Below, in pieces: positions 1 through 64,000 of a stretch of DNA of 64,000 nt (position 1 is the first letter of the stretch; each line of letters begins with the position of its first letter). The notes beneath the pieces were generated by a model that searched no databases, was not told the DNA's origin, and saw only the letters and a list, made by a program, of their open reading frames with translations. This DNA is from Lactobacillus sp. (lineage in GTDB: Bacteria; Bacillota; Bacilli; Lactobacillales; Lactobacillaceae): positions 514,999 to 578,998 of the forward strand of contig JAKVKU010000001.1 of the NCBI GenBank assembly GCA_022484695.1, written 5' to 3'. A program made the position numbers and the translations under genes.

Positions 1-284
1 TTCATATCGGCATTGATACTGTTTCCTTAAAGGGGGCACCTTTTGAGGTGAAGGTCAAAGCTGGTGACACCGTGAAACAAGGTCAGCTGTTGGGGACTTT
101 TGACAAGGCGGCTATTGTTGCAGCCAAGTTAGACCCCACGGTATTAGTGATCATCACCAATTCCAAGGATTATAAGCAAGTTGAACCCGTCTCTGAGCAA
201 ACCGTCACCCCAGGTTCAGCCATCATTGCTCTCCAAAAAGAAGCCGTGACCATGGATCAAGTTAGCCCAGTGACCAGTAAGTAA
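1..284 (+). CDS. PTS sugar transporter EIIA domain, C-terminal part (partial)
   Basis: This is the end of a phosphotransferase-system protein cut by the window edge; the reading frame is open from position 3. The first visible residues are HIGIDTV, the segment that carries the phosphorylated histidine in the glucose/beta-glucoside/sucrose EIIA family (Crr-like, PF00358). A GDTVKQGQLLGTFD stretch and a DPTVLVIITN strand, both typical of the EIIA beta-sandwich, follow. The closest relative in the window is the EIIA domain at the end of scrA (36.6-38.6 kb), which shares the same motifs. In this family EIIA is usually fused behind EIIBC, so the missing part is probably the sugar-specific membrane domain. 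The substrate cannot be read from this fragment. Confidence 0.85.
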   Translation, partial: HIGIDTVSLKGAPFEVKVKAGDTVKQGQLLGTFDKAAIVAAKLDPTVLVIITNSKDYKQVEPVSEQTVTPGSAIIALQKEAVTMDQVSPVTSK

Positions 285-384
285 TAACCAGTTAAGCTAA
301 CTTAGGGTTGTGGTCCTGGACAGGAGACTGCAGCTGTCCTTGACAAGTTAAAAGGCGCTAACTACAATGGGCTTATAAATATTA

Positions 385-660
385 AAAAGCTATGAGGAAG
401 AATAGTAGTGTCAGTTATCATTTCAGCGAGCTTTGGATTGGTGAAAGAAAGCAATGATGACTGGCGGGAAAATCACTTCCAAGCGAGGTACCGAACCAAG
501 TAACGTACCTTGGGCACACCCATTAACGTGTTAGCGTATCGTTTTGTTAAAAACCGTACGTGAAAAGGCAAAAGCAGTGATGCTTTTGCGAATTCAAGGT
601 GGTAACGTGTCGATTAATGACGCCCTTAGATCAAGTTAAATTGGTCTAGGGGCGTTTTTT
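385..660 (+). promoter_or_regulatory. T-box leader (probably isoleucine-specific) upstream of brnQ
   Basis: The 470-bp stretch before brnQ contains a T-box-like element. A long stem I region (about 385-490) holds a GGGAAAATCACTTCC segment. In this segment ATC (472-474) sits where a specifier codon followed by a purine is expected, which suggests tRNA-Ile. A T-box-like core AAGGTGGTAACG lies at 595-606; its TGGT can pair with an uncharged tRNA ACCA end. A strong intrinsic terminator follows (619-660). Readthrough would be induced by uncharged tRNA, which fits a branched-chain amino-acid carrier gene downstream. The core departs from the usual GGTGGNACCGCG, and the specifier assignment is an inference. 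Confidence 0.8.
619..660 (+). terminator. T-box intrinsic terminator
   Basis: A GACGCCCTTAGATC arm pairs with GGTCTAGGGGCGT and is followed by a run of T. It is the terminator half of the T-box switch and competes with an antiterminator built around 595-606. Confidence 0.8.
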
Positions 661-753
661 ATTGTTTAAGAAAGGGGATGGTCTGCATGGAAGGTCAGAT
701 TCAGATTATAAGCTGTCGCGGTCACGATTATTATTTGAAGGAGTGTTGGTTCC

Positions 754-2142
754 ATGCAAGATTTAGCAGAGCATCAGTTAAGCAAGAAAGATTATTTTGT
801 GGTTAGTTCCTTATTATTCGGGTTATTCTTTGGCGCCGGAAATTTGATTTTCCCCATTCACTTAGGCCAACTGGCTGGGGGCCACTGGACCAGTGCCGCT
901 TTTGGTTTTTTAGTCACGGCGGTGGTTTTACCGCTGTTGTCGGTGTTAGCCATCAGTGTGACCCATTCTGAAGGGGTTTATGATATTGGTCGCCCCTTAG
1001 GCCCGGCCTTTGCCTTGGCCTTTATGATTTTGATTCACGCCACCATCGGCCCTTTGTTTGGGACGCCAAGAACGGCCACGATTCCTTTTTCTGTAGGGGT
1101 GCAACCCTTATTGCCAGCGAATTTTGCCCATGTTGGCTTGTTGCTTTTCTCCGCAGTTTTCTTTGGCCTAGCCTTTTTGTTCTCTTATAAGGAACGCCGG
1201 ATCATGGCTAGTGTGGGGAAGGTTTTAAATCCATTATTTCTGCTCTTATTATTCGTCGTCTTCCTCTTCGGTTTTTTGGCACCCATGGGCCAGGCCAGCG
1301 CCCAGCCGGTGACCGCCGCTTACCGCCACGCCGCTTTCTTCAATGGCTTCTTACAGGGCTACAACACCATGGATGCCTTGGCCGGCTTAGCCTTTGGGGT
1401 AACTGTGGTGTCAGCCGTTAAAGGCTTAGGCGTACATAAATCCAGTCGGGTATCTTGGGTGACCGCCAGAGCCGGTATATTTGCCACCGGAACCATTGGG
1501 TTGATCTACATCGGTTTGATTCTCTTGGGGGCCGCTTCTTTAGCCCATTTTAAAGTATCTGCTGATGGTGGGGTCGTGTTTAACCAAGTGGTGACCCATT
1601 ACATGGGGGCCTTTGGACATGCCATGTTGGCCACGTTATTGACCGTGACTTGTTTAACTACCGCCATTGGGTTGGTGGCCGCCTTTGCCCAGGACTTCCA
1701 CAAGCATTTTAAAAAAGTCAGTTATCGGACTTGGTTGGCTTTAATGTGTACCGCGTCTTTTCTGACCGCTAACTTTGGCCTAGATACCATCATTGCTTGG
1801 TCCACTCCAATGCTGATGTTCTTATATCCCTTTGCCATGTCCTTGATTTTACTATCCCTGGCATCCCCCTTATTCCATCGGGATTCAGTGGTGTACTTCT
1901 TCGTGGTTTTGTTCACCGCCGTTCCCGCCTTATTGGATATGGTGGCAGCTTTTCCAGCAGTGGTCAGCCAAAGTGCCTTTGGGAAGACTTTGACCGCCTT
2001 TCAGCAAAATTACCTACCCTTAGCCAGTATTGGCATGGATTGGGTAGTGCCCGCCTTGATCGGGTTAGTCGTGGGGTTGGGCTTACATTTCTTGAAGCCT
2101 GTCTTGGCCAAAAGTCATGCGCGAGTACCCCAAGGCAACTAA
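754..2142 (+). CDS. brnQ: Branched-chain amino-acid transporter BrnQ (LIVCS family)
   Basis: A 462-residue, very hydrophobic protein with about 12 membrane segments, the normal length for LIVCS sodium- or proton-coupled carriers of leucine, isoleucine and valine. The N-terminal FFGAGNLIFP motif (residues 25-34) is a family hallmark. It also has the typical GTPRTA segment in the loop after TM3. The start is set by a GAAGGAG site a few bases before ATG 754. The gene is alone downstream of a T-box leader, so its expression should rise when the cognate aminoacyl-tRNA (apparently Ile) runs low. A bidirectional terminator separates it from the convergent metal ATPase gene. The family assignment is firm; the exact substrate preference is inferred. 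Confidence 0.93.
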   Translation: MQDLAEHQLSKKDYFVVSSLLFGLFFGAGNLIFPIHLGQLAGGHWTSAAFGFLVTAVVLPLLSVLAISVTHSEGVYDIGRPLGPAFALAFMILIHATIGPLFGTPRTATIPFSVGVQPLLPANFAHVGLLLFSAVFFGLAFLFSYKERRIMASVGKVLNPLFLLLLFVVFLFGFLAPMGQASAQPVTAAYRHAAFFNGFLQGYNTMDALAGLAFGVTVVSAVKGLGVHKSSRVSWVTARAGIFATGTIGLIYIGLILLGAASLAHFKVSADGGVVFNQVVTHYMGAFGHAMLATLLTVTCLTTAIGLVAAFAQDFHKHFKKVSYRTWLALMCTASFLTANFGLDTIIAWSTPMLMFLYPFAMSLILLSLASPLFHRDSVVYFFVVLFTAVPALLDMVAAFPAVVSQSAFGKTLTAFQQNYLPLASIGMDWVVPALIGLVVGLGLHFLKPVLAKSHARVPQGN

Positions 2143-2178
2143 CATCAGTTAGTGCTAGCTAGTTTGTAGCAAATTAAA

Positions 2179-2222
2179 AAGTATCAAATCAGGCAGTTTT
2201 GCTAGATTTGATACTTTTTTAA
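2179..2222. terminator. Bidirectional terminator between brnQ and the P1B-ATPase
   Basis: A 12-bp perfect inverted repeat (AAGTATCAAATC / GATTTGATACTT) encloses a 14-base loop. It is followed by T residues on the plus strand and preceded by A residues, so it can serve both convergent genes. Confidence 0.85.
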
Positions 2223-2225
2223 TAC

Positions 2226-5063
2226 TTATTTTGCACTAAGTTGCTGACTTGTAGCCACACTTTGGGCCGGGTTACTGGTGGGCTTTTGCCGTAGCAAACG
2301 CAGGGCATTTAAAGTAACCAAGACAGCTGCCCCGGAGTCGCTTAACACGGCGGCCCACAATGGCAGCCAACCTGGGAAAATCAACACGAAGGCCAGGAGT
2401 TTGATGGCCAAAGCAAAAGCCACGTTTTGTTTCACGATTCCCATGGCTTGTCGACTTAAGCGAATCATAAAGGGCAGTTTTTCCAGATTATCCGCCATTA
2501 AGACGATATCCGCGGTTTCAATAGCCGTATCCGTACCGGCCCCGCCCATGGCAATGCCCACATCGGCCAAAGCTAAGGCCGGGGCATCATTGATCCCATC
2601 CCCCACCATGGCCACGGTTTGGCCTTTTTGCTGCAGGGCGGCGATGGCTTGGACCTTTTGATCTGGGAGTAAGTTAGCGGCCACCGTGGTGATGCCCGCA
2701 TCCTGGGCAATTTTAGCCGCAGCCCCTTGGTTGTCCCCGGTGAGCATCACGGTTTCTTTGATGCCAACGTTGGCCAATTGGGCAATGGCTTGTTTAGAAG
2801 TAGGGCGAATCCCGTCAGCCACCGCTACCAGCCCCAGGAGTTTCGTTTCAGTACCCAACAAAACAATGGTCTGGCCGCTGGCTTGTAGGGTTTGCAACTG
2901 TTCTAAATGAGTTTTGGTAAATAAAGTTTGGTCAAATAAAGCTGCAGTCCCGGCCAAGTAAGTGGTACCGGCCAGAGTTGCTTGAATACCTTTCCCCGGG
3001 ATATTTTGGAAATCAGTCACCGCGGGGATGGTTAAAGCTTGGGCTTGTGCGGCCTGAGTAATAGCCTGGCCAATGGGGTGGGTGGTGTTGGCTTCTAAAG
3101 CGGCTAAGGTTTGTACCAGGGTTTGTTCATCGGTGTCAAAGGGATAAACACCGCTGACGGCCGGTTGACCGGCCGTGATGGTCCCGGTCTTATCAAAGGC
3201 CACCGCCGTCAAAGCGCCGGCTTTTTCTAAGAAATTGCCCCCCTTGATCAAAACGCCATTTTTAGCAGCGCGACCAATGGCCGAAACGATGGCTACTGGG
3301 GTGGAAATAATCAAGGCACAAGGACAAGCCACCACCAGTAATTCTAAGCCCCGATAAAACCAAGTGGCAAAAGCGGCTTGGAAGAATAACGGTGGGATCA
3401 CCATGGTCAACAGGGCCAGGGCAAAGACGATAGGGGTATAGACCTTGGCAAAGCGATCGATGAAGGCTTCCGCCGGGGCCTTTTGGGCTTGGGCATCTTC
3501 CACCATGGTAATGATCCGGGCAATGGTGGAATCGCTGCTGAGGTGGGTGACTTTAACCGTTAGGGCGCCTTCTTGGTTGATGGTGCCGGCAAAAACTTCA
3601 TCGTCAACTTGCTTCACCACGGGATTGGCTTCCCCAGTGATGGGTGCTTGGTTTACCGAAGAGGTGCCTTGGATCACTGTGCCATCCAAGGGGATTTTAG
3701 CCCCGGCTTGAATTTGTAAGATATCAGCGACTTGAACACTGGAGACAGCCCGCTGGACAAATTCATCGCCTACTTGAACCAAGGCGGTATCCGGCGTCAG
3801 GTCCAATAGCCCCTTGATGGAATGCCGGGTTTTTTCAACGGCTTTATTTTGCAACAGGGTGCCGATGGCAAACAAGAAGACCACTAAAGCCCCTTCGTTC
3901 CACTCCCCGATCAAGGCGGCCCCTAAAGCGGCGGCCACCATCAAGACGTTCATGTCTAAGGACTTACTCTTCAGAGCATAAAAAGCGCTACGCAGCGGTT
4001 GCCAACCGCTGACCACCATGGACGCGGCAAACGCCACGGGGGCTAGCGCTGGCAGCCACATTAAGGCCACGTAACCCAGGGCTAACAAGATACCGGCGAT
4101 CAGCACGGTTTGGGTATGTTTATCTAATTTGGCGGATTTTTTAGCAGTTGCAGCGGTGCCAACTAGGGTGCCGCCGTAACCAATTTTGGCCAGTTCGGAT
4201 TGAATGGTCACCACCGGATTGGTATGGGTAATGGCCATGGATCCAGTGGCAAAGTTCACGGTGACGGCTTGCACGTCAGGCAAGTTGCCCAAATGTTTTT
4301 CAATGGTTTGGGCACAACCGCCACAATCCATCCCTGTGATTTTAAAAGTATCTTGGGTGCTATTTTTGACAACAGGCTGGGCAATTTGATAACCCAATTG
4401 AGATACGGTTTTGGAAATGGTGGGCAGGACTTCAGGGTCAGCCACGGCCACGGCCATTTTACCGGTGCTGAAATTGACTTTAGCGCTCTGAATGCCAGGT
4501 AATTTCGCAACGGCTTTTTCAATGGTCAAAGCACAGCCGCCACAATCCATGCCGGTGACTTGATAAGTTTTCTGCATGGTGGTTTCGGCAGTAGTACTTT
4601 TCTCTTCAGCTTCAGCCTCATCTTCGTCATCACAGCAATCGTCATCGTCACAACAGTCATCGTGTTCTACGGCCGCTTTGGTTTTACCAGCACAGCAGGC
4701 ATCATGACATTCAGTTGTGTTGGCTTCATCATGACAGTCGTCATCATCACAACAGTCATCATGTTCTACGGTCGCTTTGGTTTCACCAGCACAACAAGCA
4801 TCGTGGCATTCAGTTGCTTTAGCTTCACCGGCACAGCAATCATCGTGACATTCAGTTGTTGTGGCTTCATCGTCACAACAGTCATCATGTTCTACGGCCG
4901 CTTTGGTTTCACCGGTACAGCAAGCATCATGGCACTCAGCTGTTTTAGCTTCATCCGCACAACAATCATCGTGGCAAGTTGCCGCCGTCATTGGGTCAAC
5001 CGGACTGGTTGTTTGGGGCGTGGGGTCGTTATGTACATCAGTGGCCGTCGATTTTTTTAACAT
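2226..5063 (-). CDS. cadA: Heavy-metal efflux P1B-type ATPase (Cd/Zn/Pb type) with extended Cys/His/Asp-rich N-terminus
   Basis: ATP-driven exporter of divalent soft metals. Residues about 30-144 form a repeated CHDxCC / EHDDCC array with 24 cysteines. Two HMA domains follow, each with GMDCGGC (C174/C177 and C247/C250). Next come the membrane domain, the ITGEAN actuator loop (about 475-480), the CPC transport motif (580-582), the DKTGT phosphorylation site (D624), and late GDGINDAPAL and membrane motifs. CPC with DKTGT places it with CadA/ZntA rather than CopA, but this is not decisive. Two in-frame ATGs lie together; AAGGAG sits 3 bases before the first (5069) and 9 before the second, so 5063 is preferred (945 residues). 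It forms an operon with the ArsR-type gene just upstream. Confidence 0.92.
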   Translation of the reverse strand: MLKKSTATDVHNDPTPQTTSPVDPMTAATCHDDCCADEAKTAECHDACCTGETKAAVEHDDCCDDEATTTECHDDCCAGEAKATECHDACCAGETKATVEHDDCCDDDDCHDEANTTECHDACCAGKTKAAVEHDDCCDDDDCCDDEDEAEAEEKSTTAETTMQKTYQVTGMDCGGCALTIEKAVAKLPGIQSAKVNFSTGKMAVAVADPEVLPTISKTVSQLGYQIAQPVVKNSTQDTFKITGMDCGGCAQTIEKHLGNLPDVQAVTVNFATGSMAITHTNPVVTIQSELAKIGYGGTLVGTAATAKKSAKLDKHTQTVLIAGILLALGYVALMWLPALAPVAFAASMVVSGWQPLRSAFYALKSKSLDMNVLMVAAALGAALIGEWNEGALVVFLFAIGTLLQNKAVEKTRHSIKGLLDLTPDTALVQVGDEFVQRAVSSVQVADILQIQAGAKIPLDGTVIQGTSSVNQAPITGEANPVVKQVDDEVFAGTINQEGALTVKVTHLSSDSTIARIITMVEDAQAQKAPAEAFIDRFAKVYTPIVFALALLTMVIPPLFFQAAFATWFYRGLELLVVACPCALIISTPVAIVSAIGRAAKNGVLIKGGNFLEKAGALTAVAFDKTGTITAGQPAVSGVYPFDTDEQTLVQTLAALEANTTHPIGQAITQAAQAQALTIPAVTDFQNIPGKGIQATLAGTTYLAGTAALFDQTLFTKTHLEQLQTLQASGQTIVLLGTETKLLGLVAVADGIRPTSKQAIAQLANVGIKETVMLTGDNQGAAAKIAQDAGITTVAANLLPDQKVQAIAALQQKGQTVAMVGDGINDAPALALADVGIAMGGAGTDTAIETADIVLMADNLEKLPFMIRLSRQAMGIVKQNVAFALAIKLLAFVLIFPGWLPLWAAVLSDSGAAVLVTLNALRLLRQKPTSNPAQSVATSQQLSAK
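4632..4976 (-). repeat. In-frame degenerate repeat encoding a Cys/His/Asp-rich metal-binding region
   Basis: About 115 codons are built from imperfect units of roughly 14 codons that alternate CHDDCC or CHDACC with EHDDCCDD, separated by short acidic/Ala/Thr/Lys linkers (for example AGETKATVE). Neighbouring units are nearly identical at DNA level, which points to expansion by recombination or slippage. The array precedes the first HMA domain of the metal ATPase. Confidence 0.9.
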
Positions 5064-5109
5064 GGTCATCAGCTCCTTAGCTGTTTTTTAAAATAATTTG
5101 AACGCAGGT

Positions 5110-5433
5110 TTAGGCCATATGGTGGTGGCAGACAACTGTGTCGGCTTCACCCCAGTGAAAATCACCAATGGCGTCGTTTAATAAATCTAGCAGTTGCACG
5201 ATTTTAGGTGAAGTCAGCCGATAGAAACAATATTTACCATCATTTCTTTTTTCGATGAGCCCACATTCCCGCAAGCAGGTCAGGTGTTGGGAAACCGCTG
5301 ATTGGGAAGCGTCAACAGCCTCTACTAAAGCGCTGACATTTTGCTCGCCTTGTTTTAACGCCATTAAGATGCCATAGCGGATGGGATTTGAGAAGCCATG
5401 GACCAATTTCAGTTGTAATGTGTAAGTATTCAC
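5110..5433 (-). CDS. ArsR/SmtB-family metal-responsive repressor
   Basis: A 107-residue winged-helix protein of standard ArsR/SmtB length. The recognition helix is around SQSAVSQHL (43-51), followed directly by CLREC (C53, C57), the position of metal-ligand cysteines in CadC/CmtR-like sensors. The protein ends in CHHHMA (C102, H103-H105), a probable second ligand set. The start is GTG at 5433 with GAGGTG seven bases upstream. It lies directly upstream of the P1B-ATPase gene on the same strand, so it most likely represses its own operon and releases DNA on binding Cd, Zn or Pb. A palindrome at 5471-5492 is the likely operator. The metal is inferred. Confidence 0.9.
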   Translation of the reverse strand: MNTYTLQLKLVHGFSNPIRYGILMALKQGEQNVSALVEAVDASQSAVSQHLTCLRECGLIEKRNDGKYCFYRLTSPKIVQLLDLLNDAIGDFHWGEADTVVCHHHMA

Positions 5434-5470
5434 GTTATTTCACCTCGGTTTTAGTTTACTGGAAAACGTT

Positions 5471-5492
5471 CATATTAGCAATACCTAATATG
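5471..5492. promoter_or_regulatory. Probable ArsR-type operator
   Basis: A perfect inverted repeat CATATTAG-N6-CTAATATG lies 38 bp upstream of the repressor start. AT-rich imperfect or perfect dyads of this kind over the promoter are the usual binding sites of ArsR/SmtB sensors. Confidence 0.7.
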
Positions 5493-5511
5493 AAAAATAT
5501 TATGGGAGACT

Positions 5512-5549
5512 AAAAAAATGATTGCCCCGAGTGTTTGGGACAATCATTT
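5512..5549 (-). terminator. Terminator of the amino-acid permease gene
   Basis: On the minus strand AAATGATTGTCCC pairs with GGGGCAATCATTT around an eight-base loop and runs into a series of T. It lies just past the permease stop codon. Confidence 0.75.
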
Positions 5550-5564
5550 GAAATGATAAGGTCG

Positions 5565-6959
5565 TTATTTTTTATTGGTGATCTGGGCTTTTTGTCGCTG
5601 AATATTGATATCTTTATCGCTGTATTTGCGGAAATAAATAATGGTCATCATCGTCAGGAAAATCACGCCGATGATAATGGAGATCCGGGTTTCCGGATTG
5701 ATGAACATGAAAATCAACGTGAACAGCAAAAAGGCCAAGGTTACATAGTTGGAGATGGGAGATAGCGGCATTTTAAAGGGATGCTGGGTCATTTCAGCCT
5801 GGTGGACTTTGCGGAAGCGAATTTGGCTGACCAAAATCACGAACCAAGGCACCATCCCCGGTAAGACACTGGAACTATAAACCATCACGAAGATGTTGCT
5901 GGCTTTAGGATAAATAACCGGCAGCAGGGCATTTAAAATCACCCCAATGGAGATGCCGACAGAGGTGGCCACCACTGAATAAAAGGGCACCCCATGGCGA
6001 TTCAATAACAAAAATTTCCGGGGTAATTGGTGCTCATTGGCCAAGGTGTAAGACATGCGACTGGCGCTGTAAATCCCGGAATTGGAGCCGGACAAGGCCG
6101 CGGTGATCACCACGAAGTTGACGATGGAAGCTGCTGCCGTAATCCCGATTTTGGCAAAGGTCTGGACAAAAGGCGAGCCAATTTGAGACAACTTGTCCCA
6201 AGGATAAATGCTGACAATCACAAAAATGGCGCCGATGTAAAAAATCAAGATCCGGCCCACGGTGGAGCGAATGGCGGCCACTAAGGTCTCCCGGGGATTT
6301 TCCGCTTCCCCAGCGGTGATGCCAATCAATTCAATGCCTTGATAAGAGGCCAGGACAATGGCTAAGGAGAATACAAAACCCTTAAAGCCCCCGGTGAAAA
6401 AGCCCCCGTGGGCCCATAAATTGGCGATGCCAATGGGTTTACCCCCATTGCCCAGGCCAAAGATAATCAGCCCTAGACCCGCAACGATCATCAAGATAAT
6501 GGTCACCACTTTGATCAAAGCAAACCAAAATTCCAATTCCCCAAACATTTTTACGGAAATTAAATTGGCAACACATAAGGTGGTGATGGCCACTAAGCCG
6601 GGGATCCAGCCGGGTAAGTTAGGCCACCAAAATTGCATGTATCCCCCGATGGCAATCATTTCACTCATCCCCACGATGATGAATTGAAACACATTACTCC
6701 AAGCTGTTAAAAAGCCAAAGACGGGATGGATATATTCCGTGGCGAATTTGGCAAAGGAGCCAGTATCTGGATCCACATAAAGCATTTCTCCCAAAGCCCG
6801 CATGATCAAATATAAAAACATGCCGGCAATGGCGTAAGAAATTAAAACCGATGGCCCCGTCCATTTAATCGTGGACCCCGACCCCATGAATAGGCCGACG
6901 CCAATGGTGCCACCCAGGGCAATCATGCGCATTTGCCGCGCACTTAATCTTCTTTGCAT
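5565..6959 (-). CDS. APC-superfamily amino-acid permease (AAT family)
   Basis: A 464-residue polytopic membrane protein with about 12 hydrophobic segments. The N-terminus contains IALGGTIGVGLFMGSG, the glycine-rich TM1 motif of amino-acid transporters, followed by GPSVLISYAIAG (TM2) and GEM. A GxTAGEAENPRETLVAAIRS loop is typical of the AAT family (AnsP, CycA, ProY, GabP and relatives). The protein ends in a short basic tail. ATG 6959 is preceded by GGAAGGAAG. It is monocistronic, with its own terminator and a dyad in its upstream region. The substrate (Ala, Ser, Pro, GABA or others) cannot be told from sequence alone. Confidence 0.88.
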   Translation of the reverse strand: MQRRLSARQMRMIALGGTIGVGLFMGSGSTIKWTGPSVLISYAIAGMFLYLIMRALGEMLYVDPDTGSFAKFATEYIHPVFGFLTAWSNVFQFIIVGMSEMIAIGGYMQFWWPNLPGWIPGLVAITTLCVANLISVKMFGELEFWFALIKVVTIILMIVAGLGLIIFGLGNGGKPIGIANLWAHGGFFTGGFKGFVFSLAIVLASYQGIELIGITAGEAENPRETLVAAIRSTVGRILIFYIGAIFVIVSIYPWDKLSQIGSPFVQTFAKIGITAAASIVNFVVITAALSGSNSGIYSASRMSYTLANEHQLPRKFLLLNRHGVPFYSVVATSVGISIGVILNALLPVIYPKASNIFVMVYSSSVLPGMVPWFVILVSQIRFRKVHQAEMTQHPFKMPLSPISNYVTLAFLLFTLIFMFINPETRISIIIGVIFLTMMTIIYFRKYSDKDINIQRQKAQITNKK

Positions 6960-7009
6960 GATGTCTTCCTTCCGAAATAAATAACAATAGCTGATAATTT
7001 CAAAGTGCC

Positions 7010-7036
7010 ATGTTTCATTAAAATGTGATGAAACAT
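7010..7036. promoter_or_regulatory. Inverted repeat upstream of the permease gene
   Basis: ATGTTTCAT-N9-ATGAAACAT, a perfect 9-bp dyad about 50 bp upstream of the minus-strand permease start, within an AT-rich 280-bp intergenic region. It is a plausible operator; the regulator is unknown. Confidence 0.45.
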
Positions 7037-7184
7037 ACCTTAATATGTTACCTTAGATTAGTCTTGTTATCAAATACAGCATTTATGAACAAGTTAAATG
7101 CAAGATACTAATATTACATATTGTCACTTATTATTACAAGGATATTTCAATATTAGAATAGTAGTCTCAGGCCGTGGTGCCATG

Positions 7185-7193
7185 TGGTAGAAT
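7185..7193 (+). promoter_or_regulatory. Extended -10 promoter of the first ABC exporter
   Basis: TGGTAGAAT (TG-n-TAGAAT) lies about 50 bp before the start codon. The paralogous gene has the same CATGTGGTA context at 9369-9380, so the promoter was duplicated with the gene. No clear -35 box is seen. Confidence 0.55.
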
Positions 7194-7242
7194 TAATAAA
7201 CCAACTAAATCAAAACTATCTAAAATGAAGGGAGCTGAAGCA

Positions 7243-9192
7243 TTGAGTTATTTAGCATTAAAAAATATTCATAAATCTTATTTTTTAAACAAAGCCGAAT
7301 TTAAAGTGTTAAAGGGCATCGACCTGGATTTTGACAAGGGGGAATTCGTTTCCATTCTAGGCGAGTCCGGGGGTGGGAAGTCCACGTTATTAAATATTAT
7401 CGGCGGCTTAGATTACCAGTATGATGGTGAAGTTATCCTCCAGGGCAAGTCGTTGAAACATAGTTCTGAGAAACAATTAGATCGTTTTCGGTCGCAAACA
7501 GTGGGCTTTATTTTCCAGAGTTTTAACTTGATCAGCCATTTGACCAATTTGGAAAATGTCATGGTCCCTTTGGAAATGACCAATTTATCCCGCAAAGCTC
7601 GCGAAGAGCGGGCCGAACAATTGCTGGACCAAGTTGGTTTAGCTGAACACTTACATAAGCATCCCAATCAATTATCCGGGGGCCAAAAACAGCGGGTGGC
7701 CATTGCCCGGGCTTTAGCCGCCGATCCGGATATTATCATCGCCGATGAACCCACCGGTGCCTTAGATAGTCAAAATACCGAAGAAGTTTTGAAAATATTA
7801 GAAGATATCGCCCAAGACGATAAGTTAGTGATTTGTGTCACCCACTCCGAAGAAGTTGCCAGCCACGGGACTCGAATCGTGCGCCTAGTGGACGGCCAGA
7901 TTGCCCAGGCAAAAACCTTAAAACCCCCTTATACCTGTCCGCCTAAAAAGAAAGCCTTTAAACCTGGGCACTTAAGTTTCAGAGGGGCGGTGGTCATGGC
8001 CCTGCAACATATGCGCTATAATTTAAAGCGCAATTTATTGATCATCTTTGGGGTCTCCATTGGGATATTCTCGGTGATCACCATGTTGAGTTTGGGCAAG
8101 GGCGTGCAAAGTTATATCGGCGGGCAAATCGGCTCCCAGGTCAATCCCAATACAATTCAAATCAACAAGACCCTGGATACGCCCGATGGCACCACCCCTG
8201 GGCCCACGGCGTATGATTTACATGAAGCTGACCTTACGAAGCTTAAGAAAATCAAAAATGTCACCCAGGTGGAAAAGGGTTACTTTGCCAGCGGCGGCGC
8301 CCAAGTGGTTTCTGGTAAAAAGAACGCCACGATTCAATTGTTCCAAAGCATGAACAAGACCCAAAAGGCCTCGGATATTAAAACCGGGCACACCCCGGGG
8401 ACCAATGAAGTGTTGTTGACCAAGGCCACGGCCAAGGTGTTGAACAAAGCCGACTATAAAGCGATGGTGGGCAAAAACGTCACGTTATTTGTGAACACGG
8501 TGGATACGCAAAATCAGCCGGTGCGGCTGCAGCAAAATGTCAAAGTTTCCGGCATCATTAGTTCGGGTTCTGATGCCACGTCTTATGGGACCCTTGAAAA
8601 AATGTTCCAAGCTCAGAAGTTGAAATTGCAACCTAACTTTGTGGCCTTGACGGTGAATAAGACGCAAAATGTGAAAGCTGTGCAAAATAAAGTCAAAAGT
8701 TTCACGAAAAAAGTCCAGGGTAAGACTAAAAAAGCCTATAGCATCATTGGGGTGGGGGCGGTGTTAGATACCATGAACACTTATATTTCCTTGGCTTCCT
8801 ATGTATTGGCGGCCATTGCTGGGATTTCCCTGTTAGTCTCAGCCATCATGATCATTGTGGTGTTGTATATCAGCGTTGCCGAGCGGACCAAGGAAATCGG
8901 GATCTTACGGGCCATTGGCGCCAGAAAGAAAGATGTCCGCCATTTATTCACGTCGGAAGCCTTCTTCTTAGGGCTCTTCGGCAGTGTGGTGGGGGCCGTT
9001 TTTTCAGGGCTCATCGCCTATATCGTCAACCCTATTGCCTTAAAACATATCCACATGGCTATTTTGCAAGTGACCCCGGGCTATGTGCTGTTTGGCCTGG
9101 TGGTCAGTGTGCTGATCAGCTTAGGCGCAGCCCTGGCCCCATCCCGCAAGGCCGCTAGAATTGATCCAATTGCATCCTTGTCTGCCGATTAA
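7243..9192 (+). CDS. MacB-type ABC transporter: fused ATPase and FtsX-like permease (copy 1)
   Basis: An N-terminal ABC ATPase of the LolD/MacB/SalX class (residues about 1-230) has Walker [10 protein letters not shown] (40-48), signature LSGGQKQR and Walker [14 protein letters not shown] permease half follows with one TM near residue 265, a roughly 250-residue extracellular domain, and three C-terminal TMs with the FtsX segment [23 protein letters not shown]. Such proteins export peptides or protect against antimicrobial peptides. The start is TTG 7243, set by AAGGGAGCTG and by exact parallel with the second copy; upstream ATG/GTG codons lack such a site. The 649-residue product is strongly similar to its tandem neighbour. 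No two-component system is adjacent. Confidence 0.9.
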
Positions 9193-9231
9193 CAGGGTAG
9201 CAGCGATGGTTAAAGATAAAATATAAATCAT

Positions 9232-9280
9232 AAACTGGTTCGTCTTGGTCAACTTTAGGCCCAAGGTGGACCAGTTTTTT
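9232..9280 (+). terminator. Terminator after ABC exporter copy 1
   Basis: AAACTGGT and CTTGG arms pair with CCAAG and GACCAGTTT across an imperfect stem, followed by TTTTTT. It separates the two tandem exporters, which therefore look independently transcribed. Confidence 0.7.
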
Positions 9281-9371
9281 CGTGGGCCCGGGCCAACGCG
9301 GTGATTCAAGGATGGTTGAGGAAAGCAATAGCCGGTCATATAATATGCTAATTTCCGACCATAGCCCCATG

Positions 9372-9380
9372 TGGTACAAT
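9372..9380 (+). promoter_or_regulatory. Extended -10 promoter of the second ABC exporter
   Basis: TGGTACAAT lies 48 bp before the TTG start. It occupies the same place as the promoter of copy 1 and shares its CATGTGGTA flank. Confidence 0.6.
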
Positions 9381-9428
9381 GAATAATCTAGTTTAATAGA
9401 TAGTATTGTATAAAAGGGAGCTGATACG

Positions 9429-11375
9429 TTGAGTTATTTAGAATTAAAAGATATTCATAAATCCTATTATCTAAATAAAAATGAATTTAAAGTTTTAAAG
9501 GGCATCAGTCTAAATTTTGATAAGGGTGAGTTCGTTTCCATATTAGGTGAATCTGGGGGTGGGAAGTCGACCCTGCTGAATATTATTGGGGGTCTGGACC
9601 ATAAGTATGACGGGGATGTTGTCTTACAGGGGAAATCCTTAAAGGATAGTTCTGAAAAACAATTGGATCAATTCCGTTCCCAGACTGTGGGCTTTATTTT
9701 CCAAAGTTTCAACCTAATCAGTCATTTGACCAACTTGGAAAATGTCATGGTGCCCTTAGAAATGACCAACTTATCCCGGAAAGCCCGGGAAAAGCGGGCC
9801 GAAGAATTACTGGGACAAGTGGGGCTGACTGAACACATACATAAACACCCCAATCAATTATCCGGGGGTCAAAAACAACGGGTGGCCATTGCCCGGGCCT
9901 TGGCCGCTGATCCAGACATCATCATTGCCGATGAACCCACGGGGGCTTTAGACAGCCAAAATACCGAAGAAGTCTTGAAGATTCTAGAAGACATTGCCAA
10001 AGACGATAAGTTGGTAATTTGTGTCACCCACTCAGAGGAAGTGGCCAGCCATGGGACCCGCATCGTGCGGCTGGTGGATGGCAAAGTTGCCAAAGAGGAA
10101 ACTTTAAGTGCGCCCTACGAACGCCCTGAGAAAACCAAACCCTTTAAGCCCGGGCATTTAAGTTTTGGCAGTGCCGTGACCATGGCCTTGCAGCATATGC
10201 GCTACAACCTAAAGCGGAATTTACTCATTATCTTTGGGGTGGCCATTGGGATTTTCTCGGTGATTGTTATGCTGGGGTTAGGTCGTGGTGTGCAGGGGTA
10301 TATCAACGATCAAATTGGGTCTGAAATCAATCCCAACACGATTCAAGTGGCTAAATACGTGGATACGGACAGTGGGGAAACCCCTGGGCCCACGGCGTAC
10401 GATTTAAAAGGGTCAGATATCACTAGATTTAAGAAAATCAAAAATGTGACCCAAGTGGAAAAGGGCTACTTCGCCAACGGCGTCCAAGCGGTTTATGGTA
10501 AGAAGAATGCCACGATTTCTTTGCTGCAGACCATGAACAAGACCCAAAAGACCAGCGATATCAAAACCGGCCATGCGCCAGGCGCCAATGAAGTGCTCTT
10601 GACCAAGAGCACGGCTAAAATTTTGAACAAGGCCAATTACAAGGCAGTCGTGGGTAAAACCGTCACCGTCCGCTTCACAACGGTAGATAGTCAAAATCAA
10701 CCGGTGAGCCTCCAGCAGGACTTGAAAGTTTCCGGGATCATCAGCTCCGGTTACGATGCCATAGCCTATAACACCTTGGCTAAAATCTATCAGGACCACA
10801 AGCTGACCCTGCAGCCAAACTTTGCGGCCGTGACCGTTAACGACACCACCAACGTCAAGGCGGTACAAAATAAGATCAAAGCTTATGACACCAAGACCAA
10901 GGGTAAAACCACGAAGGCCTATACCATTACCGGGGCTGGGGCCATTTTGGATACGTTGAACACTTATATTTCTTTGGCATCTTATGTCTTAGCAGCCATT
11001 GCCGGCATTTCCCTATTGGTCTCAGCCATCATGATCATTGTGGTGCTTTATATCAGTGTTTCCGAGCGGACCAAAGAAATCGGGATTTTACGGGCCATTG
11101 GCGCTAGAAAAAAAGACGTGCGGCATTTGTTTACCTCTGAAGCCTTCTTCTTAGGCCTGTTTGGCAGTATTTTCGGGGCCTTGTTGGCGGGCATTTTGGC
11201 TTATTTCGTCAATCCAATTGCGGTGCAACATATTCACAGCACTATCCTGCAAATCACACCAGGTTATGTGATCTTTGGGGTGATTGTCAGTGTGCTGATC
11301 AGCTTATTAGCTGCCCTAGCACCTTCACGCAAAGCTGCGCGCATTGACCCAATTGAATCTTTATCTGCCGATTAA
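9429..11375 (+). CDS. MacB-type ABC transporter: fused ATPase and FtsX-like permease (copy 2)
   Basis: A 648-residue paralogue of the preceding gene with the same architecture: ATPase (Walker [30 protein letters not shown]), one TM, a large extracellular domain, and three C-terminal TMs carrying [23 protein letters not shown]. The ATPase and final membrane part are almost identical between the copies. The extracellular domain (residues about 285-520) has diverged most (for example VDTDSGETPG against [10 protein letters not shown]), as expected if the two recognise different ligands. TTG 9429 follows GGGAGCTG. The gene has its own promoter and terminator. Role: probable export of, or resistance to, a peptide or amphipathic compound. 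Confidence 0.9.
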   Translation: MSYLELKDIHKSYYLNKNEFKVLKGISLNFDKGEFVSILGESGGGKSTLLNIIGGLDHKYDGDVVLQGKSLKDSSEKQLDQFRSQTVGFIFQSFNLISHLTNLENVMVPLEMTNLSRKAREKRAEELLGQVGLTEHIHKHPNQLSGGQKQRVAIARALAADPDIIIADEPTGALDSQNTEEVLKILEDIAKDDKLVICVTHSEEVASHGTRIVRLVDGKVAKEETLSAPYERPEKTKPFKPGHLSFGSAVTMALQHMRYNLKRNLLIIFGVAIGIFSVIVMLGLGRGVQGYINDQIGSEINPNTIQVAKYVDTDSGETPGPTAYDLKGSDITRFKKIKNVTQVEKGYFANGVQAVYGKKNATISLLQTMNKTQKTSDIKTGHAPGANEVLLTKSTAKILNKANYKAVVGKTVTVRFTTVDSQNQPVSLQQDLKVSGIISSGYDAIAYNTLAKIYQDHKLTLQPNFAAVTVNDTTNVKAVQNKIKAYDTKTKGKTTKAYTITGAGAILDTLNTYISLASYVLAAIAGISLLVSAIMIIVVLYISVSERTKEIGILRAIGARKKDVRHLFTSEAFFLGLFGSIFGALLAGILAYFVNPIAVQHIHSTILQITPGYVIFGVIVSVLISLLAALAPSRKAARIDPIESLSAD

Positions 11376-11386
11376 AACGGTATTTT

Positions 11387-11418
11387 AAAAAGCTGACCTT
11401 TGATGTCAGCTTTTTTGT
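11387..11418 (+). terminator. Terminator after ABC exporter copy 2
   Basis: AAAAAGCTGAC and GTCAGCTTTTTT flank a seven-base loop directly after the stop codon. Confidence 0.88.
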
Positions 11419-11440
11419 GTGGCGTTAGGTTGCTGAGCTG

Positions 11441-11551
11441 ATGGGAAATAACCCCATCAATGTGGCCGGGCATAACATCACAGCTGTTTTTAATTGCCAC
11501 CGGGGCTATAACGCCTTTGAAATCCAGGCAGAACAAGCCCTAGGAAAGTAA
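11441..11551 (+). pseudogene. Short 36-codon reading frame, possible gene remnant
   Basis: ATG to TAA, encoding a 36-residue peptide with a protein-like composition (it ends in AFEIQAEQALGK and contains a FNCHRGYNAF stretch). There is no convincing ribosome binding site, and the frame is closed by a stop just upstream of the ATG. It may be the surviving 3' end of a decayed gene or a small unrecognised protein. It lies between the exporter terminator and the -10 box of the next gene. Confidence 0.3.
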
Positions 11552-11589
11552 AGAAAGTGTAAAGCCTGTCAAATGGCCTGGAAGTTCTT

Positions 11590-11595
11590 TATAAT
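11590..11595 (+). promoter_or_regulatory. -10 element of the FAD/NAD(P)-binding protein gene
   Basis: A perfect TATAAT 45 bp upstream of the ATG. No good -35 hexamer is seen at the usual distance. Confidence 0.5.
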
Positions 11596-11639
11596 TAAAG
11601 TATACGGAAAGGACAACAATTTGAAAGGTGGGCTTTGCG

Positions 11640-13514
11640 ATGCGTATTGGTATTGTGGGGGCAGGACCTCGGGGACTATTGACCCTGGAGCGTCTGGTTG
11701 CCTGGTCTAAGCAAGAAAAGACAGCGTTAACCATTGATCTGTTTGATCTCAACGGGATTGGTGGGGTCGTTTGGCAACCCAATCAACCCTACGAACTAAT
11801 TATGAATACCGCCAGCGACATGATTTCTTTATTTGAAGATGACTCCGTGGACCCCCTGCAAGGACCACTGACGGAGGGCCCCAATCTTTATACTTGGGCC
11901 AAGGGGCCGGCTGAGCCTTTTATTATCGCCCATAATCAAATGTTAGAACACCATGATGACTTTTTAAAAGAGATTCAAACCATTGCGCCCAATGGTTACA
12001 CGACCCGGGCCTTGTATGGGGTTTACTTGGCCTGGTACTATGAGCAAATTGTCAGCCAATTGCCAGATACCATCACCGTCACCTTCCATGAGCACAATAT
12101 GGTGATCATGGACCCTAGAGCCGATGGGACTTTTCATGGAGAAACGTTGTATGACAGTTTTGACTTTGACGGGGTATTTATTGCCACTGGTTATAGTGAA
12201 AATCGCTATAGTACCAGTGAAGCAGCCCTGGCTGATTATGCCAGTGACCATGACTTGGCTTATATTCCCCCAAGAAACCCAGCCAACGCCAATCTCAGTG
12301 CTATTTTACCCGGCACCACCGTGATTGCCCGGGGCTTGGGGCTTAGTTTCTTTGATTATGTTACTATGCTCACCAGCGGCCGGGGTGGGACGTTCAGCCA
12401 AAATCCGGATTTGAGTTTGACCTATCATCCTTCTGGCCTAGAGCCTAAAATCGTGGGGATGTCCCGGCGTGGCTGGCCGTATCATGCCAAGGGCCGCAAT
12501 GAAAAGGGCTATGGGGAACAAGATGACCCCCGCTTTTTAACCGCGGATTTCTTTGCGCGTTATGACCGCAAACACTCGCTGCCCTTCAGTGAATTCTGGG
12601 ACAAATTACAGCTGGAATTAAATTATGTTTACTACAGTCTATGGTTCCAACAAAATCAGCCAGATCAATGGCCTAGTTTTGAACAGACCCTATTGAACCT
12701 CAGTAATGCCACCACGATCCCGGACTTATTGACCAAATATGGGGTGCCCAAAGCCCAACGCTTAGATTTAGAGAGCTTGACCCAACCCACGTTGAATTTA
12801 ACCGATGACCAGGTGAAGAACTTCTCCATTGCCGTGGCCAGTTACTTGCGCCAAGACGCGGCGGCTGCTGAACTGGGCACCAAGACCGGGCCGTTGACCA
12901 GTGCCTTAGAAGCCATCCGGGACCTGCGGACGCAAATTCGCCGGATTATTGAAGGGGAATTGTTCACCGATGAGGACTACATCAATAAATTCACCCGGCA
13001 ATATAATGGGGTCAACAACTTCTTGTCCATTGGCCCGCCATTGCAACGTATTCGGGAACTAGCGGCCTTGACTGAAGCTGGTATTGTCAGCTTCCCAGGG
13101 CCCGATGCCACGTTGTCCACGGCTAATGGGAAGTTTCGCTTAGATAGTGTCGTGGTCCATGGCCGCTTTTGGCTAGGGGAAACGCTGTTAGAAAGCCGGC
13201 TGCCCCAAACCACGGCCCATGAAGCGGTGAATCCGCTGTTGAGTACCATGTTGGCCAATGAAACGATTCATATTTATGAATTGCAAGAAGCCGATGGCAC
13301 CTGGGTCAGTACCGGGGCCGTTGCCGTGGATCGCCACACCAATCAAGTGTTAGACGGGGATAACAACCCAATCTTAAATCTCTTTGTCTGGGGCGTGCCC
13401 ACGGAAAGCCTGCACTGGCTCACCACCGCTTCACCGCGGCCGGGCACCAATGATTTCTTCTTAGTAGAAGGGGACCGCATGGTGGCCACCTTCTTCGACA
13501 ATCTGAAAAAATAG
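11640..13514 (+). CDS. FAD/NAD(P)-binding domain protein (NAD_binding_9 family)
   Basis: The 624-residue protein opens with a Rossmann dinucleotide-binding motif, MRIGIVGAGPRGLLTLERL, in the first 20 residues. Later come an ATG-type motif (FIATGYSENRYS) and a second half rich in Trp/Tyr with no membrane segments. This matches the large FAD-NAD(P)-binding proteins annotated as NAD_binding_9 (PF13454), common in lactobacilli; their substrate is unknown. ATG 11640 is chosen because AAAGGTGG lies about 10 bases upstream; a GTG at 11628 would overlap that site. It is monocistronic, with a TATAAT box upstream and a shared terminator downstream. No specific oxidoreductase reaction can be assigned. 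Confidence 0.85.
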   Translation: MRIGIVGAGPRGLLTLERLVAWSKQEKTALTIDLFDLNGIGGVVWQPNQPYELIMNTASDMISLFEDDSVDPLQGPLTEGPNLYTWAKGPAEPFIIAHNQMLEHHDDFLKEIQTIAPNGYTTRALYGVYLAWYYEQIVSQLPDTITVTFHEHNMVIMDPRADGTFHGETLYDSFDFDGVFIATGYSENRYSTSEAALADYASDHDLAYIPPRNPANANLSAILPGTTVIARGLGLSFFDYVTMLTSGRGGTFSQNPDLSLTYHPSGLEPKIVGMSRRGWPYHAKGRNEKGYGEQDDPRFLTADFFARYDRKHSLPFSEFWDKLQLELNYVYYSLWFQQNQPDQWPSFEQTLLNLSNATTIPDLLTKYGVPKAQRLDLESLTQPTLNLTDDQVKNFSIAVASYLRQDAAAAELGTKTGPLTSALEAIRDLRTQIRRIIEGELFTDEDYINKFTRQYNGVNNFLSIGPPLQRIRELAALTEAGIVSFPGPDATLSTANGKFRLDSVVVHGRFWLGETLLESRLPQTTAHEAVNPLLSTMLANETIHIYELQEADGTWVSTGAVAVDRHTNQVLDGDNNPILNLFVWGVPTESLHWLTTASPRPGTNDFFLVEGDRMVATFFDNLKK

Positions 13515-13518
13515 CAAT

Positions 13519-13560
13519 AAAAGAAGTGTGATTCGTTTAATTGGAATCACACTTCTTTTA
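13519..13560. terminator. Bidirectional terminator
   Basis: AAAAGAAGTGTGATT and AATCACACTTCTTTT form a 15-bp perfect stem. It ends both the plus-strand FAD protein gene and the minus-strand Gls24 operon. Confidence 0.9.
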
Positions 13561-13583
13561 GATTGTCTGCAAATATTTAGCAA

Positions 13584-14006
13584 TTAACGTGTTTCGTCAG
13601 CGTCCTTAGATTTATTTTGAGCATCCCATTCGGCTTTGGTCATTAAATCCTTCACGGTCATTTTCACCCCGTTGACCTTCACGTCAGTCATGCTGCCCAC
13701 AGCGGCTTTAATTTTAGTCACGGCTTCATTGAAGATTTGCGGGGCATTTTTGCCATATTCTAAAGTGGCATCCATGTCCACATCCACGGTTTTATTCGCA
13801 GGGTCTAAATCCACCTTGATGCCTTTAGTAGGATCATCATCGTTGGTGAAGCGATCCGTGAGGTTTTCAAAGACATTGCCGTGAACCATTAAGACCCCGG
13901 GAATGCCGGCTAAAGTTTTGCCCACGATTTTAGCAATTACATTTTCGTCATAGTTCAATTCAGTAGTGGTATCTGTTACTTGTTTAGTCATCGTTGCAGT
14001 TGTCAT
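13584..14006 (-). CDS. Asp23/Gls24-family envelope stress protein (copy 2, last gene of operon)
   Basis: A 140-residue cytosolic protein of the Asp23/Gls24 (DUF322) family. It has the typical pattern: an early LNYDENVIAKIVGKTLAGIPGV helix, a GI(K)VD/DVDMDATLEYG beta region and a final VNGVKMTVKDLMTKAEWD segment. Such proteins bind the membrane anchor AmaP and form a layer under the membrane during alkaline or cell-wall stress. ATG 14006 follows AAAGGA by seven bases; a TTG one codon earlier is less likely. It is a paralogue of the gene just upstream and the last of a five-gene operon. Confidence 0.9.
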   Translation of the reverse strand: MTTATMTKQVTDTTTELNYDENVIAKIVGKTLAGIPGVLMVHGNVFENLTDRFTNDDDPTKGIKVDLDPANKTVDVDMDATLEYGKNAPQIFNEAVTKIKAAVGSMTDVKVNGVKMTVKDLMTKAEWDAQNKSKDADETR

Positions 14007-14028
14007 CAAATCATCCTTTCGTCAAACC

Positions 14029-14445
14029 TTAAGAAACGCGATCTTTGTCGTCTTCGTTATTTTGTTTGGCCCATTCCCGCTTGGTCATCACATCGCTAAC
14101 ATTGAGATTTAACTCCACCAACTCTAAGCCAGTCATGGCCTTTAAAGCACGATGGATCTTATCACAGAGTTCATCGAAAATTTTGCGGGCGTCTGAGCCA
14201 TATTCTAAAGTAGTTTCAATGTCTAAAGCCACTTGTTTCTCCCCAACTTCGGCATCAATACCCTTAGTTGGGTCAACGTTGCTGCGGAAACGGTCGGCAA
14301 TGTCACTTAAAAAGCTGCCATTCATCGATAAAATGCCATCCACTTCGGCGGCCACGGTGCCGGCAATTTTTTTGATTACATTGTCATCAAAGGTTAATTT
14401 CCGGGTCATTTCCCGGGTAACAGTTGGTAAAGTTTGATCCATCAC
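14029..14445 (-). CDS. Asp23/Gls24-family envelope stress protein (copy 1)
   Basis: 138 residues, with the same fold and motif order as the following gene: LTFDDNVIKKIAGTVAAEVDGILSM, then VALDIETTLEYG, then LNVSDVMTKREWAKQ at the C-terminus. GTG 14445 stands nine bases after AAGGAG; the adjacent ATG 14442 is an equally possible start. The coding region begins inside the stop-codon region of the DUF2273 gene, so translation is probably coupled. Having two divergent Gls24 copies with AmaP, DUF2273 and GlsB is the classic envelope-stress operon layout of lactobacilli and enterococci. Confidence 0.9.
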   Translation of the reverse strand: MMDQTLPTVTREMTRKLTFDDNVIKKIAGTVAAEVDGILSMNGSFLSDIADRFRSNVDPTKGIDAEVGEKQVALDIETTLEYGSDARKIFDELCDKIHRALKAMTGLELVELNLNVSDVMTKREWAKQNNEDDKDRVS

Positions 14446-14449
14446 TAGA

Positions 14450-14638
14450 TCAGCTCCTTTCTGTGCGGTTCAGCAGTTGATTCAACCAGCCCTTGATCAG
14501 GCTGACATCGATCAATTGGGTGATAACTAAGCCTATCAAAGCACAAAGGCCAATAAGTAAAAATTTCCAAAAGCCTAAGGTTACCAGGATGAGGCCAATT
14601 ATAGCGCCAATGATTAATCCTTGGGTAGCACGTGACAT
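14450..14638 (-). CDS. DUF2273 small membrane protein of the Gls24 operon
   Basis: A 62-residue protein with two hydrophobic helices (residues about 7-24 and 26-45) and a short basic tail ending LNQLLNRTERS. Size, topology and position between amaP and gls24 match the DUF2273 family (PF10031), a constant companion of Asp23/Gls24 genes. Its function is unknown, but it presumably helps anchor or organise Gls24 proteins at the membrane. The start ATG 14638 has AAAGGAG just upstream, within the gap after amaP. Confidence 0.85.
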   Translation of the reverse strand: MSRATQGLIIGAIIGLILVTLGFWKFLLIGLCALIGLVITQLIDVSLIKGWLNQLLNRTERS

Positions 14639-14652
14639 AACAACTCACTCCT

Positions 14653-15198
14653 TTAAATAACCCGGGCGGCGGGCCGGTTTTCAGTGGCGGCTTGGAGATT
14701 CACCGTTACTTTTTTCACCGGTACCCCCAGGCTCTGTTGCAATTGGGTAACCACAGCTTCTTTGATGGCTTGGCTGATACCCACCAGATTTTCCGAGTGA
14801 AATAATACCGCATCCACCGTGGCCACCGCCGCTTTTTGACGTTTCACCAAGCGCACGGCCACATCCACATTTTGCACCGGGTAGTTTTCCGCCACTGTAT
14901 GGCGGATGGTTTTAGCCACGGCCCCTTGATCAATGTTCAATTGGCCCTTATTTGAATCAAAGGACAATTGCCGGGTGGTTTGCCGGCGGAATAAAGCAAT
15001 CATCAATAAGGTTAAGAAGACCAGGGCACTAAAGGCGGCCAAGCCTAAGCCGATATATTGGTAAAGGCTATTTTGCCGCCAGGGTGCTAACCAGGCGCTT
15101 ACCGTGGGGATGGGATAGACCAAAGCAGCAAACCAAACCACTTGTAATAAGCCGAAAAGGGCCACTAAGCTGAGTAATATTTTTGCAGTCTTACGCAT
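14653..15198 (-). CDS. amaP: Alkaline shock response membrane anchor protein AmaP
   Basis: 181 residues. Two N-terminal transmembrane segments (about 5-27 and 48-68) are followed by a cytosolic domain with the family-type strands GQLNIDQGAVAKTIRHTVAE and VDVAVRLVKRQKAAVATVDAVL. AmaP anchors Asp23/Gls24 to the membrane. It is the second gene of the stress operon, 12 bp after glsB. The length agrees with the family. The C-terminus (ATENRPAARVI) is basic, unlike the acidic ends of the Gls24 partners, which would suit binding. That last point is my inference. Confidence 0.88.
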   Translation of the reverse strand: MRKTAKILLSLVALFGLLQVVWFAALVYPIPTVSAWLAPWRQNSLYQYIGLGLAAFSALVFLTLLMIALFRRQTTRQLSFDSNKGQLNIDQGAVAKTIRHTVAENYPVQNVDVAVRLVKRQKAAVATVDAVLFHSENLVGISQAIKEAVVTQLQQSLGVPVKKVTVNLQAATENRPAARVI

Positions 15199-15210
15199 CG
15201 CTTCACCCCA

Positions 15211-15471
15211 CTAAGCCCTTCTTTTAGAGGTGGCCCCTAAAATTAAGGACACCACCAACACTAAGACAATGGCCCCGATAATCGACGGGATGAGGGCCAT
15301 ACCGGCCAGATTCGGACCCCAAGTTCCCAGGAGTCTTTGACCCAGCCAAGCCCCAATCAAACCAGCGAGAATATTGCCGATCCAGCCAAAGGGCATGCCT
15401 CGACTGGTGATGGCCCCGGCCAGCACGCCGATGATGGCACCAACGATTAAAACCCATATCAGATGGAACAT
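15211..15471 (-). CDS. GlsB/YeaQ/YmgE family stress membrane protein
   Basis: An 86-residue protein with three hydrophobic helices and the conserved glycine-rich signature of the family: WVLIVGAIIGVLAGAI, then MPFGWIGNILAGLIGAWLG, then IPSIIGAIVLVLVV. It is very common as the first gene of Gls24 stress operons. The start ATG 15471 is chosen because AAGGGAG lies nine bases upstream; a longer frame up to 15549 lacks family similarity in its extra part. The molecular role is unknown; it is presumed to be a stress-induced envelope protein. Confidence 0.88.
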   Translation of the reverse strand: MFHLIWVLIVGAIIGVLAGAITSRGMPFGWIGNILAGLIGAWLGQRLLGTWGPNLAGMALIPSIIGAIVLVLVVSLILGATSKRRA

Positions 15472-15777
15472 AACGACCAACTCCCTTATATTTTTTAGGT
15501 ACATTCTAAGCATAAAGGAGTGGGGCAGCTCACCGCCAATAAACGCCAATTGAGATGAACCAAATCCGGGCTAAAGCCCACCATCACAGCTTCAGCGAGC
15601 TGAAAAAAATGAAGCTGCTAAGGTGACTTTAGAATAACGATTGTATTTTAATCTCCACTGAAAAAAATAATTTCAAAATGACTATTTCATGAAAACAGAA
15701 ACGCTGTACGTCGTGCTGGCCACTGGCTAGCCCCTTTGAAAGCTTGTTAGAAATGGGGTTATTTTGCAACCTTAATT

Positions 15778-15805
15778 TTTACATTTAAAAAATTTGAACT
15801 AGAAT
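15778..15805 (+). promoter_or_regulatory. Promoter of the alpha-galactosidase gene
   Basis: TTTACA, a 16-bp spacer and TAGAAT. The 390-bp region from 15472 upstream also holds small hairpins (for example TTCAGCGAGCTGAA at about 15592-15605 and GGGCTTTAGCCC read on the minus strand), whose role is not clear. No confident promoter for the minus-strand stress operon was found there. Confidence 0.5.
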
Positions 15806-15861
15806 GGAAGTAGCAGACTTATCGCATGCCAATTTTTCCATCTAGGGGGTTTATTCAATTT

Positions 15862-18108
15862 ATGACAGAAGCAAAAATTGAATTTGATACCAAACGGCGT
15901 ATTTTTCATCTCAGTAATGGCAATATTTCGTATTTAATGCAAGTGGATGCCGGAGATGTTTTAGGGCATTTGTATTTTGGCAAGGTCATTCACAAGTATC
16001 ATGACGTTCGGCAGACGCCCCATTATTATCGGGCTTTCTCGCCTAATTTACCTGGAGATCCCGGCAAAGTGGATCGGGGCTTTTCTAAAGACGTCTTGAA
16101 CCAAGAGTACTCCGGCAACCAAACCGGCGATTTCAGAACCCCGGCCATTGTCATCAAGGCCATCAATGGGGCTGAAGCTACGGATTTTCGCTACCAGTCC
16201 TATCAAATTATGGCCGGTAAACCCCATTTAGCTGGCCTGCCCCAAACCTATGTTGAAAATCCCGAAGAAGCTAAGACCTTGGTGATCACGCTCCGGGACC
16301 AAACTTTAGAGGCTGACCTGCAGTTGAATTACACGATTTATGCTGACCGGCCAGTGATCACCCGCAGTGCCCAGCTCATCAACCACGGCAAGGATGCCTT
16401 TCGCATTGAAAAAATGGTCAGCTGCCAACTGGATTTTCCAGAACTTGATTTACAGGCGATTTCCTTGCCCGGGGCCCATTTGCGGGAGCGCCAGATTCAG
16501 CGGCAAAATATTCCCCAGGGTATCACGGAATTTGCCAGTCGTCGGGGCACTAGTTCCCATCATATGAACCCCTTCATGGCCCTGGTCAGACCCGAAACCA
16601 CGGAAACCAGTGGGGAAGCCACCGGGATTCAGCTGGTTTATTCCGGCAACCACCAATTCACCCTGGAAAAAGATTATGTGAGCCAAATGCACGTCCAGGC
16701 CGGTATCAACCATAATGATTTTGAATGGCAATTAAAACCGGGGGCTAGTTTTCAAACCCCAGAAGCCATCTTGGTTTATTCCCAAAAAGGGCTGAATGGG
16801 ATGTCCAACGTGTTCCATCATCTCCTGCGGGAACGGGTGGCCAGGGGCAAGTTCCAATTTGCCAAACGGCCAGTGGTCATTAATAACTGGGAAGCCACTT
16901 ATTTTGACTTTAACGCCGACAAGATCATGAAGATCGTGGACAAGGCCGCCGACCTGGGGGTGGAATTATTTGTCCTAGATGATGGCTGGTTTGGCAAGCG
17001 GGATGACGATTACCGTTCGCTAGGGGATTGGTATGAGTACACCCAAAAGCTGCAGCAGTCCAAGGGCCTAAGTGGTTTGGCCAAGCAGGTCCACGCCAAG
17101 GGGATGAAGTTTGGTCTGTGGTTTGAACCGGAAATGATTTCTGTGGACTCGGATTTGTACCGGGCCCATCCTGACTATGCCTTGCGGGTTCCCCATCGGG
17201 CCATGTCCCCATCTAGAGATCAGTTCGTCTTGGACTTCTCCCGGCCAGAAGTCGTCGACAATATTTTTCACCAAATGTGTCACGTTTTAGATAGTGAAAC
17301 CATTGATTACGTCAAGTGGGACATGAACCGGCATTTGACGGAAGTCTACTCCAACGGCCTGCCTGCCGATCGCCAAGGGGAAGTGGCCCATCGCTACATG
17401 CTGGGGGTATATGACTTGGCGGAGCGCCTCACCCAACGGTACCCCAATATCTTATTTGAAGGCTGTTCCGGTGGTGGCGGCCGCTTTGACGCGGGGATGT
17501 TATATTATTTTCCGCAATCTTGGACTTCGGACAATACGGATCCCGTGGAACGCCTGCGGATTCAATATGGCACCAGTTTGGCCTATCCCATTTCCAGCTT
17601 AACCGCCCACGTGGCAGCGTCGCCTAATCATCAAAATGGGCGCATGACCAGCCTAGATATGCGGGCAGCCGTGGCTTTTTCCGGGGTGTTTGGTTATGAA
17701 CTGGATCCCAACAAACTCACCGACCAAGAACAAGCGACCATTGCCAAGCAAATCAAGTTTTACAAAGCCCATCGGCAATTGATCCAGTATGGTGATTTTT
17801 ATCGCCTAAAGAGCCCTTTTACCGGCAATGAACCGGCCTGGGAATTTGTCAGTCCCGACCAAAGCGAAGTGCTGCTGTTTAATTTCAAAGTGCTAGCTTC
17901 CGCCCAACCTACCTTTAGCCTCACCAAGCTCACTAATTTAGACCCCAACGGCCTGTACCAAGATCAGACTGGCCAGCAATATGGTGGGGATGAATTGATG
18001 AACCTGGGGCTATATAACCTGCCCCAAATGCTGGGGGACTATAACAGTGTACCCATTCAGCGGGGGGATTTCACTGCCGATATCAAGTATTTTAAAAAAA
18101 TAAATTAA
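15862..18108 (+). CDS. Alpha-galactosidase, glycoside hydrolase family 36
   Basis: A 748-residue cytosolic enzyme removing alpha-1,6-linked galactose from raffinose-family sugars or melibiose. The central barrel has FVLDDGWFGKRDDDYRSLGDW, the nucleophile region YVKWDMNRH (D487) and the acid/base segment SWTSDNTDP (D557). An N-terminal beta-sandwich and a small C-terminal beta domain flank it, giving the normal GH36 length. There is no signal peptide. ATG 15862 lies 12 bases after AGGGGG; an ATG at 15826 has no close site and would add 12 atypical residues. No sugar transporter is adjacent; the next gene is a glycosyltransferase five codons on. Confidence 0.93.
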   Translation: MTEAKIEFDTKRRIFHLSNGNISYLMQVDAGDVLGHLYFGKVIHKYHDVRQTPHYYRAFSPNLPGDPGKVDRGFSKDVLNQEYSGNQTGDFRTPAIVIKAINGAEATDFRYQSYQIMAGKPHLAGLPQTYVENPEEAKTLVITLRDQTLEADLQLNYTIYADRPVITRSAQLINHGKDAFRIEKMVSCQLDFPELDLQAISLPGAHLRERQIQRQNIPQGITEFASRRGTSSHHMNPFMALVRPETTETSGEATGIQLVYSGNHQFTLEKDYVSQMHVQAGINHNDFEWQLKPGASFQTPEAILVYSQKGLNGMSNVFHHLLRERVARGKFQFAKRPVVINNWEATYFDFNADKIMKIVDKAADLGVELFVLDDGWFGKRDDDYRSLGDWYEYTQKLQQSKGLSGLAKQVHAKGMKFGLWFEPEMISVDSDLYRAHPDYALRVPHRAMSPSRDQFVLDFSRPEVVDNIFHQMCHVLDSETIDYVKWDMNRHLTEVYSNGLPADRQGEVAHRYMLGVYDLAERLTQRYPNILFEGCSGGGGRFDAGMLYYFPQSWTSDNTDPVERLRIQYGTSLAYPISSLTAHVAASPNHQNGRMTSLDMRAAVAFSGVFGYELDPNKLTDQEQATIAKQIKFYKAHRQLIQYGDFYRLKSPFTGNEPAWEFVSPDQSEVLLFNFKVLASAQPTFSLTKLTNLDPNGLYQDQTGQQYGGDELMNLGLYNLPQMLGDYNSVPIQRGDFTADIKYFKKIN

Positions 18109-18122
18109 ATGAGGTGTTTTTC

Positions 18123-19289
18123 TTGAAACCAACAAATTTAAAACCTGTTAAATCCAAAGTACCTGCCGTTCCCATGGGGAGTATTCATTTTTATGATGAT
18201 ATCTTAAAGTATTTCAATAACAAACCGGCCAAACAGCAAATTAAAAAAGGCTTTAAAACCATCACCTTCGTCACCACCGGCATTATTGCCTATGATGGTG
18301 GCCAAACCACCATGTTGCACCTGGGCAGTTTGTTAAATGAATTGGGTTATAAAGTCTATTACTTAAGCTATGTGCCCCAAAGTCGGGCCAGCATGGTGAA
18401 GAATGCGGAATTCAACTATCCCGGTTATCGGGGGACCTGTGTGGATGTGTCCCAATTGGACAAGCATAAATCCGACCTGTGGGTAGCTACGTTATGGGAA
18501 TCTGCTTATATTATTAAAAATAAACCGGGCTATAAATTATACTTTGTCCAAGATTATGAACCTTATTTCTATGCCTTTGGCGATCGTTATCAATTGGCCA
18601 AACGTACCTATGAATTAGGGCTGCACATGATTTCCCTGGGGCCTTGGTGTGCCAAAATGATCAAGGAAAACTCTAACTACAGCAGTCCCATCGATGAAAT
18701 CAACTTCCCCGTGGATTTGACGGATTATCCCTTTGAAAAGCGGGGTTTCAAGAAATATGAGCATAAAAAGACGGTGAAATTAGCCGTTTACACCAAATGG
18801 GACAGTCCTAGACGGGCTCCTATCAATATTCAATTGATTTTGCAAAATACCCAGAAACTGTTGAAGAAAAAGGGCATTGAATTGAAGATCACTTATTTTG
18901 GCACTGGCAAGGGCAAAGTCTTTATCAACGGTAAAAATGCCGGCAAGCTCACTAAGCCCGAAATGGTGGATTTGTATCATAAGTCTGACTTCGGTATTGC
19001 CCCATCCATGACCAATTTTTCCCTAGTGCCCTTTGAAATGATGAGTGCCGGGCTGCCTTTCATCGATTTTGAAGAGGGCACCGGGTCATACTTCCTGGAA
19101 CCCAATACTTACTTAAGCACGAAGATGGATGAATATAATTTGGCCCAGACCATTATGCAGGCTTTACAACAACCCAAGCAATTAAAAGAGATGGTCAACG
19201 CCGCCGCGGACCATCTGCAAAATGTCACTTGGAAAAAGACCATCACCGATTTCATGGCCATCTTAAACGGGTTGGAACCCATCGACTAG
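18123..19289 (+). CDS. Glycosyltransferase family 4, WsaF-like
   Basis: 388 residues with a GT-B-type layout. The N-terminal half contains FVTTGIIAYDGGQTTMLHLGSLL and the KLYFVQDYEPYFYAFGDRY segment typical of WsaF-like rhamnosyltransferases. The C-terminal half has the donor-binding region KSDFGIAPSMTNFSLVPFEMMSAGLPFIDF. The likely role is transfer of a sugar, perhaps rhamnose, in cell-wall polysaccharide or glycoprotein synthesis. The gene starts at TTG 18123, with GAGGTG six bases upstream and only 14 bp after the alpha-galactosidase stop, so the two are probably cotranscribed although a functional link is not obvious. It ends against the convergent greA stop, with no terminator visible between them. 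Confidence 0.82.
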   Translation: MKPTNLKPVKSKVPAVPMGSIHFYDDILKYFNNKPAKQQIKKGFKTITFVTTGIIAYDGGQTTMLHLGSLLNELGYKVYYLSYVPQSRASMVKNAEFNYPGYRGTCVDVSQLDKHKSDLWVATLWESAYIIKNKPGYKLYFVQDYEPYFYAFGDRYQLAKRTYELGLHMISLGPWCAKMIKENSNYSSPIDEINFPVDLTDYPFEKRGFKKYEHKKTVKLAVYTKWDSPRRAPINIQLILQNTQKLLKKKGIELKITYFGTGKGKVFINGKNAGKLTKPEMVDLYHKSDFGIAPSMTNFSLVPFEMMSAGLPFIDFEEGTGSYFLEPNTYLSTKMDEYNLAQTIMQALQQPKQLKEMVNAAADHLQNVTWKKTITDFMAILNGLEPID

Positions 19290-19769
19290 TTAAGCTGGTT
19301 TGGCCAGTTTTACTGCCAATACCTGTACCTGGTAGCTGCCGTTGGGTGCCTGGACGGTAACCACGTCCCCTACAGTTTTATGTAACAGGGCTTTCCCCAA
19401 AGGAGAAGCCAGGGAAATCTTGCCCTGGTCCAAGTCAGCTTCGGGCTTGCCCACCATTTCGTAGGTCACCTGGTCGCCATCGTCTAAGAAGGCCAGGGTC
19501 ATCTGTTGCCCCAAATCGATAATGCCATTATCCACCGGGGTGACGATATCAGCATAGCGCAGTTGCTTGCCCAGATACCGGAGACGGCTTTCTAAATGGC
19601 GCAAATCCCGCTTGGCCGCACTATATTCGGCATTTTCGGATAAATCCCCCAGGGCCCGGGCTTCTTGCAGGGCCTTGATCAGCGCCGGCCGAGTTTTTTT
19701 CAAGGCTTCAATATCTTGTTCAATCTGGTGGTAGCCAGTGGGGGTAATTTTATTAAAATAAGGTTGCAA
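19290..19769 (-). CDS. greA: Transcription elongation factor GreA family protein
   Basis: About 160 residues. The N-terminal coiled-coil domain contains GYHQIEQDIEALKKTRPALIKALQEARALGDLSENAEYSAAK, and its LGDLSENAEY tip is the signature of GreA, which places acidic residues in the RNA polymerase channel to cleave backtracked RNA. The C-terminal FKBP-like domain has SLASPLGKALL. Two starts are possible: GTG 19778, only two bases after AAGGA, and TTG 19769, eleven bases after it; the second is preferred. Lactobacilli often carry more than one GreA paralogue, so this may be the accessory copy. Confidence 0.88.
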   Translation of the reverse strand: MQPYFNKITPTGYHQIEQDIEALKKTRPALIKALQEARALGDLSENAEYSAAKRDLRHLESRLRYLGKQLRYADIVTPVDNGIIDLGQQMTLAFLDDGDQVTYEMVGKPEADLDQGKISLASPLGKALLHKTVGDVVTVQAPNGSYQVQVLAVKLAKPA

Positions 19770-19943
19770 GGCGGACACCGTCCTTCAAATAAGGTGAGTT
19801 AATACCCTTAATTATACGCAAAAAAATTCGTTCTGAAAATCATGGGATTTTTAGGCGAATTTTTTTGGCGTTTTAGGGCCGTTGCCGGTTAGCGCCGGGG
19901 CGGCTTAACCGATACTATTATTATCAATAACTATGATTGGCTA

Positions 19944-19972
19944 TTGAAATTTTCACTATTTCGTGATATATT
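19944..19972 (+). promoter_or_regulatory. Strong promoter of the nitrogenase-like cluster
   Basis: TTGAAA (19944-19949), an exact 17-bp spacer and TATATT (19967-19972). Transcription would start near 19979, leaving a leader of about 110 bases before the first gene. It stands in the 300-bp gap between greA and the cluster. Confidence 0.7.
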
Positions 19973-19976
19973 TCAC
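19963..19976. promoter_or_regulatory. GTGA-N6-TCAC palindrome over the -10 box
   Basis: GTGA and TCAC flank TATATT, so the dyad is centred exactly on the -10 hexamer. The arms equal the core of CRP/FNR-family sites (TGTGA-N6-TCACA). Position on the -10 box would mean repression. A second dyad, GAGACA-CC-TGTCTC, lies at 20005-20018 in the leader and may be a hairpin or another operator. Confidence 0.5.
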
Positions 19977-20024
19977 TTAGGTGTATTTTTCCTGGCACTA
20001 ACGGGAGACACCTGTCTCAATAAT

Positions 20025-20038
20025 TGTAAGCGCTATCA
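20025..20038. promoter_or_regulatory. cre site (CcpA) upstream of the nitrogenase-like cluster
   Basis: TGTAAGCGCTATCA matches the cre consensus TGWAANCGNTNWCA at every position. It lies about 45 bp after the predicted transcription start, where CcpA normally represses, so the cluster should be shut off on preferred sugars. Confidence 0.75.
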
Positions 20039-20092
20039 AATCTAAAATGTTTTCCAACGAAGCTTTAACGATGAAAGGAATGAGGCATAATT

Positions 20093-20350
20093 ATGGCTAC
20101 GACGATTGCAGTGATCGGGATTATTGTAGAAGACATGAGTTCCACACCAAAATTAAATGCGATTTTACATGAACATCGGACCAAAATCGTGGGCCGCATG
20201 GGCTTACCTTATCGCCAGCGGGGTGTCCACGTTATCAGTATCGTGATCGATGCCCCCACTGAAGAAATCAGCGCTTTGACCGACCGGGTCAGTGAATTGC
20301 CTGGGGTCCACGCCAAGACCGCTTATTCAAATGTGGTGACGGATGGATGA
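20093..20350 (+). CDS. TM1266-type small regulator (iron-only hydrogenase system regulator family)
   Basis: An 85-residue protein with an ACT-like alternation of strands and helices. Key features are an IAVIGIIVED start, the IVGRMGLPYRQRGVHVISIVID core, APTEEISALTDRVSELPGV and a final KTAYS. This is the pattern of the TM1266 family, whose genes accompany [FeFe]-hydrogenase maturation genes and are annotated as putative regulators; their ligand is unknown. It opens the twelve-gene cluster, with GAGG seven bases before ATG 20093 and an ATGA overlap with the next gene. A related domain is fused to the cluster's ABC ATPase. The exact function is inferred only from family and context. Confidence 0.85.
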   Translation: MATTIAVIGIIVEDMSSTPKLNAILHEHRTKIVGRMGLPYRQRGVHVISIVIDAPTEEISALTDRVSELPGVHAKTAYSNVVTDG

Positions 20351-21390
20351 CCACGGCTCCGCATGCTTTGGCCAGCACTGATAACACCGGGGTCTCCTGG
20401 CGTTGGAAGTTAATCCTGGCCATATTGCCCTTAGCGGCGGCCATTTTTTCTTTATGTGTGGGCCGGTATGCCATGGCACCTCAAGACATTTGGCATGCCC
20501 TCACAGATAAGTTCACAGGAACAGTGACAGTTGCCCCACAAATTTCCACAGTTTTATGGCAGATGCGTCTGCCCCGAATTTTATTGGCTTTGATTGCCGG
20601 TGCTGGTTTATCGGCTTCCGGTTGTGCCTTTCAAAGCCTATTTTCTAATCCTTTAGCCACACCAGATACCCTGGGTGTGGCTTCTGGTGCTTCTTTTGGG
20701 GCCGCCTTAGCCCTGTTAATGGGCTTTAAAATGTTAGGGGTTCAGACCGTTTCCCTCTTATTTGGGCTCATTGCCCTGGCTTTGACGGCTTTAGCGGGTA
20801 CCGGCAAGCGCCAGCGCAATATGAACAGCGTGGTGTTAGCCGGGATCATGATTGGTTCCTTGTTCACCGCCTTAGTGTCCTTGGTGAAATTTTCGGCAGA
20901 CACCGAAAGTCAGTTGCCCGCCATCACCTATTGGCTCATGGGCAGTCTGGATTCCGCCAGCTACGACTCATTATTATTAGGGGCACCGCCGATTTTGGCC
21001 GGCATCACCGTCTTGATTTTATTGCGCTGGCGCTTAAATTTATTGCCCTTAAGTGACGAAGAAGCCCGCACTACCGGCGTGAATATTCGCGCCATTCGGG
21101 TGGTCACCATCTTATGTGCCACTTTGATTACCGGTTCGGTGATCTCCATGTGTGGTCAAGTGGGATGGGTAGGGTTACTCATTCCTCACATGTGCCGGAT
21201 GAAATTTGGCAATAACCATGTGGCCTTGCTACCAGCGTCCGTATTAGCCGGCGGGGCTTTCTTGATCGTGGTGGATACCGTGGCCCGGAGCTTCTCGGCG
21301 GCTGAATTCCCAATTTCGATTTTAACAGCTATTATTGGCGCCCCATTCTTTATTTATCTCATGCGGCGCACGGGAGGTTGGCAGTTATGA
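20347..21390 (+). CDS. FecCD-type ABC permease (metal-chelate/corrinoid family)
   Basis: 347 residues with about 9-10 transmembrane helices. Family motifs include RLPRILLALIAGAGLSASGCAFQSLFSNPLATPDTLGVASGASFGA near residues 74-118, and GWVGLLIPHMCRM close to the C-terminus, which contacts the ATPase. The family imports siderophores, haem, cobalamin, molybdate and other complexes through FecB/BtuF-type binding proteins, two of which are encoded later in this cluster. The start ATG overlaps the preceding stop (ATGA), and its own stop overlaps the ATPase start in the same way, so translation is coupled. Only one permease gene is present, so it would act as a homodimer. The transported compound is unknown. 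Confidence 0.93.
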   Translation: MTTAPHALASTDNTGVSWRWKLILAILPLAAAIFSLCVGRYAMAPQDIWHALTDKFTGTVTVAPQISTVLWQMRLPRILLALIAGAGLSASGCAFQSLFSNPLATPDTLGVASGASFGAALALLMGFKMLGVQTVSLLFGLIALALTALAGTGKRQRNMNSVVLAGIMIGSLFTALVSLVKFSADTESQLPAITYWLMGSLDSASYDSLLLGAPPILAGITVLILLRWRLNLLPLSDEEARTTGVNIRAIRVVTILCATLITGSVISMCGQVGWVGLLIPHMCRMKFGNNHVALLPASVLAGGAFLIVVDTVARSFSAAEFPISILTAIIGAPFFIYLMRRTGGWQL

Positions 21391-22463
21391 AGTTGACCGT
21401 ACAACAGGGCCGTTTTGGCTATAGCCCGGATAAGCCAGTGATTCAAGATTTAAACTTCAGTGCTGAATCCGGCGAGCTGATTGCCATCTTGGGCCCAAAT
21501 GGGGTGGGAAAAACCACGCTTTTGCGCTGCATCATGGGTTTGTTGAAGTGGCAGGGCGGCACCAGCACCATTGATGGCATCGACATTAACGCCATGTCCG
21601 CCAAACAACTCTGGCAGCAAGTGGCCTATGTGCCCCAAGCCCGGGGCGCTTTTGCGGCCTTGACCGCCCAAGATATGATTTTACTGGGCACCACCAGCCG
21701 CATTGGCCTGTTTTCGACCCCGGGGCCAAAGGAGCGCCAGCTGGTTTATGAACTGGCCGAAAAGCTGGGCATTCAAAATTTGTTGGCCAAGAAATGTAAT
21801 GAAATCAGTGGCGGTGAACTACAAATGGTCCTCATCGCCCGGGCCATGGCCGCCCAACCTAAACTGTTGATTTTAGACGAACCGGAATCTAACTTGGATT
21901 TCAAAAATCAATTGATTGTCTTAAATGCCATGACCGATTTAACCACTGCGGGGATCTGCTGTATTTTTAATACCCACTATCCCAACCATGCCTTGTTACG
22001 GGCGTCGTCTTCCTTGTTATTGCAAAGCGGCGGCCAAGCTATTTTTGGCGAGACGTCACAAGTGGTAACTGCCGCCAATATTCAAGCGGCCTTTGGGGTG
22101 GATGCTGTGATTGGGGCCATTGAAACCCCAGAAAAAATCTATCCCACGGTGATGCCCCTGCGCTTGACGGCTAAAAAGACCGCCACAGCTCCTGATTCGG
22201 CTGCGACCCAGCCGGTCATCGCCACCGTGGCCATTATGGTGTCTGATTCCACTGTGACCACCACCATCAATAACCTGCTTTCGACCTATGAAACCTATAT
22301 CATTGGGCGCTTAGGACTCCCACAGCAGGTCCAGGGCGTGGCGGTGATCAATGTGGTGCTAAAAGCGCCAATTAATATCATTAACGCGTTGACCCACCGT
22401 ATCGAGATTTTACCCCAAGTTTGTACTAAAACCACCGTGGCTAATCCAGAAATGCTGACTTAG
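21387..22463 (+). CDS. ABC ATPase (FecE/BtuD type) fused to a C-terminal TM1266-like domain
   Basis: 358 residues. The ATPase part (1-250) has Walker [10 protein letters not shown] (36-44), a Q-loop VAYVPQARG, signature ISGGE (about 140-144), Walker [10 protein letters not shown] and the H-loop FNTHYP (H197). A Thr/Ala-rich linker leads to residues about 278-358, which repeat the pattern of the cluster's first gene: ATVAIMVSD, then [24 protein letters not shown], then [14 protein letters not shown] and CTKTTV. ABC importers of this class do not normally carry such a domain, so the fusion may let the sensed signal gate transport. ATG 21387 overlaps the permease stop and follows GGGAGG. A TTG at 21378 is rejected. 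Confidence 0.92.
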
Positions 22464-22515
22464 ACCAGGGCCGTTGCGAAAGAAAGTACCAGTAGTGACA
22501 GAAAGAAGGATAAGC

Positions 22516-23280
22516 ATGCTAAATATTGCAGTTTATGGTAAGGGCGGCATTGGGAAGTCCACCACGGTGGCCAATGTGGCGGCGGCTTTGGCTGAAAGGG
22601 GCTTGAAGGTCATGCAAATTGGTTGTGACCCCAAAGCCGATTCCACGATTTTACTCCGAGGCCCCGCTGAAATGCCCACGATTTTAGACCTGGTGCGCCA
22701 ACACCAAGATGACATTACCTTGGCCGATATGACCCGGACCGGTTTTAAAGGCATCATCTGTGCCGAAGCCGGGGGACCAACGCCAGGAATGGGCTGTGCC
22801 GGCCGGGGCATCATTGTGGCCTTAAGCAAGCTCAAGGAAAAAGGCGCTTATGAAACCTTCAAGCCCGATATTGTCCTCTATGATGTGTTAGGGGATGTGG
22901 TCTGCGGCGGTTTTGCCATGCCCATGCGGCCGGGGTACGCCGATTACGTCATGGTGGTGACTTCTGGAGAAAATATGTCCATTTACGCGGCGGCCAATAT
23001 CGCCATGGCCGTGGATCGCTTTAAAAATCGGGGCTATGCCAAATTTGGCGGCTTGATTTTAAACCGGCGCAAGGTCAAAGACGAGGCTGACAAAGTTCAA
23101 ACCTTGGCTGATGACATCCACACCCAAGTCATCGGTGACATCGATCGCAGTGACCGGATTCAACAGGCCGAAGAACTAGGCCAGACCGTGGTTGAAGCCT
23201 TTCCCGAAGACCCCATTACCCAGGAATACCGGCAATTGGCCGCGGGGATGTTGACGGCCTGTGGGGTGTCCACATGTTAA
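22516..23280 (+). CDS. NifH-like ATP-dependent reductase (nitrogenase iron-protein superfamily)
   Basis: A 254-residue P-loop protein. It has GKGGIGKST (residues 8-16), the CDPKADST switch (37-44), [13 protein letters not shown] with C94, and [15 protein letters not shown] with C130. The two cysteines correspond to the pair that holds the intersubunit [4Fe-4S] cluster in NifH, BchL and CfbC homodimers, and the [11 protein letters not shown] switch II is intact. It should deliver electrons with ATP hydrolysis to the NifD/K-like partners encoded next. ATG 22516 is set by AGAAGGA; an upstream TTG (22474) adds 14 unrelated residues. The stop overlaps the next start. Similarity does not by itself separate nitrogenase from other reductases. 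Confidence 0.93.
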
Positions 23281-24596
23281 GGCGCCTGGGGGAGGCTAAG
23301 CCCCAGGTGGCACTGCCCATTGGTGAAGCCACTTTTCCCCAACCTTTTAAGACTGGGTTAGCGTATTCCGTCTTATCTTGTGGGGGTTGGCCCCTGGTCC
23401 ATGTGGGGATGTTGGTCCCAGAAGCCCATTTGATTTTTGTTTGCCCGCAAAATTGCCTGCGGGGAGTCACCTTGGTGGCCGCCCAAATGCAGGCGGCCGA
23501 TCGTTTTTCCACGGTAGCTGTTTTAGAAGCTGATGTGATTGACGGGGACATGGAGGCCTTGACCATTGATGGGGTTGCTGAAATTATCGCCCATTTGCCT
23601 AAACGACCTCCGGCTGTGTTGGTATTTACCAACTGTATTCATCACTTTGTGGGCACGGATTTAGAGGTGGTATATGCTACCTTGCGGGAAAAATACCCCG
23701 ACATTCAATTTACGGATTGTTATATGAATCCCATCATGCGCCAAAGCGGCCTGAATCCGGAACAAACCATGCGCAAACAGCTTTACAGTTTATTAAAGCC
23801 CCAGGCTAAAGACCAGCATTCGGTGAATATCATTGGCAATAATTTTCCCATGGATGCCAGTAATGACTTGATGCAATTGTTGACAAAAAATGGGTTTACC
23901 CCCCGGGAAGTGACCACCTGTCAAAATTATGACCAATATCAAGCCATGGCTAGCAGTGTTTTAAACATTATCACCTTACCCGTGGCGCTGGCCGCGGGAA
24001 AAATGTTAGCTGAAGAACTAGACCAACCGCCATTATTCTTACCTTTAACCTTTGATGCCACGGAAATTAGCACCCAATTGCAGCAGTTGAGCGCTGCCCT
24101 AGACATTGCGCCACCGGATGTGACGTCGGTAAAAGCCCAAAGCGAAGCCGCCTTGGCCGCAGCACTTGCGGATATTGGCCAAACACCAATTGCTATCAGT
24201 TTTTCAGCCTGCCCAAGACCCTTGAGCTTGGCGAAATTATTGTTAGATCACGGCTTTAATGTGACCAAAATATTCGCAGATATGTTTATTTCTTTAGAAG
24301 CTGCCGACTTTGCGGCCCTGCAGAAAATGAAACCGGACCTTGAGCTTTACCCCCTGACCCAAGCTACTATGCGCCAATTGCCCCGGACCAGTACTGAGCC
24401 CACCTTAGCTATTGGGGCGGAAGCGGCTTATTATACCGGCACAGGGCATTATGTGGATTTGATCGAGGGCTCAGGCTTGTTTGGCTTCAATGGCATTGTT
24501 CGCTTGGCCCAATTGCTACAACAGGCCCATAGAACCGTCCAAGATCAGCGTAACTTGATTCAAATTGCCAATCGAGGCCGGGGGTGTTTACTATGA
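23274..24596 (+). CDS. NifD/NifE-like subunit of a nitrogenase-superfamily complex (pair 1)
   Basis: 440 residues of the oxidoreductase nitrogenase component 1 fold. Cysteines lie where cluster ligands are expected: C36 in SCGGW, C57 and C61 in CPQNCLRG, and C121 in TNCIHH. C149 (TDCYMNP) and C216 (TTCQNYDQY) are also shared with the second copy. Later GPRPLSL-type segments (here SACPRPLSL) and [12 protein letters not shown] are family-like. The protein is shorter than NifD and closer to NifE/CfbD/BchN-sized members. The start ATG overlaps the NifH-like stop by a few bases, and the stop overlaps the next start (ATGA), implying a stoichiometric complex. Substrate unknown; N2 reduction is improbable without NifB. 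Confidence 0.88.
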
Positions 24597-25726
24597 GACA
24601 AGTCGCCCAAATCACACCTGCTTATACCGGGGATGTTTCTGGGGTTTGTTCCGCGCTTTATGAACTGGGGGGCATGATTGTGATTCACGATGCCGCTGGC
24701 TGTGGGGCAACTTACAGCGCCTTTGATGAACCCCGTTGGTATAGCCACGATGGCTTGGTGTTTGTGTCCGGATTGACGGAGAATCAAGCCATCTTAGGGG
24801 ATGATCAGCAACTGATCAACGACACCATTGAAAGCGCCCAAGCCTTACAGCCTAAGTTTATTGCCTTAGTGGGTTCACCCATCCCCATGATCACCGCGGT
24901 GGACTTTCCGGCGATTGCTCGCGAACTTGAAACGGCCACCGGGATACCCACCATGGGTTTTGAAGCCACGGGGATGCATTCTTATATTGCTGGGGCAGCC
25001 AGGGCCTTTGCGGGATTAGCCGAAAAAATGGTTCGGGAACCTGACACTAAAACGCCAGCATTACGGCTCAACATTTTAGGCGTCACGCCCCTGGATTTTG
25101 GCATCAACGGTAGTGCTCAAGGGCTGCGCCAGGTTTTTGAAGCCCAGGGTATTCCAGTGCAAGCCGTTTGGGCCATGGGCGCTAGTTTGGCCGACATTGA
25201 AGCGTCAGCAAACGCCAGTGTTAATTTGGTGGTTTCAGCCGCCGGTTTAAAAGCGGCCAGAGTTTTACAGCAGCGCTTTGACATGCCTTATGTGGTGGGG
25301 GTTCCCTATGGCCCGCAACACACCGCCAAGCTAATTGCGGCCCTGCAGCAGACTTTAGGAGACCGGCAAAATCGGGTCGTGGGTAAAGTCCAACGTGACC
25401 CCAAGACCGTTATTATCGGCGAAAGTGTCACCGCCCTATCCCTGGTGCAAGCCCTGAACCTGCCAGCCACCGTGCTATGTCCCGTGACCAGCGATGCTGA
25501 AATATTAAGCCAAGGTGTGATTAAGACCAATTCTGAGGCTGATTTATTACCTTATTTAAAAGCGGCCACGACGATCATCGCCGATCCCTTATATCAGCCA
25601 ATTTGTCCTAAAGCAGCGCGGTTGGTGCCTTTACCCCACGTTGCCTTTTCCGGGAATACTTATCAAACAACTATGCCAGCGTTGATTACGGGATTTGAAC
25701 AATTTCAAAAACAATTTGGATTCTAA
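24593..25726 (+). CDS. NifK/NifN-like subunit of a nitrogenase-superfamily complex (pair 1)
   Basis: 377 residues. The N-terminus shows SGVCSALYELGG (C19) and HDAAGCGATY (C37), matching the first two ligand cysteines of component 1 proteins. A GLTENQAILGD segment follows, recalling the TE-hydrophobic-GG motif of the family. The third ligand position is GSPIP (94-98), with no cysteine. Further on are NILGVTPLDFGINGSA, the AMGASLADIEASANASVNLVV helix, and PYVVGVPYGPQ. ATG 24593 overlaps the stop of the D/E-like gene. It is expected to pair with the preceding product and to hold a shared Fe-S cluster at the interface, as in NifEN, BchNB or CfbD. Function beyond this is open. Confidence 0.88.
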   Translation: MRQVAQITPAYTGDVSGVCSALYELGGMIVIHDAAGCGATYSAFDEPRWYSHDGLVFVSGLTENQAILGDDQQLINDTIESAQALQPKFIALVGSPIPMITAVDFPAIARELETATGIPTMGFEATGMHSYIAGAARAFAGLAEKMVREPDTKTPALRLNILGVTPLDFGINGSAQGLRQVFEAQGIPVQAVWAMGASLADIEASANASVNLVVSAAGLKAARVLQQRFDMPYVVGVPYGPQHTAKLIAALQQTLGDRQNRVVGKVQRDPKTVIIGESVTALSLVQALNLPATVLCPVTSDAEILSQGVIKTNSEADLLPYLKAATTIIADPLYQPICPKAARLVPLPHVAFSGNTYQTTMPALITGFEQFQKQFGF

Positions 25727-25780
25727 GCTTTAAATACTTAAGTAAGTTCTGTCAGGTGAAAAATGGAGGAAGTTTTTTAA

Positions 25781-26914
25781 ATGAAGAAGTTTATAAAAGT
25801 AGTGATGACCCTAATGGCGTTAGTTTTGGCGCTGGGATTGATTGCCGGTGGGAGCGGCCAAAGCCAAGCAGCAACTAGTAAAACGGCAACGACCACTACC
25901 GTTACGGACCAGGCCGGTAATAAGGTCAAGGTTCCTAAGAAAATAAAGCGGATTGCGGTGGTGCAAATCTATCCGTTACCATCAGTTTTAGCAACATTCT
26001 TTAATTCAGCTGATAAAATTGTAGGAATGCCGGTGGCTAGTATGAAGGCCGCTAAAAATGGCTTGTTATCACAACTTTATCCAGATATTTTGAAGGCTAA
26101 AACAAATTATGATGATCCTACGGGCAACAGTGTTAATACTGAAGAACTAAAAAAATTGAAACCGGATATTGTTTTTTATAATGCTAAAGACCCGGCTATG
26201 AAGAAAAAATTGCAGAATGCCGGATTTACGGCAGTGGGTATCTCGACCATGAACTGGAATTTTGACACAATCAAAACTTTAAATAATTGGATTGCGTTGC
26301 TTTCTAAAATTTTCCCGGCTAACAAAGACCGAGCGAATTACGTTAAAAAATATAGCAATCAGGTATACGCGGATGTGCAAAAACGGGTCAAGAAAGTTAA
26401 ACCCGCTGATAAGCAGAAAGTCTTTTTCTTATTCCAATATTCAGACTCTATGATTCAAACTTCGGGTAAAAATTTCTTTGGCCAGTATTGGGCAGATGCC
26501 ATTGGTGCGACTAACGTGGCCTCGGGGTTATCAGCCAAGTTAGGCACAACCGTGAATATGGAACAAATTTACAGCTGGAATCCACAGGTTATTTTTATTA
26601 CCAACTTCACGCCAGCACAACCACAAGATCTCTACCAGAATAAGATTGGCAGCAACGATTGGAGCAAGGTGTTGGCCGTTCAAAATAAGCGGGTTTACAA
26701 GATGCCGCTAGGGATGTACCGCAGTTATACACCAGGCGTGGATACCCCAATCACTTTGTTATGGTTAGCAAAAACCACTTATCCGAAACAATTTAAGGAC
26801 ATCAATATTACGCAAGAAACCAAGGATTACTACAAAAAGGTCTTTAACGTTAAATTAACCAATAAGCAAGCCCAATCCATTTTTAAACCATCTTCTGCCG
26901 CTTCAGCATACTAG
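25781..26914 (+). CDS. FecB/BtuF-type extracellular binding protein 1, without lipobox
   Basis: 377 residues with an N-terminal signal (KKFIKVVMTLMALVLALGLIAGG) and a probable SQA-A cleavage site, then the VTDQAGNKVKVPKKIKRIAVV start of the Peripla_BP_2 (class III) fold. NTEELKKLKPDIVFYNAK and MEQIYSWNPQVIFITNF are the usual lobe motifs. It should deliver a metal complex or similar ligand to the FecCD-type transporter of the cluster. Oddly, the protein contains no cysteine, so it lacks the lipobox expected for a Gram-positive binding protein. GGAGG precedes ATG 25781. It is 54 bp after the K-like gene and clearly related to the second binding protein at the cluster end. Confidence 0.9.
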   Translation: MKKFIKVVMTLMALVLALGLIAGGSGQSQAATSKTATTTTVTDQAGNKVKVPKKIKRIAVVQIYPLPSVLATFFNSADKIVGMPVASMKAAKNGLLSQLYPDILKAKTNYDDPTGNSVNTEELKKLKPDIVFYNAKDPAMKKKLQNAGFTAVGISTMNWNFDTIKTLNNWIALLSKIFPANKDRANYVKKYSNQVYADVQKRVKKVKPADKQKVFFLFQYSDSMIQTSGKNFFGQYWADAIGATNVASGLSAKLGTTVNMEQIYSWNPQVIFITNFTPAQPQDLYQNKIGSNDWSKVLAVQNKRVYKMPLGMYRSYTPGVDTPITLLWLAKTTYPKQFKDINITQETKDYYKKVFNVKLTNKQAQSIFKPSSAASAY

Positions 26915-26934
26915 CTTTTTAAGGAGGCTATAAA

Positions 26935-28167
26935 ATGGGATTAAACGACACACCATCCAGCGAACGGGTACACATTGGCTTTTTTGGACGCCGCAATGCT
27001 GGCAAGTCTAGCTTGGTCAATGCGGTAACGGGGCAAGATTTAGCCGTTGTCTCAACAACCAAGGGTACTACCACTGATCCTGTGCGCAAGGCCATGGAGC
27101 TGTTACCTTTGGGGCCCGTGGTGATTATTGATACACCGGGGTTTGATGATGTCGGCGACCTGGGAGAACTGCGGGTCAAAAAGACCAAGCAAGTCTTAAA
27201 TAAGACTGATATCGCAGTACTGGTCGTGGATGCCACGGCAGGCTTAGCCCCTAGTGACCAGCAGTTATTAGACCTATTTCATAAAAAACAGGTAAACTAC
27301 TTAATTGCCTTGAATAAAAGTGATTTAATGACCACTTTACCGGCGGCCAAAGCTAATGAAATCTACGTTAGTGCTGCAGCAAAAACGGGAATTCATGAAT
27401 TTAAGGAGCGCTTAGCTCATTTACGCCCCCAAGTGGCTGTTGAACAGCCCTTGATTGGGGATTTGATTCAGCCAAAAGATGTAGTGGTTTTAGTGACCCC
27501 CATTGATGAATCCGCGCCTAAAAGTCGCCTGATTTTACCCCAGCAAATGATGATTCGTGATATTTTAGACCACCATGGCATTTCCATGGTAAGCCAAGTC
27601 CCAGAATTGGCGGCCACCTTGGCCAGCTTAAAGGTGCCACCAGCCTTGGTAGTGACTGATTCTCAAGCCTTTGCCGAAGTGGCCAAAATCACGCCAGAAA
27701 GCATCCCGTTGACCTCGTTTTCCATTTTGATGGCCCGCCACAAGGGGCTATTGACCCAGGCGGTAGCCGGGGTACGGGCAATTGATGGATTGCAAGACGG
27801 CGACCGGGTTTTGATTGCCGAGGGCTGTACCCATCATCGCCAGTGCGGGGATATTGGCAGTGTGAAATTGCCTAACTGGTTGAAAAAACGGACGGGTAAA
27901 AATGTGACGATTGAACTGGCCAGTGGCACGGGCTTTCCTGAGGATTTGGCAGACTTTGCCCTTATCATTCACTGTGGGGCTTGTATGCTAAATGGTCGGG
28001 AAATGCTGAATAGAATGCAACGGGCTGAAGTTCAAGGCGTACCTATGACCAACTACGGGACTGCCATTGCCTATATGAAGGGCATTTTACCCCGAAGTGT
28101 AACTATGCTCCCCGACGCACTGGCGGCTTATGAATCTGGTCAACCAGTTGTGCCAGATACGCGATAA
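26935..28167 (+). CDS. HydF-like GTPase with [4Fe-4S] motif
   Basis: 410 residues in the HydF order: an N-terminal Era/TrmE-like GTPase with GRRNAGKSS (18-26), G3 DTPGFDD, G4 NKSD (127-130) and G5 SAAAK; a dimerisation domain; and a C-terminal cluster domain. The last has C298-x-H300 and H346-C347-x-x-C350, fitting the HydF pattern CxH-x(46-53)-HCxxC. HydF is the scaffold that carries the two-iron precursor of the [FeFe]-hydrogenase H-cluster. Here no hydrogenase gene is visible, so it may serve another acceptor. AAGGAGG precedes ATG 26935. It sits directly before a HydE-like gene, between the two nitrogenase-like pairs. Confidence 0.92.
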   Translation: MGLNDTPSSERVHIGFFGRRNAGKSSLVNAVTGQDLAVVSTTKGTTTDPVRKAMELLPLGPVVIIDTPGFDDVGDLGELRVKKTKQVLNKTDIAVLVVDATAGLAPSDQQLLDLFHKKQVNYLIALNKSDLMTTLPAAKANEIYVSAAAKTGIHEFKERLAHLRPQVAVEQPLIGDLIQPKDVVVLVTPIDESAPKSRLILPQQMMIRDILDHHGISMVSQVPELAATLASLKVPPALVVTDSQAFAEVAKITPESIPLTSFSILMARHKGLLTQAVAGVRAIDGLQDGDRVLIAEGCTHHRQCGDIGSVKLPNWLKKRTGKNVTIELASGTGFPEDLADFALIIHCGACMLNGREMLNRMQRAEVQGVPMTNYGTAIAYMKGILPRSVTMLPDALAAYESGQPVVPDTR

Positions 28168-28218
28168 TAACGGTTTAATAGCAGTTCTTCAAATGAACGT
28201 AAGAGTGAGGAGATAAGT

Positions 28219-29265
28219 ATGGCGACGAATATGGCCTTGATCAATCAATTGATGGACCAGCACAGTTTGACCCATGACCAGTGGACGCAATTGCTGGCAA
28301 CATATACACCTGAGGACCAGCAAGCAGCAGCCGACATCGCCCGGGATTTAACCATCCAGCACTTTGGCAAGCAGATTTTTTTTAGAGGTATTGTTGAATT
28401 TACCAACTATTGTCGTAATGATTGTTTTTATTGCGGCATTCGCCATGGAAATCGCCAAGTTGAACGCTATCGGCTAACCAAAGATGAGATATTGGCATGT
28501 TGCGAAGATGGTTATCAAAATGGTTTTCGTACCTTTGTCCTGCAGGGTGGCGAAGACCCTTATTTCACTGAAGATATTTTCGCGGATATTATTGCCACTA
28601 TTCGCAAGCGCTATCCGGATTGTGCCATCACTTTATCCATTGGTGAGGGCACCACGGCGGCCTATCAGAAATACTATGACGCCGGTGCGGATCGCTTTTT
28701 ATTGCGCCACGAATCGGCCACGCCGGCGTTATATCAACGCTGGCATCCAGCCTATCAACACTTTGAACACCGGATGGCTTGTTTGGAAAACCTGAAAGCT
28801 ATTGGATTTCAAACTGGCTGTGGCTTTATGGTGGGTGGGCCTTATCAAACCGCAGCTAATTTAGCTGACGATATGGTTTACATTACCAAATTCAAACCAG
28901 CCATGATTGGCATTGGTCCCTATGTCCCTCATAGTCAAACGCCATTTCGTGATTTTCCTGCTGGTAATGAGGATTTGACGCTCTTCATTTTGAGTTTGTG
29001 TCGGATTCTTTTTCCTAAAGTATTGTTACCGGCGACCACTGCCTTGGGCACTGTGCAGGGAGATGGTCGGCAGTTAGGCGTATTGGCCGGCTGTAATGTG
29101 GTGATGCCCAACCTATCACCATTACGTTTTCGCAAGCAATACTTACTTTATGATAATAAAGCCGGCATCAATGATGATGCTGCCACGGGGATTCAGAAGC
29201 TTTCTGATCAAATGACGGCCATTGGCTATACTGTTGTCAAAAGTCGGGGCGATTATCGTCCCTAA
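28219..29265 (+). CDS. HydE-like radical SAM enzyme
   Basis: 348 residues with the radical SAM cluster motif C65-RND-C69-FY-C72 following FFRGIVEFTNY, the arrangement seen in HydE, PylB and BioB relatives. The LRHESATPALYQRWHP region and the C-terminal GCNVVMPNLSPLRFRKQYLLYDNK are HydE-like. The C-terminal cysteine set for the non-essential second cluster of some HydE proteins is missing; that segment reads NKAGINDDAATG. HydE acts in the H-cluster maturation pathway between HydG and HydF. No HydG or HydA gene is seen here, so the substrate may be different. GAGGAG precedes ATG 28219, and the gene is 51 bp after the HydF-like gene. Confidence 0.88.
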   Translation: MATNMALINQLMDQHSLTHDQWTQLLATYTPEDQQAAADIARDLTIQHFGKQIFFRGIVEFTNYCRNDCFYCGIRHGNRQVERYRLTKDEILACCEDGYQNGFRTFVLQGGEDPYFTEDIFADIIATIRKRYPDCAITLSIGEGTTAAYQKYYDAGADRFLLRHESATPALYQRWHPAYQHFEHRMACLENLKAIGFQTGCGFMVGGPYQTAANLADDMVYITKFKPAMIGIGPYVPHSQTPFRDFPAGNEDLTLFILSLCRILFPKVLLPATTALGTVQGDGRQLGVLAGCNVVMPNLSPLRFRKQYLLYDNKAGINDDAATGIQKLSDQMTAIGYTVVKSRGDYRP

Positions 29266-29306
29266 AGCTTTGAGGCGTGCAATCTGAAAGGCAGATGTAG
29301 CACATA

Positions 29307-30662
29307 ATGAAAAGAACACCGAATAACTTTATTGCATTGAAAAACATTGCAGGCAGTTACGTGGGCACCACATTGCCAATTAGCAAGGCGACTTTTCCGG
29401 TACCTTTTTATGAGGGTTTAACGTATTCGCCGCCAGCTCGCGGTGGTTGGAATATCGTTCATATTGGCTTGACCCTGCCCCAGGCCCATCTTATCTTTGT
29501 TTGTCCAGAGGGATGCCTGCGGGGGGTGGTTTTAAGCGCCGCCGAACTGGGTGTCCCTGAGCGCTTTTCTACAATTGCAGTGGGTGAAGATAATATCTTA
29601 TCTGGAGATATCGAAGATCAAATTATTACTGGGGTTAGCCATATTATTGATAAGTTGCCAAAGCGGCCACCGGCTGTGTTAGTTTATACCAGTTGTATTC
29701 ATCAATTTTTAGGAATTGATATTGATATGGTCTATGATGCCTTGCGGGCAGACAATCCGGATATTGATTTCACAGATTGTTATATGTTCCCAATCATGCG
29801 CAAGAGTGGTCCTAATCCCGTTGAAATGATGCGGCGGCAACTTTACAGCTTGTTAACACCGATCCCTAAGAATTCCCGGGCTGTTAACATCATTGGCAGT
29901 GATTTGCCCTTGCCCAAAAGTAGTGACCTCTATCAGCTTTTAGCAGCCAATAATTTTGAACTTCATGAAATTGGTAGTTGTCAAGACTACCAGGCTTACA
30001 AGCAAATGGCTGCCAGTAGCTTTAATATTACGATTTTACCTTCAGCTATTAAAGCTGGGGAGTTGCTGGCTGAAAAGCTGCAACAAACCCATATTTATTT
30101 GCCCATGAGTTTTAATTATGCTGAAATTGATGCCAGTTTTCAGCGGTTAAGTCAATTATTGGGCATCACCTATCAACGCAATGATGAATTAATTGCAAAA
30201 GCAGAACGAGCCTTGGCTCAGACCAAGGCACTGGTTGGCAATATGCCAATTGCCATCGACTATACTGCTGGGCCACGGCCATTGAGCTTAACCCGGATGT
30301 TGTTGGAACACGGTTTTAATGTAACCGATATTTATGTAGATTCTTTTCAAGTGGAAGAAGAAGCCGATCTTGCAATTATTCAAAAAATTGCTCCCAATTT
30401 AAAATTACATCCTACAATAGATGTGGGGATGCGGGCTATATCGCGACAACGGCCCACGGAAACCTTAGCCATTGGTCAAAAGGCGGCTTACTTCTCAGGT
30501 GCCACGCACTTTGTCAACATTATTGAAGGTGGCGGTCTATTTGGGGTCGATGCAGTTTATCAAATGGCTAAGTTGATTGCAGCGGCCTATCAAACACCGC
30601 AAGATACGGAAGCTTTGATTCAAGTCAAGGCACTGAATTGGGGATGTGAGTGTAACTTATGA
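29307..30662 (+). CDS. NifD/NifE-like subunit of a nitrogenase-superfamily complex (pair 2)
   Basis: 451 residues, clearly paralogous to the pair-1 subunit over its whole length (shared RGGW/CGGW, LIFVCPxx[17 protein letters not shown], PIMRxSG, RRQLYSLL and ATHFVNIIEGGGLFG-like segments). C66, C70, C130, C158 and the CQDYQAY cysteine are kept. The first ligand cysteine is replaced: SCGGW of copy 1 reads ARGGW here (R45). The C-terminus GCECNL has extra cysteines. The start ATG 29307 has only a weak, distant AAAGG site. The stop overlaps the next gene by ATGA. A non-catalytic, scaffold or alternative-substrate role is possible; this is inference. Confidence 0.88.
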   Translation: MKRTPNNFIALKNIAGSYVGTTLPISKATFPVPFYEGLTYSPPARGGWNIVHIGLTLPQAHLIFVCPEGCLRGVVLSAAELGVPERFSTIAVGEDNILSGDIEDQIITGVSHIIDKLPKRPPAVLVYTSCIHQFLGIDIDMVYDALRADNPDIDFTDCYMFPIMRKSGPNPVEMMRRQLYSLLTPIPKNSRAVNIIGSDLPLPKSSDLYQLLAANNFELHEIGSCQDYQAYKQMAASSFNITILPSAIKAGELLAEKLQQTHIYLPMSFNYAEIDASFQRLSQLLGITYQRNDELIAKAERALAQTKALVGNMPIAIDYTAGPRPLSLTRMLLEHGFNVTDIYVDSFQVEEEADLAIIQKIAPNLKLHPTIDVGMRAISRQRPTETLAIGQKAAYFSGATHFVNIIEGGGLFGVDAVYQMAKLIAAAYQTPQDTEALIQVKALNWGCECNL

Positions 30663-31804
30663 AATATACAGCACGCATTATTTCAAGATATACCTGTGAC
30701 ACATCCGGTGTTTGCTCGGCGCTATATGAACTGGGCGGGATGACCGTGATGCATGATCCAGGGGGTTATGGTTCTATTTATGCCACTCATGATGAACCCC
30801 GTTGGTATGATTCTGAAAGTTTGATTTTTGTATCTGGGCTAACGGAGACCCAAGCTATCTTAGGGGATGATACGAAACTCGTGCAGGACACACTGCAAGC
30901 GGCTAGAAGAGTACAGCCTAAATTCATCAGCTTGACGGGTTCCCCAATTCCGGCCGTGGTGGGGACGGATTTTGAAGCTTTGGCCTTTGAAATTGAAAAT
31001 GAACTTGGCATTCCGACCTTTGGATTTGATACGGATGGTATGCATACTTATGTAGCGGGGGTGTCTAAGGCCTTGGCAATGGTTGCCCAGCGATTATGTC
31101 AGCCTGGCCAATCTAAATTAGCTGGAGTCGTCAACATTCTTGGTGTGACCCCGCTGGATTTTTCAATCAATGGTTCAGCGGAAGCTCTAACCCAAGTATT
31201 AAGTGACCGGGGCCTAACAGTTCAAGCTAATTGGGCCATGACCAGTTCATTGGTCCAACTTGAGGCCGCTGGTGCGGCCAGCGCGAATCTAGTGGTTACG
31301 GCCGGGGGCTTAAAAGCCGCCCAAATTTTGCAGGATCGGTTTGGGACACCTTATGTTTTGGGGACACCTTATGGGCCGAATTTGACCGATACCATTGTAA
31401 CAGCCCTTAATCTAGCGGCCACAACTGGGGAAAATCAGTCGGTGATCAATGTTCCGCAAGATACGGGCACCATTATTATCGGGGAAAGCTTAACGGCACT
31501 ATCCTTGGCAACGGCTATTTTTCGAGCAACTGGCCGGGGGGCGACCATTATTTGTCCCACAGAATCTGAAACTGAAATATTGGCTTATGGCTGTTTAACG
31601 ATTCGGGATGAAGATGATATTGAAAGTTATCTGCACCATGCTGATACAATTATTGCCGACCCTATGTATCAACCTATCTGCCCACCAAATGCTAAATTTG
31701 TGCCATTGCCCCATGAAGCTTTTTCCGGCCGGATTTATCATAGCACCATGCCAAATCTAGTGACTGAATTACCAGAATTTCTGGCAGCACAAAACTTGGA
31801 TTGA
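30659..31804 (+). CDS. NifK/NifN-like subunit of a nitrogenase-superfamily complex (pair 2)
   Basis: 381 residues, paralogous to the pair-1 K/N-like protein, with the same SGVCSALYELGG (C19), GLTETQAILGD, TGSPIPAV, ILGVTPLDFSINGSAEAL and PYVLGTPYGPN segments. The second ligand cysteine is gone: HDAAGCG of copy 1 is HDPGGYG here (Y37). An additional cysteine, C13 (RYTCDTSG), appears instead. Together with R45 in its partner, this means the interface cluster of pair 2 would have a changed ligand set. ATG 30659 overlaps the stop of the D/E-like gene, so the two are translationally coupled. Confidence 0.88.
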   Translation: MKYTARIISRYTCDTSGVCSALYELGGMTVMHDPGGYGSIYATHDEPRWYDSESLIFVSGLTETQAILGDDTKLVQDTLQAARRVQPKFISLTGSPIPAVVGTDFEALAFEIENELGIPTFGFDTDGMHTYVAGVSKALAMVAQRLCQPGQSKLAGVVNILGVTPLDFSINGSAEALTQVLSDRGLTVQANWAMTSSLVQLEAAGAASANLVVTAGGLKAAQILQDRFGTPYVLGTPYGPNLTDTIVTALNLAATTGENQSVINVPQDTGTIIIGESLTALSLATAIFRATGRGATIICPTESETEILAYGCLTIRDEDDIESYLHHADTIIADPMYQPICPPNAKFVPLPHEAFSGRIYHSTMPNLVTELPEFLAAQNLD

Positions 31805-31845
31805 TAGTATCAAAGTTGTTCTAATATTGGGAGGTCTATTGAAGT

Positions 31846-32988
31846 ATGTCTAAGCACGTTCAAAAAATAGTCAAATTGGTTATAGCTGTCTTTGCCCTGG
31901 TACTGGCCGTCAATATCGGCGCTGGTACCTATCAGACACAAGCAACAACAGTTAATGCTGCCAGCACCAAGCAAACTAAAACCATCACGGACCAAGCGGG
32001 TAATAAAGTCACACTGCCCAAAAATATTAAGCGGGTTGCCATCGTGGGCTCCATTTGGCCTCTGCCATCAGTAATGGCGGTCTTTTTCAACTCAGCTGAT
32101 AAAATTGTTTCTATGCCTGAACCTAGCATGGTGGCCGCTAAACACAGCCTGCTTTCTGAATTATACCCAGGCATTTTAAAGGCCAAGACGGCCTCCAACG
32201 ATGGCACGACCATCAACACGGAGGAACTGAAAAAAGTTAAACCAGATGTGGTCTTCTATGGGGCTGAAGATACCAAAATGCAGCAAAAGCTCACCAATGC
32301 CGGCTTCAAGGCCGTGGGGATCTCTGTTGGTAAATGGAAGGGTAATACCATCGAGACGGAAAACAATTGGATCAGTTTACTATCCCAGATTTTTCCCAAG
32401 GATAACAAGGCCAAAATTTTAAAGGATTATAGCAATAAAGTTGCCAAACTGGTGCAAAAGCGGACAAAAAATATCAAGCCCGCCGAGCGTCAAAGTGTCT
32501 TCTTCCTGAGGCAATATAGCAGTACAGCCATCATCACTGGCGGGACCGTTTCCTTTGGCCAATATTGGGCCGATGCCATCAATGCTAAAAATGTGGTGGA
32601 TATTCCTAATTCCAACAACGTGACCCAAGTCACCATGGAGCAGATTTACCAATGGAATCCCCAACATATTTTAGTCACCAACTTCAATAGTGCCATGCCT
32701 AAGGATCTGTATAACAATACAGTAGGTAACTATGATTGGGGCAAGGTTGCCGCGGTGAAAGACAAACAAGTAGCCAAGATGCCTATGGGGATGTATCGCA
32801 GTTATACCCCAGGTGTTGACACACCAATCACCTTATTGTGGGTGGCCAAGACAGTTTATCCCAAGCAATTTAAAGATATCAACCTGGTGAAAGAAACCAA
32901 GGCTTACTACAAGAAGGTCTTCAAAATCAATTTGACCACCAAGCAGGCTAATAAAATTTTGAAGCCAGATACGTCTACTTGGCAGTAA
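31846..32988 (+). CDS. FecB/BtuF-type extracellular binding protein 2, without lipobox
   Basis: 380 residues with a signal peptide (IVKLVIAVFALVLAVNIGAG) and likely Ala-X-Ala cleavage near NAAS, then TITDQAGNKVTLPKNIKRVAIV, INTEELKKVKPDVVFYGAE, FGQYWADAINAKNV, MEQIYQWNPQHILVTNF and MGMYRSYTPGVDTPITLLW, nearly all shared with binding protein 1. Like that protein it has no cysteine and so no lipobox. GGGAGG precedes ATG 31846. It is the last gene of the cluster. Having two binding proteins for one permease/ATPase set suggests two related ligands, perhaps one for each nitrogenase-like pair. That pairing is inference. Confidence 0.9.
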   Translation: MSKHVQKIVKLVIAVFALVLAVNIGAGTYQTQATTVNAASTKQTKTITDQAGNKVTLPKNIKRVAIVGSIWPLPSVMAVFFNSADKIVSMPEPSMVAAKHSLLSELYPGILKAKTASNDGTTINTEELKKVKPDVVFYGAEDTKMQQKLTNAGFKAVGISVGKWKGNTIETENNWISLLSQIFPKDNKAKILKDYSNKVAKLVQKRTKNIKPAERQSVFFLRQYSSTAIITGGTVSFGQYWADAINAKNVVDIPNSNNVTQVTMEQIYQWNPQHILVTNFNSAMPKDLYNNTVGNYDWGKVAAVKDKQVAKMPMGMYRSYTPGVDTPITLLWVAKTVYPKQFKDINLVKETKAYYKKVFKINLTTKQANKILKPDTSTWQ

Positions 32989-33032
32989 GTGTCAAGTGAG
33001 ATCTGAAATAAGTAACTTGTAAATTACAAAGT

Positions 33033-33080
33033 AAAAACACCTGTACTGGGGTTTTCAAGCCCTAATACAGGTGTTTTATT
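33033..33080 (+). terminator. Terminator of the nitrogenase-like cluster
   Basis: AAAACACCTGTA pairs with TACAGGTGTTTT, and T residues follow. It lies 45 bp after the last gene of the cluster and faces the convergent secreted-protein gene. Confidence 0.88.
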
Positions 33081-33105
33081 GAATTTAGGATAAATAGTAA
33101 ATCTG

Positions 33106-33861
33106 TTAGTTTACAGTACCTTCAGAGAATTTGACCCACTGATCATCTGAGCCGAGTTTGACATACGTCTCACCATTAATAGTCGTGGCACCAAAAACTT
33201 TATAATAGTCCGTACCATTTTCTATCGTGCCAGTTTGCTGGCCGTTCTGATTGTACATTGCTGTACCGTTTCCAAAAATCATGGCAACCCGAATCACATC
33301 AACGTCTTTTGTAGCATTGACCCATTGATTGCTGCCTAAATCAACACTGGCGATGCTGTTGACATCAGTGTTGTATGTTAATCTATAGTTTTTGATTTTC
33401 CAATAGCTCACATTGGGATCGAGGTAGCCAATCACATGCTGTAGTTTTGAAGAATCATAAATCGGTACTTTTTGTCCCCTTGAATAGGCATATGCGAATC
33501 CCATCGGATTGGGATTAAGATTGGTCATTGCTCCCCCGGAAACATCGCCCGCTTTAACCCATTGGTTGTTACCCAGATCAAATGCCGCGATGGCATTTTG
33601 ATTACTGTCAAAAGCAAAATGAATAACTGACCAATTGGAAATCGCTGTACTTAACGTTTGACCAGTTGGCTTTGTACATTCTGGATCACTATAAACGGTT
33701 ACTGCCCGGCCGTTTGAGTTAACCGGTTCTACGTAAACAGTATCAGTCGGCGTCTGAACGCTAAGGGATGCCTGAACTGGCGTTGCCTTAAAGCCAATGA
33801 TGCCTAAAAATAAAGCACTGATAGTTATCAACAATCCAAAAAAACATTTTTTATTTTTCAT
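33106..33861 (-). CDS. Secreted protein with three SLAP-like repeats
   Basis: 251 residues. An N-terminal signal (MKNKKCFFGLLITISALFLGIIGF, cleavage near VQA-S) is followed by about three repeats of 60-70 residues, each with a short beta pattern ending in LGNNQWVKAGDV, LGSNQWVNATKDV or LGSDDQWVKFSEG. This resembles the surface-layer-associated (SLAP) modules of lactobacilli, which attach proteins to the cell wall. There is no sortase motif. The start is ATG 33861 (GGGGGG upstream); GTG 33864 is also possible. A smaller relative is encoded at 43232-43798. It probably has no link to the converging cluster. Confidence 0.78.
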   Translation of the reverse strand: MKNKKCFFGLLITISALFLGIIGFKATPVQASLSVQTPTDTVYVEPVNSNGRAVTVYSDPECTKPTGQTLSTAISNWSVIHFAFDSNQNAIAAFDLGNNQWVKAGDVSGGAMTNLNPNPMGFAYAYSRGQKVPIYDSSKLQHVIGYLDPNVSYWKIKNYRLTYNTDVNSIASVDLGSNQWVNATKDVDVIRVAMIFGNGTAMYNQNGQQTGTIENGTDYYKVFGATTINGETYVKLGSDDQWVKFSEGTVN

Positions 33862-34003
33862 CACAACTGATTCCCCCCTTAATAAAATTATCATAGCACT
33901 AATGATACCCGGTGATGCAAAAAAATTGGGCAATTTTAAAGGGGGGTATTTAGCAACTAAAAAAGCACCAGCCGAAAAGCTGATGCCTAACAAATCAAAG
34001 TAA

Positions 34004-34996
34004 TTACGCCTTAGTGGCCAATACGGAAGACCCAGTATGCAAGCTTACAGGCAGGGTGTATTGGGCCTGTAAGACAGCTTTGTTATCTTTGATACGCTGG
34101 CGCAAGAGCTGAATCATCAAGTCCGCCAAATCTCCAATGGGTTGGACCACGGTGGAGAGTTGGGGTTGGTAGTCTTGGATCAGGCGGGTGCCATCGTAAC
34201 CTACTAATTTCAGCTGTTCCGGAATTTTCAAACCCAGTTCCTGGGCCACATCCCCCACCAAAATCGCCGTCAAATCATCGCTGCAAAAAACCGCATCCGG
34301 CTTTAAGTCAGTCAAATGTTGGCGAATCGCCACGCGCTTTAGTGTGGGGGACATGCTAAAGGGCAGGGGGAGCACATGGGTGGGCAGGTTGGCTTGTTTC
34401 AGGCTATCTTGATAACCGTTCAAACGTTGATTGGTGGGACTGTCCGGGCGATTAGCCCCGGAAATCATCGTGATACAAGTAGCCCCAGTCTTGAGCAACA
34501 GCTCGGTGGCCAGTTTACCCCCGGCATAATTATCCGAACTGACAATGGGAATATTATCCCCCAAATGCCGGTCAAAGGAGATGATCGGCGCGTCCACATG
34601 CTTATATTCATTAATCGCTAAATTATGGGTCCCGGTGATGATACCCGCCACCTGGTTAGCCTGCAGCATGCGCAGGTAAGCCCGTTCCGTATCGGCGTTA
34701 TTCACTGAGTTACATAAAATCACCCGATAATCCAAAGCCGATAATTTATTTTCTAGGGTTTGCACCAATTCCCCAAAGAAGGGGTTGCTGACCCCGGGGA
34801 AAATGAGCCCAATCAAGCGGGTACTTTTACCCTGCAGGGAGCGGGCCACGCTATTGGGTTGATAATTCAACTTGTGCATGGCCGCAAAAACTTTAGTCTT
34901 CGTCTTTTCAGATAAGGAGCCGTAGTTGTTGATGACCCGGGAGACCGTGGTCACGGACACCCCAGCCAGTTCAGCGACGTCGGATAATTTTGCCAT
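34004..34996 (-). CDS. scrR: LacI-family regulator of the sucrose locus
   Basis: 330 residues. The N-terminal helix-turn-helix MAKLSDVAELAGVSVTTVSRVINN with hinge helix NYQPNSVARSLQGKST is followed by a periplasmic-binding-protein-like sensor domain (IGLIFPGVSNPFFGELVQTLE). ATG 34996 follows GAAGGAGG; an earlier ATG (35014) overlaps that site and is rejected. It lies just behind scrB and converges on nothing else, so it is part of the scrB-scrR transcript. AAACGTTT-centred sites between scrB and scrA are the expected operators. By context it senses sucrose-6-phosphate or a fructose derivative; the symbol rests on synteny. Confidence 0.85.
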   Translation of the reverse strand: MAKLSDVAELAGVSVTTVSRVINNYGSLSEKTKTKVFAAMHKLNYQPNSVARSLQGKSTRLIGLIFPGVSNPFFGELVQTLENKLSALDYRVILCNSVNNADTERAYLRMLQANQVAGIITGTHNLAINEYKHVDAPIISFDRHLGDNIPIVSSDNYAGGKLATELLLKTGATCITMISGANRPDSPTNQRLNGYQDSLKQANLPTHVLPLPFSMSPTLKRVAIRQHLTDLKPDAVFCSDDLTAILVGDVAQELGLKIPEQLKLVGYDGTRLIQDYQPQLSTVVQPIGDLADLMIQLLRQRIKDNKAVLQAQYTLPVSLHTGSSVLATKA

Positions 34997-35013
34997 ACGA
35001 ATTGCCTCCTTCA

Positions 35014-36465
35014 TTAATAAATTGTTTGTAAGCGGGTCCCGCTGACTTCAAAACCGTCCGCGGCCAATTGGCGCATATCTAGCTGGTAACTGTCCGCCTG
35101 CCTAGGAAATAGCCGGCCAGATACAACTTGCCCGCCGTCATTCACATACAGCTCAATGGCTGAACGGTCCAACCATAGGGTTAAATGAAGGGCAGTCGTC
35201 GGTAATTGAATGCTGCGGGTGGTGCCATGATCTAAGGCCACAGGTTGGCCCATTTGACCCCGATCCATGGTAAGACTATGGGTTTGGGCGTCAAAACTAA
35301 GGGTCAATTTATCGCCGCTGTGCTGGGCTTTAATTTGCAATTGCCCCTTGGGGAAAGTGGCAAAGTCAAACTGCAACTTTTCTTGCAGGTGTAAGTCGGC
35401 AGTTTTCGGGTCAAAGTTTTCCGCTGCCAAGTCGTGGGCTATGGGCTGCTGGTGCAGTTTCCCGTCAACTAACGTCAAGTGTTTCACCAAAGAAAAACAG
35501 CCCTGCCAATTTTCAGCATCAGAAGGATAAGTGGTATCCGGCAGGCCCAACCAACTGATGGCATAGGCTTGGCCATCCGGGGCATTGAAGGCTTGGGTGG
35601 CATAGACATCAAAGCCCCCATCCAAGTTTTGCGGTTTAGTGGGGTTGATAAAACTTAAGGTGTCCCAATCAAAGGTATCGCCTACAATGTACATATTAGG
35701 GTAAATATTATCATAACTGGCAATGGTTTGGGACAGTCCCTGGGGACAAAAAATCAACACAGGGCGTTGGTCAATGAAAATCAAGTTAGGACATTCAACC
35801 ATATAACCCAGATTTTGATCACTATAGTGTAATTCCCCCGTAAAAGTCCAAGGGCCTTTAGGGTCTGGGGCCTGGTAGGCGAGAATGTGGGCGGTATCGT
35901 CTTGTTTCCGGGCGCCGATGAAGGCATAGTAGGTACCTTCATGTTCAATTAACTGGGGGTCTCGGAAATGGTCGGTATAACCGGCCGGAATATCGCCAAT
36001 CAAAGGCTGGGCTAGCTTGTGTAAATTTCCAGCTTGGTCTAAGGTGGCCCCTAATTGATAGGGATGGCGCTGCCAGTTATCATCCCGAACATTGCCGGTA
36101 TACATCAAAAATAAGTCGGACCCCATGGGCAACGCCGAGCCGGAATAAGCCCCATGGCTTTCGTAGGTAGTATCCGGAAGCAGTTTCAATCCGTCCGCCG
36201 TCCAGTGGGTCAAGTCTGGGGATGTTAAATGGACCCAGCTCTTCAAGCCGTGCACCGGGCCAAAGGGGAAGTTTTGATAAAAGACATGCCATTGCTGATT
36301 ATAATAGGCAAAGCCGTTGGGGTCATTTAACAAACCGCTGGCCGGTTGGATATGGTAGCCTAAATGCCAAATGGAGTCTTGTTGTTGTTTTTGTAATTGG
36401 CTGATCAATTTTTTTGAATAAGCGCTATAAGGTCGATAGCGTTGTGCCGTAGTCCATTGCTGCAT
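35014..36465 (-). CDS. scrB: Sucrose-6-phosphate hydrolase, glycoside hydrolase family 32
   Basis: A 483-residue cytosolic invertase-type enzyme splitting sucrose-6-phosphate into glucose-6-phosphate and fructose. The N-terminal five-bladed domain has the nucleophile motif GLLNDPNG (D48), the FRDPQLIEHEG transition-state stabiliser motif and MVECPNLIF with the acid/base Glu. A C-terminal beta-sandwich ends in IELYVNDGGQVVSGRLFP. ATG 36465 has TTTGGAGG upstream; a longer frame to 36555 would run over the operator and promoter region. It is transcribed away from scrA and followed by the LacI regulator gene, a standard scr locus. Confidence 0.92.
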   Translation of the reverse strand: MQQWTTAQRYRPYSAYSKKLISQLQKQQQDSIWHLGYHIQPASGLLNDPNGFAYYNQQWHVFYQNFPFGPVHGLKSWVHLTSPDLTHWTADGLKLLPDTTYESHGAYSGSALPMGSDLFLMYTGNVRDDNWQRHPYQLGATLDQAGNLHKLAQPLIGDIPAGYTDHFRDPQLIEHEGTYYAFIGARKQDDTAHILAYQAPDPKGPWTFTGELHYSDQNLGYMVECPNLIFIDQRPVLIFCPQGLSQTIASYDNIYPNMYIVGDTFDWDTLSFINPTKPQNLDGGFDVYATQAFNAPDGQAYAISWLGLPDTTYPSDAENWQGCFSLVKHLTLVDGKLHQQPIAHDLAAENFDPKTADLHLQEKLQFDFATFPKGQLQIKAQHSGDKLTLSFDAQTHSLTMDRGQMGQPVALDHGTTRSIQLPTTALHLTLWLDRSAIELYVNDGGQVVSGRLFPRQADSYQLDMRQLAADGFEVSGTRLQTIY

Positions 36466-36483
36466 GGTATTCGCCTCCAAAAA

Positions 36484-36554
36484 GATAAACGTTTTCATGC
36501 TGTCATTATAGCAGATAACGCCACTAAAAATCAAAAATTGATAAACGTTTGACA
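36484..36554. promoter_or_regulatory. scr operators and scrA promoter -35 region
   Basis: Two GATAAACGTTT sites share the 8-bp palindrome AAACGTTT (36487-36494 and 36543-36550). They are LacI-family/ScrR-type operators 56 bp apart, centre to centre, in the divergent scrB-scrA region. The second overlaps the scrA -35 box, and the first lies near the scrB start. They partly resemble cre sites as well. Confidence 0.75.
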
Positions 36555-36577
36555 ATTTAAAATGAATCCGTTACAAT
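36549..36577 (+). promoter_or_regulatory. scrA promoter
   Basis: Perfect TTGACA (36549-36554), a 17-bp spacer and TACAAT (36572-36577). An AAACGTTT operator runs into the -35 hexamer. Confidence 0.85.
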
Positions 36578-36621
36578 GGGTTTATCAAATACAGGAATCG
36601 CTTACAATGGGAGGTCAAATC

Positions 36622-38592
36622 ATGGATCATGGGAAAGCAGCAAAAGACATTCTGGCAGACGTGGGGAAAGACAATATTCTAGCCGCCGCCCACTGTGCCA
36701 CCCGGTTACGGTTGGTGATCAAAGATGAAGACAAAATCGATCAAAAAGCTTTAGATGCTAACGACGCCGTTAAAGGCACTTTTCGGGTCAACGGCCAATA
36801 TCAAATCATCATCGGCCCTGGGGATGTGGACAAGGTCTATGACCACTTAATTAGTTTGACTGGCTTAAAAGAAGTCACGCCTGACGACTTAAAGGCCATT
36901 TCCGCCAAAGGTAAAAAAGATAATCCGCTGATGGCCTTGGTTAAAGTGCTATCCGACATTTTTGTACCCCTTATTCCAGCCTTAGTGGCCGGTGGGTTAT
37001 TGATGGCTTTAAATAACGTTTTGGTATCTCCAGGCCTCTTTAGCGCCAAGTCCCTGGTGGCCATGTACCCGGGCATCAAGGGCATCGCTGAAATGATCAA
37101 CCTATTTGCCTCGGCACCCTTTGCCTTTCTGCCCATTCTATTAGGCTTCTCCGCCACCCGGCGTTTCGGGGGGAATGCTTATCTGGGGGCCACCATGGGG
37201 ATGATCATGGTGATGCCGGCTTTAGTCAACGGCTACAACGTGGCTGAAATCGTGGCCAAGGGCACCATGCCCGCCTGGAACATTTTCGGCCTGCACATCG
37301 CCCAAGCCGGCTACCAAGGCCAAGTCCTGCCCGTGTTGGTCGTGGCCTTCATTTTAGCCAAGGTTGAAAAGTGGCTCCATAAACGCATGCCCGCTACCCT
37401 GGACTTTATTTTCACCCCGATGATCAGTATCATCTTCGTGGCCTTCTTGACCTTTGCCTTTGTAGGCCCGATCATGCGGACTGTGGGTAACGGCTTAACC
37501 GACGGGATTGTTTTCTTGTATAATGCCACTGGTTTTGTGGGCTCCACCGTCTTCGGGTTATTCTACTCCCCAATCGTCATTACCGGTTTACACCAAAGTT
37601 TCCCGGCCATCGAAACCCAGCTTTTGGCCAACGTGGCCAAAACCGGCGGCGATTTCTTCTTCCCAATCGCCTCCATGGCCAACGCTGCTCAAGGGGCGGC
37701 TGCTTTAGCCATCTTCTTCTTATCTAAAGATGAAAAACAAAAGGGTTTGGCCTCTTCTTCTGGCCTGTCCGCCCTCTTGGGGATCACTGAACCGGCTATC
37801 TTTGGGGTCAACTTGAAATTACGCTTCCCATTCTTTATCGGCATGATTGGTTCCGCCGTGGGTAGTTTATTAATTGGGATTTTCGGGGTCCGCTCCACTG
37901 CCTTAGGGGCTGCGGGGATCATCGGCTTCATTTCCCTCCCCGTTAAATTCTACTTGCCATTCTTCTTGGCCATTGCCTGCAGTATCGTGGTGGCCTTCAC
38001 CGGGACCTTGGTCTATGGCCGCAAAGCCATGGCCAAAAACGTTGAACCAGAAGTTCAGACCAATGAAGCTGGCGATGTGGTAAGTGCTGCCGACGCCGCT
38101 GTCAGCGATGCCGTGGTCAACGCACCAGTTGCCGGCGTGGTTGAAAGCTTGAAGCAAGTCAATGACCAAGTCTTTTCCGCTGAAATCATGGGGAAGGGGG
38201 CTGCCATCAAACCCGCTAGTGATGCCGTTTTAGCCCCGGTCACCGGTGAAATCACCGTGGCTTATCCCACCAAACATGCTTACGGCATTAAGGCCGCAGA
38301 CGGGGCGGAAGTCCTGATCCATCTGGGCTTAGACACCGTCAATCTTGAGGGTAAGTTCTTCACCAGTGCGGTACAACAAGGCGACCAGGTCCAACAGGGC
38401 GATAAATTGGGCACCTTTGATGTCAAAGGTATCACCGATGCCGGCTACGACCCTACGGTGATGGTGGTTATCACCAACACCAACGATTACGGGGATGTGA
38501 GCCGCATCGACGTCACCGACGTGAAAGCTGGCGACCCCTTGATTGCCCTGCAACAACCAACCACGGACAATCAAGCCGCCACTAATATTTAG
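36622..38592 (+). CDS. scrA: Sucrose-specific PTS transporter EIIBCA
   Basis: 656 residues. EIIB comes first (C25 in [11 protein letters not shown] is the phospho-cysteine). The EIIC membrane domain (about 100-465) has the glucose/sucrose family [12 protein letters not shown] and [16 protein letters not shown] motifs. EIIA follows at the C-terminus with H567 in [14 protein letters not shown] 36622 follows GGGAGG; an ATG at 36562 lies in the promoter. The protein imports and phosphorylates sucrose. It is divergent from scrB and controlled by the LacI-type operators. Trehalose or beta-glucoside specificity is less likely given the neighbours. Confidence 0.9.
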
Positions 38593-38601
38593 TAACAACT
38601 G

Positions 38602-38655
38602 AAATACTGGTTACCTTAACCAAGGCCCCCCTTGGCTAAGGACCAGTATTTTTTA
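38602..38655 (+). terminator. scrA terminator
   Basis: AAATACTGGT...CCTTA..CCAAGG pairs with CCTTGG..TAAGG..ACCAGTATTT and is followed by TTTT. Confidence 0.88.
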
Positions 38656-38663
38656 ATTTTTGC

Positions 38664-38691
38664 TTGTACTTTTTCCCGAAAAAACTATAAT
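38664..38691 (+). promoter_or_regulatory. Promoter of the small membrane-anchored protein gene
   Basis: TTGTAC, a 16-bp spacer and a perfect TATAAT, directly after the scrA terminator. Confidence 0.65.
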
Positions 38692-38738
38692 CGCATAGGA
38701 TTAATTATTTTTCAGATAATGAACGAGGGGGACGTACA

Positions 38739-39098
38739 ATGGCAATCGGGACGGTTTCAGAATGGGTGGCCGGTATTTCGCAATTTTTGGCAGTTTGCGT
38801 GGCTTTATTTCTGCCCTATTATAACCAGCACAAAAAACTCAAACGGCGGACCCGCAATCTGCGCGTGATCATCAAACAATTAGGGAAAGAAGCCCTTGCT
38901 GGGGAGCAAAAGGCCATCCCCACCCTGGAAATTTATTTGACGGTTTCTTTTTTAGAGGATACCAATGCCGATATGGAGCGCTTGTTGGTCCAAGGCCGGG
39001 TGATCTTGGAAACTTTGAAACAGCTGCCGGACCAAGACACCGCTGATTATCCAGCGGCCGCTGATCATGTCAAGGCGTTGCTGGCACAGGTGGCTTAA
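38739..39098 (+). CDS. Small hypothetical protein with one N-terminal membrane segment
   Basis: 119 residues. One hydrophobic helix (about 12-28, GISQFLAVCVALFLPYY) is followed by a basic stretch KKLKRRTRNLRVIIK and a soluble helical tail that may be a coiled coil. The start ATG 38739 follows GAGGGGG, and the gene has its own promoter and terminator, so it is very likely real. No family is recognised. The topology (N-terminus out, helical domain in the cytosol) is inferred from the positive residues after the helix. Confidence 0.7.
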   Translation: MAIGTVSEWVAGISQFLAVCVALFLPYYNQHKKLKRRTRNLRVIIKQLGKEALAGEQKAIPTLEIYLTVSFLEDTNADMERLLVQGRVILETLKQLPDQDTADYPAAADHVKALLAQVA

Positions 39099-39104
39099 TG
39101 GCAT

Positions 39105-39154
39105 AAAAAACTGGGACAACCCCTGCTTGCTTGCGGTGGTTGTCCCAGTTTTTA
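39105..39154. terminator. Terminator after the small membrane protein gene
   Basis: AAAAACTGGGACAACC and GGTTGTCCCAGTTTTT form a 16-bp perfect stem with T and A runs on both sides, so it may act in both directions. Confidence 0.9.
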
Positions 39155-39229
39155 GATAATAGCATTATTAGGTTTTTGGGCACTGAGCGCCAACTTGTTT
39201 AGCCAAGGGATACGCAATTTAAAACGGGC

Positions 39230-39829
39230 CTAACTGTGGTCAGGCTTGGCCCGGTCAGCGGCGCTGGCTTGACGTTTGATGCGGTCCAACAGCCGGTGCA
39301 TCTGCTCGTCTCGGTTGAGGTGGCCTTTACTTAATTCATTGAAAAAGGCCTTATCCGCACTGGTCATATTTTGGGATAATTGTTTGGCAAAATCCTCAGA
39401 AGTGATGTGTTGGTTGAGTTTATGCAGGCTTTTGGTGAACTGGGCTTGTTCGGCGTCGTCAAAAACACTGAACAACGCGGCTAGAAAATTACTGCGGAAT
39501 GTATCAATTTTGGCCAGTCGTTCCCGACCAGGTTTGGTAATTTGGATTCTGACGATTTGGGCATCGTTTTTATCTCTGGTGCGTAACACCAAGCTTTCAG
39601 CTTCCAGCTTTTTGACTAATGTGTTCACGGCCGTGGGGCGAATGGCTAAAATATCGGCAATTGTTCCCGCCGTTAGGGGATTGTTGGCCTCCACCAGGAT
39701 CCGCAACAAGCGGCGCCCATTATCGGGCAGGTGATTTGAGCGATCAGTTTGATACCTTTGCCGGGCGAACCAGAGCACCGGTTGTTGTGCCAATTCGCCT
39801 AATTCTTCAAATAATGTTTGGTTGTCCAT
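39230..39829 (-). CDS. MarR-family transcriptional regulator
   Basis: 199 residues. A winged helix-turn-helix (NGRRLLRILVEANNPLTAGTIADILAIRPTAVNTLVKKLEAESLVLRTRDKNDAQIVRIQIT) is followed by a long helical C-terminal part rich in Lys/Gln, longer than the usual 140-150-residue MarR protein. GGAGG precedes ATG 39829. A perfect 8-bp dyad lies 22 bp upstream, suggesting autorepression. No target gene is adjacent on either side except pdxT behind it. The ligand is unknown. Confidence 0.85.
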   Translation of the reverse strand: MDNQTLFEELGELAQQPVLWFARQRYQTDRSNHLPDNGRRLLRILVEANNPLTAGTIADILAIRPTAVNTLVKKLEAESLVLRTRDKNDAQIVRIQITKPGRERLAKIDTFRSNFLAALFSVFDDAEQAQFTKSLHKLNQHITSEDFAKQLSQNMTSADKAFFNELSKGHLNRDEQMHRLLDRIKRQASAADRAKPDHS

Positions 39830-39850
39830 AGCTTTGCCTCCAAAAGACGC

Positions 39851-39875
39851 GTTCGTTTTTGGGTTTGAAACGAAC
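39851..39875. promoter_or_regulatory. Probable operator of the MarR gene
   Basis: GTTCGTTT-N9-AAACGAAC, a perfect inverted repeat between the start codon and an AT-rich block containing TATAAT-like sequence on the minus strand. Confidence 0.65.
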
Positions 39876-40007
39876 TCAATGTTAAATTATATACGGTCCT
39901 AGTCGTTAGCTTTGTTAGCGCTAACCAAATAGAAGCTTACCAATCTAGCGTACAAGAAGTGTCTGGATTTATCAATGTTCAGTCCCTTAAATATTGTCAG
40001 CGACGCA

Positions 40008-40050
40008 CAAAAGCCCACCAGGCACAGAAATCGCGCTGGCGGGCTTTTGA
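40008..40050 (-). terminator. Hairpin downstream of pdxT
   Basis: AAAAGCCC-CCAG and CTGG-GGGCTTTT arms close a 16-base loop. The T-run is short on either strand. It is the likely end of the pdxST transcript. The rest of 39876-40110 shows nothing recognisable. Confidence 0.55.
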
Positions 40051-40110
40051 TTGCACTAATTTTTGGCGAAACTTCAACTACGAGCAAGCCAGTAGCTTGG
40101 ACAAGTAATA

Positions 40111-40695
40111 TTACACCACCCGCCGCTGGTCTTGCTGATTGATCATGTCGATGAAATATTGGTACACCTGCGTATCATCGGTGAGTTCGGGATGAAATGC
40201 TGTTGCCAACATATTGGCTTGTCTGGCGGCGATGATGCGGCCCTCGACTTCACCCAAAACCTCAACTTGGGGGCCGACTTTTTGAATATAAGGGGCCCGG
40301 ATGAAAACCATAGGGATTTTTTCGCCGACAAAAGTGGCAACGGTATTGAAACTACCCAATTGGCGGCCGTAACCGTTGCGGGTGGTCACGATGTCCATGG
40401 TGTTGATACCCGGTTGGGTGGCATTGCTGATGGTTTTGGCTAACAAAATCAGGCCAGCACAAGTCCCTAATACCGGTAGGCCAGCTTGGATGGCGTTTTT
40501 CAGGGGTGTCAGTAATTGGAGCTCCACCAGCAATTTGCCGATGACGGTACTCTCACCTCCGGGGATGATGAGGCCATCACAAGGTGTTTGTAAGTCGGCG
40601 GGCTGCCGAATTTCAAAGGTATCGATCCCCAACGCCTGCAATTTGTGAATATGTTCAATAAAAGCCCCCTGGAGGGCCAAGACGCCAATGCGCAT
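40111..40695 (-). CDS. pdxT: Pyridoxal 5'-phosphate synthase glutaminase subunit PdxT
   Basis: 194 residues of class-I glutamine amidotransferase fold. It has GVLALQGAFIEHI at the N-terminus, PGGESTVIG, the nucleophile C79 in LGTCAGLILLA and the His-Glu pair in AFHPELTDD. It releases ammonia from glutamine and passes it to PdxS. It lies one base after the pdxS stop on the minus strand. A Gly-Gly-Glu-Ser oxyanion region and normal length show an intact enzyme. Confidence 0.96.
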   Translation of the reverse strand: MRIGVLALQGAFIEHIHKLQALGIDTFEIRQPADLQTPCDGLIIPGGESTVIGKLLVELQLLTPLKNAIQAGLPVLGTCAGLILLAKTISNATQPGINTMDIVTTRNGYGRQLGSFNTVATFVGEKIPMVFIRAPYIQKVGPQVEVLGEVEGRIIAARQANMLATAFHPELTDDTQVYQYFIDMINQQDQRRVV

Positions 40696-40696
40696 A

Positions 40697-41575
40697 CTAT
40701 TTCCCCCGTTCAGCCATTAAAATCTTGATTTCACTTTCATTGATACCCACCATGGCTTCACCTAAGTCTTCTGATAAGGCCGCAATCATTTTGGCATCGT
40801 TGTAGTTGGTCACAGCTTTGACGATGGCCGCAGCTCTTTTAGCCGGGTCGCCGGATTTGAAAATACCGGAGCCCACAAAGACGCCTTCAGCACCCAGTTG
40901 CATCATTAAGGCCGCATCCGCCGGTGTGGCAATGCCCCCGGCTGCAAAGTTAACGACGGGGAGTTTGCCGTTTTCGTGGATGTATTTAACGGCTTCGTAT
41001 GAAACTTCTAACTGTTTCGCTTCTTCGAAGAGTTCATCTTCAGCCATGGACGTAATTTTTTTGATGGCCGCATTCATCAGGCGCATATGGCGGACCGCTT
41101 GGACGATATCGCCAGTGCCGGGCTCACCTTTGGTCCGGATCATGGCGGCACCTTCACTGATACGGCGCAGGGCTTCACCTAAATTCTTAGCACCACAAAC
41201 GAAGGGCACTTCAAATTTAGTTTTATCGATATGGAATTTATCATCGGCTGGGGATAAAACTTCACTTTCATCAATGAAGTCGATTTGAATTTCTTGTAAA
41301 ATTTGGGCCTCCACAAAATGGCCAATTCGGACTTTCGCCATGACAGGAATACTGACCGCTTCTTGGATGCTCTTAATCATTTTAGGGTCGCTCATCCGGG
41401 CCACACCACCGGCAACTCTAATGTCAGCGGGGATACGTTCCAGCGCCATCACGGCACTGGCGCCGGCCTCTTGGGCGATTTTAGCCTGTTGTGGGGTGGA
41501 AACATCCATAATTACGCCGCCCTTTAACATCTGGGCTAAGTTTTTGTTCAAAGCATATCGGTTATTTTCTGTCAT
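40697..41575 (-). CDS. pdxS: Pyridoxal 5'-phosphate synthase lyase subunit PdxS
   Basis: A 292-residue beta/alpha-barrel that joins ribose-5-phosphate, glyceraldehyde-3-phosphate and ammonia into PLP. The catalytic K81 lies in [46 protein letters not shown] and [34 protein letters not shown] are highly conserved family segments. AGGAG precedes ATG 41575. The gene forms an operon with pdxT and lies downstream of a MocR-type regulator gene on the same strand, a frequent arrangement for PLP-sensing control. Confidence 0.97.
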
Positions 41576-41630
41576 TTTTATTACTCCTAAAATATATTTT
41601 GAAACGTCAATCTAGGAACCATTGTATATA

Positions 41631-41676
41631 AAAAGCGTTTTGCGAACAATATCAGAATTGTGTGCAAAACGCTTTT
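41631..41676. terminator. Hairpin between the MocR-type gene and pdxS
   Basis: AAAAGCGTTTTGC and GCAAAACGCTTTT form a 13-bp perfect stem. On the minus strand it follows the regulator gene and can terminate it; being so symmetric and close to pdxS, it might also be an operator. Confidence 0.7.
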
Positions 41677-41683
41677 AATCATT

Positions 41684-43063
41684 TTATAATTTAATTAAAA
41701 TTTCGTGAATAATATTTAGACCCCGTTCTAATTTTGCGATACTATCTGGCGTACAAATAGCGATGCGAATCGCCCCGATGGGCGCATCTTTGCCCACGGC
41801 AAAGCGCTGGGATCCGTAAACAGATACGCCTTTAGCCAGGGCCAATTGTTCAAATTGTTTGCCAGAGACCCCCTTTGGCAAAGGCAGCCAGCGATTTAAA
41901 CTGTCATTATTGCCGATGAGGTCATAGTCTTTGAATACCTGATTGGCCAGCCGATTACGGGCGACGATACCTTGGTTGCGTTTAGCCAGCAGAGAATCCA
42001 AACGCCCGGATACAATGAGCCGGGAAGCTAGTTCCAACAAGATAGCCGATTGGGATAGATTGATGTTATATAACACATTATCCAAAGTGCCATAATACTG
42101 GCTGGGGGCCACCACATAAGCTAGACGAAGGGCCGGTACCAGCGTTTTAGATAGACTGGCAATATAGATAGTTTGTGCCGGTGCACTTTGGGCAATGGCG
42201 GCCAGGGGCTTTTTGGCCAGTAAGCTATTGATGCCATCTTCGATAATGATCACATTTAATTCTTGTGCCAATCTAGCGATCATCTGCCGGGCAGCGGTTG
42301 ACATGGTATGGGTGGTGGGATTATGAGAATCCGGCATGACATAAATGGCCTTCATATTGTCATTTTTAACGGCTTGTCTAATGCCAGTCTCAGATAATTC
42401 GCCGTCTTCTTCTGGCAGGGCCACTAACTGAATGCCAAACAACTTAGCGGCACTTTTGAGCCCGGGATAAACCAACGCTGTGGTCCCCAGGCGATCGCCT
42501 GGCTTTAGTAAACCGGAGAAAATAGCAGCCAGGGCATTTTGACCCCCGCTGGACAGCAAGATATGGCTGGGGTCAGTTTGGTAGCCGGCTTTAGCAATGA
42601 GCTTAACGGCGGCGTCTTTGTGCCAGCGGTCTTCACTGTTAGCATATTGGAATAGGCTGCCAAAATGCGGGGCGGCAATCATCTGTTGCAATAAGGCCAC
42701 CAGGTCATCTTGGGCAATTGTTTCCGGCGTCATGGTGCCCAGGTCAATGATATTGGGCGCATGTTTTGGCTTGGCCGAGATATGGGTGTCCACGTCATAG
42801 GCGATATAGGTGCCACTGCCGGTGATACCGCTCAACAGCCCCTTATTGGCACAAATTTTAAAAGCCCGGGATACCGTGCTCACGTTAATATCTAAAAAGT
42901 CGGCCAGTTCCCGTTGGGGCGGCAGTTTCAAGCCCGGGTGCAAAACGCCAGTGGTAATATCTTGTTCTAATTGATTGGCTAAAGCAATGTACAGCGGTGT
43001 TTCCGAGGGACATAAAGTTGGCCGCCAAGTTAAAGGATAATTATCAAAAGAGTTAACCGGCAC
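41684..43063 (-). CDS. MocR/PdxR-type regulator (GntR wHTH fused to aminotransferase-like domain)
   Basis: About 459 residues. A GntR-type winged helix is at the N-terminus (LYIALANQLEQDITTGVLHPGLKLPPQRELADFLDINVSTVSRAFKICANKGLL). A fold-type-I aminotransferase-like domain follows, with PLP-binding SLSKTLVPALRLAYV (Schiff-base Lys) and SSGGQNALAAIFSGLLKPGD. Such proteins sense PLP and control pdxST in Gram-positive bacteria, which fits the next genes. The ATG at 43078 overlaps the GGAGG site; GTG 43063 stands eight bases after it and is preferred. A firm regulator-target link would need binding data. Confidence 0.88.
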   Translation of the reverse strand: MPVNSFDNYPLTWRPTLCPSETPLYIALANQLEQDITTGVLHPGLKLPPQRELADFLDINVSTVSRAFKICANKGLLSGITGSGTYIAYDVDTHISAKPKHAPNIIDLGTMTPETIAQDDLVALLQQMIAAPHFGSLFQYANSEDRWHKDAAVKLIAKAGYQTDPSHILLSSGGQNALAAIFSGLLKPGDRLGTTALVYPGLKSAAKLFGIQLVALPEEDGELSETGIRQAVKNDNMKAIYVMPDSHNPTTHTMSTAARQMIARLAQELNVIIIEDGINSLLAKKPLAAIAQSAPAQTIYIASLSKTLVPALRLAYVVAPSQYYGTLDNVLYNINLSQSAILLELASRLIVSGRLDSLLAKRNQGIVARNRLANQVFKDYDLIGNNDSLNRWLPLPKGVSGKQFEQLALAKGVSVYGSQRFAVGKDAPIGAIRIAICTPDSIAKLERGLNIIHEILIKL

Positions 43064-43231
43064 GATGGGCACCTCCATTTATGGGATAATTGCGTGTTGA
43101 GATATTATTAGCTAGTTTATACTTAAGCTGGCTAAAAGGCAAAATGGGAATAAAAACACCTGAAAAAGCCCCCAAACGCCGCAATCACGTTGGAGACTTC
43201 AATTTTGAATTAAGCTGTATTTTAACAAGGA

Positions 43232-43798
43232 CTAGTTGACGGTGACGTCAGTAGCTTTGACCCAAGAGGTCAGACCGACTTGGTAAGCGACGGCCTTGCC
43301 ATTGCTGTCATAGGCGACTCTAAAGACTTTCCAGAGGTTGAAGACAGTGCTGAGTTTATCCGTCGGTTGGGTGGTGGCGGAATCACTGTAGACTTGGACG
43401 TTCTTATAGTTGGAATTAACCGTCAAACTCACGTCTTTCACGGTGATATTATTGTTAGTAGTTAGGGTACCTGTGTTTTGATTCTGGTTGAAGTCAGCGG
43501 CTTTGACCCATTGACCGTTGCCTAAATCATAAGCGATGATTTGGCCATTGGCGTCTTTAGCTTCTCGGGTCACCCGCCAGTCAGAAATAGTGGTGGGTAA
43601 TTGTTTGCCACTATTTTGGCTGCCATTAGGATCGGCGTAAATGGTCAGGCCTTTGTTGTCGGAATGAAAGGTGGTATTGACGCTGACAATGGTGGGTTCA
43701 GCCGTTGTGGCGGCATTGGCGGTGGCTAGGGGCGTGAGGCCGATAGTGGCCACCGTAGCTAATGCACTGGCGCCTAATAAAACAGATTTAATTGTCAT
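43232..43798 (-). CDS. Small secreted protein with two SLAP-like repeats
   Basis: 188 residues. A signal peptide (KSVLLGASALATVATIGLTPLATANA, cleavage near ANA-A) is followed by two repeats, each with a VYSDS/IYADP strand, a W-rich middle (DWRVTREAKDANGQIIAYDL; LWKVFRVAYDSNGKAVAYQV) and an end QWVKAADF or SWVKATDV. The same repeat type occurs three times in the secreted protein at 33106-33861. AAGGAG precedes ATG 43798. Probably a cell-surface protein of unknown role. Confidence 0.78.
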   Translation of the reverse strand: MTIKSVLLGASALATVATIGLTPLATANAATTAEPTIVSVNTTFHSDNKGLTIYADPNGSQNSGKQLPTTISDWRVTREAKDANGQIIAYDLGNGQWVKAADFNQNQNTGTLTTNNNITVKDVSLTVNSNYKNVQVYSDSATTQPTDKLSTVFNLWKVFRVAYDSNGKAVAYQVGLTSWVKATDVTVN

Positions 43799-44028
43799 AT
43801 GAATTGCTCCTTAATTTATTATGCAACTAATATTTAATTGCATGACCCAATATTAATGGCATAATATGAATTAAATAGTTTGAAATATGGCATTTGTGAT
43901 GAATAAAAATAGCTATTATCAAACTAAATATGATAAATATTTGAATTCACATGTCGAGAATAATTGTAAAATGTCATCAAATTGTAAATTGGTATTGCTG
44001 AGGTCCCATCATAACCAAGACACCAGGT

Positions 44029-44090
44029 AAAAATACGGGATAAATACCGTTGCCATAAGCTGGGCCACTGGTATCTCCTGTATTTTTTTG
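44029..44090 (+). terminator. Terminator-like hairpin ahead of the phosphatase gene
   Basis: AAAATAC.GGA...ATACC pairs with GGTAT..TCC.GTATTTT and a T-run follows, ending 42 bp before the phosphatase start. It may be the end of a short upstream transcript or an attenuator. The rest of 43799-44131 is AT-rich and otherwise unremarkable. Confidence 0.5.
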
Positions 44091-44131
44091 TTAAGGTAGG
44101 CCTAGACAATCAGCTCAACAGGAGGACGACC

Positions 44132-44947
44132 ATGGCAGGTACGGATTTAATTATTTCAGACATTCACGGTCATTTTGATTTACTGACCAAAATTGAAACC
44201 ATCCCCAAGTTTACCGACTACCGTGTCGTCTTTTTGGGGGATATGATCGACCGGGGCCCAGCTAGCTTGCAAGTATTGCGCTATGTTCAAAAAATGGTGC
44301 AAGCTAAAAGCGCGATTGCCATTCGCGGTGACCATGAGGACATGTTTTTAGGCTATTTGACCCAGGACACCGCCGCCCAGCAATTGTATATTCAAAACGA
44401 CGGCGCCACTACCTTACATGATATGTTAGGCGATGACTATATCGCCTATAACGTGCCCCACAACCAACAACTCATCAAAAGCCGCTACGCCGACCTGATT
44501 TCCTTTATCGCGGGCTTACCCTATTATTATCAAGATGACCACCGCCTCTATGTTCATGGCGGCATCTATCCCGAAGGCGTCCAGGACACCCCAGATTTAG
44601 CCAAATTATGGTTAAGAGAAGACTATTGGTTCCAAGAACATGACTGGAGTTTCAAACATGCGGCGGCGCTATTAAGTCGCAATCACGTCCCTGATTTTGG
44701 TCACAATCCCGTGGCCCAAACCCTGGTCACCGGCCACACCATCACCACCATGATCTACGGCCAATTGCCAAAAGACCAGGGAAAAATCACCCGTTATGGC
44801 GACCATCAAGCTGCGGTAGTGGCCGTCCAGTACAAGGGCGAATACCCCCGCGTGTTCATCGATGGGGGCAGTTACGTATATCAAAATTTAAATGTCCTGC
44901 AACTGGGCACTGCCGGGGAAATCCAGGCGGTGTATCAGCTGAACTAA
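44132..44947 (+). CDS. Metallophosphatase of the PPP/ApaH family
   Basis: 271 residues with the metal-binding order of PPP phosphatases: SDIHGH (residues 9-14), GDMIDRGPAS, RGDHED (the usual GNHE has Asp here), VHGGIYPE and TGHT near residue 200. Members act as serine/threonine protein phosphatases or dinucleoside tetraphosphatases; the sequence does not decide between them. The protein is soluble, without a signal peptide. AGGAGG precedes ATG 44132. The gene is monocistronic, with a strong terminator after it and a terminator-like hairpin before it. Confidence 0.87.
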   Translation: MAGTDLIISDIHGHFDLLTKIETIPKFTDYRVVFLGDMIDRGPASLQVLRYVQKMVQAKSAIAIRGDHEDMFLGYLTQDTAAQQLYIQNDGATTLHDMLGDDYIAYNVPHNQQLIKSRYADLISFIAGLPYYYQDDHRLYVHGGIYPEGVQDTPDLAKLWLREDYWFQEHDWSFKHAAALLSRNHVPDFGHNPVAQTLVTGHTITTMIYGQLPKDQGKITRYGDHQAAVVAVQYKGEYPRVFIDGGSYVYQNLNVLQLGTAGEIQAVYQLN

Positions 44948-45013
44948 AGCCAGCAGACTGGCCTAGGATTTTTTCTAAGTGTAGTTTAACCAGATTAAAG
45001 CCTAAATTTAGAC

Positions 45014-45075
45014 ATACAAAAACTCGAAATCACACGACTGCTAAAAAGCCAGGGTGTTGTTTCGAGTTTTTGTCT
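45014..45075. terminator. Terminator after the phosphatase gene
   Basis: ACAAAAACTCGAAA pairs with TTTCGAGTTTTTGT, with a second inner pairing CACAC/GTGTTG. T-rich sequence on both sides allows use in both directions. Confidence 0.8.
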
Positions 45076-45131
45076 ATTACGATATTCATAAAATCATGGT
45101 CTTAACCTTTATAAATTGTGGGTCGTGTATT

Positions 45132-45220
45132 AAAAAAAGCATCGACCGAAGTCGATGCTCAGGCGTTGCCCCCATTTAGAGGGTCGCTACGGCGTCATCC
45201 TCTAAAAGAGGCGCGTCAAT
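45132..45220 (-). ncRNA. Candidate small structured RNA with intrinsic terminator
   Basis: On the minus strand an extended -10 box (TG-C-TATATT, 45235-45227) is followed, from about 45220, by a GC-richer stretch in an AT-rich gap. It contains GCCTCTTTTAGAGG, then ACGCCGTAGCGACCCTCTAAATGGGGGCAACGCC (as two blocks that can pair: GACGCC...), and ends in the strong hairpin AGCATCGAC-TTCG-GTCGATGCT with a T7 run (45138-45132). It has no reading frame with a ribosome binding site. I do not recognise a known family. It could instead be the 3' end of the preceding minus-strand gene transcript. Confidence 0.5.
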
Positions 45221-45246
45221 ACATATAATATAGCATATTTATTTGA

Positions 45247-45876
45247 CTAATGCTTATTTTTTTTATGCAAGCGTTGGCGCCGCTTCCAAGCCTTTAAGGC
45301 CACCACCCGGCCAGAGGTTAATTCCGATTTAGGTTGGTTAACCTGGTTAGCCGCTTTTGGTTGTGGGGTTGGTTCAGGGACTGTGGCCGCTTCCCGCACT
45401 AAACTGCGCATTACCGTGGCTTTAGCCGGGCTGTAATTGGCGTCATCTTGGGCCAATGCGATCATCTCTGGGGCCGCTTCGGCAATAGCCCGTTGGGTGC
45501 GATCGACTAATTTAGGATTCAAATAACCCTGGGCGGCCGCAAAATCTAAAAAGGCGTGCAATGTGGGCTCAATGTTGGCATAGTCAGCCTTATCAATGAA
45601 CATATCCGCCACAAAGGTTCCCGTGAGGACGCCCTTGATGGCATATTTCGTCCAAGCCCTTGGGGTTTTATCAAACTGACTGTACGCTTTTTCAGCCAAA
45701 ACTGTCACGTAAGCCACCGCATCTTCGGCGGTAACGGCCTTGGGGACCTTGGTAAAGGCGTCGCTTTGAATAAAGACGGCCGTCCAAGTGTCGATTTCTT
45801 GGCGCATTTTCTTAGGTAGTTCTTTTGGTGCTTGGTGTGCTGAACTTGTTGCAGGTGTTGCTAAAGTCGTTGTCAT
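45247..45876 (-). CDS. Hypothetical protein of 209 residues
   Basis: A soluble, alpha-helical protein. A Thr/Ala/Pro-rich start (residues 1-20) is followed by a helical core of about 130 residues (MRQEIDTWTAVFIQSDAF ... IAEAAPEMIALAQDDAN), a Pro/Gln-rich linker (EPTPQPKAANQ) and a strongly basic end (LKAWKRRQRLHKKNKH) that could bind nucleic acid. There is no signal peptide or membrane segment. ATG 45876 has GGGAG about 13 bases upstream. I recognise no family; function unknown. Confidence 0.7.
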   Translation of the reverse strand: MTTTLATPATSSAHQAPKELPKKMRQEIDTWTAVFIQSDAFTKVPKAVTAEDAVAYVTVLAEKAYSQFDKTPRAWTKYAIKGVLTGTFVADMFIDKADYANIEPTLHAFLDFAAAQGYLNPKLVDRTQRAIAEAAPEMIALAQDDANYSPAKATVMRSLVREAATVPEPTPQPKAANQVNQPKSELTSGRVVALKAWKRRQRLHKKNKH

Positions 45877-45949
45877 TCCAAATTTCTCCCATTTCCATAG
45901 CTAATAATAAAAGTTTATCAGATATTCGGGTGGAAGTCTCTAAAACTCC

Positions 45950-45988
45950 AAAAATAATAAAAGGTGTATCGGTTTTACCCGATACACC
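45950..45988 (-). terminator. Terminator of the MDR oxidoreductase gene
   Basis: GGTGTATCGG and CCGATACACC enclose GTAAAA. On the minus strand TTTTATTATTTTT follows. Confidence 0.85.
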
Positions 45989-46015
45989 AAGAAAAAATTC
46001 CTTATATCAAACACC

Positions 46016-46933
46016 TTACACTTTCAGAACCACGCGGCCGGTATGCCGTTCTTCTAATAGCTCATGGCCCTCAACGATACCCGCCAAGGAAAACGGCAGG
46101 GTATAACCGATATTGACGCTTAACTTGTCCTGGGCCAGGAGCGGCAATAAGGCTTTCAGGGCTTCTTGGTCGCTTAAGGCACTGGTGGGGCGGATATGGG
46201 TAAAGCTAACCCCCCGGGTCAACTCGGGGGTTTCGTGGGCCACACTGACGATGGCGCCACCAGTCTTGGTCATGGCCACATCGTCGGCACCGCCATTGCC
46301 ATTCATGGCCAGGTTAAAGACAATGTCGCCTTTTTCCTTTAAAGCGTCGGCCAAATTCACCTGATCATAGGCCACGAAGTTATCAATGCCTAAATCCGTG
46401 ACTAAGGCTTCATTTTTAGCGGCGGCCACGCCAATGACTGTGACCCCTAATTGGTGTAGCAGTTGGGCCACCAAAGCGCCCACGCCGCCGCTGGCCCCTT
46501 TGACGATCACGGTTTGACCGGCTTTGACCTTGGTAAAATAGTGCACGGCTTTATAAGCCGTAATGCCGGTGGTGATCAAGCCAGCGGCCACCACTGGATC
46601 CACCCCATCCGGCACTAAGGCACTGTTGGCCGGTTCAGCTAAGACTGCCGCGGCATAGGTGTGTTCACTGTGGGTCGCCACCAATTGGCCCACTTTGAAA
46701 TCATTTTTTAAATTGGCGCCAACTTCGGCGACCCGGCCCACCGCATCCCGGCCCGAAATCTGATAAGTTGTCCCGGCAAAACTGCCCTGGGCCCGCTCGG
46801 TACGTTCCCGATTATTTAAACCCACGGCCACAGTATCTAACAATAATTCGTTGGGCCCCGGTTTAGGCGTGGGGATATCTAAAGCTTCAAAAACGTCCGG
46901 CCCACCACTATGACGATAACCAAATGCAAGCAT
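46016..46933 (-). CDS. Zinc-independent MDR-family NADP-dependent oxidoreductase
   Basis: 305 residues of the medium-chain dehydrogenase/reductase superfamily, quinone oxidoreductase/zeta-crystallin type. It has an N-terminal GroES-like part (YQISGRDAVGRVAEVGANLKNDFKVGQLVAT) and a Rossmann segment GQTVIVKGASGGVGALVAQLLHQLGVTVIGVA. The Cys/His ligands of zinc alcohol dehydrogenases are absent. ATG 46933 follows GGAGG; codons further upstream are not supported. It is divergent from the beta-glucosidase gene, with a cre-like site between them. The substrate is probably a quinone or an activated enone; this is family knowledge, not read from the sequence. Confidence 0.88.
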   Translation of the reverse strand: MLAFGYRHSGGPDVFEALDIPTPKPGPNELLLDTVAVGLNNRERTERAQGSFAGTTYQISGRDAVGRVAEVGANLKNDFKVGQLVATHSEHTYAAAVLAEPANSALVPDGVDPVVAAGLITTGITAYKAVHYFTKVKAGQTVIVKGASGGVGALVAQLLHQLGVTVIGVAAAKNEALVTDLGIDNFVAYDQVNLADALKEKGDIVFNLAMNGNGGADDVAMTKTGGAIVSVAHETPELTRGVSFTHIRPTSALSDQEALKALLPLLAQDKLSVNIGYTLPFSLAGIVEGHELLEERHTGRVVLKV

Positions 46934-46964
46934 ACTAATTCCTCCATCCTTGTTACTCAAAGCT

Positions 46965-46978
46965 TAAAAACGTTTTCA
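46965..46978. promoter_or_regulatory. cre-like site between the MDR and beta-glucosidase genes
   Basis: Read on the minus strand, TGAAAACGTTTTTA agrees with the cre consensus TGWAANCGNTNWCA except for one base. It is a suitable position for CcpA control of the divergent beta-glucosidase gene. Confidence 0.6.
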
Positions 46979-47065
46979 AATAAAAGCAAGTAATAAGCTT
47001 GCAAAACGACGCTGATTATTCCATCATTGAAACCAGAAGACTGTGAATTCAGGAGGAGTAACGCC

Positions 47066-49291
47066 ATGCAAGCCATTCATAATGTGATCTCAGATTTATC
47101 CCTTACGGAAAAAGCCAGCCTCGTTGCCGGCGATAAATTATGGTACACCCAGGCCGTGAAAAGCGCCGCCTTGCCCCCATTGATGATGACCGATGGGCCT
47201 TCCGGGTTGCGCAAGCAAGCCGACAGCCCGGAAGGTGCCAACACCGGGCTGGGCAAAGCCGTCACTGCGGTGAGCTATCCGGCTTCAGCACTAACCGCTT
47301 GTTCCTTTGATCGACAACTGCTTTTTGAAGTGGGCAAAAATCTGGGCATCGCGGCCCATGCCAATGAGGTGGGCGTGCTTCTGGGTCCCGGGGTCAATAT
47401 TAAACGCAGTCCCTTAGCTGGCCGTAATTTTGAGTACTTTTCAGAAGATCCCTATTTAGCTGGGGAATTGGGCGCCCAATATGTGAAGGGGGTCCAAAGT
47501 GAAAACGTGGGGGTGGCCGTGAAGCATTTCGCCGCCAATAACCGAGAAGACCAACGCTTCACCAATAGTTCGGAAATCGACCCCCGGACGTTGCGGGAAA
47601 TTTACTTAGCCGCCTTTGAACGCATTGTGAAACAAGCCAATCCCGCCAGCATCATGTGTTCTTATAATAAATTGAATGGTGTCTTGAATTCTCAAAATAA
47701 AACCTTATTAACCGAAATTTTACGGGAAGAATGGAACTTCCAGGGGCTGGTGATGTCCGATTGGGGCGCCGTGGCCGACCACGTGGCCGCCATTAAAGCT
47801 GGGCTGGATCTGGAAATGCCCGGGCGGGGGGCGGCCTCCACGGCAGAGATTGAAGCTGCTGTAAAAGCTGGAACCTTAGATGAAGCCATCTTGGACCGGG
47901 CCGTCCAGCGCATCTTGAATTTAGTGATGACCTATTTGCCGGCGAATTCCTCGGCGGATTTTTACGATTTAAATCAGCAACACGAATTTGTCCGCCGGGC
48001 CGCCGCCGAAAGCATGGTCCTGTTGAAAAACGACGAGGCTGTTTTACCTTTGACGGCCAAGGACAAGCTGTTGATCGTGGGGGACTTAGCCCAAAAACCC
48101 CGCTACCAAGGTGGCGGCAGTTCCCACGTCAGCGAGTATCAGATGGCCACCCCAGTGATGGCCGCACGCCGGGCCAACGCCCATTTTGAATTTCAACAGG
48201 GTTATACTCTGGATCAGACCGACCCCGATGACGCTTTAGAAACCAAGGCACTAGAAGCGGCTAAAAAAGCCGACAAGGTCATTGTGTTTGCCGGCTACCC
48301 GGAGGCCAAGGAATCCGAGGGCTTTGATAAAACCGACATCGACCTACCCGCCAACCAAAACCATCTCATTGCCCAACTAACCGCCGTCAGTGCCCAGGTG
48401 ATCGTGGTCCTGCAAAACGGGTCAGTGGTGACCATGCCTTGGCTAGACAAGGTCCAGGGGGTCTTGGAAACTTACTTAGCCGGTGAGGGCGTGGGGGAAG
48501 CTACTTTTGACGTGTTGAGCGGCAAAGTGAATCCTTCCGGGAAATTAGCCGAGACCTTCCCAGTGAAATTAGCCGACAATCCTACTTACTTAGGTTTTAA
48601 CAAGAATCCCCAAACCGAAGTTTATCGAGAAGGGTTATTCGTGGGCTATCGTTATTACGATGCCAAACAAATCACACCCCTGTTTCCCTTTGGCTTCGGG
48701 TTATCCTATACCAGTTTTGAATATCATAATTTAGCGGTGCAAGTGGGTGACGATCATGTGACCGTGAGCTTCACCCTTAAAAATACCGGTCTGCGGGCCG
48801 GTAAAGAAGTGGCCCAGATTTATGTGGCCAATCAAACTAGCACCATTGAAAAACCCCAACAGGAATTAAAACAATTTATCAAGGTGACCCTAGACCCCGG
48901 CCAGCAAAAAGCGGTCAGCGTGGACTTGGATCGCCGGGCCTTTAGCTGGTATAACCCTGATACCGCTGCCTTTCAAGTGGATAACGGCAGTTATGAAATT
49001 AAGGTGGCCGCCAGCTCAATTGATTCGAAGTTACAAAAGACCATCGACCTGCAGTGGGCCCCGGTACAACAGCCTTTGGTCAACGGTGAAACTTATCTTA
49101 GTGATTTCTTGTTGCGTAGCGATAGCCAAGAACTCCTGCAACAGAGTAAACTAAAACAAGTGGTGGAAAGCCTCACCGCCGATAAAACCAATGCGGCTAT
49201 GTTGACCAATATGCCGCTGCGGGCCCTAGCCAGTATGGGGGCCCAAAAGCAGCGCTTACAGCGTTTGTACAAGTTAGCCAATAATGCATGA
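47066..49291 (+). CDS. Beta-glucosidase, glycoside hydrolase family 3
   Basis: A 741-residue cytosolic enzyme (no signal peptide). The barrel domain has LMMTDGPSGLR near the start, KRSPLAGRNFEYFSEDPYLAG, VKHFAANNRE and the nucleophile loop LVMSDWGAV (D232). The alpha/beta sandwich has AAESMVLLKNDEAVLPL, FAGYPEAKESEGFDKTDIDLP and KLAETFP. A fibronectin-III-like domain (VSFTLKNTGLRAGKEVAQIYV) follows. AGGAGGAG precedes ATG 47066. It hydrolyses beta-glucosides or other plant glycosides; exact preference unknown. Confidence 0.92.
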   Translation: MQAIHNVISDLSLTEKASLVAGDKLWYTQAVKSAALPPLMMTDGPSGLRKQADSPEGANTGLGKAVTAVSYPASALTACSFDRQLLFEVGKNLGIAAHANEVGVLLGPGVNIKRSPLAGRNFEYFSEDPYLAGELGAQYVKGVQSENVGVAVKHFAANNREDQRFTNSSEIDPRTLREIYLAAFERIVKQANPASIMCSYNKLNGVLNSQNKTLLTEILREEWNFQGLVMSDWGAVADHVAAIKAGLDLEMPGRGAASTAEIEAAVKAGTLDEAILDRAVQRILNLVMTYLPANSSADFYDLNQQHEFVRRAAAESMVLLKNDEAVLPLTAKDKLLIVGDLAQKPRYQGGGSSHVSEYQMATPVMAARRANAHFEFQQGYTLDQTDPDDALETKALEAAKKADKVIVFAGYPEAKESEGFDKTDIDLPANQNHLIAQLTAVSAQVIVVLQNGSVVTMPWLDKVQGVLETYLAGEGVGEATFDVLSGKVNPSGKLAETFPVKLADNPTYLGFNKNPQTEVYREGLFVGYRYYDAKQITPLFPFGFGLSYTSFEYHNLAVQVGDDHVTVSFTLKNTGLRAGKEVAQIYVANQTSTIEKPQQELKQFIKVTLDPGQQKAVSVDLDRRAFSWYNPDTAAFQVDNGSYEIKVAASSIDSKLQKTIDLQWAPVQQPLVNGETYLSDFLLRSDSQELLQQSKLKQVVESLTADKTNAAMLTNMPLRALASMGAQKQRLQRLYKLANNA

Positions 49292-49332
49292 CCACGTGAC
49301 AAGGACCCTAAAAGTGTGATAAAATAAATTTA

Positions 49333-49414
49333 TAGTTAATTCAAATAACTAAATTAAAAATTATAACGCGAGCTAAGACCGGCCAATGACCCCTCTTTCC
49401 CCGCGTTATTTTTT
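49333..49414 (+). promoter_or_regulatory. Dyad and terminator-like hairpin before the P2-type ATPase gene
   Basis: TAGTTA-N7-TAACTA (49333-49351) is followed by ATAACGCG...CGCGTTAT (49363-49409), closing a 31-base loop and ending in a T-run only a few bases before the ribosome binding site of the ATPase. The hairpin either terminates the beta-glucosidase transcript or attenuates the ATPase gene. No known riboswitch is recognised. Confidence 0.5.
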
Positions 49415-49432
49415 ACAAAGGAAGTGAATTGT

Positions 49433-52216
49433 TTGAGTTTAAAAGCTTATACATTATCCCAAGAAGATACATTACACCAGTTGAATGTGGCACGGACCCG
49501 AGGTTTGAGTCAGGTCGAGGTGGATCGGCGTTTAGCGAATTATGGGCCCAACGAGTTGGCCCAAGCCCCGGAAGAGTCCAAAGTAAAATTATTTTTCCAC
49601 AGTTTTAAAGAACCGATTATTATCGTGTTGATGGTAGCGGTGGTGTTGGCCACCTTAAGTGCCATCTATGATTTCCAAGTGACCAAAAATTATAGCCACG
49701 GCGTCGCAGCAGTTTATGAAGCTGTGGCCATCGCCATTTTAATTTTTGTGAATGCCTTCATCGCTTTTTACCAAGCCAATAGCGCCCGCAAATCTTTGGC
49801 GGCCCTGGCCCAAATGTCCCATCACCAAATCAACACCTTGCGGGACGGCACCTGGGGGCCGGTGGACACCACCCAGTTAGTCCCTGGAGATATTGTCGCC
49901 GTGAAAATGGGGGACTTTATTGAAGGCGACGTGCGCTGGCTAAAAGTCGCTGAACTGCAAGTCAACGAGTCCCACTTGACCGGGGAGGCCGATGCCATCA
50001 CCAAAGCCACCCAGGCGCTGGCAGAAGATACCCAACTAGGGGATCAGCAAAATATGGGTTTCTCCGGCTCCACCGTGGTCAACGGCAATGGCATCGGCGT
50101 GGTGGTGGGCACCGGTATGACCACCGAGCTGGGTAAAATCGCCGACCTCATGACCAGTGCCGGCCAGCAAAAGACCCCCATTGAGAAAAATATCAATGCC
50201 TTAACGAAAAAATTAATGTTAGTGGCGGGGGCCATTGTCCTCTTCACGATTTTATATGATGTGAGTAAAGAATTCCTGCGCAGCGGTACCTTGGAATTGG
50301 CCAAAGTTCCTGAGATTTTGTCCAGTGCCATTGCCTTAGCGGTGGCCTCCATCCCCGATGCCATGCCGGTGGTCTTATCCATTGTCTTGACCATTGGGGC
50401 CACGATTTTAGCCCGGAATAACGGGTTGATCAAGTCCTTAAGCAGTGTGGAGACCCTGGGGGCAACCAGTTACATTGCCTCAGATAAAACCGGGACTTTG
50501 ACCAAGAATCAAATGACCGTCACCAAATTTTGGGCCAATAACGCCACTTTTTCGGTGGAAGGTTTAGGTTATGACCCCTTGGGCGACATCATCCCCAATA
50601 CCAACGATGCCAATTACCAACAGTTCCTCCAGGCCGCGGTGTTAGATAACGAGGCCGAGATCATGCAGGATGAGGACCAAAATTGGCAGCCTTACGGGAA
50701 TCCCACCGATGTGTCCCTGGTGGTCCTAGCCGCTAAAGCCGGCATCAGCCGCAGTGAATTGCTGGAAAAAAACGATGATAATGACATCGATGTGGTGCGG
50801 GTCCTCCCCTTTGACAGCAAGCGCAAGATGATGAGTGTGGTCATTTTAAGAGATGGGGACTATTACGTTATCACCAAAGGCGCCCCAGATGTGATTTTAA
50901 ACAAGGCTGAGGGGATCATGTTAGATGACGAAATTAAACCGGCCCAACGCTATACCAAAAAGTTTGAAAGTAAAATCCTAGAATTTGCCAACGATGCCTT
51001 AAGGACCATTGCCGTGAGTATCCGCAAATTAGACGAAGAAACCGCTCTCCATGGGGAAGTGGCGGCCTTAGAGCAGCAGTTGACCATTTTAGGGGTGGCG
51101 GGGATTATCGATCCCCCAAGAGAAGAAGTCAAAGCTTCCGTGGCCACTTTGAACAAAGCTGGCGTCCACGTGGTGATGATCACCGGTGACCACGCCGCCA
51201 CCGCCCGGGCTATCGCCTATCAATTGGGCATTGTGGATGATAAAAATGCTCAGGTGATTGAGGGTAAAGAACTAGAGCAACTATCCGACGCTGAGCTCTA
51301 TGACCTGGTGCCCAACACCTTCGTATACGCCCGGGTCTCCCCCGAGCATAAACAGCGCATCGTCAAACAACTCCAAGCCCATAACGCCGTGGTGGCCATG
51401 ACCGGCGATGGCATCAATGACGCTCCCGCACTGCGGGCCGCCGACATTGGCATTGCCATGGGCATCAACGGCACCGAAGTTACCAAAGATGCGGCGGATT
51501 TAGTGTTATTAGATGATAAATTTACCACTATTGAGAAGTCCGTTTATGCGGGCCGGCGAATTTTTGCCAATATTCGCAACTTCATCCGCCAAGAACTAGT
51601 CACCAACGTGGCCGAAGTCCTGTCCCTAGTCCTGGGGGTCCTCTTGATCACCGTACCCGTGGGTCAAATCACCGCCACCACGCCGACCTTGACCGCCTTA
51701 ATGGTTCTGTGGGTGAATATGATTAGTGACTCCCTGCCATCCTTTGCCCTGGGCTACGACCAGCCAGAAGGGGATCTAATGCAACAAGGCCCCCGGAACA
51801 CCAAGCAGTCCATCCTAAAGGGGATGCTGCCGCGAATCTTCATCCGGGGTGGCGTCATGGGGCTGATGGTTTTCCTAGCCTTCTATTGGGCCGCCCTACA
51901 AGGCATGAACATCCCCCAAGCCCAAACCATCGCCTTCTTGACCCTGGTCTTTGGTCAATTGTGGCACGTGTTTGATGCCCGCAGCAGTCACACCTTATTT
52001 TCAAGAAATCCCTTTGAAAATGGCCGCTTGAACATGGCCGTGGCTTTTGCCGCCACCAGTTCCATTTTAGTGACCTTGATGCCGTTCTTTAACGACGTCA
52101 TGGGGACCGCACCCTTGTCACCGATTTTATATTTAGCGGTTATCTTTATCCCGGCCCTGCCAACGTTCCTATTATCCGGGTTCAAAGTTATTTTTAACAT
52201 CAAAGAAAATATCTAA
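49433..52216 (+). CDS. P2-type cation-transporting ATPase (calcium-pump family)
   Basis: 927 residues with the P2A layout. It has an N-terminal cation-ATPase domain, the actuator loop HLTGEAD (TGE), phosphorylation site SDKTGTLTKNQMTVTKFW (D351), KGAPD, MITGDH, MTGDGINDAPALRAADIGIAMG and ten membrane segments. M4 reads VASIPDAMP, with D309 where calcium pumps usually have Glu (PEGLP); M6 keeps NMISDSLPSFALGYD. TTG 49433 lies eight bases after AAAGGAAG; GTG 49424 touches that site. The cation may be calcium or manganese. The gene is monocistronic with a good terminator. Confidence 0.9.
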   Translation: MSLKAYTLSQEDTLHQLNVARTRGLSQVEVDRRLANYGPNELAQAPEESKVKLFFHSFKEPIIIVLMVAVVLATLSAIYDFQVTKNYSHGVAAVYEAVAIAILIFVNAFIAFYQANSARKSLAALAQMSHHQINTLRDGTWGPVDTTQLVPGDIVAVKMGDFIEGDVRWLKVAELQVNESHLTGEADAITKATQALAEDTQLGDQQNMGFSGSTVVNGNGIGVVVGTGMTTELGKIADLMTSAGQQKTPIEKNINALTKKLMLVAGAIVLFTILYDVSKEFLRSGTLELAKVPEILSSAIALAVASIPDAMPVVLSIVLTIGATILARNNGLIKSLSSVETLGATSYIASDKTGTLTKNQMTVTKFWANNATFSVEGLGYDPLGDIIPNTNDANYQQFLQAAVLDNEAEIMQDEDQNWQPYGNPTDVSLVVLAAKAGISRSELLEKNDDNDIDVVRVLPFDSKRKMMSVVILRDGDYYVITKGAPDVILNKAEGIMLDDEIKPAQRYTKKFESKILEFANDALRTIAVSIRKLDEETALHGEVAALEQQLTILGVAGIIDPPREEVKASVATLNKAGVHVVMITGDHAATARAIAYQLGIVDDKNAQVIEGKELEQLSDAELYDLVPNTFVYARVSPEHKQRIVKQLQAHNAVVAMTGDGINDAPALRAADIGIAMGINGTEVTKDAADLVLLDDKFTTIEKSVYAGRRIFANIRNFIRQELVTNVAEVLSLVLGVLLITVPVGQITATTPTLTALMVLWVNMISDSLPSFALGYDQPEGDLMQQGPRNTKQSILKGMLPRIFIRGGVMGLMVFLAFYWAALQGMNIPQAQTIAFLTLVFGQLWHVFDARSSHTLFSRNPFENGRLNMAVAFAATSSILVTLMPFFNDVMGTAPLSPILYLAVIFIPALPTFLLSGFKVIFNIKENI

Positions 52217-52221
52217 GGCCT

Positions 52222-52280
52222 AAAACAAGCAGATTCCTGGAAGCTAGGTTATAGTTTCTATAAATCTACTTGTTTTTTTA
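52222..52280 (+). terminator. Terminator of the P2-type ATPase gene
   Basis: AAAACAAG.AGATT and AATCT.CTTGTTTT arms around a longer loop, followed by TTTTTT. Confidence 0.78.
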
Positions 52281-52330
52281 TTTTGGCGTTATAATGGATA
52301 ACATATCATTTGCAGAAAAGAGTTGGGAAA

Positions 52331-53260
52331 ATGAGTTTTGGGCAACTGACCAATCAAATTGTCATCATGTTTTGTTTGATGTTGGTGGGGGTTTTGATCA
52401 ATAAACTGGGTTTCATGAAGCCACAAACGTCTACAGATTTAACGAATATTTTACTGTATTTTGTCTCGCCCTGTTTGATCATCGGCGCCTTTCAGCAACA
52501 GTATTCGCCAAACCGGATGAAAACCTTGCTGCTGGTGGCGGCGGGCATCGGCATTTTTTACATCGTCTCTATTCTCTTGGCCAAGCTGTTATTTGGCCGC
52601 ATGGCAGACGCCAATTTGCGGCGCATTGCCCAATACGGCAGCATTTATTCCAACGCCGGTTTCATGGGTGTGCCGTTGATCAGTGCCTTGTTTGGCAGCA
52701 ATGGCGTCTTCTTCGCTGTGGCCTTTTTAGCCGGGTTTAACATTTTCAGCTGGACCCATGGCATCAGCCTGTTTACCCCCAAAAAAGCCGGCCATCCCCT
52801 AGACAACCTCAAAGAAATTGTCCTCAATCCCAATATTATTGCCATTATAGTGGGCCTGGTGATTTTCATGACTTCCTTCAAGTTGCCCAGTATTCCCAAC
52901 CAAATCGTCCACTATGTGGCTTCTATCAACACGCCCCTATCCATGATCGTCATTGGCAATAGCCTGGCGGATATCAAGTTGACCAAACAACTGGTGGACA
53001 AACACCTATGGTTGGCCCTCATTGCCCGAAACCTATTATTTCCCCTGGCGGCAATTTTAGCCCTGCACCTCCTGGGGGTCACTGGGGTAGCCCTGTACAC
53101 CACGGTGATCATGGCTGCTTGCCCCGTGGCCGGGGTGGTGGTGTTATTCACTTTGAAAATTCACGGGGATGCCAGTCCCGCCGTGGCTTTGATGAGCCTT
53201 TCCACCATTTTGAGCCTGGTGACCATTCCCTTGGTATTTGCGGTGACGAATTTCATATAA
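52331..53260 (+). CDS. AEC-family transporter (malate/auxin-efflux-carrier type)
   Basis: 309 residues with about ten membrane helices and the family pattern: FCLMLVGVLINKLGF and TDLTNILLYFVSPCLIIGAFQQQ at the start, YGSIYSNAGFMGVPLISALFG in the middle, and VIMAACPVAGVVVLF near the end. Lactic acid bacteria use such carriers for malate, citrate or other carboxylates; no malolactic gene is nearby, so the substrate is open. ATG 52331 is preferred to a TTG 21 bases earlier, though the ribosome binding site is weak (AAAAGAG). Flanked by terminators, so a single-gene unit. Confidence 0.88.
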   Translation: MSFGQLTNQIVIMFCLMLVGVLINKLGFMKPQTSTDLTNILLYFVSPCLIIGAFQQQYSPNRMKTLLLVAAGIGIFYIVSILLAKLLFGRMADANLRRIAQYGSIYSNAGFMGVPLISALFGSNGVFFAVAFLAGFNIFSWTHGISLFTPKKAGHPLDNLKEIVLNPNIIAIIVGLVIFMTSFKLPSIPNQIVHYVASINTPLSMIVIGNSLADIKLTKQLVDKHLWLALIARNLLFPLAAILALHLLGVTGVALYTTVIMAACPVAGVVVLFTLKIHGDASPAVALMSLSTILSLVTIPLVFAVTNFI

Positions 53261-53267
53261 AATCCTG

Positions 53268-53302
53268 TGGTAGTTCAGATTTTTTTGAACTACCATTTTT
53301 TT
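53268..53302 (+). terminator. Terminator of the AEC transporter gene
   Basis: TGGTAGTTCA and TGAACTACCA enclose a nine-base T-rich loop and are followed by T7. Confidence 0.9.
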
Positions 53303-53305
53303 AAC

Positions 53306-53355
53306 TTGACGACATGTCGTTAACGGCATATTATAACTAGTGTCGATAACGACAT
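53306..53355 (+). promoter_or_regulatory. padC promoter with two PadR boxes
   Basis: TTGACG (53306-53311), a 17-bp spacer and TATTAT (53329-53334). Two sites match the known PadR box ATGT-N8-ACAT with one mismatch each: ATGT-CGTTAACG-GCAT (53314-53329) between the hexamers, and GTGT-CGATAACG-ACAT (53340-53355) just after the -10. Repression should lift with hydroxycinnamic acids. Confidence 0.85.
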
Positions 53356-53372
53356 AAAAGGAGCGCAATAAT

Positions 53373-53909
53373 ATGACGAAAACATTTGAAACATTAGCTG
53401 ATTTTTTAGGCACCCATTTTATTTATACTTATGACAATGGCTGGGAATATGAATGGTATGCCAAAAATGACCATACGGTAGATTATCGGATCCATGGGGG
53501 GATGGTGGCTGGTCGCTGGGTGACTGACCAAGAAGCCAACATCGTTTTATTAACAGCAGGTATCTACAAAGTGGCTTGGACTGAACCCACGGGTACCGAT
53601 GTGGCCCTGGATTTTGTACCCAACGAAAAGAAATTAAATGGGACTATTTTCTTCCCCAAATGGGTGCAAGACCATCCTGAAATCACCGTGACTTATCAAA
53701 ATGAGCACATTGATGTGATGGAAGCTGCCCGGGAAAAATACGAAACGTATCCTAAACTAGTCGTGCCAGAGTTCGCCAAAATCACCTATATTGGTGACGC
53801 CGGTCAGAATAATGAAGAGGTTATTGCCGAGGCCCCTTATGCCGGGATGACGGATGACATTCGGGCTGGCCGCTATTTTGACGCCAACTATAAGCGCTTG
53901 AAGAAGTAA
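53373..53909 (+). CDS. padC: Phenolic acid decarboxylase
   Basis: 178 residues, the usual length. It has the conserved segments [73 protein letters not shown] and [35 protein letters not shown]. The enzyme decarboxylates p-coumaric, caffeic and ferulic acids to vinyl phenols in the cytosol, a detoxification step in plant-associated lactobacilli. AAAGGAG precedes ATG 53373. It is followed by its regulator padR and preceded by two PadR boxes. Confidence 0.97.
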
Positions 53910-53981
53910 GTTTTAGCCCGACTTTACCCCGGTGGTTAATCAAGGCATAATAGGTGTAATGACTAAACTTGGAGCGATTGT

Positions 53982-54518
53982 ATGCCGAAAAAGCGAATTT
54001 TACCTTATGTATTATTAGGATTGATCAACAGCCACCAGCAAATGTCTGGGTATCAAATGATGCAAGAATTTAAGCATGAAATCAGTGATTTCTGGACGGC
54101 CTCCCATAGCCAGATTTATCCAGAACTACAGCGTATGCTAAAAGACGGCTGGATTCAAGCTGTTGACACTACCAGCGTCGCCGCCAAGGGGAAGGCTGTT
54201 TTTTATCATCTCACAGCCACTGGTAAGGCGGCGCTATTGGCTTGGCTAAGCGAACCGCTGACCCCACAAAATGATGACCTTTTTCCGCTGAAGTTATTTT
54301 TTATTGCGGACCAAGATAGTCCGATTTTGACCAAGCTGTTAAAACAACAATACCAGCTATCCTTACAACGCCGCGACTATCTCAAAGCTAGGATGGCCTT
54401 GTTGTTTAAGCAACAAGCTGACATTGATCAGAATTATGGGCATTATTTGATATTGGACCGAGGCATTCAAAGAGAGACGAATTACGTGAAGTGGTTGGCT
54501 GCGTTACTAAAAGAATGA
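53982..54518 (+). CDS. padR: PadR-type repressor of the phenolic acid stress response
   Basis: 178 residues. The winged helix (LPYVLLGLINSHQQMSGYQMMQEFKHEISDFWTASHSQIYPELQRMLKDGWIQ) has the SxSQIYPELxxL signature of the PadR family, followed by a C-terminal helical dimerisation domain (Vir_act_alpha_C type). GGAG lies about eight bases before ATG 53982. It is directly downstream of padC, whose promoter holds two PadR boxes, so its target is clear. A terminator (54570-54610) follows. Confidence 0.95.
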   Translation: MPKKRILPYVLLGLINSHQQMSGYQMMQEFKHEISDFWTASHSQIYPELQRMLKDGWIQAVDTTSVAAKGKAVFYHLTATGKAALLAWLSEPLTPQNDDLFPLKLFFIADQDSPILTKLLKQQYQLSLQRRDYLKARMALLFKQQADIDQNYGHYLILDRGIQRETNYVKWLAALLKE

Positions 54519-54569
54519 GTGTCGTTCATGCTAACTCCCGGGAATTTAAGAACACAATACAGCAGCATT

Positions 54570-54610
54570 AGCCACGATGGACGTTGGATAAGTTCATTGT
54601 GGCTTTTTGT
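54570..54610 (+). terminator. padR terminator
   Basis: AGCCACGATG pairs with CATTGTGGCT (one mismatch), followed by TTTTTG. Confidence 0.75.
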
Positions 54611-54646
54611 GACTTGTTATAATTAAAATTAATATTAGGTTGAATC

Positions 54647-54702
54647 TTGACAGAAAATTGAAAGGGTGTAAAATGCAATTTAGTTAGCCGGGTAACTAAA
54701 TT
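54647..54702 (+). promoter_or_regulatory. Promoter and operator of the MarR-rhodanese operon
   Basis: TTGACA (54647-54652), a 16-bp spacer and TAAAAT (54669-54674). A perfect dyad AATTTAGTTA-N6-TAACTAAATT (54677-54702) follows at the transcription start, the classic form of a MarR operator. Confidence 0.85.
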
Positions 54703-54719
54703 CAAAAGGAGGGTTTGTT

Positions 54720-55223
54720 TTGGATAATTTCGATGCCTATGAGCGACCTGATGCGCAGCGGGTTGACTTAATGCGGCATGAGTATAAGGATGCTGATCCA
54801 GAAACAGTTTTGACATTTATAAATTTTCAACATTGTTATCGCACAGTTGAAAATTACTATGAACAAGTTTTGACCCAGTATGGGTTATCAGAGTCACGGT
54901 TCATCATTTTAATGTTTCTTTACCACAACCAAGATACTGGGTTAAGTCCTTCTGATTTAGCTGGTAAATTAGGAACTTCGAAAGTCACGGTCAGTAAATT
55001 GATTCGGGGGCTGCTGGCAGATAAATTGATTGAAAAAGCACCTGTACCTGGGGATAAGCGCTCATTTGTGGTTCGAATCACTGCAAAAGGGTTACAATTA
55101 CTGACCCGTTTTTTACCTGTTAACTTTCAAACCGTCAATAACTTATTTGCCAACCTCACCAGTACTGAGCAAAAACAGCTAAATGTATTACTAAATAAAT
55201 TACTATTAGGAACCAAATCGTAG
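54720..55223 (+). CDS. MarR-family transcriptional regulator
   Basis: 167 residues. The MarR winged helix spans about 55-125 ([67 protein letters not shown]), flanked by dimerisation helices. TTG 54720 follows AAAAGGAGGG by seven bases. A perfect operator dyad lies between promoter and start, so it is autoregulated. The next gene, a rhodanese-like protein 14 bp on, is in the same operon, suggesting a role in sulfur, redox or thiol stress. There is no cysteine in the N-terminal third of the kind used by OhrR except one in FQHCYRT. Confidence 0.9.
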
Positions 55224-55236
55224 ATAGGAGATTATT

Positions 55237-55605
55237 ATGGAACAAGCCAAAATTGATTTTTTAAAGTTATATTTAAGCCTTTATATTGACCACTTAACGG
55301 TTTTACAAGCGTTAAAACAACCGAATTCACATTATGTTGTCCTAGACGTTCGAAATGCCCCGGCGCAAGTTAAAAAAGTTCAGATTAAAGGTGCATTACC
55401 TCTAGCGGCTAAGGATTTAGAAGCCCATTTAGCTGAATTGGACAAGGACAAGACTTATGTGGTCTATGATTGGACTGGCGGGACTATTTTAGGCAAACAG
55501 GCCTTGTTGACACTACTAAGCCATGGCTTTAAAGCTTTTGAGCTGGCCGGTGCCCTTGAAGGCTGGCAGGGGATGAATTTACCCACTGAGCCTGTTGCTG
55601 AATAG
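55237..55605 (+). CDS. Rhodanese-like domain protein lacking the catalytic cysteine
   Basis: 122 residues with a rhodanese fold: YVVLDVRNAPAQVKKVQIKGALPLAAKDLEAHLAELDKDKTYVVYDWTGGTILGKQALLTLLSHGFKAFELAGALEGWQ. The active-site loop, normally VYCxxGxRS, reads VYDWTGGTI, so the sulfur-accepting cysteine is replaced by Asp and the protein has no cysteine at all. It is probably a binding or sensing module rather than a sulfurtransferase. GGAG lies upstream of ATG 55237. It is cotranscribed with the MarR regulator, and similar pairs exist in lactobacilli. Confidence 0.85.
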   Translation: MEQAKIDFLKLYLSLYIDHLTVLQALKQPNSHYVVLDVRNAPAQVKKVQIKGALPLAAKDLEAHLAELDKDKTYVVYDWTGGTILGKQALLTLLSHGFKAFELAGALEGWQGMNLPTEPVAE

Positions 55606-55727
55606 ATCCTGCGTGGCGGATAATTAGGGGTCAATGACTTTCGTTGCCAGCAAACACATGGTCATGCTATGATTAAACTAGTGACGTAGTTTATCACAAC
55701 CAATCAATAGCGGAAGGAAATGTGAAT

Positions 55728-56126
55728 ATGAAAAAATTGACCGATGAAATGAAGGAAATGATTCAGACACAATTACCTTTTTTAGCCACCACCAGTGCCA
55801 GTGGACTCCCCCAAGTGGGTCCCAAGGGCTCAATCCATGTGTTAGACGATGAACATCTGATTTATTTCGAGCACACCTTTAGACATGCCTATGAAAATTT
55901 AACCAATAATCAACATGCCGCCGTGGCCGTGGCGGATCGCCCCAACCAAAAGGGTTTTCGCTTTGAAGGCACGGCCCATATCCATGAAAAAGATGACTAT
56001 GCCAACGAAATCCTGGGCAAAACCAAGATTTTTGACCGCTTCCCTAGAGCTGCGGTGGTGGTCATTGATATAGAACGAATTTTCCGCCTAGACAATACCT
56101 TAGAAGCCGGCACGGAAATTTTATAA
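55728..56126 (+). CDS. Pyridoxamine 5'-phosphate oxidase-like flavin-binding protein
   Basis: 132 residues with the split-barrel fold of the PPOX family: LPFLATTSASGLPQVGPKGSIHVLDDEHLIYFEHTFRHAYENLTNNQHAAVAVADRPNQKGFRFEGTAHI. These small proteins bind FMN or F420-like cofactors; most have no proven reaction. ATG 55728 is chosen because AAGGAAA lies eight bases upstream; GTG 55722 touches that site. It is a single-gene unit with a strong terminator. Confidence 0.85.
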   Translation: MKKLTDEMKEMIQTQLPFLATTSASGLPQVGPKGSIHVLDDEHLIYFEHTFRHAYENLTNNQHAAVAVADRPNQKGFRFEGTAHIHEKDDYANEILGKTKIFDRFPRAAVVVIDIERIFRLDNTLEAGTEIL

Positions 56127-56137
56127 TAACGCCATCT

Positions 56138-56176
56138 AAAAAATCGTTAACCTATTTTGCGGGTTAACGATTTTTT
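56138..56176. terminator. Bidirectional terminator
   Basis: AAAAAATCGTTAACC and GGTTAACGATTTTTT form a 15-bp perfect stem between convergent genes. Confidence 0.9.
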
Positions 56177-56198
56177 GATGGGGCGCTTTTAGGCGCGG

Positions 56199-56783
56199 TT
56201 ATTTCAGATTGATAGTAAAAGTTTGATCTTGTCGGGCTTGGTTAATAACGGTGACGGGATCATTGGTGTTGCGCAATTCGATACCTGCCACAGTTTCCAC
56301 GGTTTTACCGGGTTGTAGCTCGTTATCTGCTAAATCTTCCACCTCATTTTCAAACTTATCCTGTTCCGCCTCATCACTATAGAGGGCTTCAGCGGCGTCA
56401 AAGTCATCTTCTAAGGTGTAACTGGCATTCCCATCATTTTGGTGGAAAGCCAAACGTTTCAAAATATCCTCTGGTTCAATATTTTGTTGGCTCTGATTGG
56501 TGATGGTATACCAAACGATCAGCCCGTCTTCATTGTCCTCATTGTTATGGGCCACTTGGGTCTTGGTGATTTTCAGCTTGGCCTCAGGCACCGTCAGCAC
56601 ACCATCTTTAAAGTTGGTGTCATTGCTGGTGGTGGCGGTACTGCTGGAGCTGACTTTTTGAGCCGTGCTGGTTTTAGAACTACTGCTACTTGAAGACTTG
56701 GTGGCCGTGTTGTTGTTATTACCACAGGCCCCAAAGGTTAAGGTCAGGGTGGTCAAGAGCGTGAGCCATAAGACTTTTTTCAT
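56199..56783 (-). CDS. Lipoprotein with DUF5067-like domain
   Basis: 194 residues. The signal peptide ends in a lipobox (TLTFGAC, C20), followed by a Ser/Thr/Lys linker (residues about 25-55) and a beta-sandwich domain (LKITKTQVAHNNEDNEDGLIVWYTITNQSQQNIEPEDIL ... ELQPGKTVETVAGIELRNTNDPVTV). This is the pattern of DUF5067/DUF4352 immunoglobulin-like lipoproteins of lactobacilli. It is attached to the outer face of the membrane; its role is unknown. GGAGG precedes ATG 56783, in the same GGAGGTTTTTCA-ATG context as the next gene upstream. Confidence 0.85.
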   Translation of the reverse strand: MKKVLWLTLLTTLTLTFGACGNNNNTATKSSSSSSSKTSTAQKVSSSSTATTSNDTNFKDGVLTVPEAKLKITKTQVAHNNEDNEDGLIVWYTITNQSQQNIEPEDILKRLAFHQNDGNASYTLEDDFDAAEALYSDEAEQDKFENEVEDLADNELQPGKTVETVAGIELRNTNDPVTVINQARQDQTFTINLK

Positions 56784-56865
56784 TGAAAAACCTCCATTCT
56801 GGTGGCGCTTTCAGAGCTGCTACCTCTATTGTACCAAGATGGGGTTTGTTCAAACAAGTCCAGGT

Positions 56866-57477
56866 CTAATAAAGCCGGTTGTAATACACCAAATGTTCGC
56901 TGCCACTGGTAGGGTCCACGAGGATTTTGGTGACACTGCAATTATCCGGTTCTAAAATTGTTAAACCACTGGACTGGGTGGCATTGATGGCAAAACTGCG
57001 CACGGTAAAGCCATGGGTCACGATCAATATTTTACCCGTTGGCTGAGCTTTGGCCACATCCTTGGTAAATGTTCGCACCCGGGCTTCAACTTGCTCAAAG
57101 GACTCCCCATGGGCAATGGTGACATATTCGGGGCGGACATCGTTGACGGTGTGGTCGAAGTATTCAGGATAGCGTTGTTGCAGCTCAGCGTTCACTTGGC
57201 CATCCCAATCCCCGTAAGAAATTTCTAACAAGCGGGGATCAAAGGTCACGGGTAAGTGGGCCGTTTGGTTTAAAATTTCCGTGGTTTGTTTGGTGCGGAC
57301 TAACGGGGAGCTGTAAATTTGGGTGAAGCCCCTCAGATCAAAACCCCGATGTAACTTGTCGGCTTGGGCTTTGCCTAAGTCATTTAAATAAGTATTGGGT
57401 GTGTTGATCACCCCTTGTTTTAAACCTGCCAAATTGGCGTCAGTCTTGCCGTGCCGGACGATATAAAATTCAGTCAT
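56866..57477 (-). CDS. Histidine phosphatase superfamily protein (phosphoglycerate-mutase-like)
   Basis: 203 residues with the catalytic RHG motif near the N-terminus (FYIVRHGKTDAN, H9), SSPLVRTKQTTEIL, the acid/base Glu region ISYGDWDGQ and a second histidine in VTHGFTVRSF. Such enzymes are broad phosphatases, with roles from alpha-ribazole phosphate to sugar phosphates. ATG 57477 follows CTGGAGG; a longer frame to 57564 would cover the divergent serC promoter. It is divergent from the ser operon. Confidence 0.88.
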   Translation of the reverse strand: MTEFYIVRHGKTDANLAGLKQGVINTPNTYLNDLGKAQADKLHRGFDLRGFTQIYSSPLVRTKQTTEILNQTAHLPVTFDPRLLEISYGDWDGQVNAELQQRYPEYFDHTVNDVRPEYVTIAHGESFEQVEARVRTFTKDVAKAQPTGKILIVTHGFTVRSFAINATQSSGLTILEPDNCSVTKILVDPTSGSEHLVYYNRLY

Positions 57478-57532
57478 TGAAAAACCTCCAGGAGATAGTA
57501 TAGAATTTATTGTAGCAGATTTCTGAGAAGGG

Positions 57533-57561
57533 TTGACACATTGTTTATTTATTGTTAATAT
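57533..57561 (+). promoter_or_regulatory. Promoter of the ser operon
   Basis: Perfect TTGACA (57533-57538), a 17-bp spacer and TAATAT with a TG extension (57556-57561). The predicted transcript starts near 57568 and has a leader of about 250 bases. Confidence 0.85.
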
Positions 57562-57590
57562 CAATTTAATAAATCTAAGGGGATTCTAAT

Positions 57591-57656
57591 ATGCTAAAAA
57601 TTTATACGCGAAAACAAAATATTCAAATAGTATCCTCATGGTCTTCATCCTTGTGA
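57591..57656 (+). CDS. Serine-rich leader peptide of the serC-serA operon (candidate attenuator peptide)
   Basis: A 21-codon frame, ATG to TGA, with AAGGGGA seven bases upstream. Its last seven codons encode SSWSSSL: five serine codons (TCC TCA, TCT TCA TCC) just before the stop. It begins about 23 bases after the predicted transcript start and lies upstream of alternative RNA pairings and an intrinsic terminator (57728-57770), followed by the serine biosynthesis genes serC and serA. This is the arrangement of ribosome-mediated attenuation, here apparently sensing charged tRNA-Ser. Translation and the mechanism are inferred. Confidence 0.75.
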   Translation: MLKIYTRKQNIQIVSSWSSSL

Positions 57657-57658
57657 TG

Positions 57659-57770
57659 TAGGCCAATTTCGCGTGTCCTTGGCCTAACGCAATGTGAGGC
57701 CAGGGGAGACAATTCCGAAATTTCCTGAAGCACTCACATTTATCTTGTGGGTGCTTTTTATTTTTAATTA
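57659..57770 (+). promoter_or_regulatory. Attenuator region of the ser operon with terminator
   Basis: Segments that can pair: TAGGCCAA (57659-57666) with TTGGCCTA (57679-57686); TGGCCT (57680-57685) with AGGCCA (57697-57702); AATGTGAG (57691-57698) with CTCACATT (57733-57740). The last would destroy the terminator AAGCACTCACA / TGTGGGTGCTT (57728-57756, then T-rich to 57770). Mutually exclusive pairings next to a serine-rich peptide gene support attenuation. Confidence 0.7.
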
Positions 57771-57816
57771 GTTCAAAAAAATATTTTTCAACTTTACTTG
57801 GAGGTTCATCACAAAC

Positions 57817-58902
57817 ATGACAATTTACAATTTTGCTGCCGGTCCCGCCGTGTTACCTAAACCCGTTTTAGAACAAGTTCAAAAAGAATTGCTGGATTAC
57901 GATCATTCCGGCATGAGTATTTTGGAAATTTCCCATCGCTCAAAACTATTTACTGATTTATATGCGGACACCAAAGCCCGGCTCAAACAGTTGATGAACC
58001 TCGGGGATGATTACGATGTCTTATTCCTGCAAGGTGGGGCGACATTACAGTTTACCATGGTGCCCCTAAACATTGCCACCAAACACCACCGGGCCGCTTA
58101 CATTGACAGTGGCCATTGGTCAGTCCGAGCCATTGAAGAAGCCGGCAAAGTCCCCGGGGTCCAAGCCGATATCGTGGCCACATCTAAAGCCAGCGGTTAT
58201 ACTGAAATTCCGCAATTCCCCGATGTGTTAAAAGACACCTATGATTACCTGCACATCACCACCAACAACACCATTGAAGGCACGGCTTATCAGCAATTGC
58301 CCCAAACTACCACGCCGCTGGTAGCCGACATGTCCTCTAATTTCTTAGGCCAGCAATATGACTTTTCCAAGTTTGACCTCATCTATGCCGGGGCCCAAAA
58401 GAATTTAGCCCCAGCGGGTCTGACCATCGTGGTGTTAAAAAAGACCCTGTTAACTGATCCCAATCATCCGAAAAATCTGCCATCCATGTTGGATTACACG
58501 GCTTTAGCCAACAAGGATTCGGCTTTAAATACCCCGCCAGTCTTCCAAATCTATATGGCCAATCTGGTCTTACAGTGGTTAGAGACAAAAGGCGGCGTGG
58601 CTGGCATTGACCAGCTGAATCAAAAAAAGGCGGCGTTGTTATATAACTTCTTAGACAGTTCCAAATTATTTAACAACCCCGTTAAACCCGCCCAACGTTC
58701 CTTAATGAATGTGCCGTTCTTGACGCCAGATAAAGCCACCGACGCCAAAGTGATCCAAGCGGCCACTGCAGCTGGTTTCTTAAACCTCAAGGGTCATCGT
58801 TCTGTCGGTGGTCTGCGGGCCAGCATTTATAACGCCATGCCAGTTGAAGGCGTGGAAAAACTAGTGAATTTCCTAATGGACTTCGAAACCCAACACCAAT
58901 AA
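57817..58902 (+). CDS. serC: Phosphoserine aminotransferase
   Basis: 361 residues, PLP-dependent fold type I. It opens with IYNFAAGPAVLPKPVLEQVQ, has GMSILEISHRS, LQGGATLQFTMVPLN and the Schiff-base lysine K195 in LIYAGAQKNLAPAGLT, and ends with HRSVGGLRASIYNAMP. It converts 3-phosphohydroxypyruvate and glutamate to phosphoserine in the second step of serine synthesis. GGAGG precedes ATG 57817. It is the first gene of the ser operon behind the attenuator, followed by serA 22 bp on. No serB was seen in the window. Confidence 0.96.
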   Translation: MTIYNFAAGPAVLPKPVLEQVQKELLDYDHSGMSILEISHRSKLFTDLYADTKARLKQLMNLGDDYDVLFLQGGATLQFTMVPLNIATKHHRAAYIDSGHWSVRAIEEAGKVPGVQADIVATSKASGYTEIPQFPDVLKDTYDYLHITTNNTIEGTAYQQLPQTTTPLVADMSSNFLGQQYDFSKFDLIYAGAQKNLAPAGLTIVVLKKTLLTDPNHPKNLPSMLDYTALANKDSALNTPPVFQIYMANLVLQWLETKGGVAGIDQLNQKKAALLYNFLDSSKLFNNPVKPAQRSLMNVPFLTPDKATDAKVIQAATAAGFLNLKGHRSVGGLRASIYNAMPVEGVEKLVNFLMDFETQHQ

Positions 58903-58924
58903 AATCATAGAGGAGAATTTGAAT

Positions 58925-60097
58925 ATGTATAATATTAAAACATTTAACGCCATTGCCCCCCAAGGATTAGCCGAATTTAGCGATGATTACCTCATTAATG
59001 AAAGTGCCGACCCCGATGCTTATTTAATTCGCAGCGTGGATTTACATGAGCATGTTTTCCCAGAAAACTTAAAGGCCATTGCCCGTTGTGGCGCCGGCTT
59101 TAACAACATTCCGTTAGATAAAGCCTTGGAAAATGGCACCGTGGCCTTTAATACCCCTGGTGGCAACGCCAATGCCGTCAAAGAATTGATCATTGCCAAC
59201 ATGATCATCTGCAACCGTAACATTATTGATGCCGCCAACTGGGCTGCCCAGGCCGCCAGCGGTGCTGATATTACCCTGCGGACCGAAAAGGAAAAAACTG
59301 CCTTTAACGGGGTGGAATTAATGGGCAAACGCCTGACGGTCATCGGCTTAGGCCACGTGGGCTCTTTGGTGGCCAATGCCGGGTTAGATTTAGGTATGCG
59401 GGTCACCGGCTACGATCCTTATTTAAGCGCCGATGCTGCTTGGCATATCTCGGACAAAGTTAAGCGGGCCCGGACGTTAGAAGACGCCATCGCCAAAGCT
59501 GACTTTGTCACGGTCCATGTCCCTAAGAATGAAGAAACCATTGGCTTGATCAATGCCGATGTGATCCAGGCTATGAAGCCAAAAGCTGTCTTATTAAACT
59601 TCTCTCGCTTAGGCATCGTGGATAACGCCGCTGCCGTGCAATTTTTGAACAAGGGCACCCTGCGCAAATACATCACTGACTTTAGTTCCGATGAACTGAT
59701 CGGCCAAGATAATGTGATTTTAATGCCCCATATTGGCGGGTCTACCATTGAAGCCGAGATCAATTGTGCTAGAATTGCTGCCCAAGAAGTCCAGACTTTC
59801 TTAGAAACCGGCAATATTGAAAATTCCGTGAATATGCCTAATATTATTTCACCATTCCAAAGCCAATACCGGTTCACCTTGATCCATAAAAATGTGCCTA
59901 ACATGTTAGGACAAATTTCCACCATCATTGCCGGGGAAGGGGTCAATATTGAAAATCTGGCCAACCGGGCTAAAGATGGCTTTGCTTATACCATGGTGGA
60001 TGCCAATGATATGAGTCAAGACCAGCAATATTACTTGTTAGACAAGCTCAAGCAGATTCCAACCGTTACCCGGGTCCGTTTGATCAAAGCGTCTTAA
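58925..60097 (+). CDS. serA: D-3-phosphoglycerate dehydrogenase with ACT domain
   Basis: 390 residues. The 2-hydroxyacid dehydrogenase core has ARCGAGFNNIPLDKALENGTVAFNTPGGNANAVKELI, the NAD site LTVIGLGHVGSLVANAG, and the catalytic HIGGSTIEAE histidine. A C-terminal ACT domain (FTLIHKNVPNMLGQISTIIAGEGVNIENL) follows, probably for serine feedback. First step of serine synthesis. ATG 58925 follows GAGGAG; a TTG two codons earlier is less suitable. It is cotranscribed with serC and with the GNAT gene that begins 15 bp later. Confidence 0.95.
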   Translation: MYNIKTFNAIAPQGLAEFSDDYLINESADPDAYLIRSVDLHEHVFPENLKAIARCGAGFNNIPLDKALENGTVAFNTPGGNANAVKELIIANMIICNRNIIDAANWAAQAASGADITLRTEKEKTAFNGVELMGKRLTVIGLGHVGSLVANAGLDLGMRVTGYDPYLSADAAWHISDKVKRARTLEDAIAKADFVTVHVPKNEETIGLINADVIQAMKPKAVLLNFSRLGIVDNAAAVQFLNKGTLRKYITDFSSDELIGQDNVILMPHIGGSTIEAEINCARIAAQEVQTFLETGNIENSVNMPNIISPFQSQYRFTLIHKNVPNMLGQISTIIAGEGVNIENLANRAKDGFAYTMVDANDMSQDQQYYLLDKLKQIPTVTRVRLIKAS

Positions 60098-60112
60098 GAA
60101 GGGATTGATTTG

Positions 60113-60580
60113 ATGGAGTTATTCTTTGGCCACTTGCCCTGGCAAAAGGCCGCCAGCATGTATGTGCGCATGCAGGTGTTCGTTTTAGAACGGGGCATCG
60201 CAATTGCTGACGAGTTTGAAGACGACCAATTTCCTAATGCCGAATATGTGGTGATTTTTGATGGCAAGGAACCCGTGGCCACCAGCCGCCTGTTCTTCAC
60301 CGAAGAATTCGCCCGCTTTACCCGGATTTGTGTGGTGAAGGCTCAGCGCAAAGCCCATTTAGGGTCTCAATTGCTGCTGCAAATGGAACAAGCCAGCATT
60401 GCTGCTGAGAAATACCATGTCCTGATCCACGCCGAACACAGTGCCATTGGCTTCTATCAAAGAAATGGTTACAAAATTAGTTCCAAGCCCTACTTTGAAG
60501 ATGGGGTGGAATGTGTGGACATGACCAAAACCCTTGAGCCCAACCCAACCCAACCCAACCCAACCCAACCTAAATATTAG
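60113..60580 (+). CDS. GNAT-family N-acetyltransferase with repeat-encoded C-terminus
   Basis: 155 residues. It shows the ElaA/GNAT-like pattern of VRMQVFVLERGIAIADEFEDDQF, YVVIFDGKEPVATSRLF, the acetyl-CoA loop RICVVKAQRKAHLGSQLLLQMEQ and HAEHSAIGFYQRNGYKISSKPYFEDGVECVDM. AGAAGGG lies upstream of ATG 60113; the gene is the third of the ser operon. The last residues (PNPTQPNPTQPKY) are encoded by six CCCAA units, an unusual hydrophilic tail probably not part of the fold. The acceptor substrate is unknown. Confidence 0.88.
   Translation: MELFFGHLPWQKAASMYVRMQVFVLERGIAIADEFEDDQFPNAEYVVIFDGKEPVATSRLFFTEEFARFTRICVVKAQRKAHLGSQLLLQMEQASIAAEKYHVLIHAEHSAIGFYQRNGYKISSKPYFEDGVECVDMTKTLEPNPTQPNPTQPKY
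60539..60570 (+). repeat. Pentanucleotide repeat (CCCAA)6 at the 3' end of the GNAT gene
   Basis: Six perfect CCCAA units followed by CC. Five is not a multiple of three, so gain or loss of a unit by slippage would change the reading frame of the last residues and the stop used. Confidence 0.95.
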
Positions 60581-60735
60581 GCTGACTTAATAAATAAAGT
60601 TTTTTATGGCGCCGTGACTGTGGTTACGGCGTTATTGCTGAAAATAAATGTTCACTTTTTCACGAGAAGTGTTAGGATTATGATGAAATTAGAAAGCGAG
60701 ATCTGGCCGGTGAAAGTTTTAAACCAAAATAATGT

Positions 60736-60769
60736 TTAGGTTGACCTAATAATCGTTAGCGACTATAAT
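60736..60769 (+). promoter_or_regulatory. Promoter with DtxR/MntR-like operator before the VIT1-family pair
   Basis: TTGACC (60741-60746), a 17-bp spacer and perfect TATAAT (60764-60769). The dyad TTAGGT-TG-ACCTAA (60736-60749) covers the -35 box and closely resembles operators of the DtxR/MntR family (TTAGGT..ACCTAA type). The rest of the 237-bp gap shows nothing else. Confidence 0.7.
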
Positions 60770-60817
60770 AGTTTGTGGAGGTAGATTAGAATAATTATAA
60801 ACTAAGTAGGCGATACT

Positions 60818-61528
60818 ATGGAGAAAGCAAAGGTTTCAAAATTGATTCGACACAAAAAGTCCTCATTAGCCGAAAAAATTAATGTCCTACGGGCCTCAGT
60901 CATGGGGGCCAATGATGGGATTTTATCCATCGCCGGGATCGTCATTGGGGTTGCCGGGGCCACAAGCAATAGTTATGCCATCTTCTTAGCCGGGATTGCC
61001 GGGATGTTAGCCGGTACGGTCTCCATGGCCATGGGGGAATATGTCTCCGTGAATTCCCAGCGGGATATGGAACGCCGGGCCGTGCAAGAAGAAATCGAAC
61101 TATTGGATGACCATTATGATGACGAAGTTGATTTTGTGACGCAAAAATACTTAAAAACTGGGTTAAAACCCGAACTGGCCAAAAAAGCCGTTGAAGAAAT
61201 GATGGCTAAAGATGCCTTGGAAACAACGGTCAGAGAACGTTTTGGCTTTGATCCCAAGGAACACACCAGTGCAGTGGCGGCAGCCATTGCATCGATGATT
61301 TCGTTTCCCACCGGGTCGATTTTACCCCTGGTGGCCATCACCCTGATGCCCCGGGATATTCGGGTCATTGCCACGGTGATTGCCGTGATCATTGCCTTGT
61401 CTTTGACGGGGTATGCCGCTGCTGCCTTGGGCAATGCCAACCGGGCTAAAGCGGTTATTCGCAATGTGATCTCTGGGTCATTGACCATGCTGATCACCTA
61501 TGGCATCGGCAGTTTGTTTGCCAGATAG
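60818..61528 (+). CDS. VIT1/CCC1-family metal transporter (copy 1)
   Basis: 236 residues. Five membrane segments surround a cytosolic metal-binding loop. It has LRASVMGANDGILSIAGIVIGVAGATS at the first helix, MAMGEYVSVNSQRDMERR (the conserved GEYVSVxSQ) and the Glu/Met-rich loop EEIELLDDHYDDEVDF...KAVEEMMAKDALE, followed by three C-terminal helices. The family moves iron or manganese out of the cytosol in exchange for protons. ATG 60818 follows AGTAGG. It is cotranscribed with a second member 12 bp later behind a metal-regulator-type operator. Confidence 0.9.
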   Translation: MEKAKVSKLIRHKKSSLAEKINVLRASVMGANDGILSIAGIVIGVAGATSNSYAIFLAGIAGMLAGTVSMAMGEYVSVNSQRDMERRAVQEEIELLDDHYDDEVDFVTQKYLKTGLKPELAKKAVEEMMAKDALETTVRERFGFDPKEHTSAVAAAIASMISFPTGSILPLVAITLMPRDIRVIATVIAVIIALSLTGYAAAALGNANRAKAVIRNVISGSLTMLITYGIGSLFAR

Positions 61529-61540
61529 GAGGGGATTTAG

Positions 61541-62239
61541 ATGCTGAATGTGAAAACACCACGTCAAAAGTCGGATATGACCATTCAAGAGCGGTCTAAT
61601 ACCCTGCGTGCCGGCGTTTTAGGGTCCAATGATGGGATTTTAACCGTTGTTGGGGTATTGTTCTCAGTTGCCGTGGCCACCACCAACACTTTTACGATTT
61701 TCATTGCGGGGTTAGCTGACTTATTAGCCTGTGCCTTTTCCATGGCCGCAGGCGAGTATGCCTCTGTCAGTTCCCAAAAAGACACGGAAAAAGCCGTTGT
61801 AGCTAAAGAACAAGCCTTATTAAAAACTGATTTCCAAGCTGAAGTAGATGCGGTGGTGGCTTATTACGTCCATAAGGGTGTTTCCCACCACACGTCAGAA
61901 GCCATCGCAGCGGATTTAATGGCTAAAAAACCGTTAGCCACTGTGGTACAAGTCAAGTATGATTTAGCCTTAAATCATTACATGAATCCTTGGGCCGCTG
62001 CTTTTTCTTCCATGTTTTCCGCAGCCAGCGGGGGTATTTTTCCACTAGCTGCCATGACCTTGTTACCAGAAGCCTTTAAGTGGCCAGGCACCATTTTAGC
62101 CGTCACTTTTTCCGTGGCGTTAACTGGGTTTCTCAGTGCCAAAGTTGGCCATGGTTTTCCCAAACGGGCCATCGCCCGCAACGTCATTGTGGGGATCATT
62201 ACCATGATTATTCACTATTACGTGGGGTTAGCCCTTTAA
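61541..62239 (+). CDS. VIT1/CCC1-family metal transporter (copy 2)
   Basis: 232 residues with the same layout: LRAGVLGSNDGILTVVGVLFSVAVATT, MAAGEYASVSSQKDTEKA, a loop with ADLMAKKPLATVVQVKYDL, and three C-terminal helices (FSSMFSAASGGIFPLAAMTLLPE; ILAVTFSVALTGFLSAKVG; VIVGIITMIIHYYVGLAL). The acidic Met-rich loop of copy 1 is less developed here, so the two may form a heterodimer or prefer different metals; this is inference. AGGAGG precedes ATG 61541. Confidence 0.9.
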   Translation: MLNVKTPRQKSDMTIQERSNTLRAGVLGSNDGILTVVGVLFSVAVATTNTFTIFIAGLADLLACAFSMAAGEYASVSSQKDTEKAVVAKEQALLKTDFQAEVDAVVAYYVHKGVSHHTSEAIAADLMAKKPLATVVQVKYDLALNHYMNPWAAAFSSMFSAASGGIFPLAAMTLLPEAFKWPGTILAVTFSVALTGFLSAKVGHGFPKRAIARNVIVGIITMIIHYYVGLAL

Positions 62240-62259
62240 AACCAACTATTTTCCCAAAC

Positions 62260-62317
62260 GAAAAAGCAATAACGTTTAGACACGACCACCATCGTTTCCA
62301 AACGTTATTGCTTTTTT
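62260..62317. terminator. Terminator after the VIT1-family pair
   Basis: AAAAAGCAATAACGTTT and AAACGTTATTGCTTTTT form a 17-bp perfect stem with a 23-base loop between convergent genes. Confidence 0.88.
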
Positions 62318-62333
62318 GTGTTGGACCACTTGC

Positions 62334-62840
62334 TTAAGCCTGAACTGAAACTTCAGCAGTGGTGTTCAAATCATCAAATAATTTGTTAAAAGACTTTAAA
62401 GCCTTCGGTAATTCTTCTAACCCATGGAACTGGTGGGTAATATCGATGGAATTGGTTAAGCTCAAATTAAAGCTGGCCAATAAGCGCTGAAAACGTTTGG
62501 TCTGCACCATATTGGAGGCAAACATGTCGTAATCTTCATAACGCATATTATTGCGGAATGCCCGCCGCTTAGCCAAAGGTTCAATAATATCATTGGTAAA
62601 TATTAACGAACCCAAGTCCGTCAGCACATAGCTGGCATCAATGGGTTTTTGATACAAGAACAGGGTAACCGGGGCATCATTGATGAGCCGGTTGATTTGC
62701 AGGCCATAGTAGCCACTGACGTCCAGTTCTTGCAGGCGCGCGTCCTCATGCCACAAGATCGTATTTGTATACTTTGGAAATACCGCAGATAGTGCCTTAG
62801 AAATTGCCAGGTAATCTGTCGAAACAGGTTTATCAATCAC
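62334..62840 (-). CDS. Hypothetical protein (DUF1828-like)
   Basis: 168 residues, soluble, mixed alpha/beta. A central stretch APVTLFLYQKPIDASYVLTDLGSLIF recalls the DUF1828 pattern (a strand, a turn, then LTDxG), and the rest is helical (FQRLLASFNLSLTNSIDITHQFHGLEELPKALKSFNKLFDDL). There is no signal or membrane segment. GTG 62840 follows GGAAGGG. The function is unknown and the family link is tentative. Confidence 0.7.
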   Translation of the reverse strand: MIDKPVSTDYLAISKALSAVFPKYTNTILWHEDARLQELDVSGYYGLQINRLINDAPVTLFLYQKPIDASYVLTDLGSLIFTNDIIEPLAKRRAFRNNMRYEDYDMFASNMVQTKRFQRLLASFNLSLTNSIDITHQFHGLEELPKALKSFNKLFDDLNTTAEVSVQA

Positions 62841-63002
62841 TATAATCAGCCCTTCCTAGATAGCCTAATCGTCGTCAAGATAGCCGACTGGACTCCAATA
62901 CCTATTATAGTCCCTATTTTAGGTGATTGTTAAGAAACTCTTAGACAATTATCATTTTCAAATCTTAGGCGGGTGGGCTAGAATGAAGTTGAGGTGAATG
63001 AG

Positions 63003-63629
63003 ATGAACGAAAAAATATTAACTGCTGCTCAAATGGCGGCCTGTGACCAACATACTATTGATGTGATTGGCATACCGTCCTTGGTATTAATGGAGCGGGC
63101 GGCTTTAAAAACCGCCGAAGTGATTCAAGAACACGCCGATGGCCACAAAATATTAGTGGTTTGCGGCACCGGGAATAACGGTGGCGACGGCCTGGCCGTG
63201 ACCCGCTTATTGTATTTGGCCGGCTATGATGTCACCGCCGTTTTATTGGGCAATCCTGACAAGGCTTCTGCCCAAACCAAAACCCAATTAAAAATTGTAA
63301 ATTATTACGAAATTCCAGTATTTGATAAGTTGCCCAATCTGGCCGAATTTACCATGATCGTGGATGCTATTTTTGGCATCGGCTTATCCCGGCCCATCAC
63401 TGGCGAATTTGCCCAAATTATCACCCAACTCAATGCCGCCCGGGCTGAAAAGTTTGCCGTGGACATGCCCAGTGGCATTCATGCCGATACCGGCGACATT
63501 TTGGGGGTGGCCTTTAAAGCTGACATCACGGTGACCATGGCTTATAAGAAGGTTGGCCAAACCAAAAATGACGGCATCACCTATGCCGGGGAAGTATTGC
63601 CGGTGGATATCGGCGTCTATCAAGAATAA
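63003..63629 (+). CDS. nnrE: NAD(P)H-hydrate epimerase (YjeF N-terminal domain)
   Basis: 208 residues. It has the family signatures LTAAQMAACDQHTIDVIGIPSLVLMERAA, VVCGTGNNGGDGLAVTRLL, VDAIFGIGLSRPITGEFA and VDMPSGIHADTG. It converts R- to S-NAD(P)HX so that the dehydratase can repair it. The ADP-dependent dehydratase domain is not fused here, as is usual in lactobacilli. ATG 63003 has GAGG eight bases upstream; a GTG at 62994 overlaps the site and is rejected. Monocistronic as far as visible. Confidence 0.94.
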   Translation: MNEKILTAAQMAACDQHTIDVIGIPSLVLMERAALKTAEVIQEHADGHKILVVCGTGNNGGDGLAVTRLLYLAGYDVTAVLLGNPDKASAQTKTQLKIVNYYEIPVFDKLPNLAEFTMIVDAIFGIGLSRPITGEFAQIITQLNAARAEKFAVDMPSGIHADTGDILGVAFKADITVTMAYKKVGQTKNDGITYAGEVLPVDIGVYQE

Positions 63630-64000
63630 GCAACGTTTGAAATGACAGTGTTTGTGCCCGTCTTGGGTATGAACGCTTTTTTTTTGGTCAAAATCGAAAA
63701 ATAGAGCTCGTTATTTAATCCAGCACTGGCTTTAGATTTTTCATCAAATTTCAAAGCCTATTGCCACGGGCTTTGTTGGCGGTTTCACAAGTCCTGATTA
63801 TAAAAGCTTATGATTATTATAAATAGTTGCGTCAATTCTTTATGATGGGTTTGTAGGATAAAGCTAGTTTTTGAGAAAGTCTTGTGGTATTAAGTCAAGA
63901 CCTAAATGAAAGAAGTTGAGGCTCAACTATCACCCTATTTCTGGAATTTGACAATACTGAACTAGACCCCTTTAAAATCAGGTTTTTAGGGGTTTTGTGG
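63630..64000. other. Intergenic region at the window end
   Basis: 371 bp without a supported gene. A weak hairpin ACCCCT...AGGGGTTTT (about 63964-63996) near the end could be a terminator or part of a leader for a gene beyond the window. Nothing else is recognised. Confidence 0.5.

Follow-up and report, generated by a model that had tools for sequence, protein, structure and literature searches.

A twelve-gene operon in an Agrilactobacillus genome, which combines nitrogenase-like proteins with an ABC importer and two hydrogenase maturases, probably represents a branch of H-cluster assembly that substitutes for HydG, judging by the pattern of its genes and those of its relatives, from which we infer the chemistry. 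This branch likely supplies an Fe–CN–CO building block, since relatives of the cluster lie mostly in genomes in which HydG was not found. The operon is part of a conserved system with two forms, here called type F (the form described below) and type H. The author of a preliminary description of this DNA knew of no described pathway with this gene set, and our search of open-licence PMC papers likewise returned no description of one.

The window, a 64-kb stretch of the genome, contains the cluster at positions 20093–32988, with all genes on the same strand and neighbours overlapping or narrowly spaced. Family calls were made with Pfam and NCBIfam profiles, and the features are as follows.

19944–19972, + strand: extended −10 promoter-like site, TTGAAA-17-TATATT (motif scan)
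20025–20038, + strand: cre-type site (1 exact match in the window against 0.15 expected)
20093–20350, + strand: TM1266-family regulator (TIGR03959, 101 bits, cut-off 60.8)
20347–21390, + strand: FecCD-type ABC permease (PF01032)
21378–22463, + strand: FecE-type ATPase with a C-terminal TM1266 domain (PF00005)
22516–23280, + strand: NifH-like ATP-dependent reductase (Fer4_NifH; C94 and C130 present)
23274–24596, + strand: D1, nitrogenase component-1 fold (Oxidored_nitro)
24584–25726, + strand: K1, with an ATG at 24596 (Oxidored_nitro)
25781–26914, + strand: FecB1 substrate-binding protein (Peripla_BP_2; signal peptide-like start, no cysteine, no lipobox)
26935–28167, + strand: HydF, H-cluster maturation GTPase (TIGR03918, 549 bits, cut-off 326; CTH...HCGAC)
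28219–29265, + strand: HydE, radical SAM H-cluster maturase (TIGR03956, 515 bits, cut-off 255; CRNDCFYC)
29307–30662, + strand: D2, second D-type subunit (Oxidored_nitro; 49% to D1)
30659–31804, + strand: K2, second K-type subunit (Oxidored_nitro; 53% to K1)
31846–32988, + strand: FecB2, second substrate-binding protein (Peripla_BP_2; no cysteine)
33034–33077, + strand: intrinsic terminator hairpin (folding −26.2 kcal/mol, z −5.7)

All twelve genes lie at the places and on the strand given in the preliminary description, whose gene set agrees with the Pfam and NCBIfam assignments and whose motifs in NifH, HydF and HydE were recovered. Its labels HydE-like and HydF-like named the right families but were too cautious, as both proteins score above curated equivalog cut-offs. 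The single unit that it had drawn from a strong promoter to a terminator holds at the terminator hairpin; the promoter, although among the top three of 28 promoter-like matches, is suggestive only, because 21.7 such matches are expected in shuffles. The site at 20025–20038 we take to be of the cre type, for catabolite repression. A second TM1266 domain forms the C terminus (residues 281–352) of the ABC ATPase, and the operon's HydE is the sole HydE-type cross-match of the HydG model in the window's genome. By family, the FecBCD-type importer is complete (PF01032, PF00005 and PF01497). Binding proteins of such importers are expected to be lipobox-anchored in Gram-positive bacteria; neither FecB1 nor FecB2 has a lipobox or any cysteine. 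When FecB relatives were scanned with a simple pattern, a lipobox was seen in at least 54 of 75. The solved structures closest to FecB1 are 4ovk (for which the listing names no ligand), 3psa (HI_1472) and 4ino (nickel/iron).

We examined whether the NifH, D and K proteins belong to a known member of the nitrogenase superfamily. The proteins tested reached none of the curated cut-offs for NifH, CfbC, BchL, BchX, NifE, BchB and CfbD. The operon's NifH scored 320 bits against a NifH cut-off of 394, and the remaining scores, each followed by its cut-off, were 305/402 for CfbC, 209/345 for BchL, 168/331 for BchX, 30/268 for CfbD (K1), 62/490 for BchB (K1) and 22/425 for BchY (D1); a nitrogenase or a CfbCD or DPOR member was rejected on these scores. 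In a tree built without MarD, IsrD and CfbD, the D proteins formed a clade separate from NifD and BchN; its deep branches cannot be relied on, being long (about 10 for BchN and 6.4 for NifD), and our use of the tree is limited to its inner D and D3 clades. Placement inside a characterised group such as CfbCD or MarHDK, which the preliminary description had named as evidence against its reading, did not emerge for the CfbC/CfbD, Bch and NifH/NifE models or from the position of D apart from NifD and BchN, MarD, IsrD and CfbD being outside the tree. A PDB profile search of the D family against MarD gave a weak match (E = 0.0038). D1 C57, C61 and C121 are cysteine in 95 of 95 aligned D proteins and K1 C36 (numbered from the ATG at 24596) is cysteine in 91 of 97 aligned K proteins, and by alignment these residues would fit a [4Fe–4S] cluster. 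The position aligned to the FeMo-cofactor cysteine of NifD, in a weak D–NifD alignment, is cysteine in only 8 of 95 D proteins and serine or threonine in 97 of 97 K proteins. The two features expected of a nitrogenase, a curated NifH score and a conserved FeMo-cofactor cysteine ligand, thus both appear to be missing from the sequences.

The window's genome encodes an [FeFe]-hydrogenase, HydA, with the motifs TSCCPGW, MPCVAK and EVMACPGGC, and one copy of HydG, both outside the operon. We therefore rejected the idea of HydE and HydF without a hydrogenase. HypD was not found in this genome. These HydA and HydG genes, and the HypCDEF form of the system, lay outside the view of the preliminary description.

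Relatives of D were found in genome contigs 298 times, of which 80 were kept; 100 loci were annotated, and 73 of these span at least 12 kb (55 from the set of 80 and 18 from a further set). The 73 comprise 48 type-F loci, 19 type-H loci, 6 of neither type and none of both. Type F runs TM1266–FecCD–FecE–(HydE)–NifH–D–K–FecB–(HydF), and type H runs NifH–D3–K3–HypF–C–D–E–(TM1266)–D–K–(HydF–HydE). NifH, D and K are common to the two forms, most loci also have TM1266 and many have HydE or HydF, and the difference lies in one module, with HypFCDE and a second nitrogenase-like pair, D3K3, in type H against the FecBCD importer in type F. TM1266 is present in 44 of the 48 type-F loci and HydE or HydF in 30; among the 19 type-H loci, D3K3 is present in all, TM1266 in 11 and HydE or HydF in 9. 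HydA heads the operon in two cases of type H, HydA–NifH–D3–K3–HypF–C–D–E–TM1266–D–K–HydF–HydE (L162) and HydA–HydE–HydF–TM1266–NifH–D3–K3–HypFCDE (L181). Loigolactobacillus rennini, in whose genome neither HydG nor HypD was found, has HydA 1.5 kb upstream of its type-F operon. The type-H HypF, C, D and E proteins are of usual length, and the last residues of HypE are PRIC in all four type-H loci inspected (3 of 3 if L153, L162 and L164 are counted apart from L038). HypD was present in 3 of 3 type-H acetogens versus 0 of 49 type-F genome entries, which amount to 48 genomes, as two of them have identical HydG coordinates and are seemingly one. The D proteins of both forms fall into a single clade (SH-aLRT 100). 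FecBCD–NifHDK operons without Hyd genes also occur, on a Treponema plasmid, on a Sporomusa plasmid and at six Clostridia loci in six genomes (L172–L177), the latter being D–K–FecBCD operons without HydE, HydF or TM1266; in one of them (L177), Pfam assigns a 30% HydF match to the EngA-type GTPases. Two further loci were noted, one a related FecB/NifH–D3–K3-like locus (L179) and the other partial (L178).

Next, we compared the distribution of D with that of HydG in 392 genomes of the class Clostridia, requested at a completeness of at least 95%. HydG scored above the cut-off in 232 of the 392 genomes versus 0 of the 23 with a strong D match, strong meaning E below 1e-120, a bound chosen after the table was inspected. 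All 23 have a HydA match, one of them weak (E = 2e-12). HydE was assessed by a proxy, the E-values and counts of cross-matches to the HydG model, applied to the HydG-minus genomes only; this cross-match was seen in 50 of 50 genomes known to have HydE. D occurred in 23 of 31 HydG-minus genomes read as HydE-bearing versus 0 of 232 HydG-plus genomes (Fisher, 1.2e-26), the other 8 of the 31 having no D. Weaker D matches, with E from 1e-100 to 1e-11, were seen in another 12 Clostridia genomes, 10 of which have HydG. HydE-type matches were used as the criterion because at least 98 of the 392 genomes have HydA with neither a HydE nor a HydG match, so that absence of HydG alone proves no need for a substitute; the argument that a HydA without HydG needs one was accordingly dropped as sole argument. 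HydA from genomes without any HydG-model match carries TSCSPGW in 10 of 12 inspected. A set of 50 cluster-bearing genomes, four of which (G215, G223, G224 and G227) are also among the 392, includes 43 loci typed F by holding a Fec gene (FecB in 42), some clipped by contig ends. HydE exceeded its cut-off in all 50, HydA in 49 and HydG in 12, and the scores of the HydG model in the 38 below its cut-off were all of HydE or ThiH type. Replacement of HydG is therefore not absolute, given these 12 genomes and the window's own.

The same 12 genomes, together with the Hyd-free FecBCD–NifHDK operons, favour a different reading, in which an imported organic or metal compound is the substrate that the nitrogenase-like complex reduces as an end in itself, HydE and HydF being co-located only through common anaerobic use. 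We consider this unlikely: the Hyd-free systems included in the D tree fall outside the D clade, and the reading leaves unexplained the division of D between HydG-minus and HydG-plus genomes, the operons that join HydA to HypFCDE and the frequency of TM1266 in type-F loci. The preliminary description was right about an anaerobic iron-cofactor theme, but its formula of a system that makes or uses a cofactor or reduces an imported complex was left too open.

In the preferred reading, a branch substituting for HydG, HypCDEF of type H, assisted by D3K3, would produce cyanide and CO bound to iron, which is also their role for [NiFe]-hydrogenase, and the type-F importer would take in an equivalent or precursor compound. 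NifH would deliver ATP-driven electrons to a [4Fe–4S] cluster at the D–K interface, for which we propose D C57, C61 and C121 and K C36 as ligands, and this cluster may reduce the precursor while it is bound in an open cavity like that of DPOR. From D–K the product would pass to HydE, then to HydF and finally to HydA. In the HydG-plus strain of the window, the operon could provide a second source of the building block, perhaps when preferred sugars are short, as the cre-type site would suggest, with its HydE and HydF likely common to both routes. We suggest more speculatively, as a rather unlikely extension, that this is a second natural H-cluster pathway, in which nitrogenase-like enzymes receive their input from HypCDEF or else, in bacteria of gut and food such as the window's, from an importer of a ready-made iron–cyanide/carbonyl precursor that other microbes release and that species thus share.

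HypCDEF explain the cyanide of such a building block, the anaerobic source of CO is an open question, and nitrogenases are able to reduce CO2 to CO. These points would suit nitrogenase-like complexes that give one ligand only, such as CO from CO2, with FecBCD importing plain iron. We regard this as very unlikely, as no FeMo-type cofactor ligand is conserved and, with HypD not found in the type-F entries, cyanide would also need a source. Alternatively, D–K could itself be the client, a novel reductase into which HydE and HydF or HypCDEF insert a CO/CN-bearing iron cofactor; both maturase sets adjoin the same D–K family and the unconserved NifD cofactor cysteine leaves room for another ligand or cofactor, but this is highly improbable, as HydG-less genomes would then have no known ligand source for the HydA matched in all 23 of them.

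The system bears on a published puzzle in acetogens. In five of eight Clostridium acetogens, Di Leonardo et al. (2022) found no hydG, for which they offered no straightforward explanation; they reported HypCDEF without HypAB in five of the eight and a [NiFe]-hydrogenase in all eight (PMC9431212). HypCDEF in these acetogens may thus serve the [NiFe]-hydrogenase. The same report proposes as a candidate an atypical radical SAM protein, about 450 amino acids long and present in all the acetogens but C. autoethanogenum (PMC9431212), which would suit a diverged radical SAM enzyme in HydG-less genomes with the nitrogenase-like genes unrelated to it, a reading to which we give very little credence, as the HydG model gives nothing beyond HydE- and ThiH-type scores in the 38 genomes and the candidate leaves the gene neighbourhoods unexplained. 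If a branch substituting for HydG is right, nitrogenase-like enzymes take part in making a hydrogenase cofactor, [FeFe]-hydrogenase maturation is possible without HydG, and HypCDEF are drawn into it, a link that we did not find in open-licence PMC papers. It would also offer a testable answer for acetogens such as C. ljungdahlii, with HypCDEF but without HypAB or a recognisable hydG (PMC9431212), and a possible new tool set for producing active hydrogenases, and it would raise the question of which compound type-F bacteria import.

Finally, we compared the operon with known systems. With NifEN and NifHDK it has in common the component-1 fold (TM about 0.6 to 0.7) and the architecture of NifH, and it differs in its sub-threshold NifH score and the unconserved cofactor cysteine of D and K. 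K resembles BchB in the PDB search (E = 6e-9), D C121 aligns with BchN C114 and, as in BchLNB, no FeMo-type cofactor ligand is conserved, whereas scores fall far under the curated cut-offs and the operon lacks tetrapyrrole genes. MarBHDK and IsrBHDK are nitrogenase-like reductases whose operons also encode a radical SAM partner, and Mar contains a P-cluster together with an [Fe8S9C] cluster that has a cysteine ligand (PMC12552129, PMC11423573). The window's operon has the same combination, but its radical SAM partner is HydE, and the equivalent of the Mar cysteine ligand appears unconserved in D as judged through the weak NifD alignment. HypCDEF, which assemble Fe(CN)2CO for [NiFe]-hydrogenase, match type H in the length of HypF, C, D and E and the PRIC ending of HypE; in contrast, the search for HypD found none in type-F genomes, the window's among them, and type-H hyp genes often adjoin HydF, HydE or HydA. 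Relative to HydEFG maturation, the operon has NifH–D–K and FecBCD, and its relatives HypFCDE and D3K3, where HydG would be expected. It resembles that system in its HydE and HydF above curated cut-offs, its TM1266 regulator and the HydA of related operons and of the window's genome, where a client with canonical motifs is present.

All twelve genes of the preliminary description were found in the window annotation, in the order and on the strand it had given, and its naming of HydF and HydE was borne out by NCBIfam equivalogs (HydF 549 bits, cut-off 326; HydE 515 bits, cut-off 255); both proteins also match solved HydE and HydF structures. The window NifH fell under the curated cut-offs for NifH (320 of 394 bits), CfbC (305 of 402) and BchL (209 of 345), and no cut-off was attained by D1, K1 or D2, which are nitrogenase component-1-like subunits. 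AlphaFold models of D1 and K1 (pLDDT 87.8 and 80.1) have the nitrogenase component-1 fold, with TM scores of around 0.6–0.7 against nitrogenase, NifEN, DPOR and Mar chains. D1 shares 65% identity with an Agrilactobacillus yilanensis protein. The ABC ATPase (21378–22463) carries a fused second TM1266 regulator domain at its C terminus, and the sensor may therefore act directly on the importer. A T-box leader, above the Rfam gathering threshold, lies at the window edge (383–630).

A D profile (A1), combining 2 proteins of the window with 33 chosen among the 120 that were listed out of 1381 matches, yielded 298 D relatives in named genomes. We surveyed the neighbourhoods of the 80 retained and, for 19 of the 23 genomes with D in a Clostridia sample, 20 further stretches. 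Of these loci, 73 spanned 12 kb or more. The FecBCD importer marks 48 of them (type F, the form in the window) and two or more Hyp genes mark 19 (type H); no locus has both modules, and by this rule six have neither. These six (L013, L014, L026, L156, L163 and L167) are end-truncated or have the cluster split over two places. TM1266 is present in 44/48 type-F and 11/19 type-H loci, HydE or HydF in 30/48 and 9/19, and a second component-1-like pair, D3K3, in all 19 type-H loci. Type-H locus L165 reads NifH-D3-K3-HypF-C-D-E-TM1266-NifH-D-K-HydF-HydE as a compact run, its genes overlapping or separated by 20 bases or fewer if the earliest possible starts are assumed; L162 has HydA followed by a run of the same kind, and L181 reads HydA-HydE-HydF-TM1266-NifH-D3-K3-HypFCDE. 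HydA of Loigolactobacillus rennini lies 1.5 kb upstream of a type-F operon, its reading frame in two pieces in the draft genome (L182, 5792–6070 and 6077–7513). In a tree of 64 D proteins, those of both types fell in one group (SH-aLRT 100), with type H at two positions within it and D3 as a separate clade (100); the same D–K pairs thus occur with either module. FecB paralogues stand in series in operons of Loigolactobacillus bifermentans and L. binensis: L064 (7187–15988) has eight and L026 (5300–14652) six. On visual inspection, three of them show no signal peptide at their start and may reside in the cytosol.

Across 50 cluster-bearing genomes, HydE exceeded its cut-off in 50, HydA in 49 and HydG in 12. 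In 392 evenly sampled genomes of class Clostridia, HydG was over cut-off in 232, HydA in 370, and D matches occurred in 35, of which 23 were strong (E < 1e-120, a bound chosen after the gap in the table had been seen) and 12 weaker (1e-100 to 1e-11). All 23 strong-D genomes had a HydA match and none had HydG over cut-off; HydG occurred in 10 of the 12 weaker-D genomes, and the six weaker-D loci read at length (L172–L177) belong to a FecBCD–NifHDK group outside the D clade. Forty HydG-minus genomes had some HydG-model match, and 31 were read as HydE-bearing from E-values and match counts, most match positions not being listed; a match of this kind was seen in each of the 50 known HydE genomes. 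Strong D was found in 23 of these 31 genomes versus 0 of the 232 HydG-plus genomes, in which HydE was unchecked (Fisher 1.2e-26; 4e-10 over all 392 genomes). This distribution suggests that NifH–D–K may substitute for HydG as a branch of H-cluster assembly, with HydE, HydF and HydA. At least 98 of the 392 genomes encode a HydA-type protein yet have zero matches to the HydG model, which also detects HydE; in 10 of 12 HydA proteins inspected from genomes without such a match (L184–L195), TSCSPGW replaces TSCCPGW.

For eight acetogens, passages of Di Leonardo et al. 2022 (PMC9431212) report HydE and HydF with HydG in three only, HypCDEF in all eight, HypAB in three and one [NiFe]-hydrogenase in each; they leave the absent hydG unexplained, and 'nitrogenase' occurs once in the text of the paper, in the reference list. 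In agreement with these passages, HydG over cut-off was not found in C. carboxidivorans, C. ljungdahlii or C. ragsdalei and was found in C. drakei. C. autoethanogenum, for which they list a candidate HydG, has a characterised HytA-E, described in passages of PMC5861303 and PMC9040625 as the main H2 oxidiser, so the [FeFe]-hydrogenase is functional in the acetogen group. The proposed link between the cluster and the H-cluster was not found in the open-licence PMC papers searched.

The host genome (3.34 Mb, 25 contigs, window on contig C1) encodes an [FeFe]-hydrogenase catalytic subunit with 3/3 H-cluster motifs on contig C16, and HydG (885 bits) on C1 around 140 kb before the window. The only other HydG-model match in this genome is HydE of the window operon, which very likely therefore supplies HydE for HydA. 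Among 199 relatives, K is present in three (the host; G003, of the same genus, with HydG coordinates identical to those of the A. yilanensis genome G199; and G035, with match coordinates identical to those of L. rennini G202) and HydG over cut-off in three (the host, G002 and G003); each thus occurs alone, and both occur together. G002, an Agrilactobacillus like the window's host, has HydG and a HydE-type match without nitrogenase-like K, a natural contrast to L. rennini.

Several findings argue against a role in H-cluster assembly. The cluster and HydG co-occur in 12 of the 50 genomes and in the window's own, 8 of the 31 HydE-read HydG-minus genomes have no D, and many HydA-bearing genomes have no HydE or HydG matches. 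The [NiFe]-hydrogenases of acetogens could instead be the clients of HypCDEF. Hyd-free FecBCD–NifHDK operons occur in six Clostridia loci and on plasmids of Treponema saccharophilum (L168) and Sporomusa termitida (L169), the latter with a TonB-dependent siderophore receptor gene close by; importer and nitrogenase-like enzyme are therefore paired for another purpose too. In a separate group, L172–L177 with L178 and L179, the operons run NifH-D-K-FecB-FecCD-FecE and contain no Hyd genes; some adjoin a CRP-type regulator (checked by Pfam in L175 and L176) and a CobW/HypB/UreG-type GTPase (checked in L175). Overall, the cluster is a real, conserved system, undescribed as far as we found; the gene pattern supports its link to H-cluster assembly well and is the sole basis for it.

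Among 80 chosen genomes, HypD was found in 0/49 type-F entries, in 3/3 type-H acetogens, in both D-bearing genomes with Hyp genes on a separate contig (G613 and G517), in 2 of the 8 that lack HydG and D but were read as having HydE, and in 4/18 bearing HydG. Neither HydG over cut-off nor HypD was found in 33 of the 43 type-F genomes among the 50, so a known source of CO/CN ligands was not found there; in type F the importer occupies the place that HypFCDE and D3K3 take in type H. PRIC is the C-terminus of HypE at all four type-H loci inspected. At three of these loci HypC begins with MC, and the HypC of the fourth has a possible start further upstream; both termini are expected for working cyanide transfer.

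In the known route, according to passages of PMC12752695, the HydG product is Fe(II)(cys)(CN)(CO)2, which HydE reduces and presumably dimerises, and HydF carries and completes the result. In the proposed branch, the mononuclear building block for HydE would be prepared by D–K with NifH. C57, C61 and C121 of D are cysteine in 95/95 aligned D proteins, and C36 of K in 91/97 aligned K proteins; D C121 aligns with C114 of BchN in DPOR, and K C36 with NifD C98 and NifK C95 of nitrogenase. At the site equivalent to the NifD cofactor cysteine (C287), K has S214, D3 has N245 and D, by a weak alignment, has T234, the HMMER alignment to NifE shifting the site one residue on. Position 234 is cysteine in only 8/95 D proteins; C216, 18 residues before it, is cysteine in 78/95 and may have a role. 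Judged from these aligned residues, the cysteine pattern fits a putative single [4Fe-4S] cluster with an open cavity, as in DPOR, and not a nitrogenase-type cofactor.
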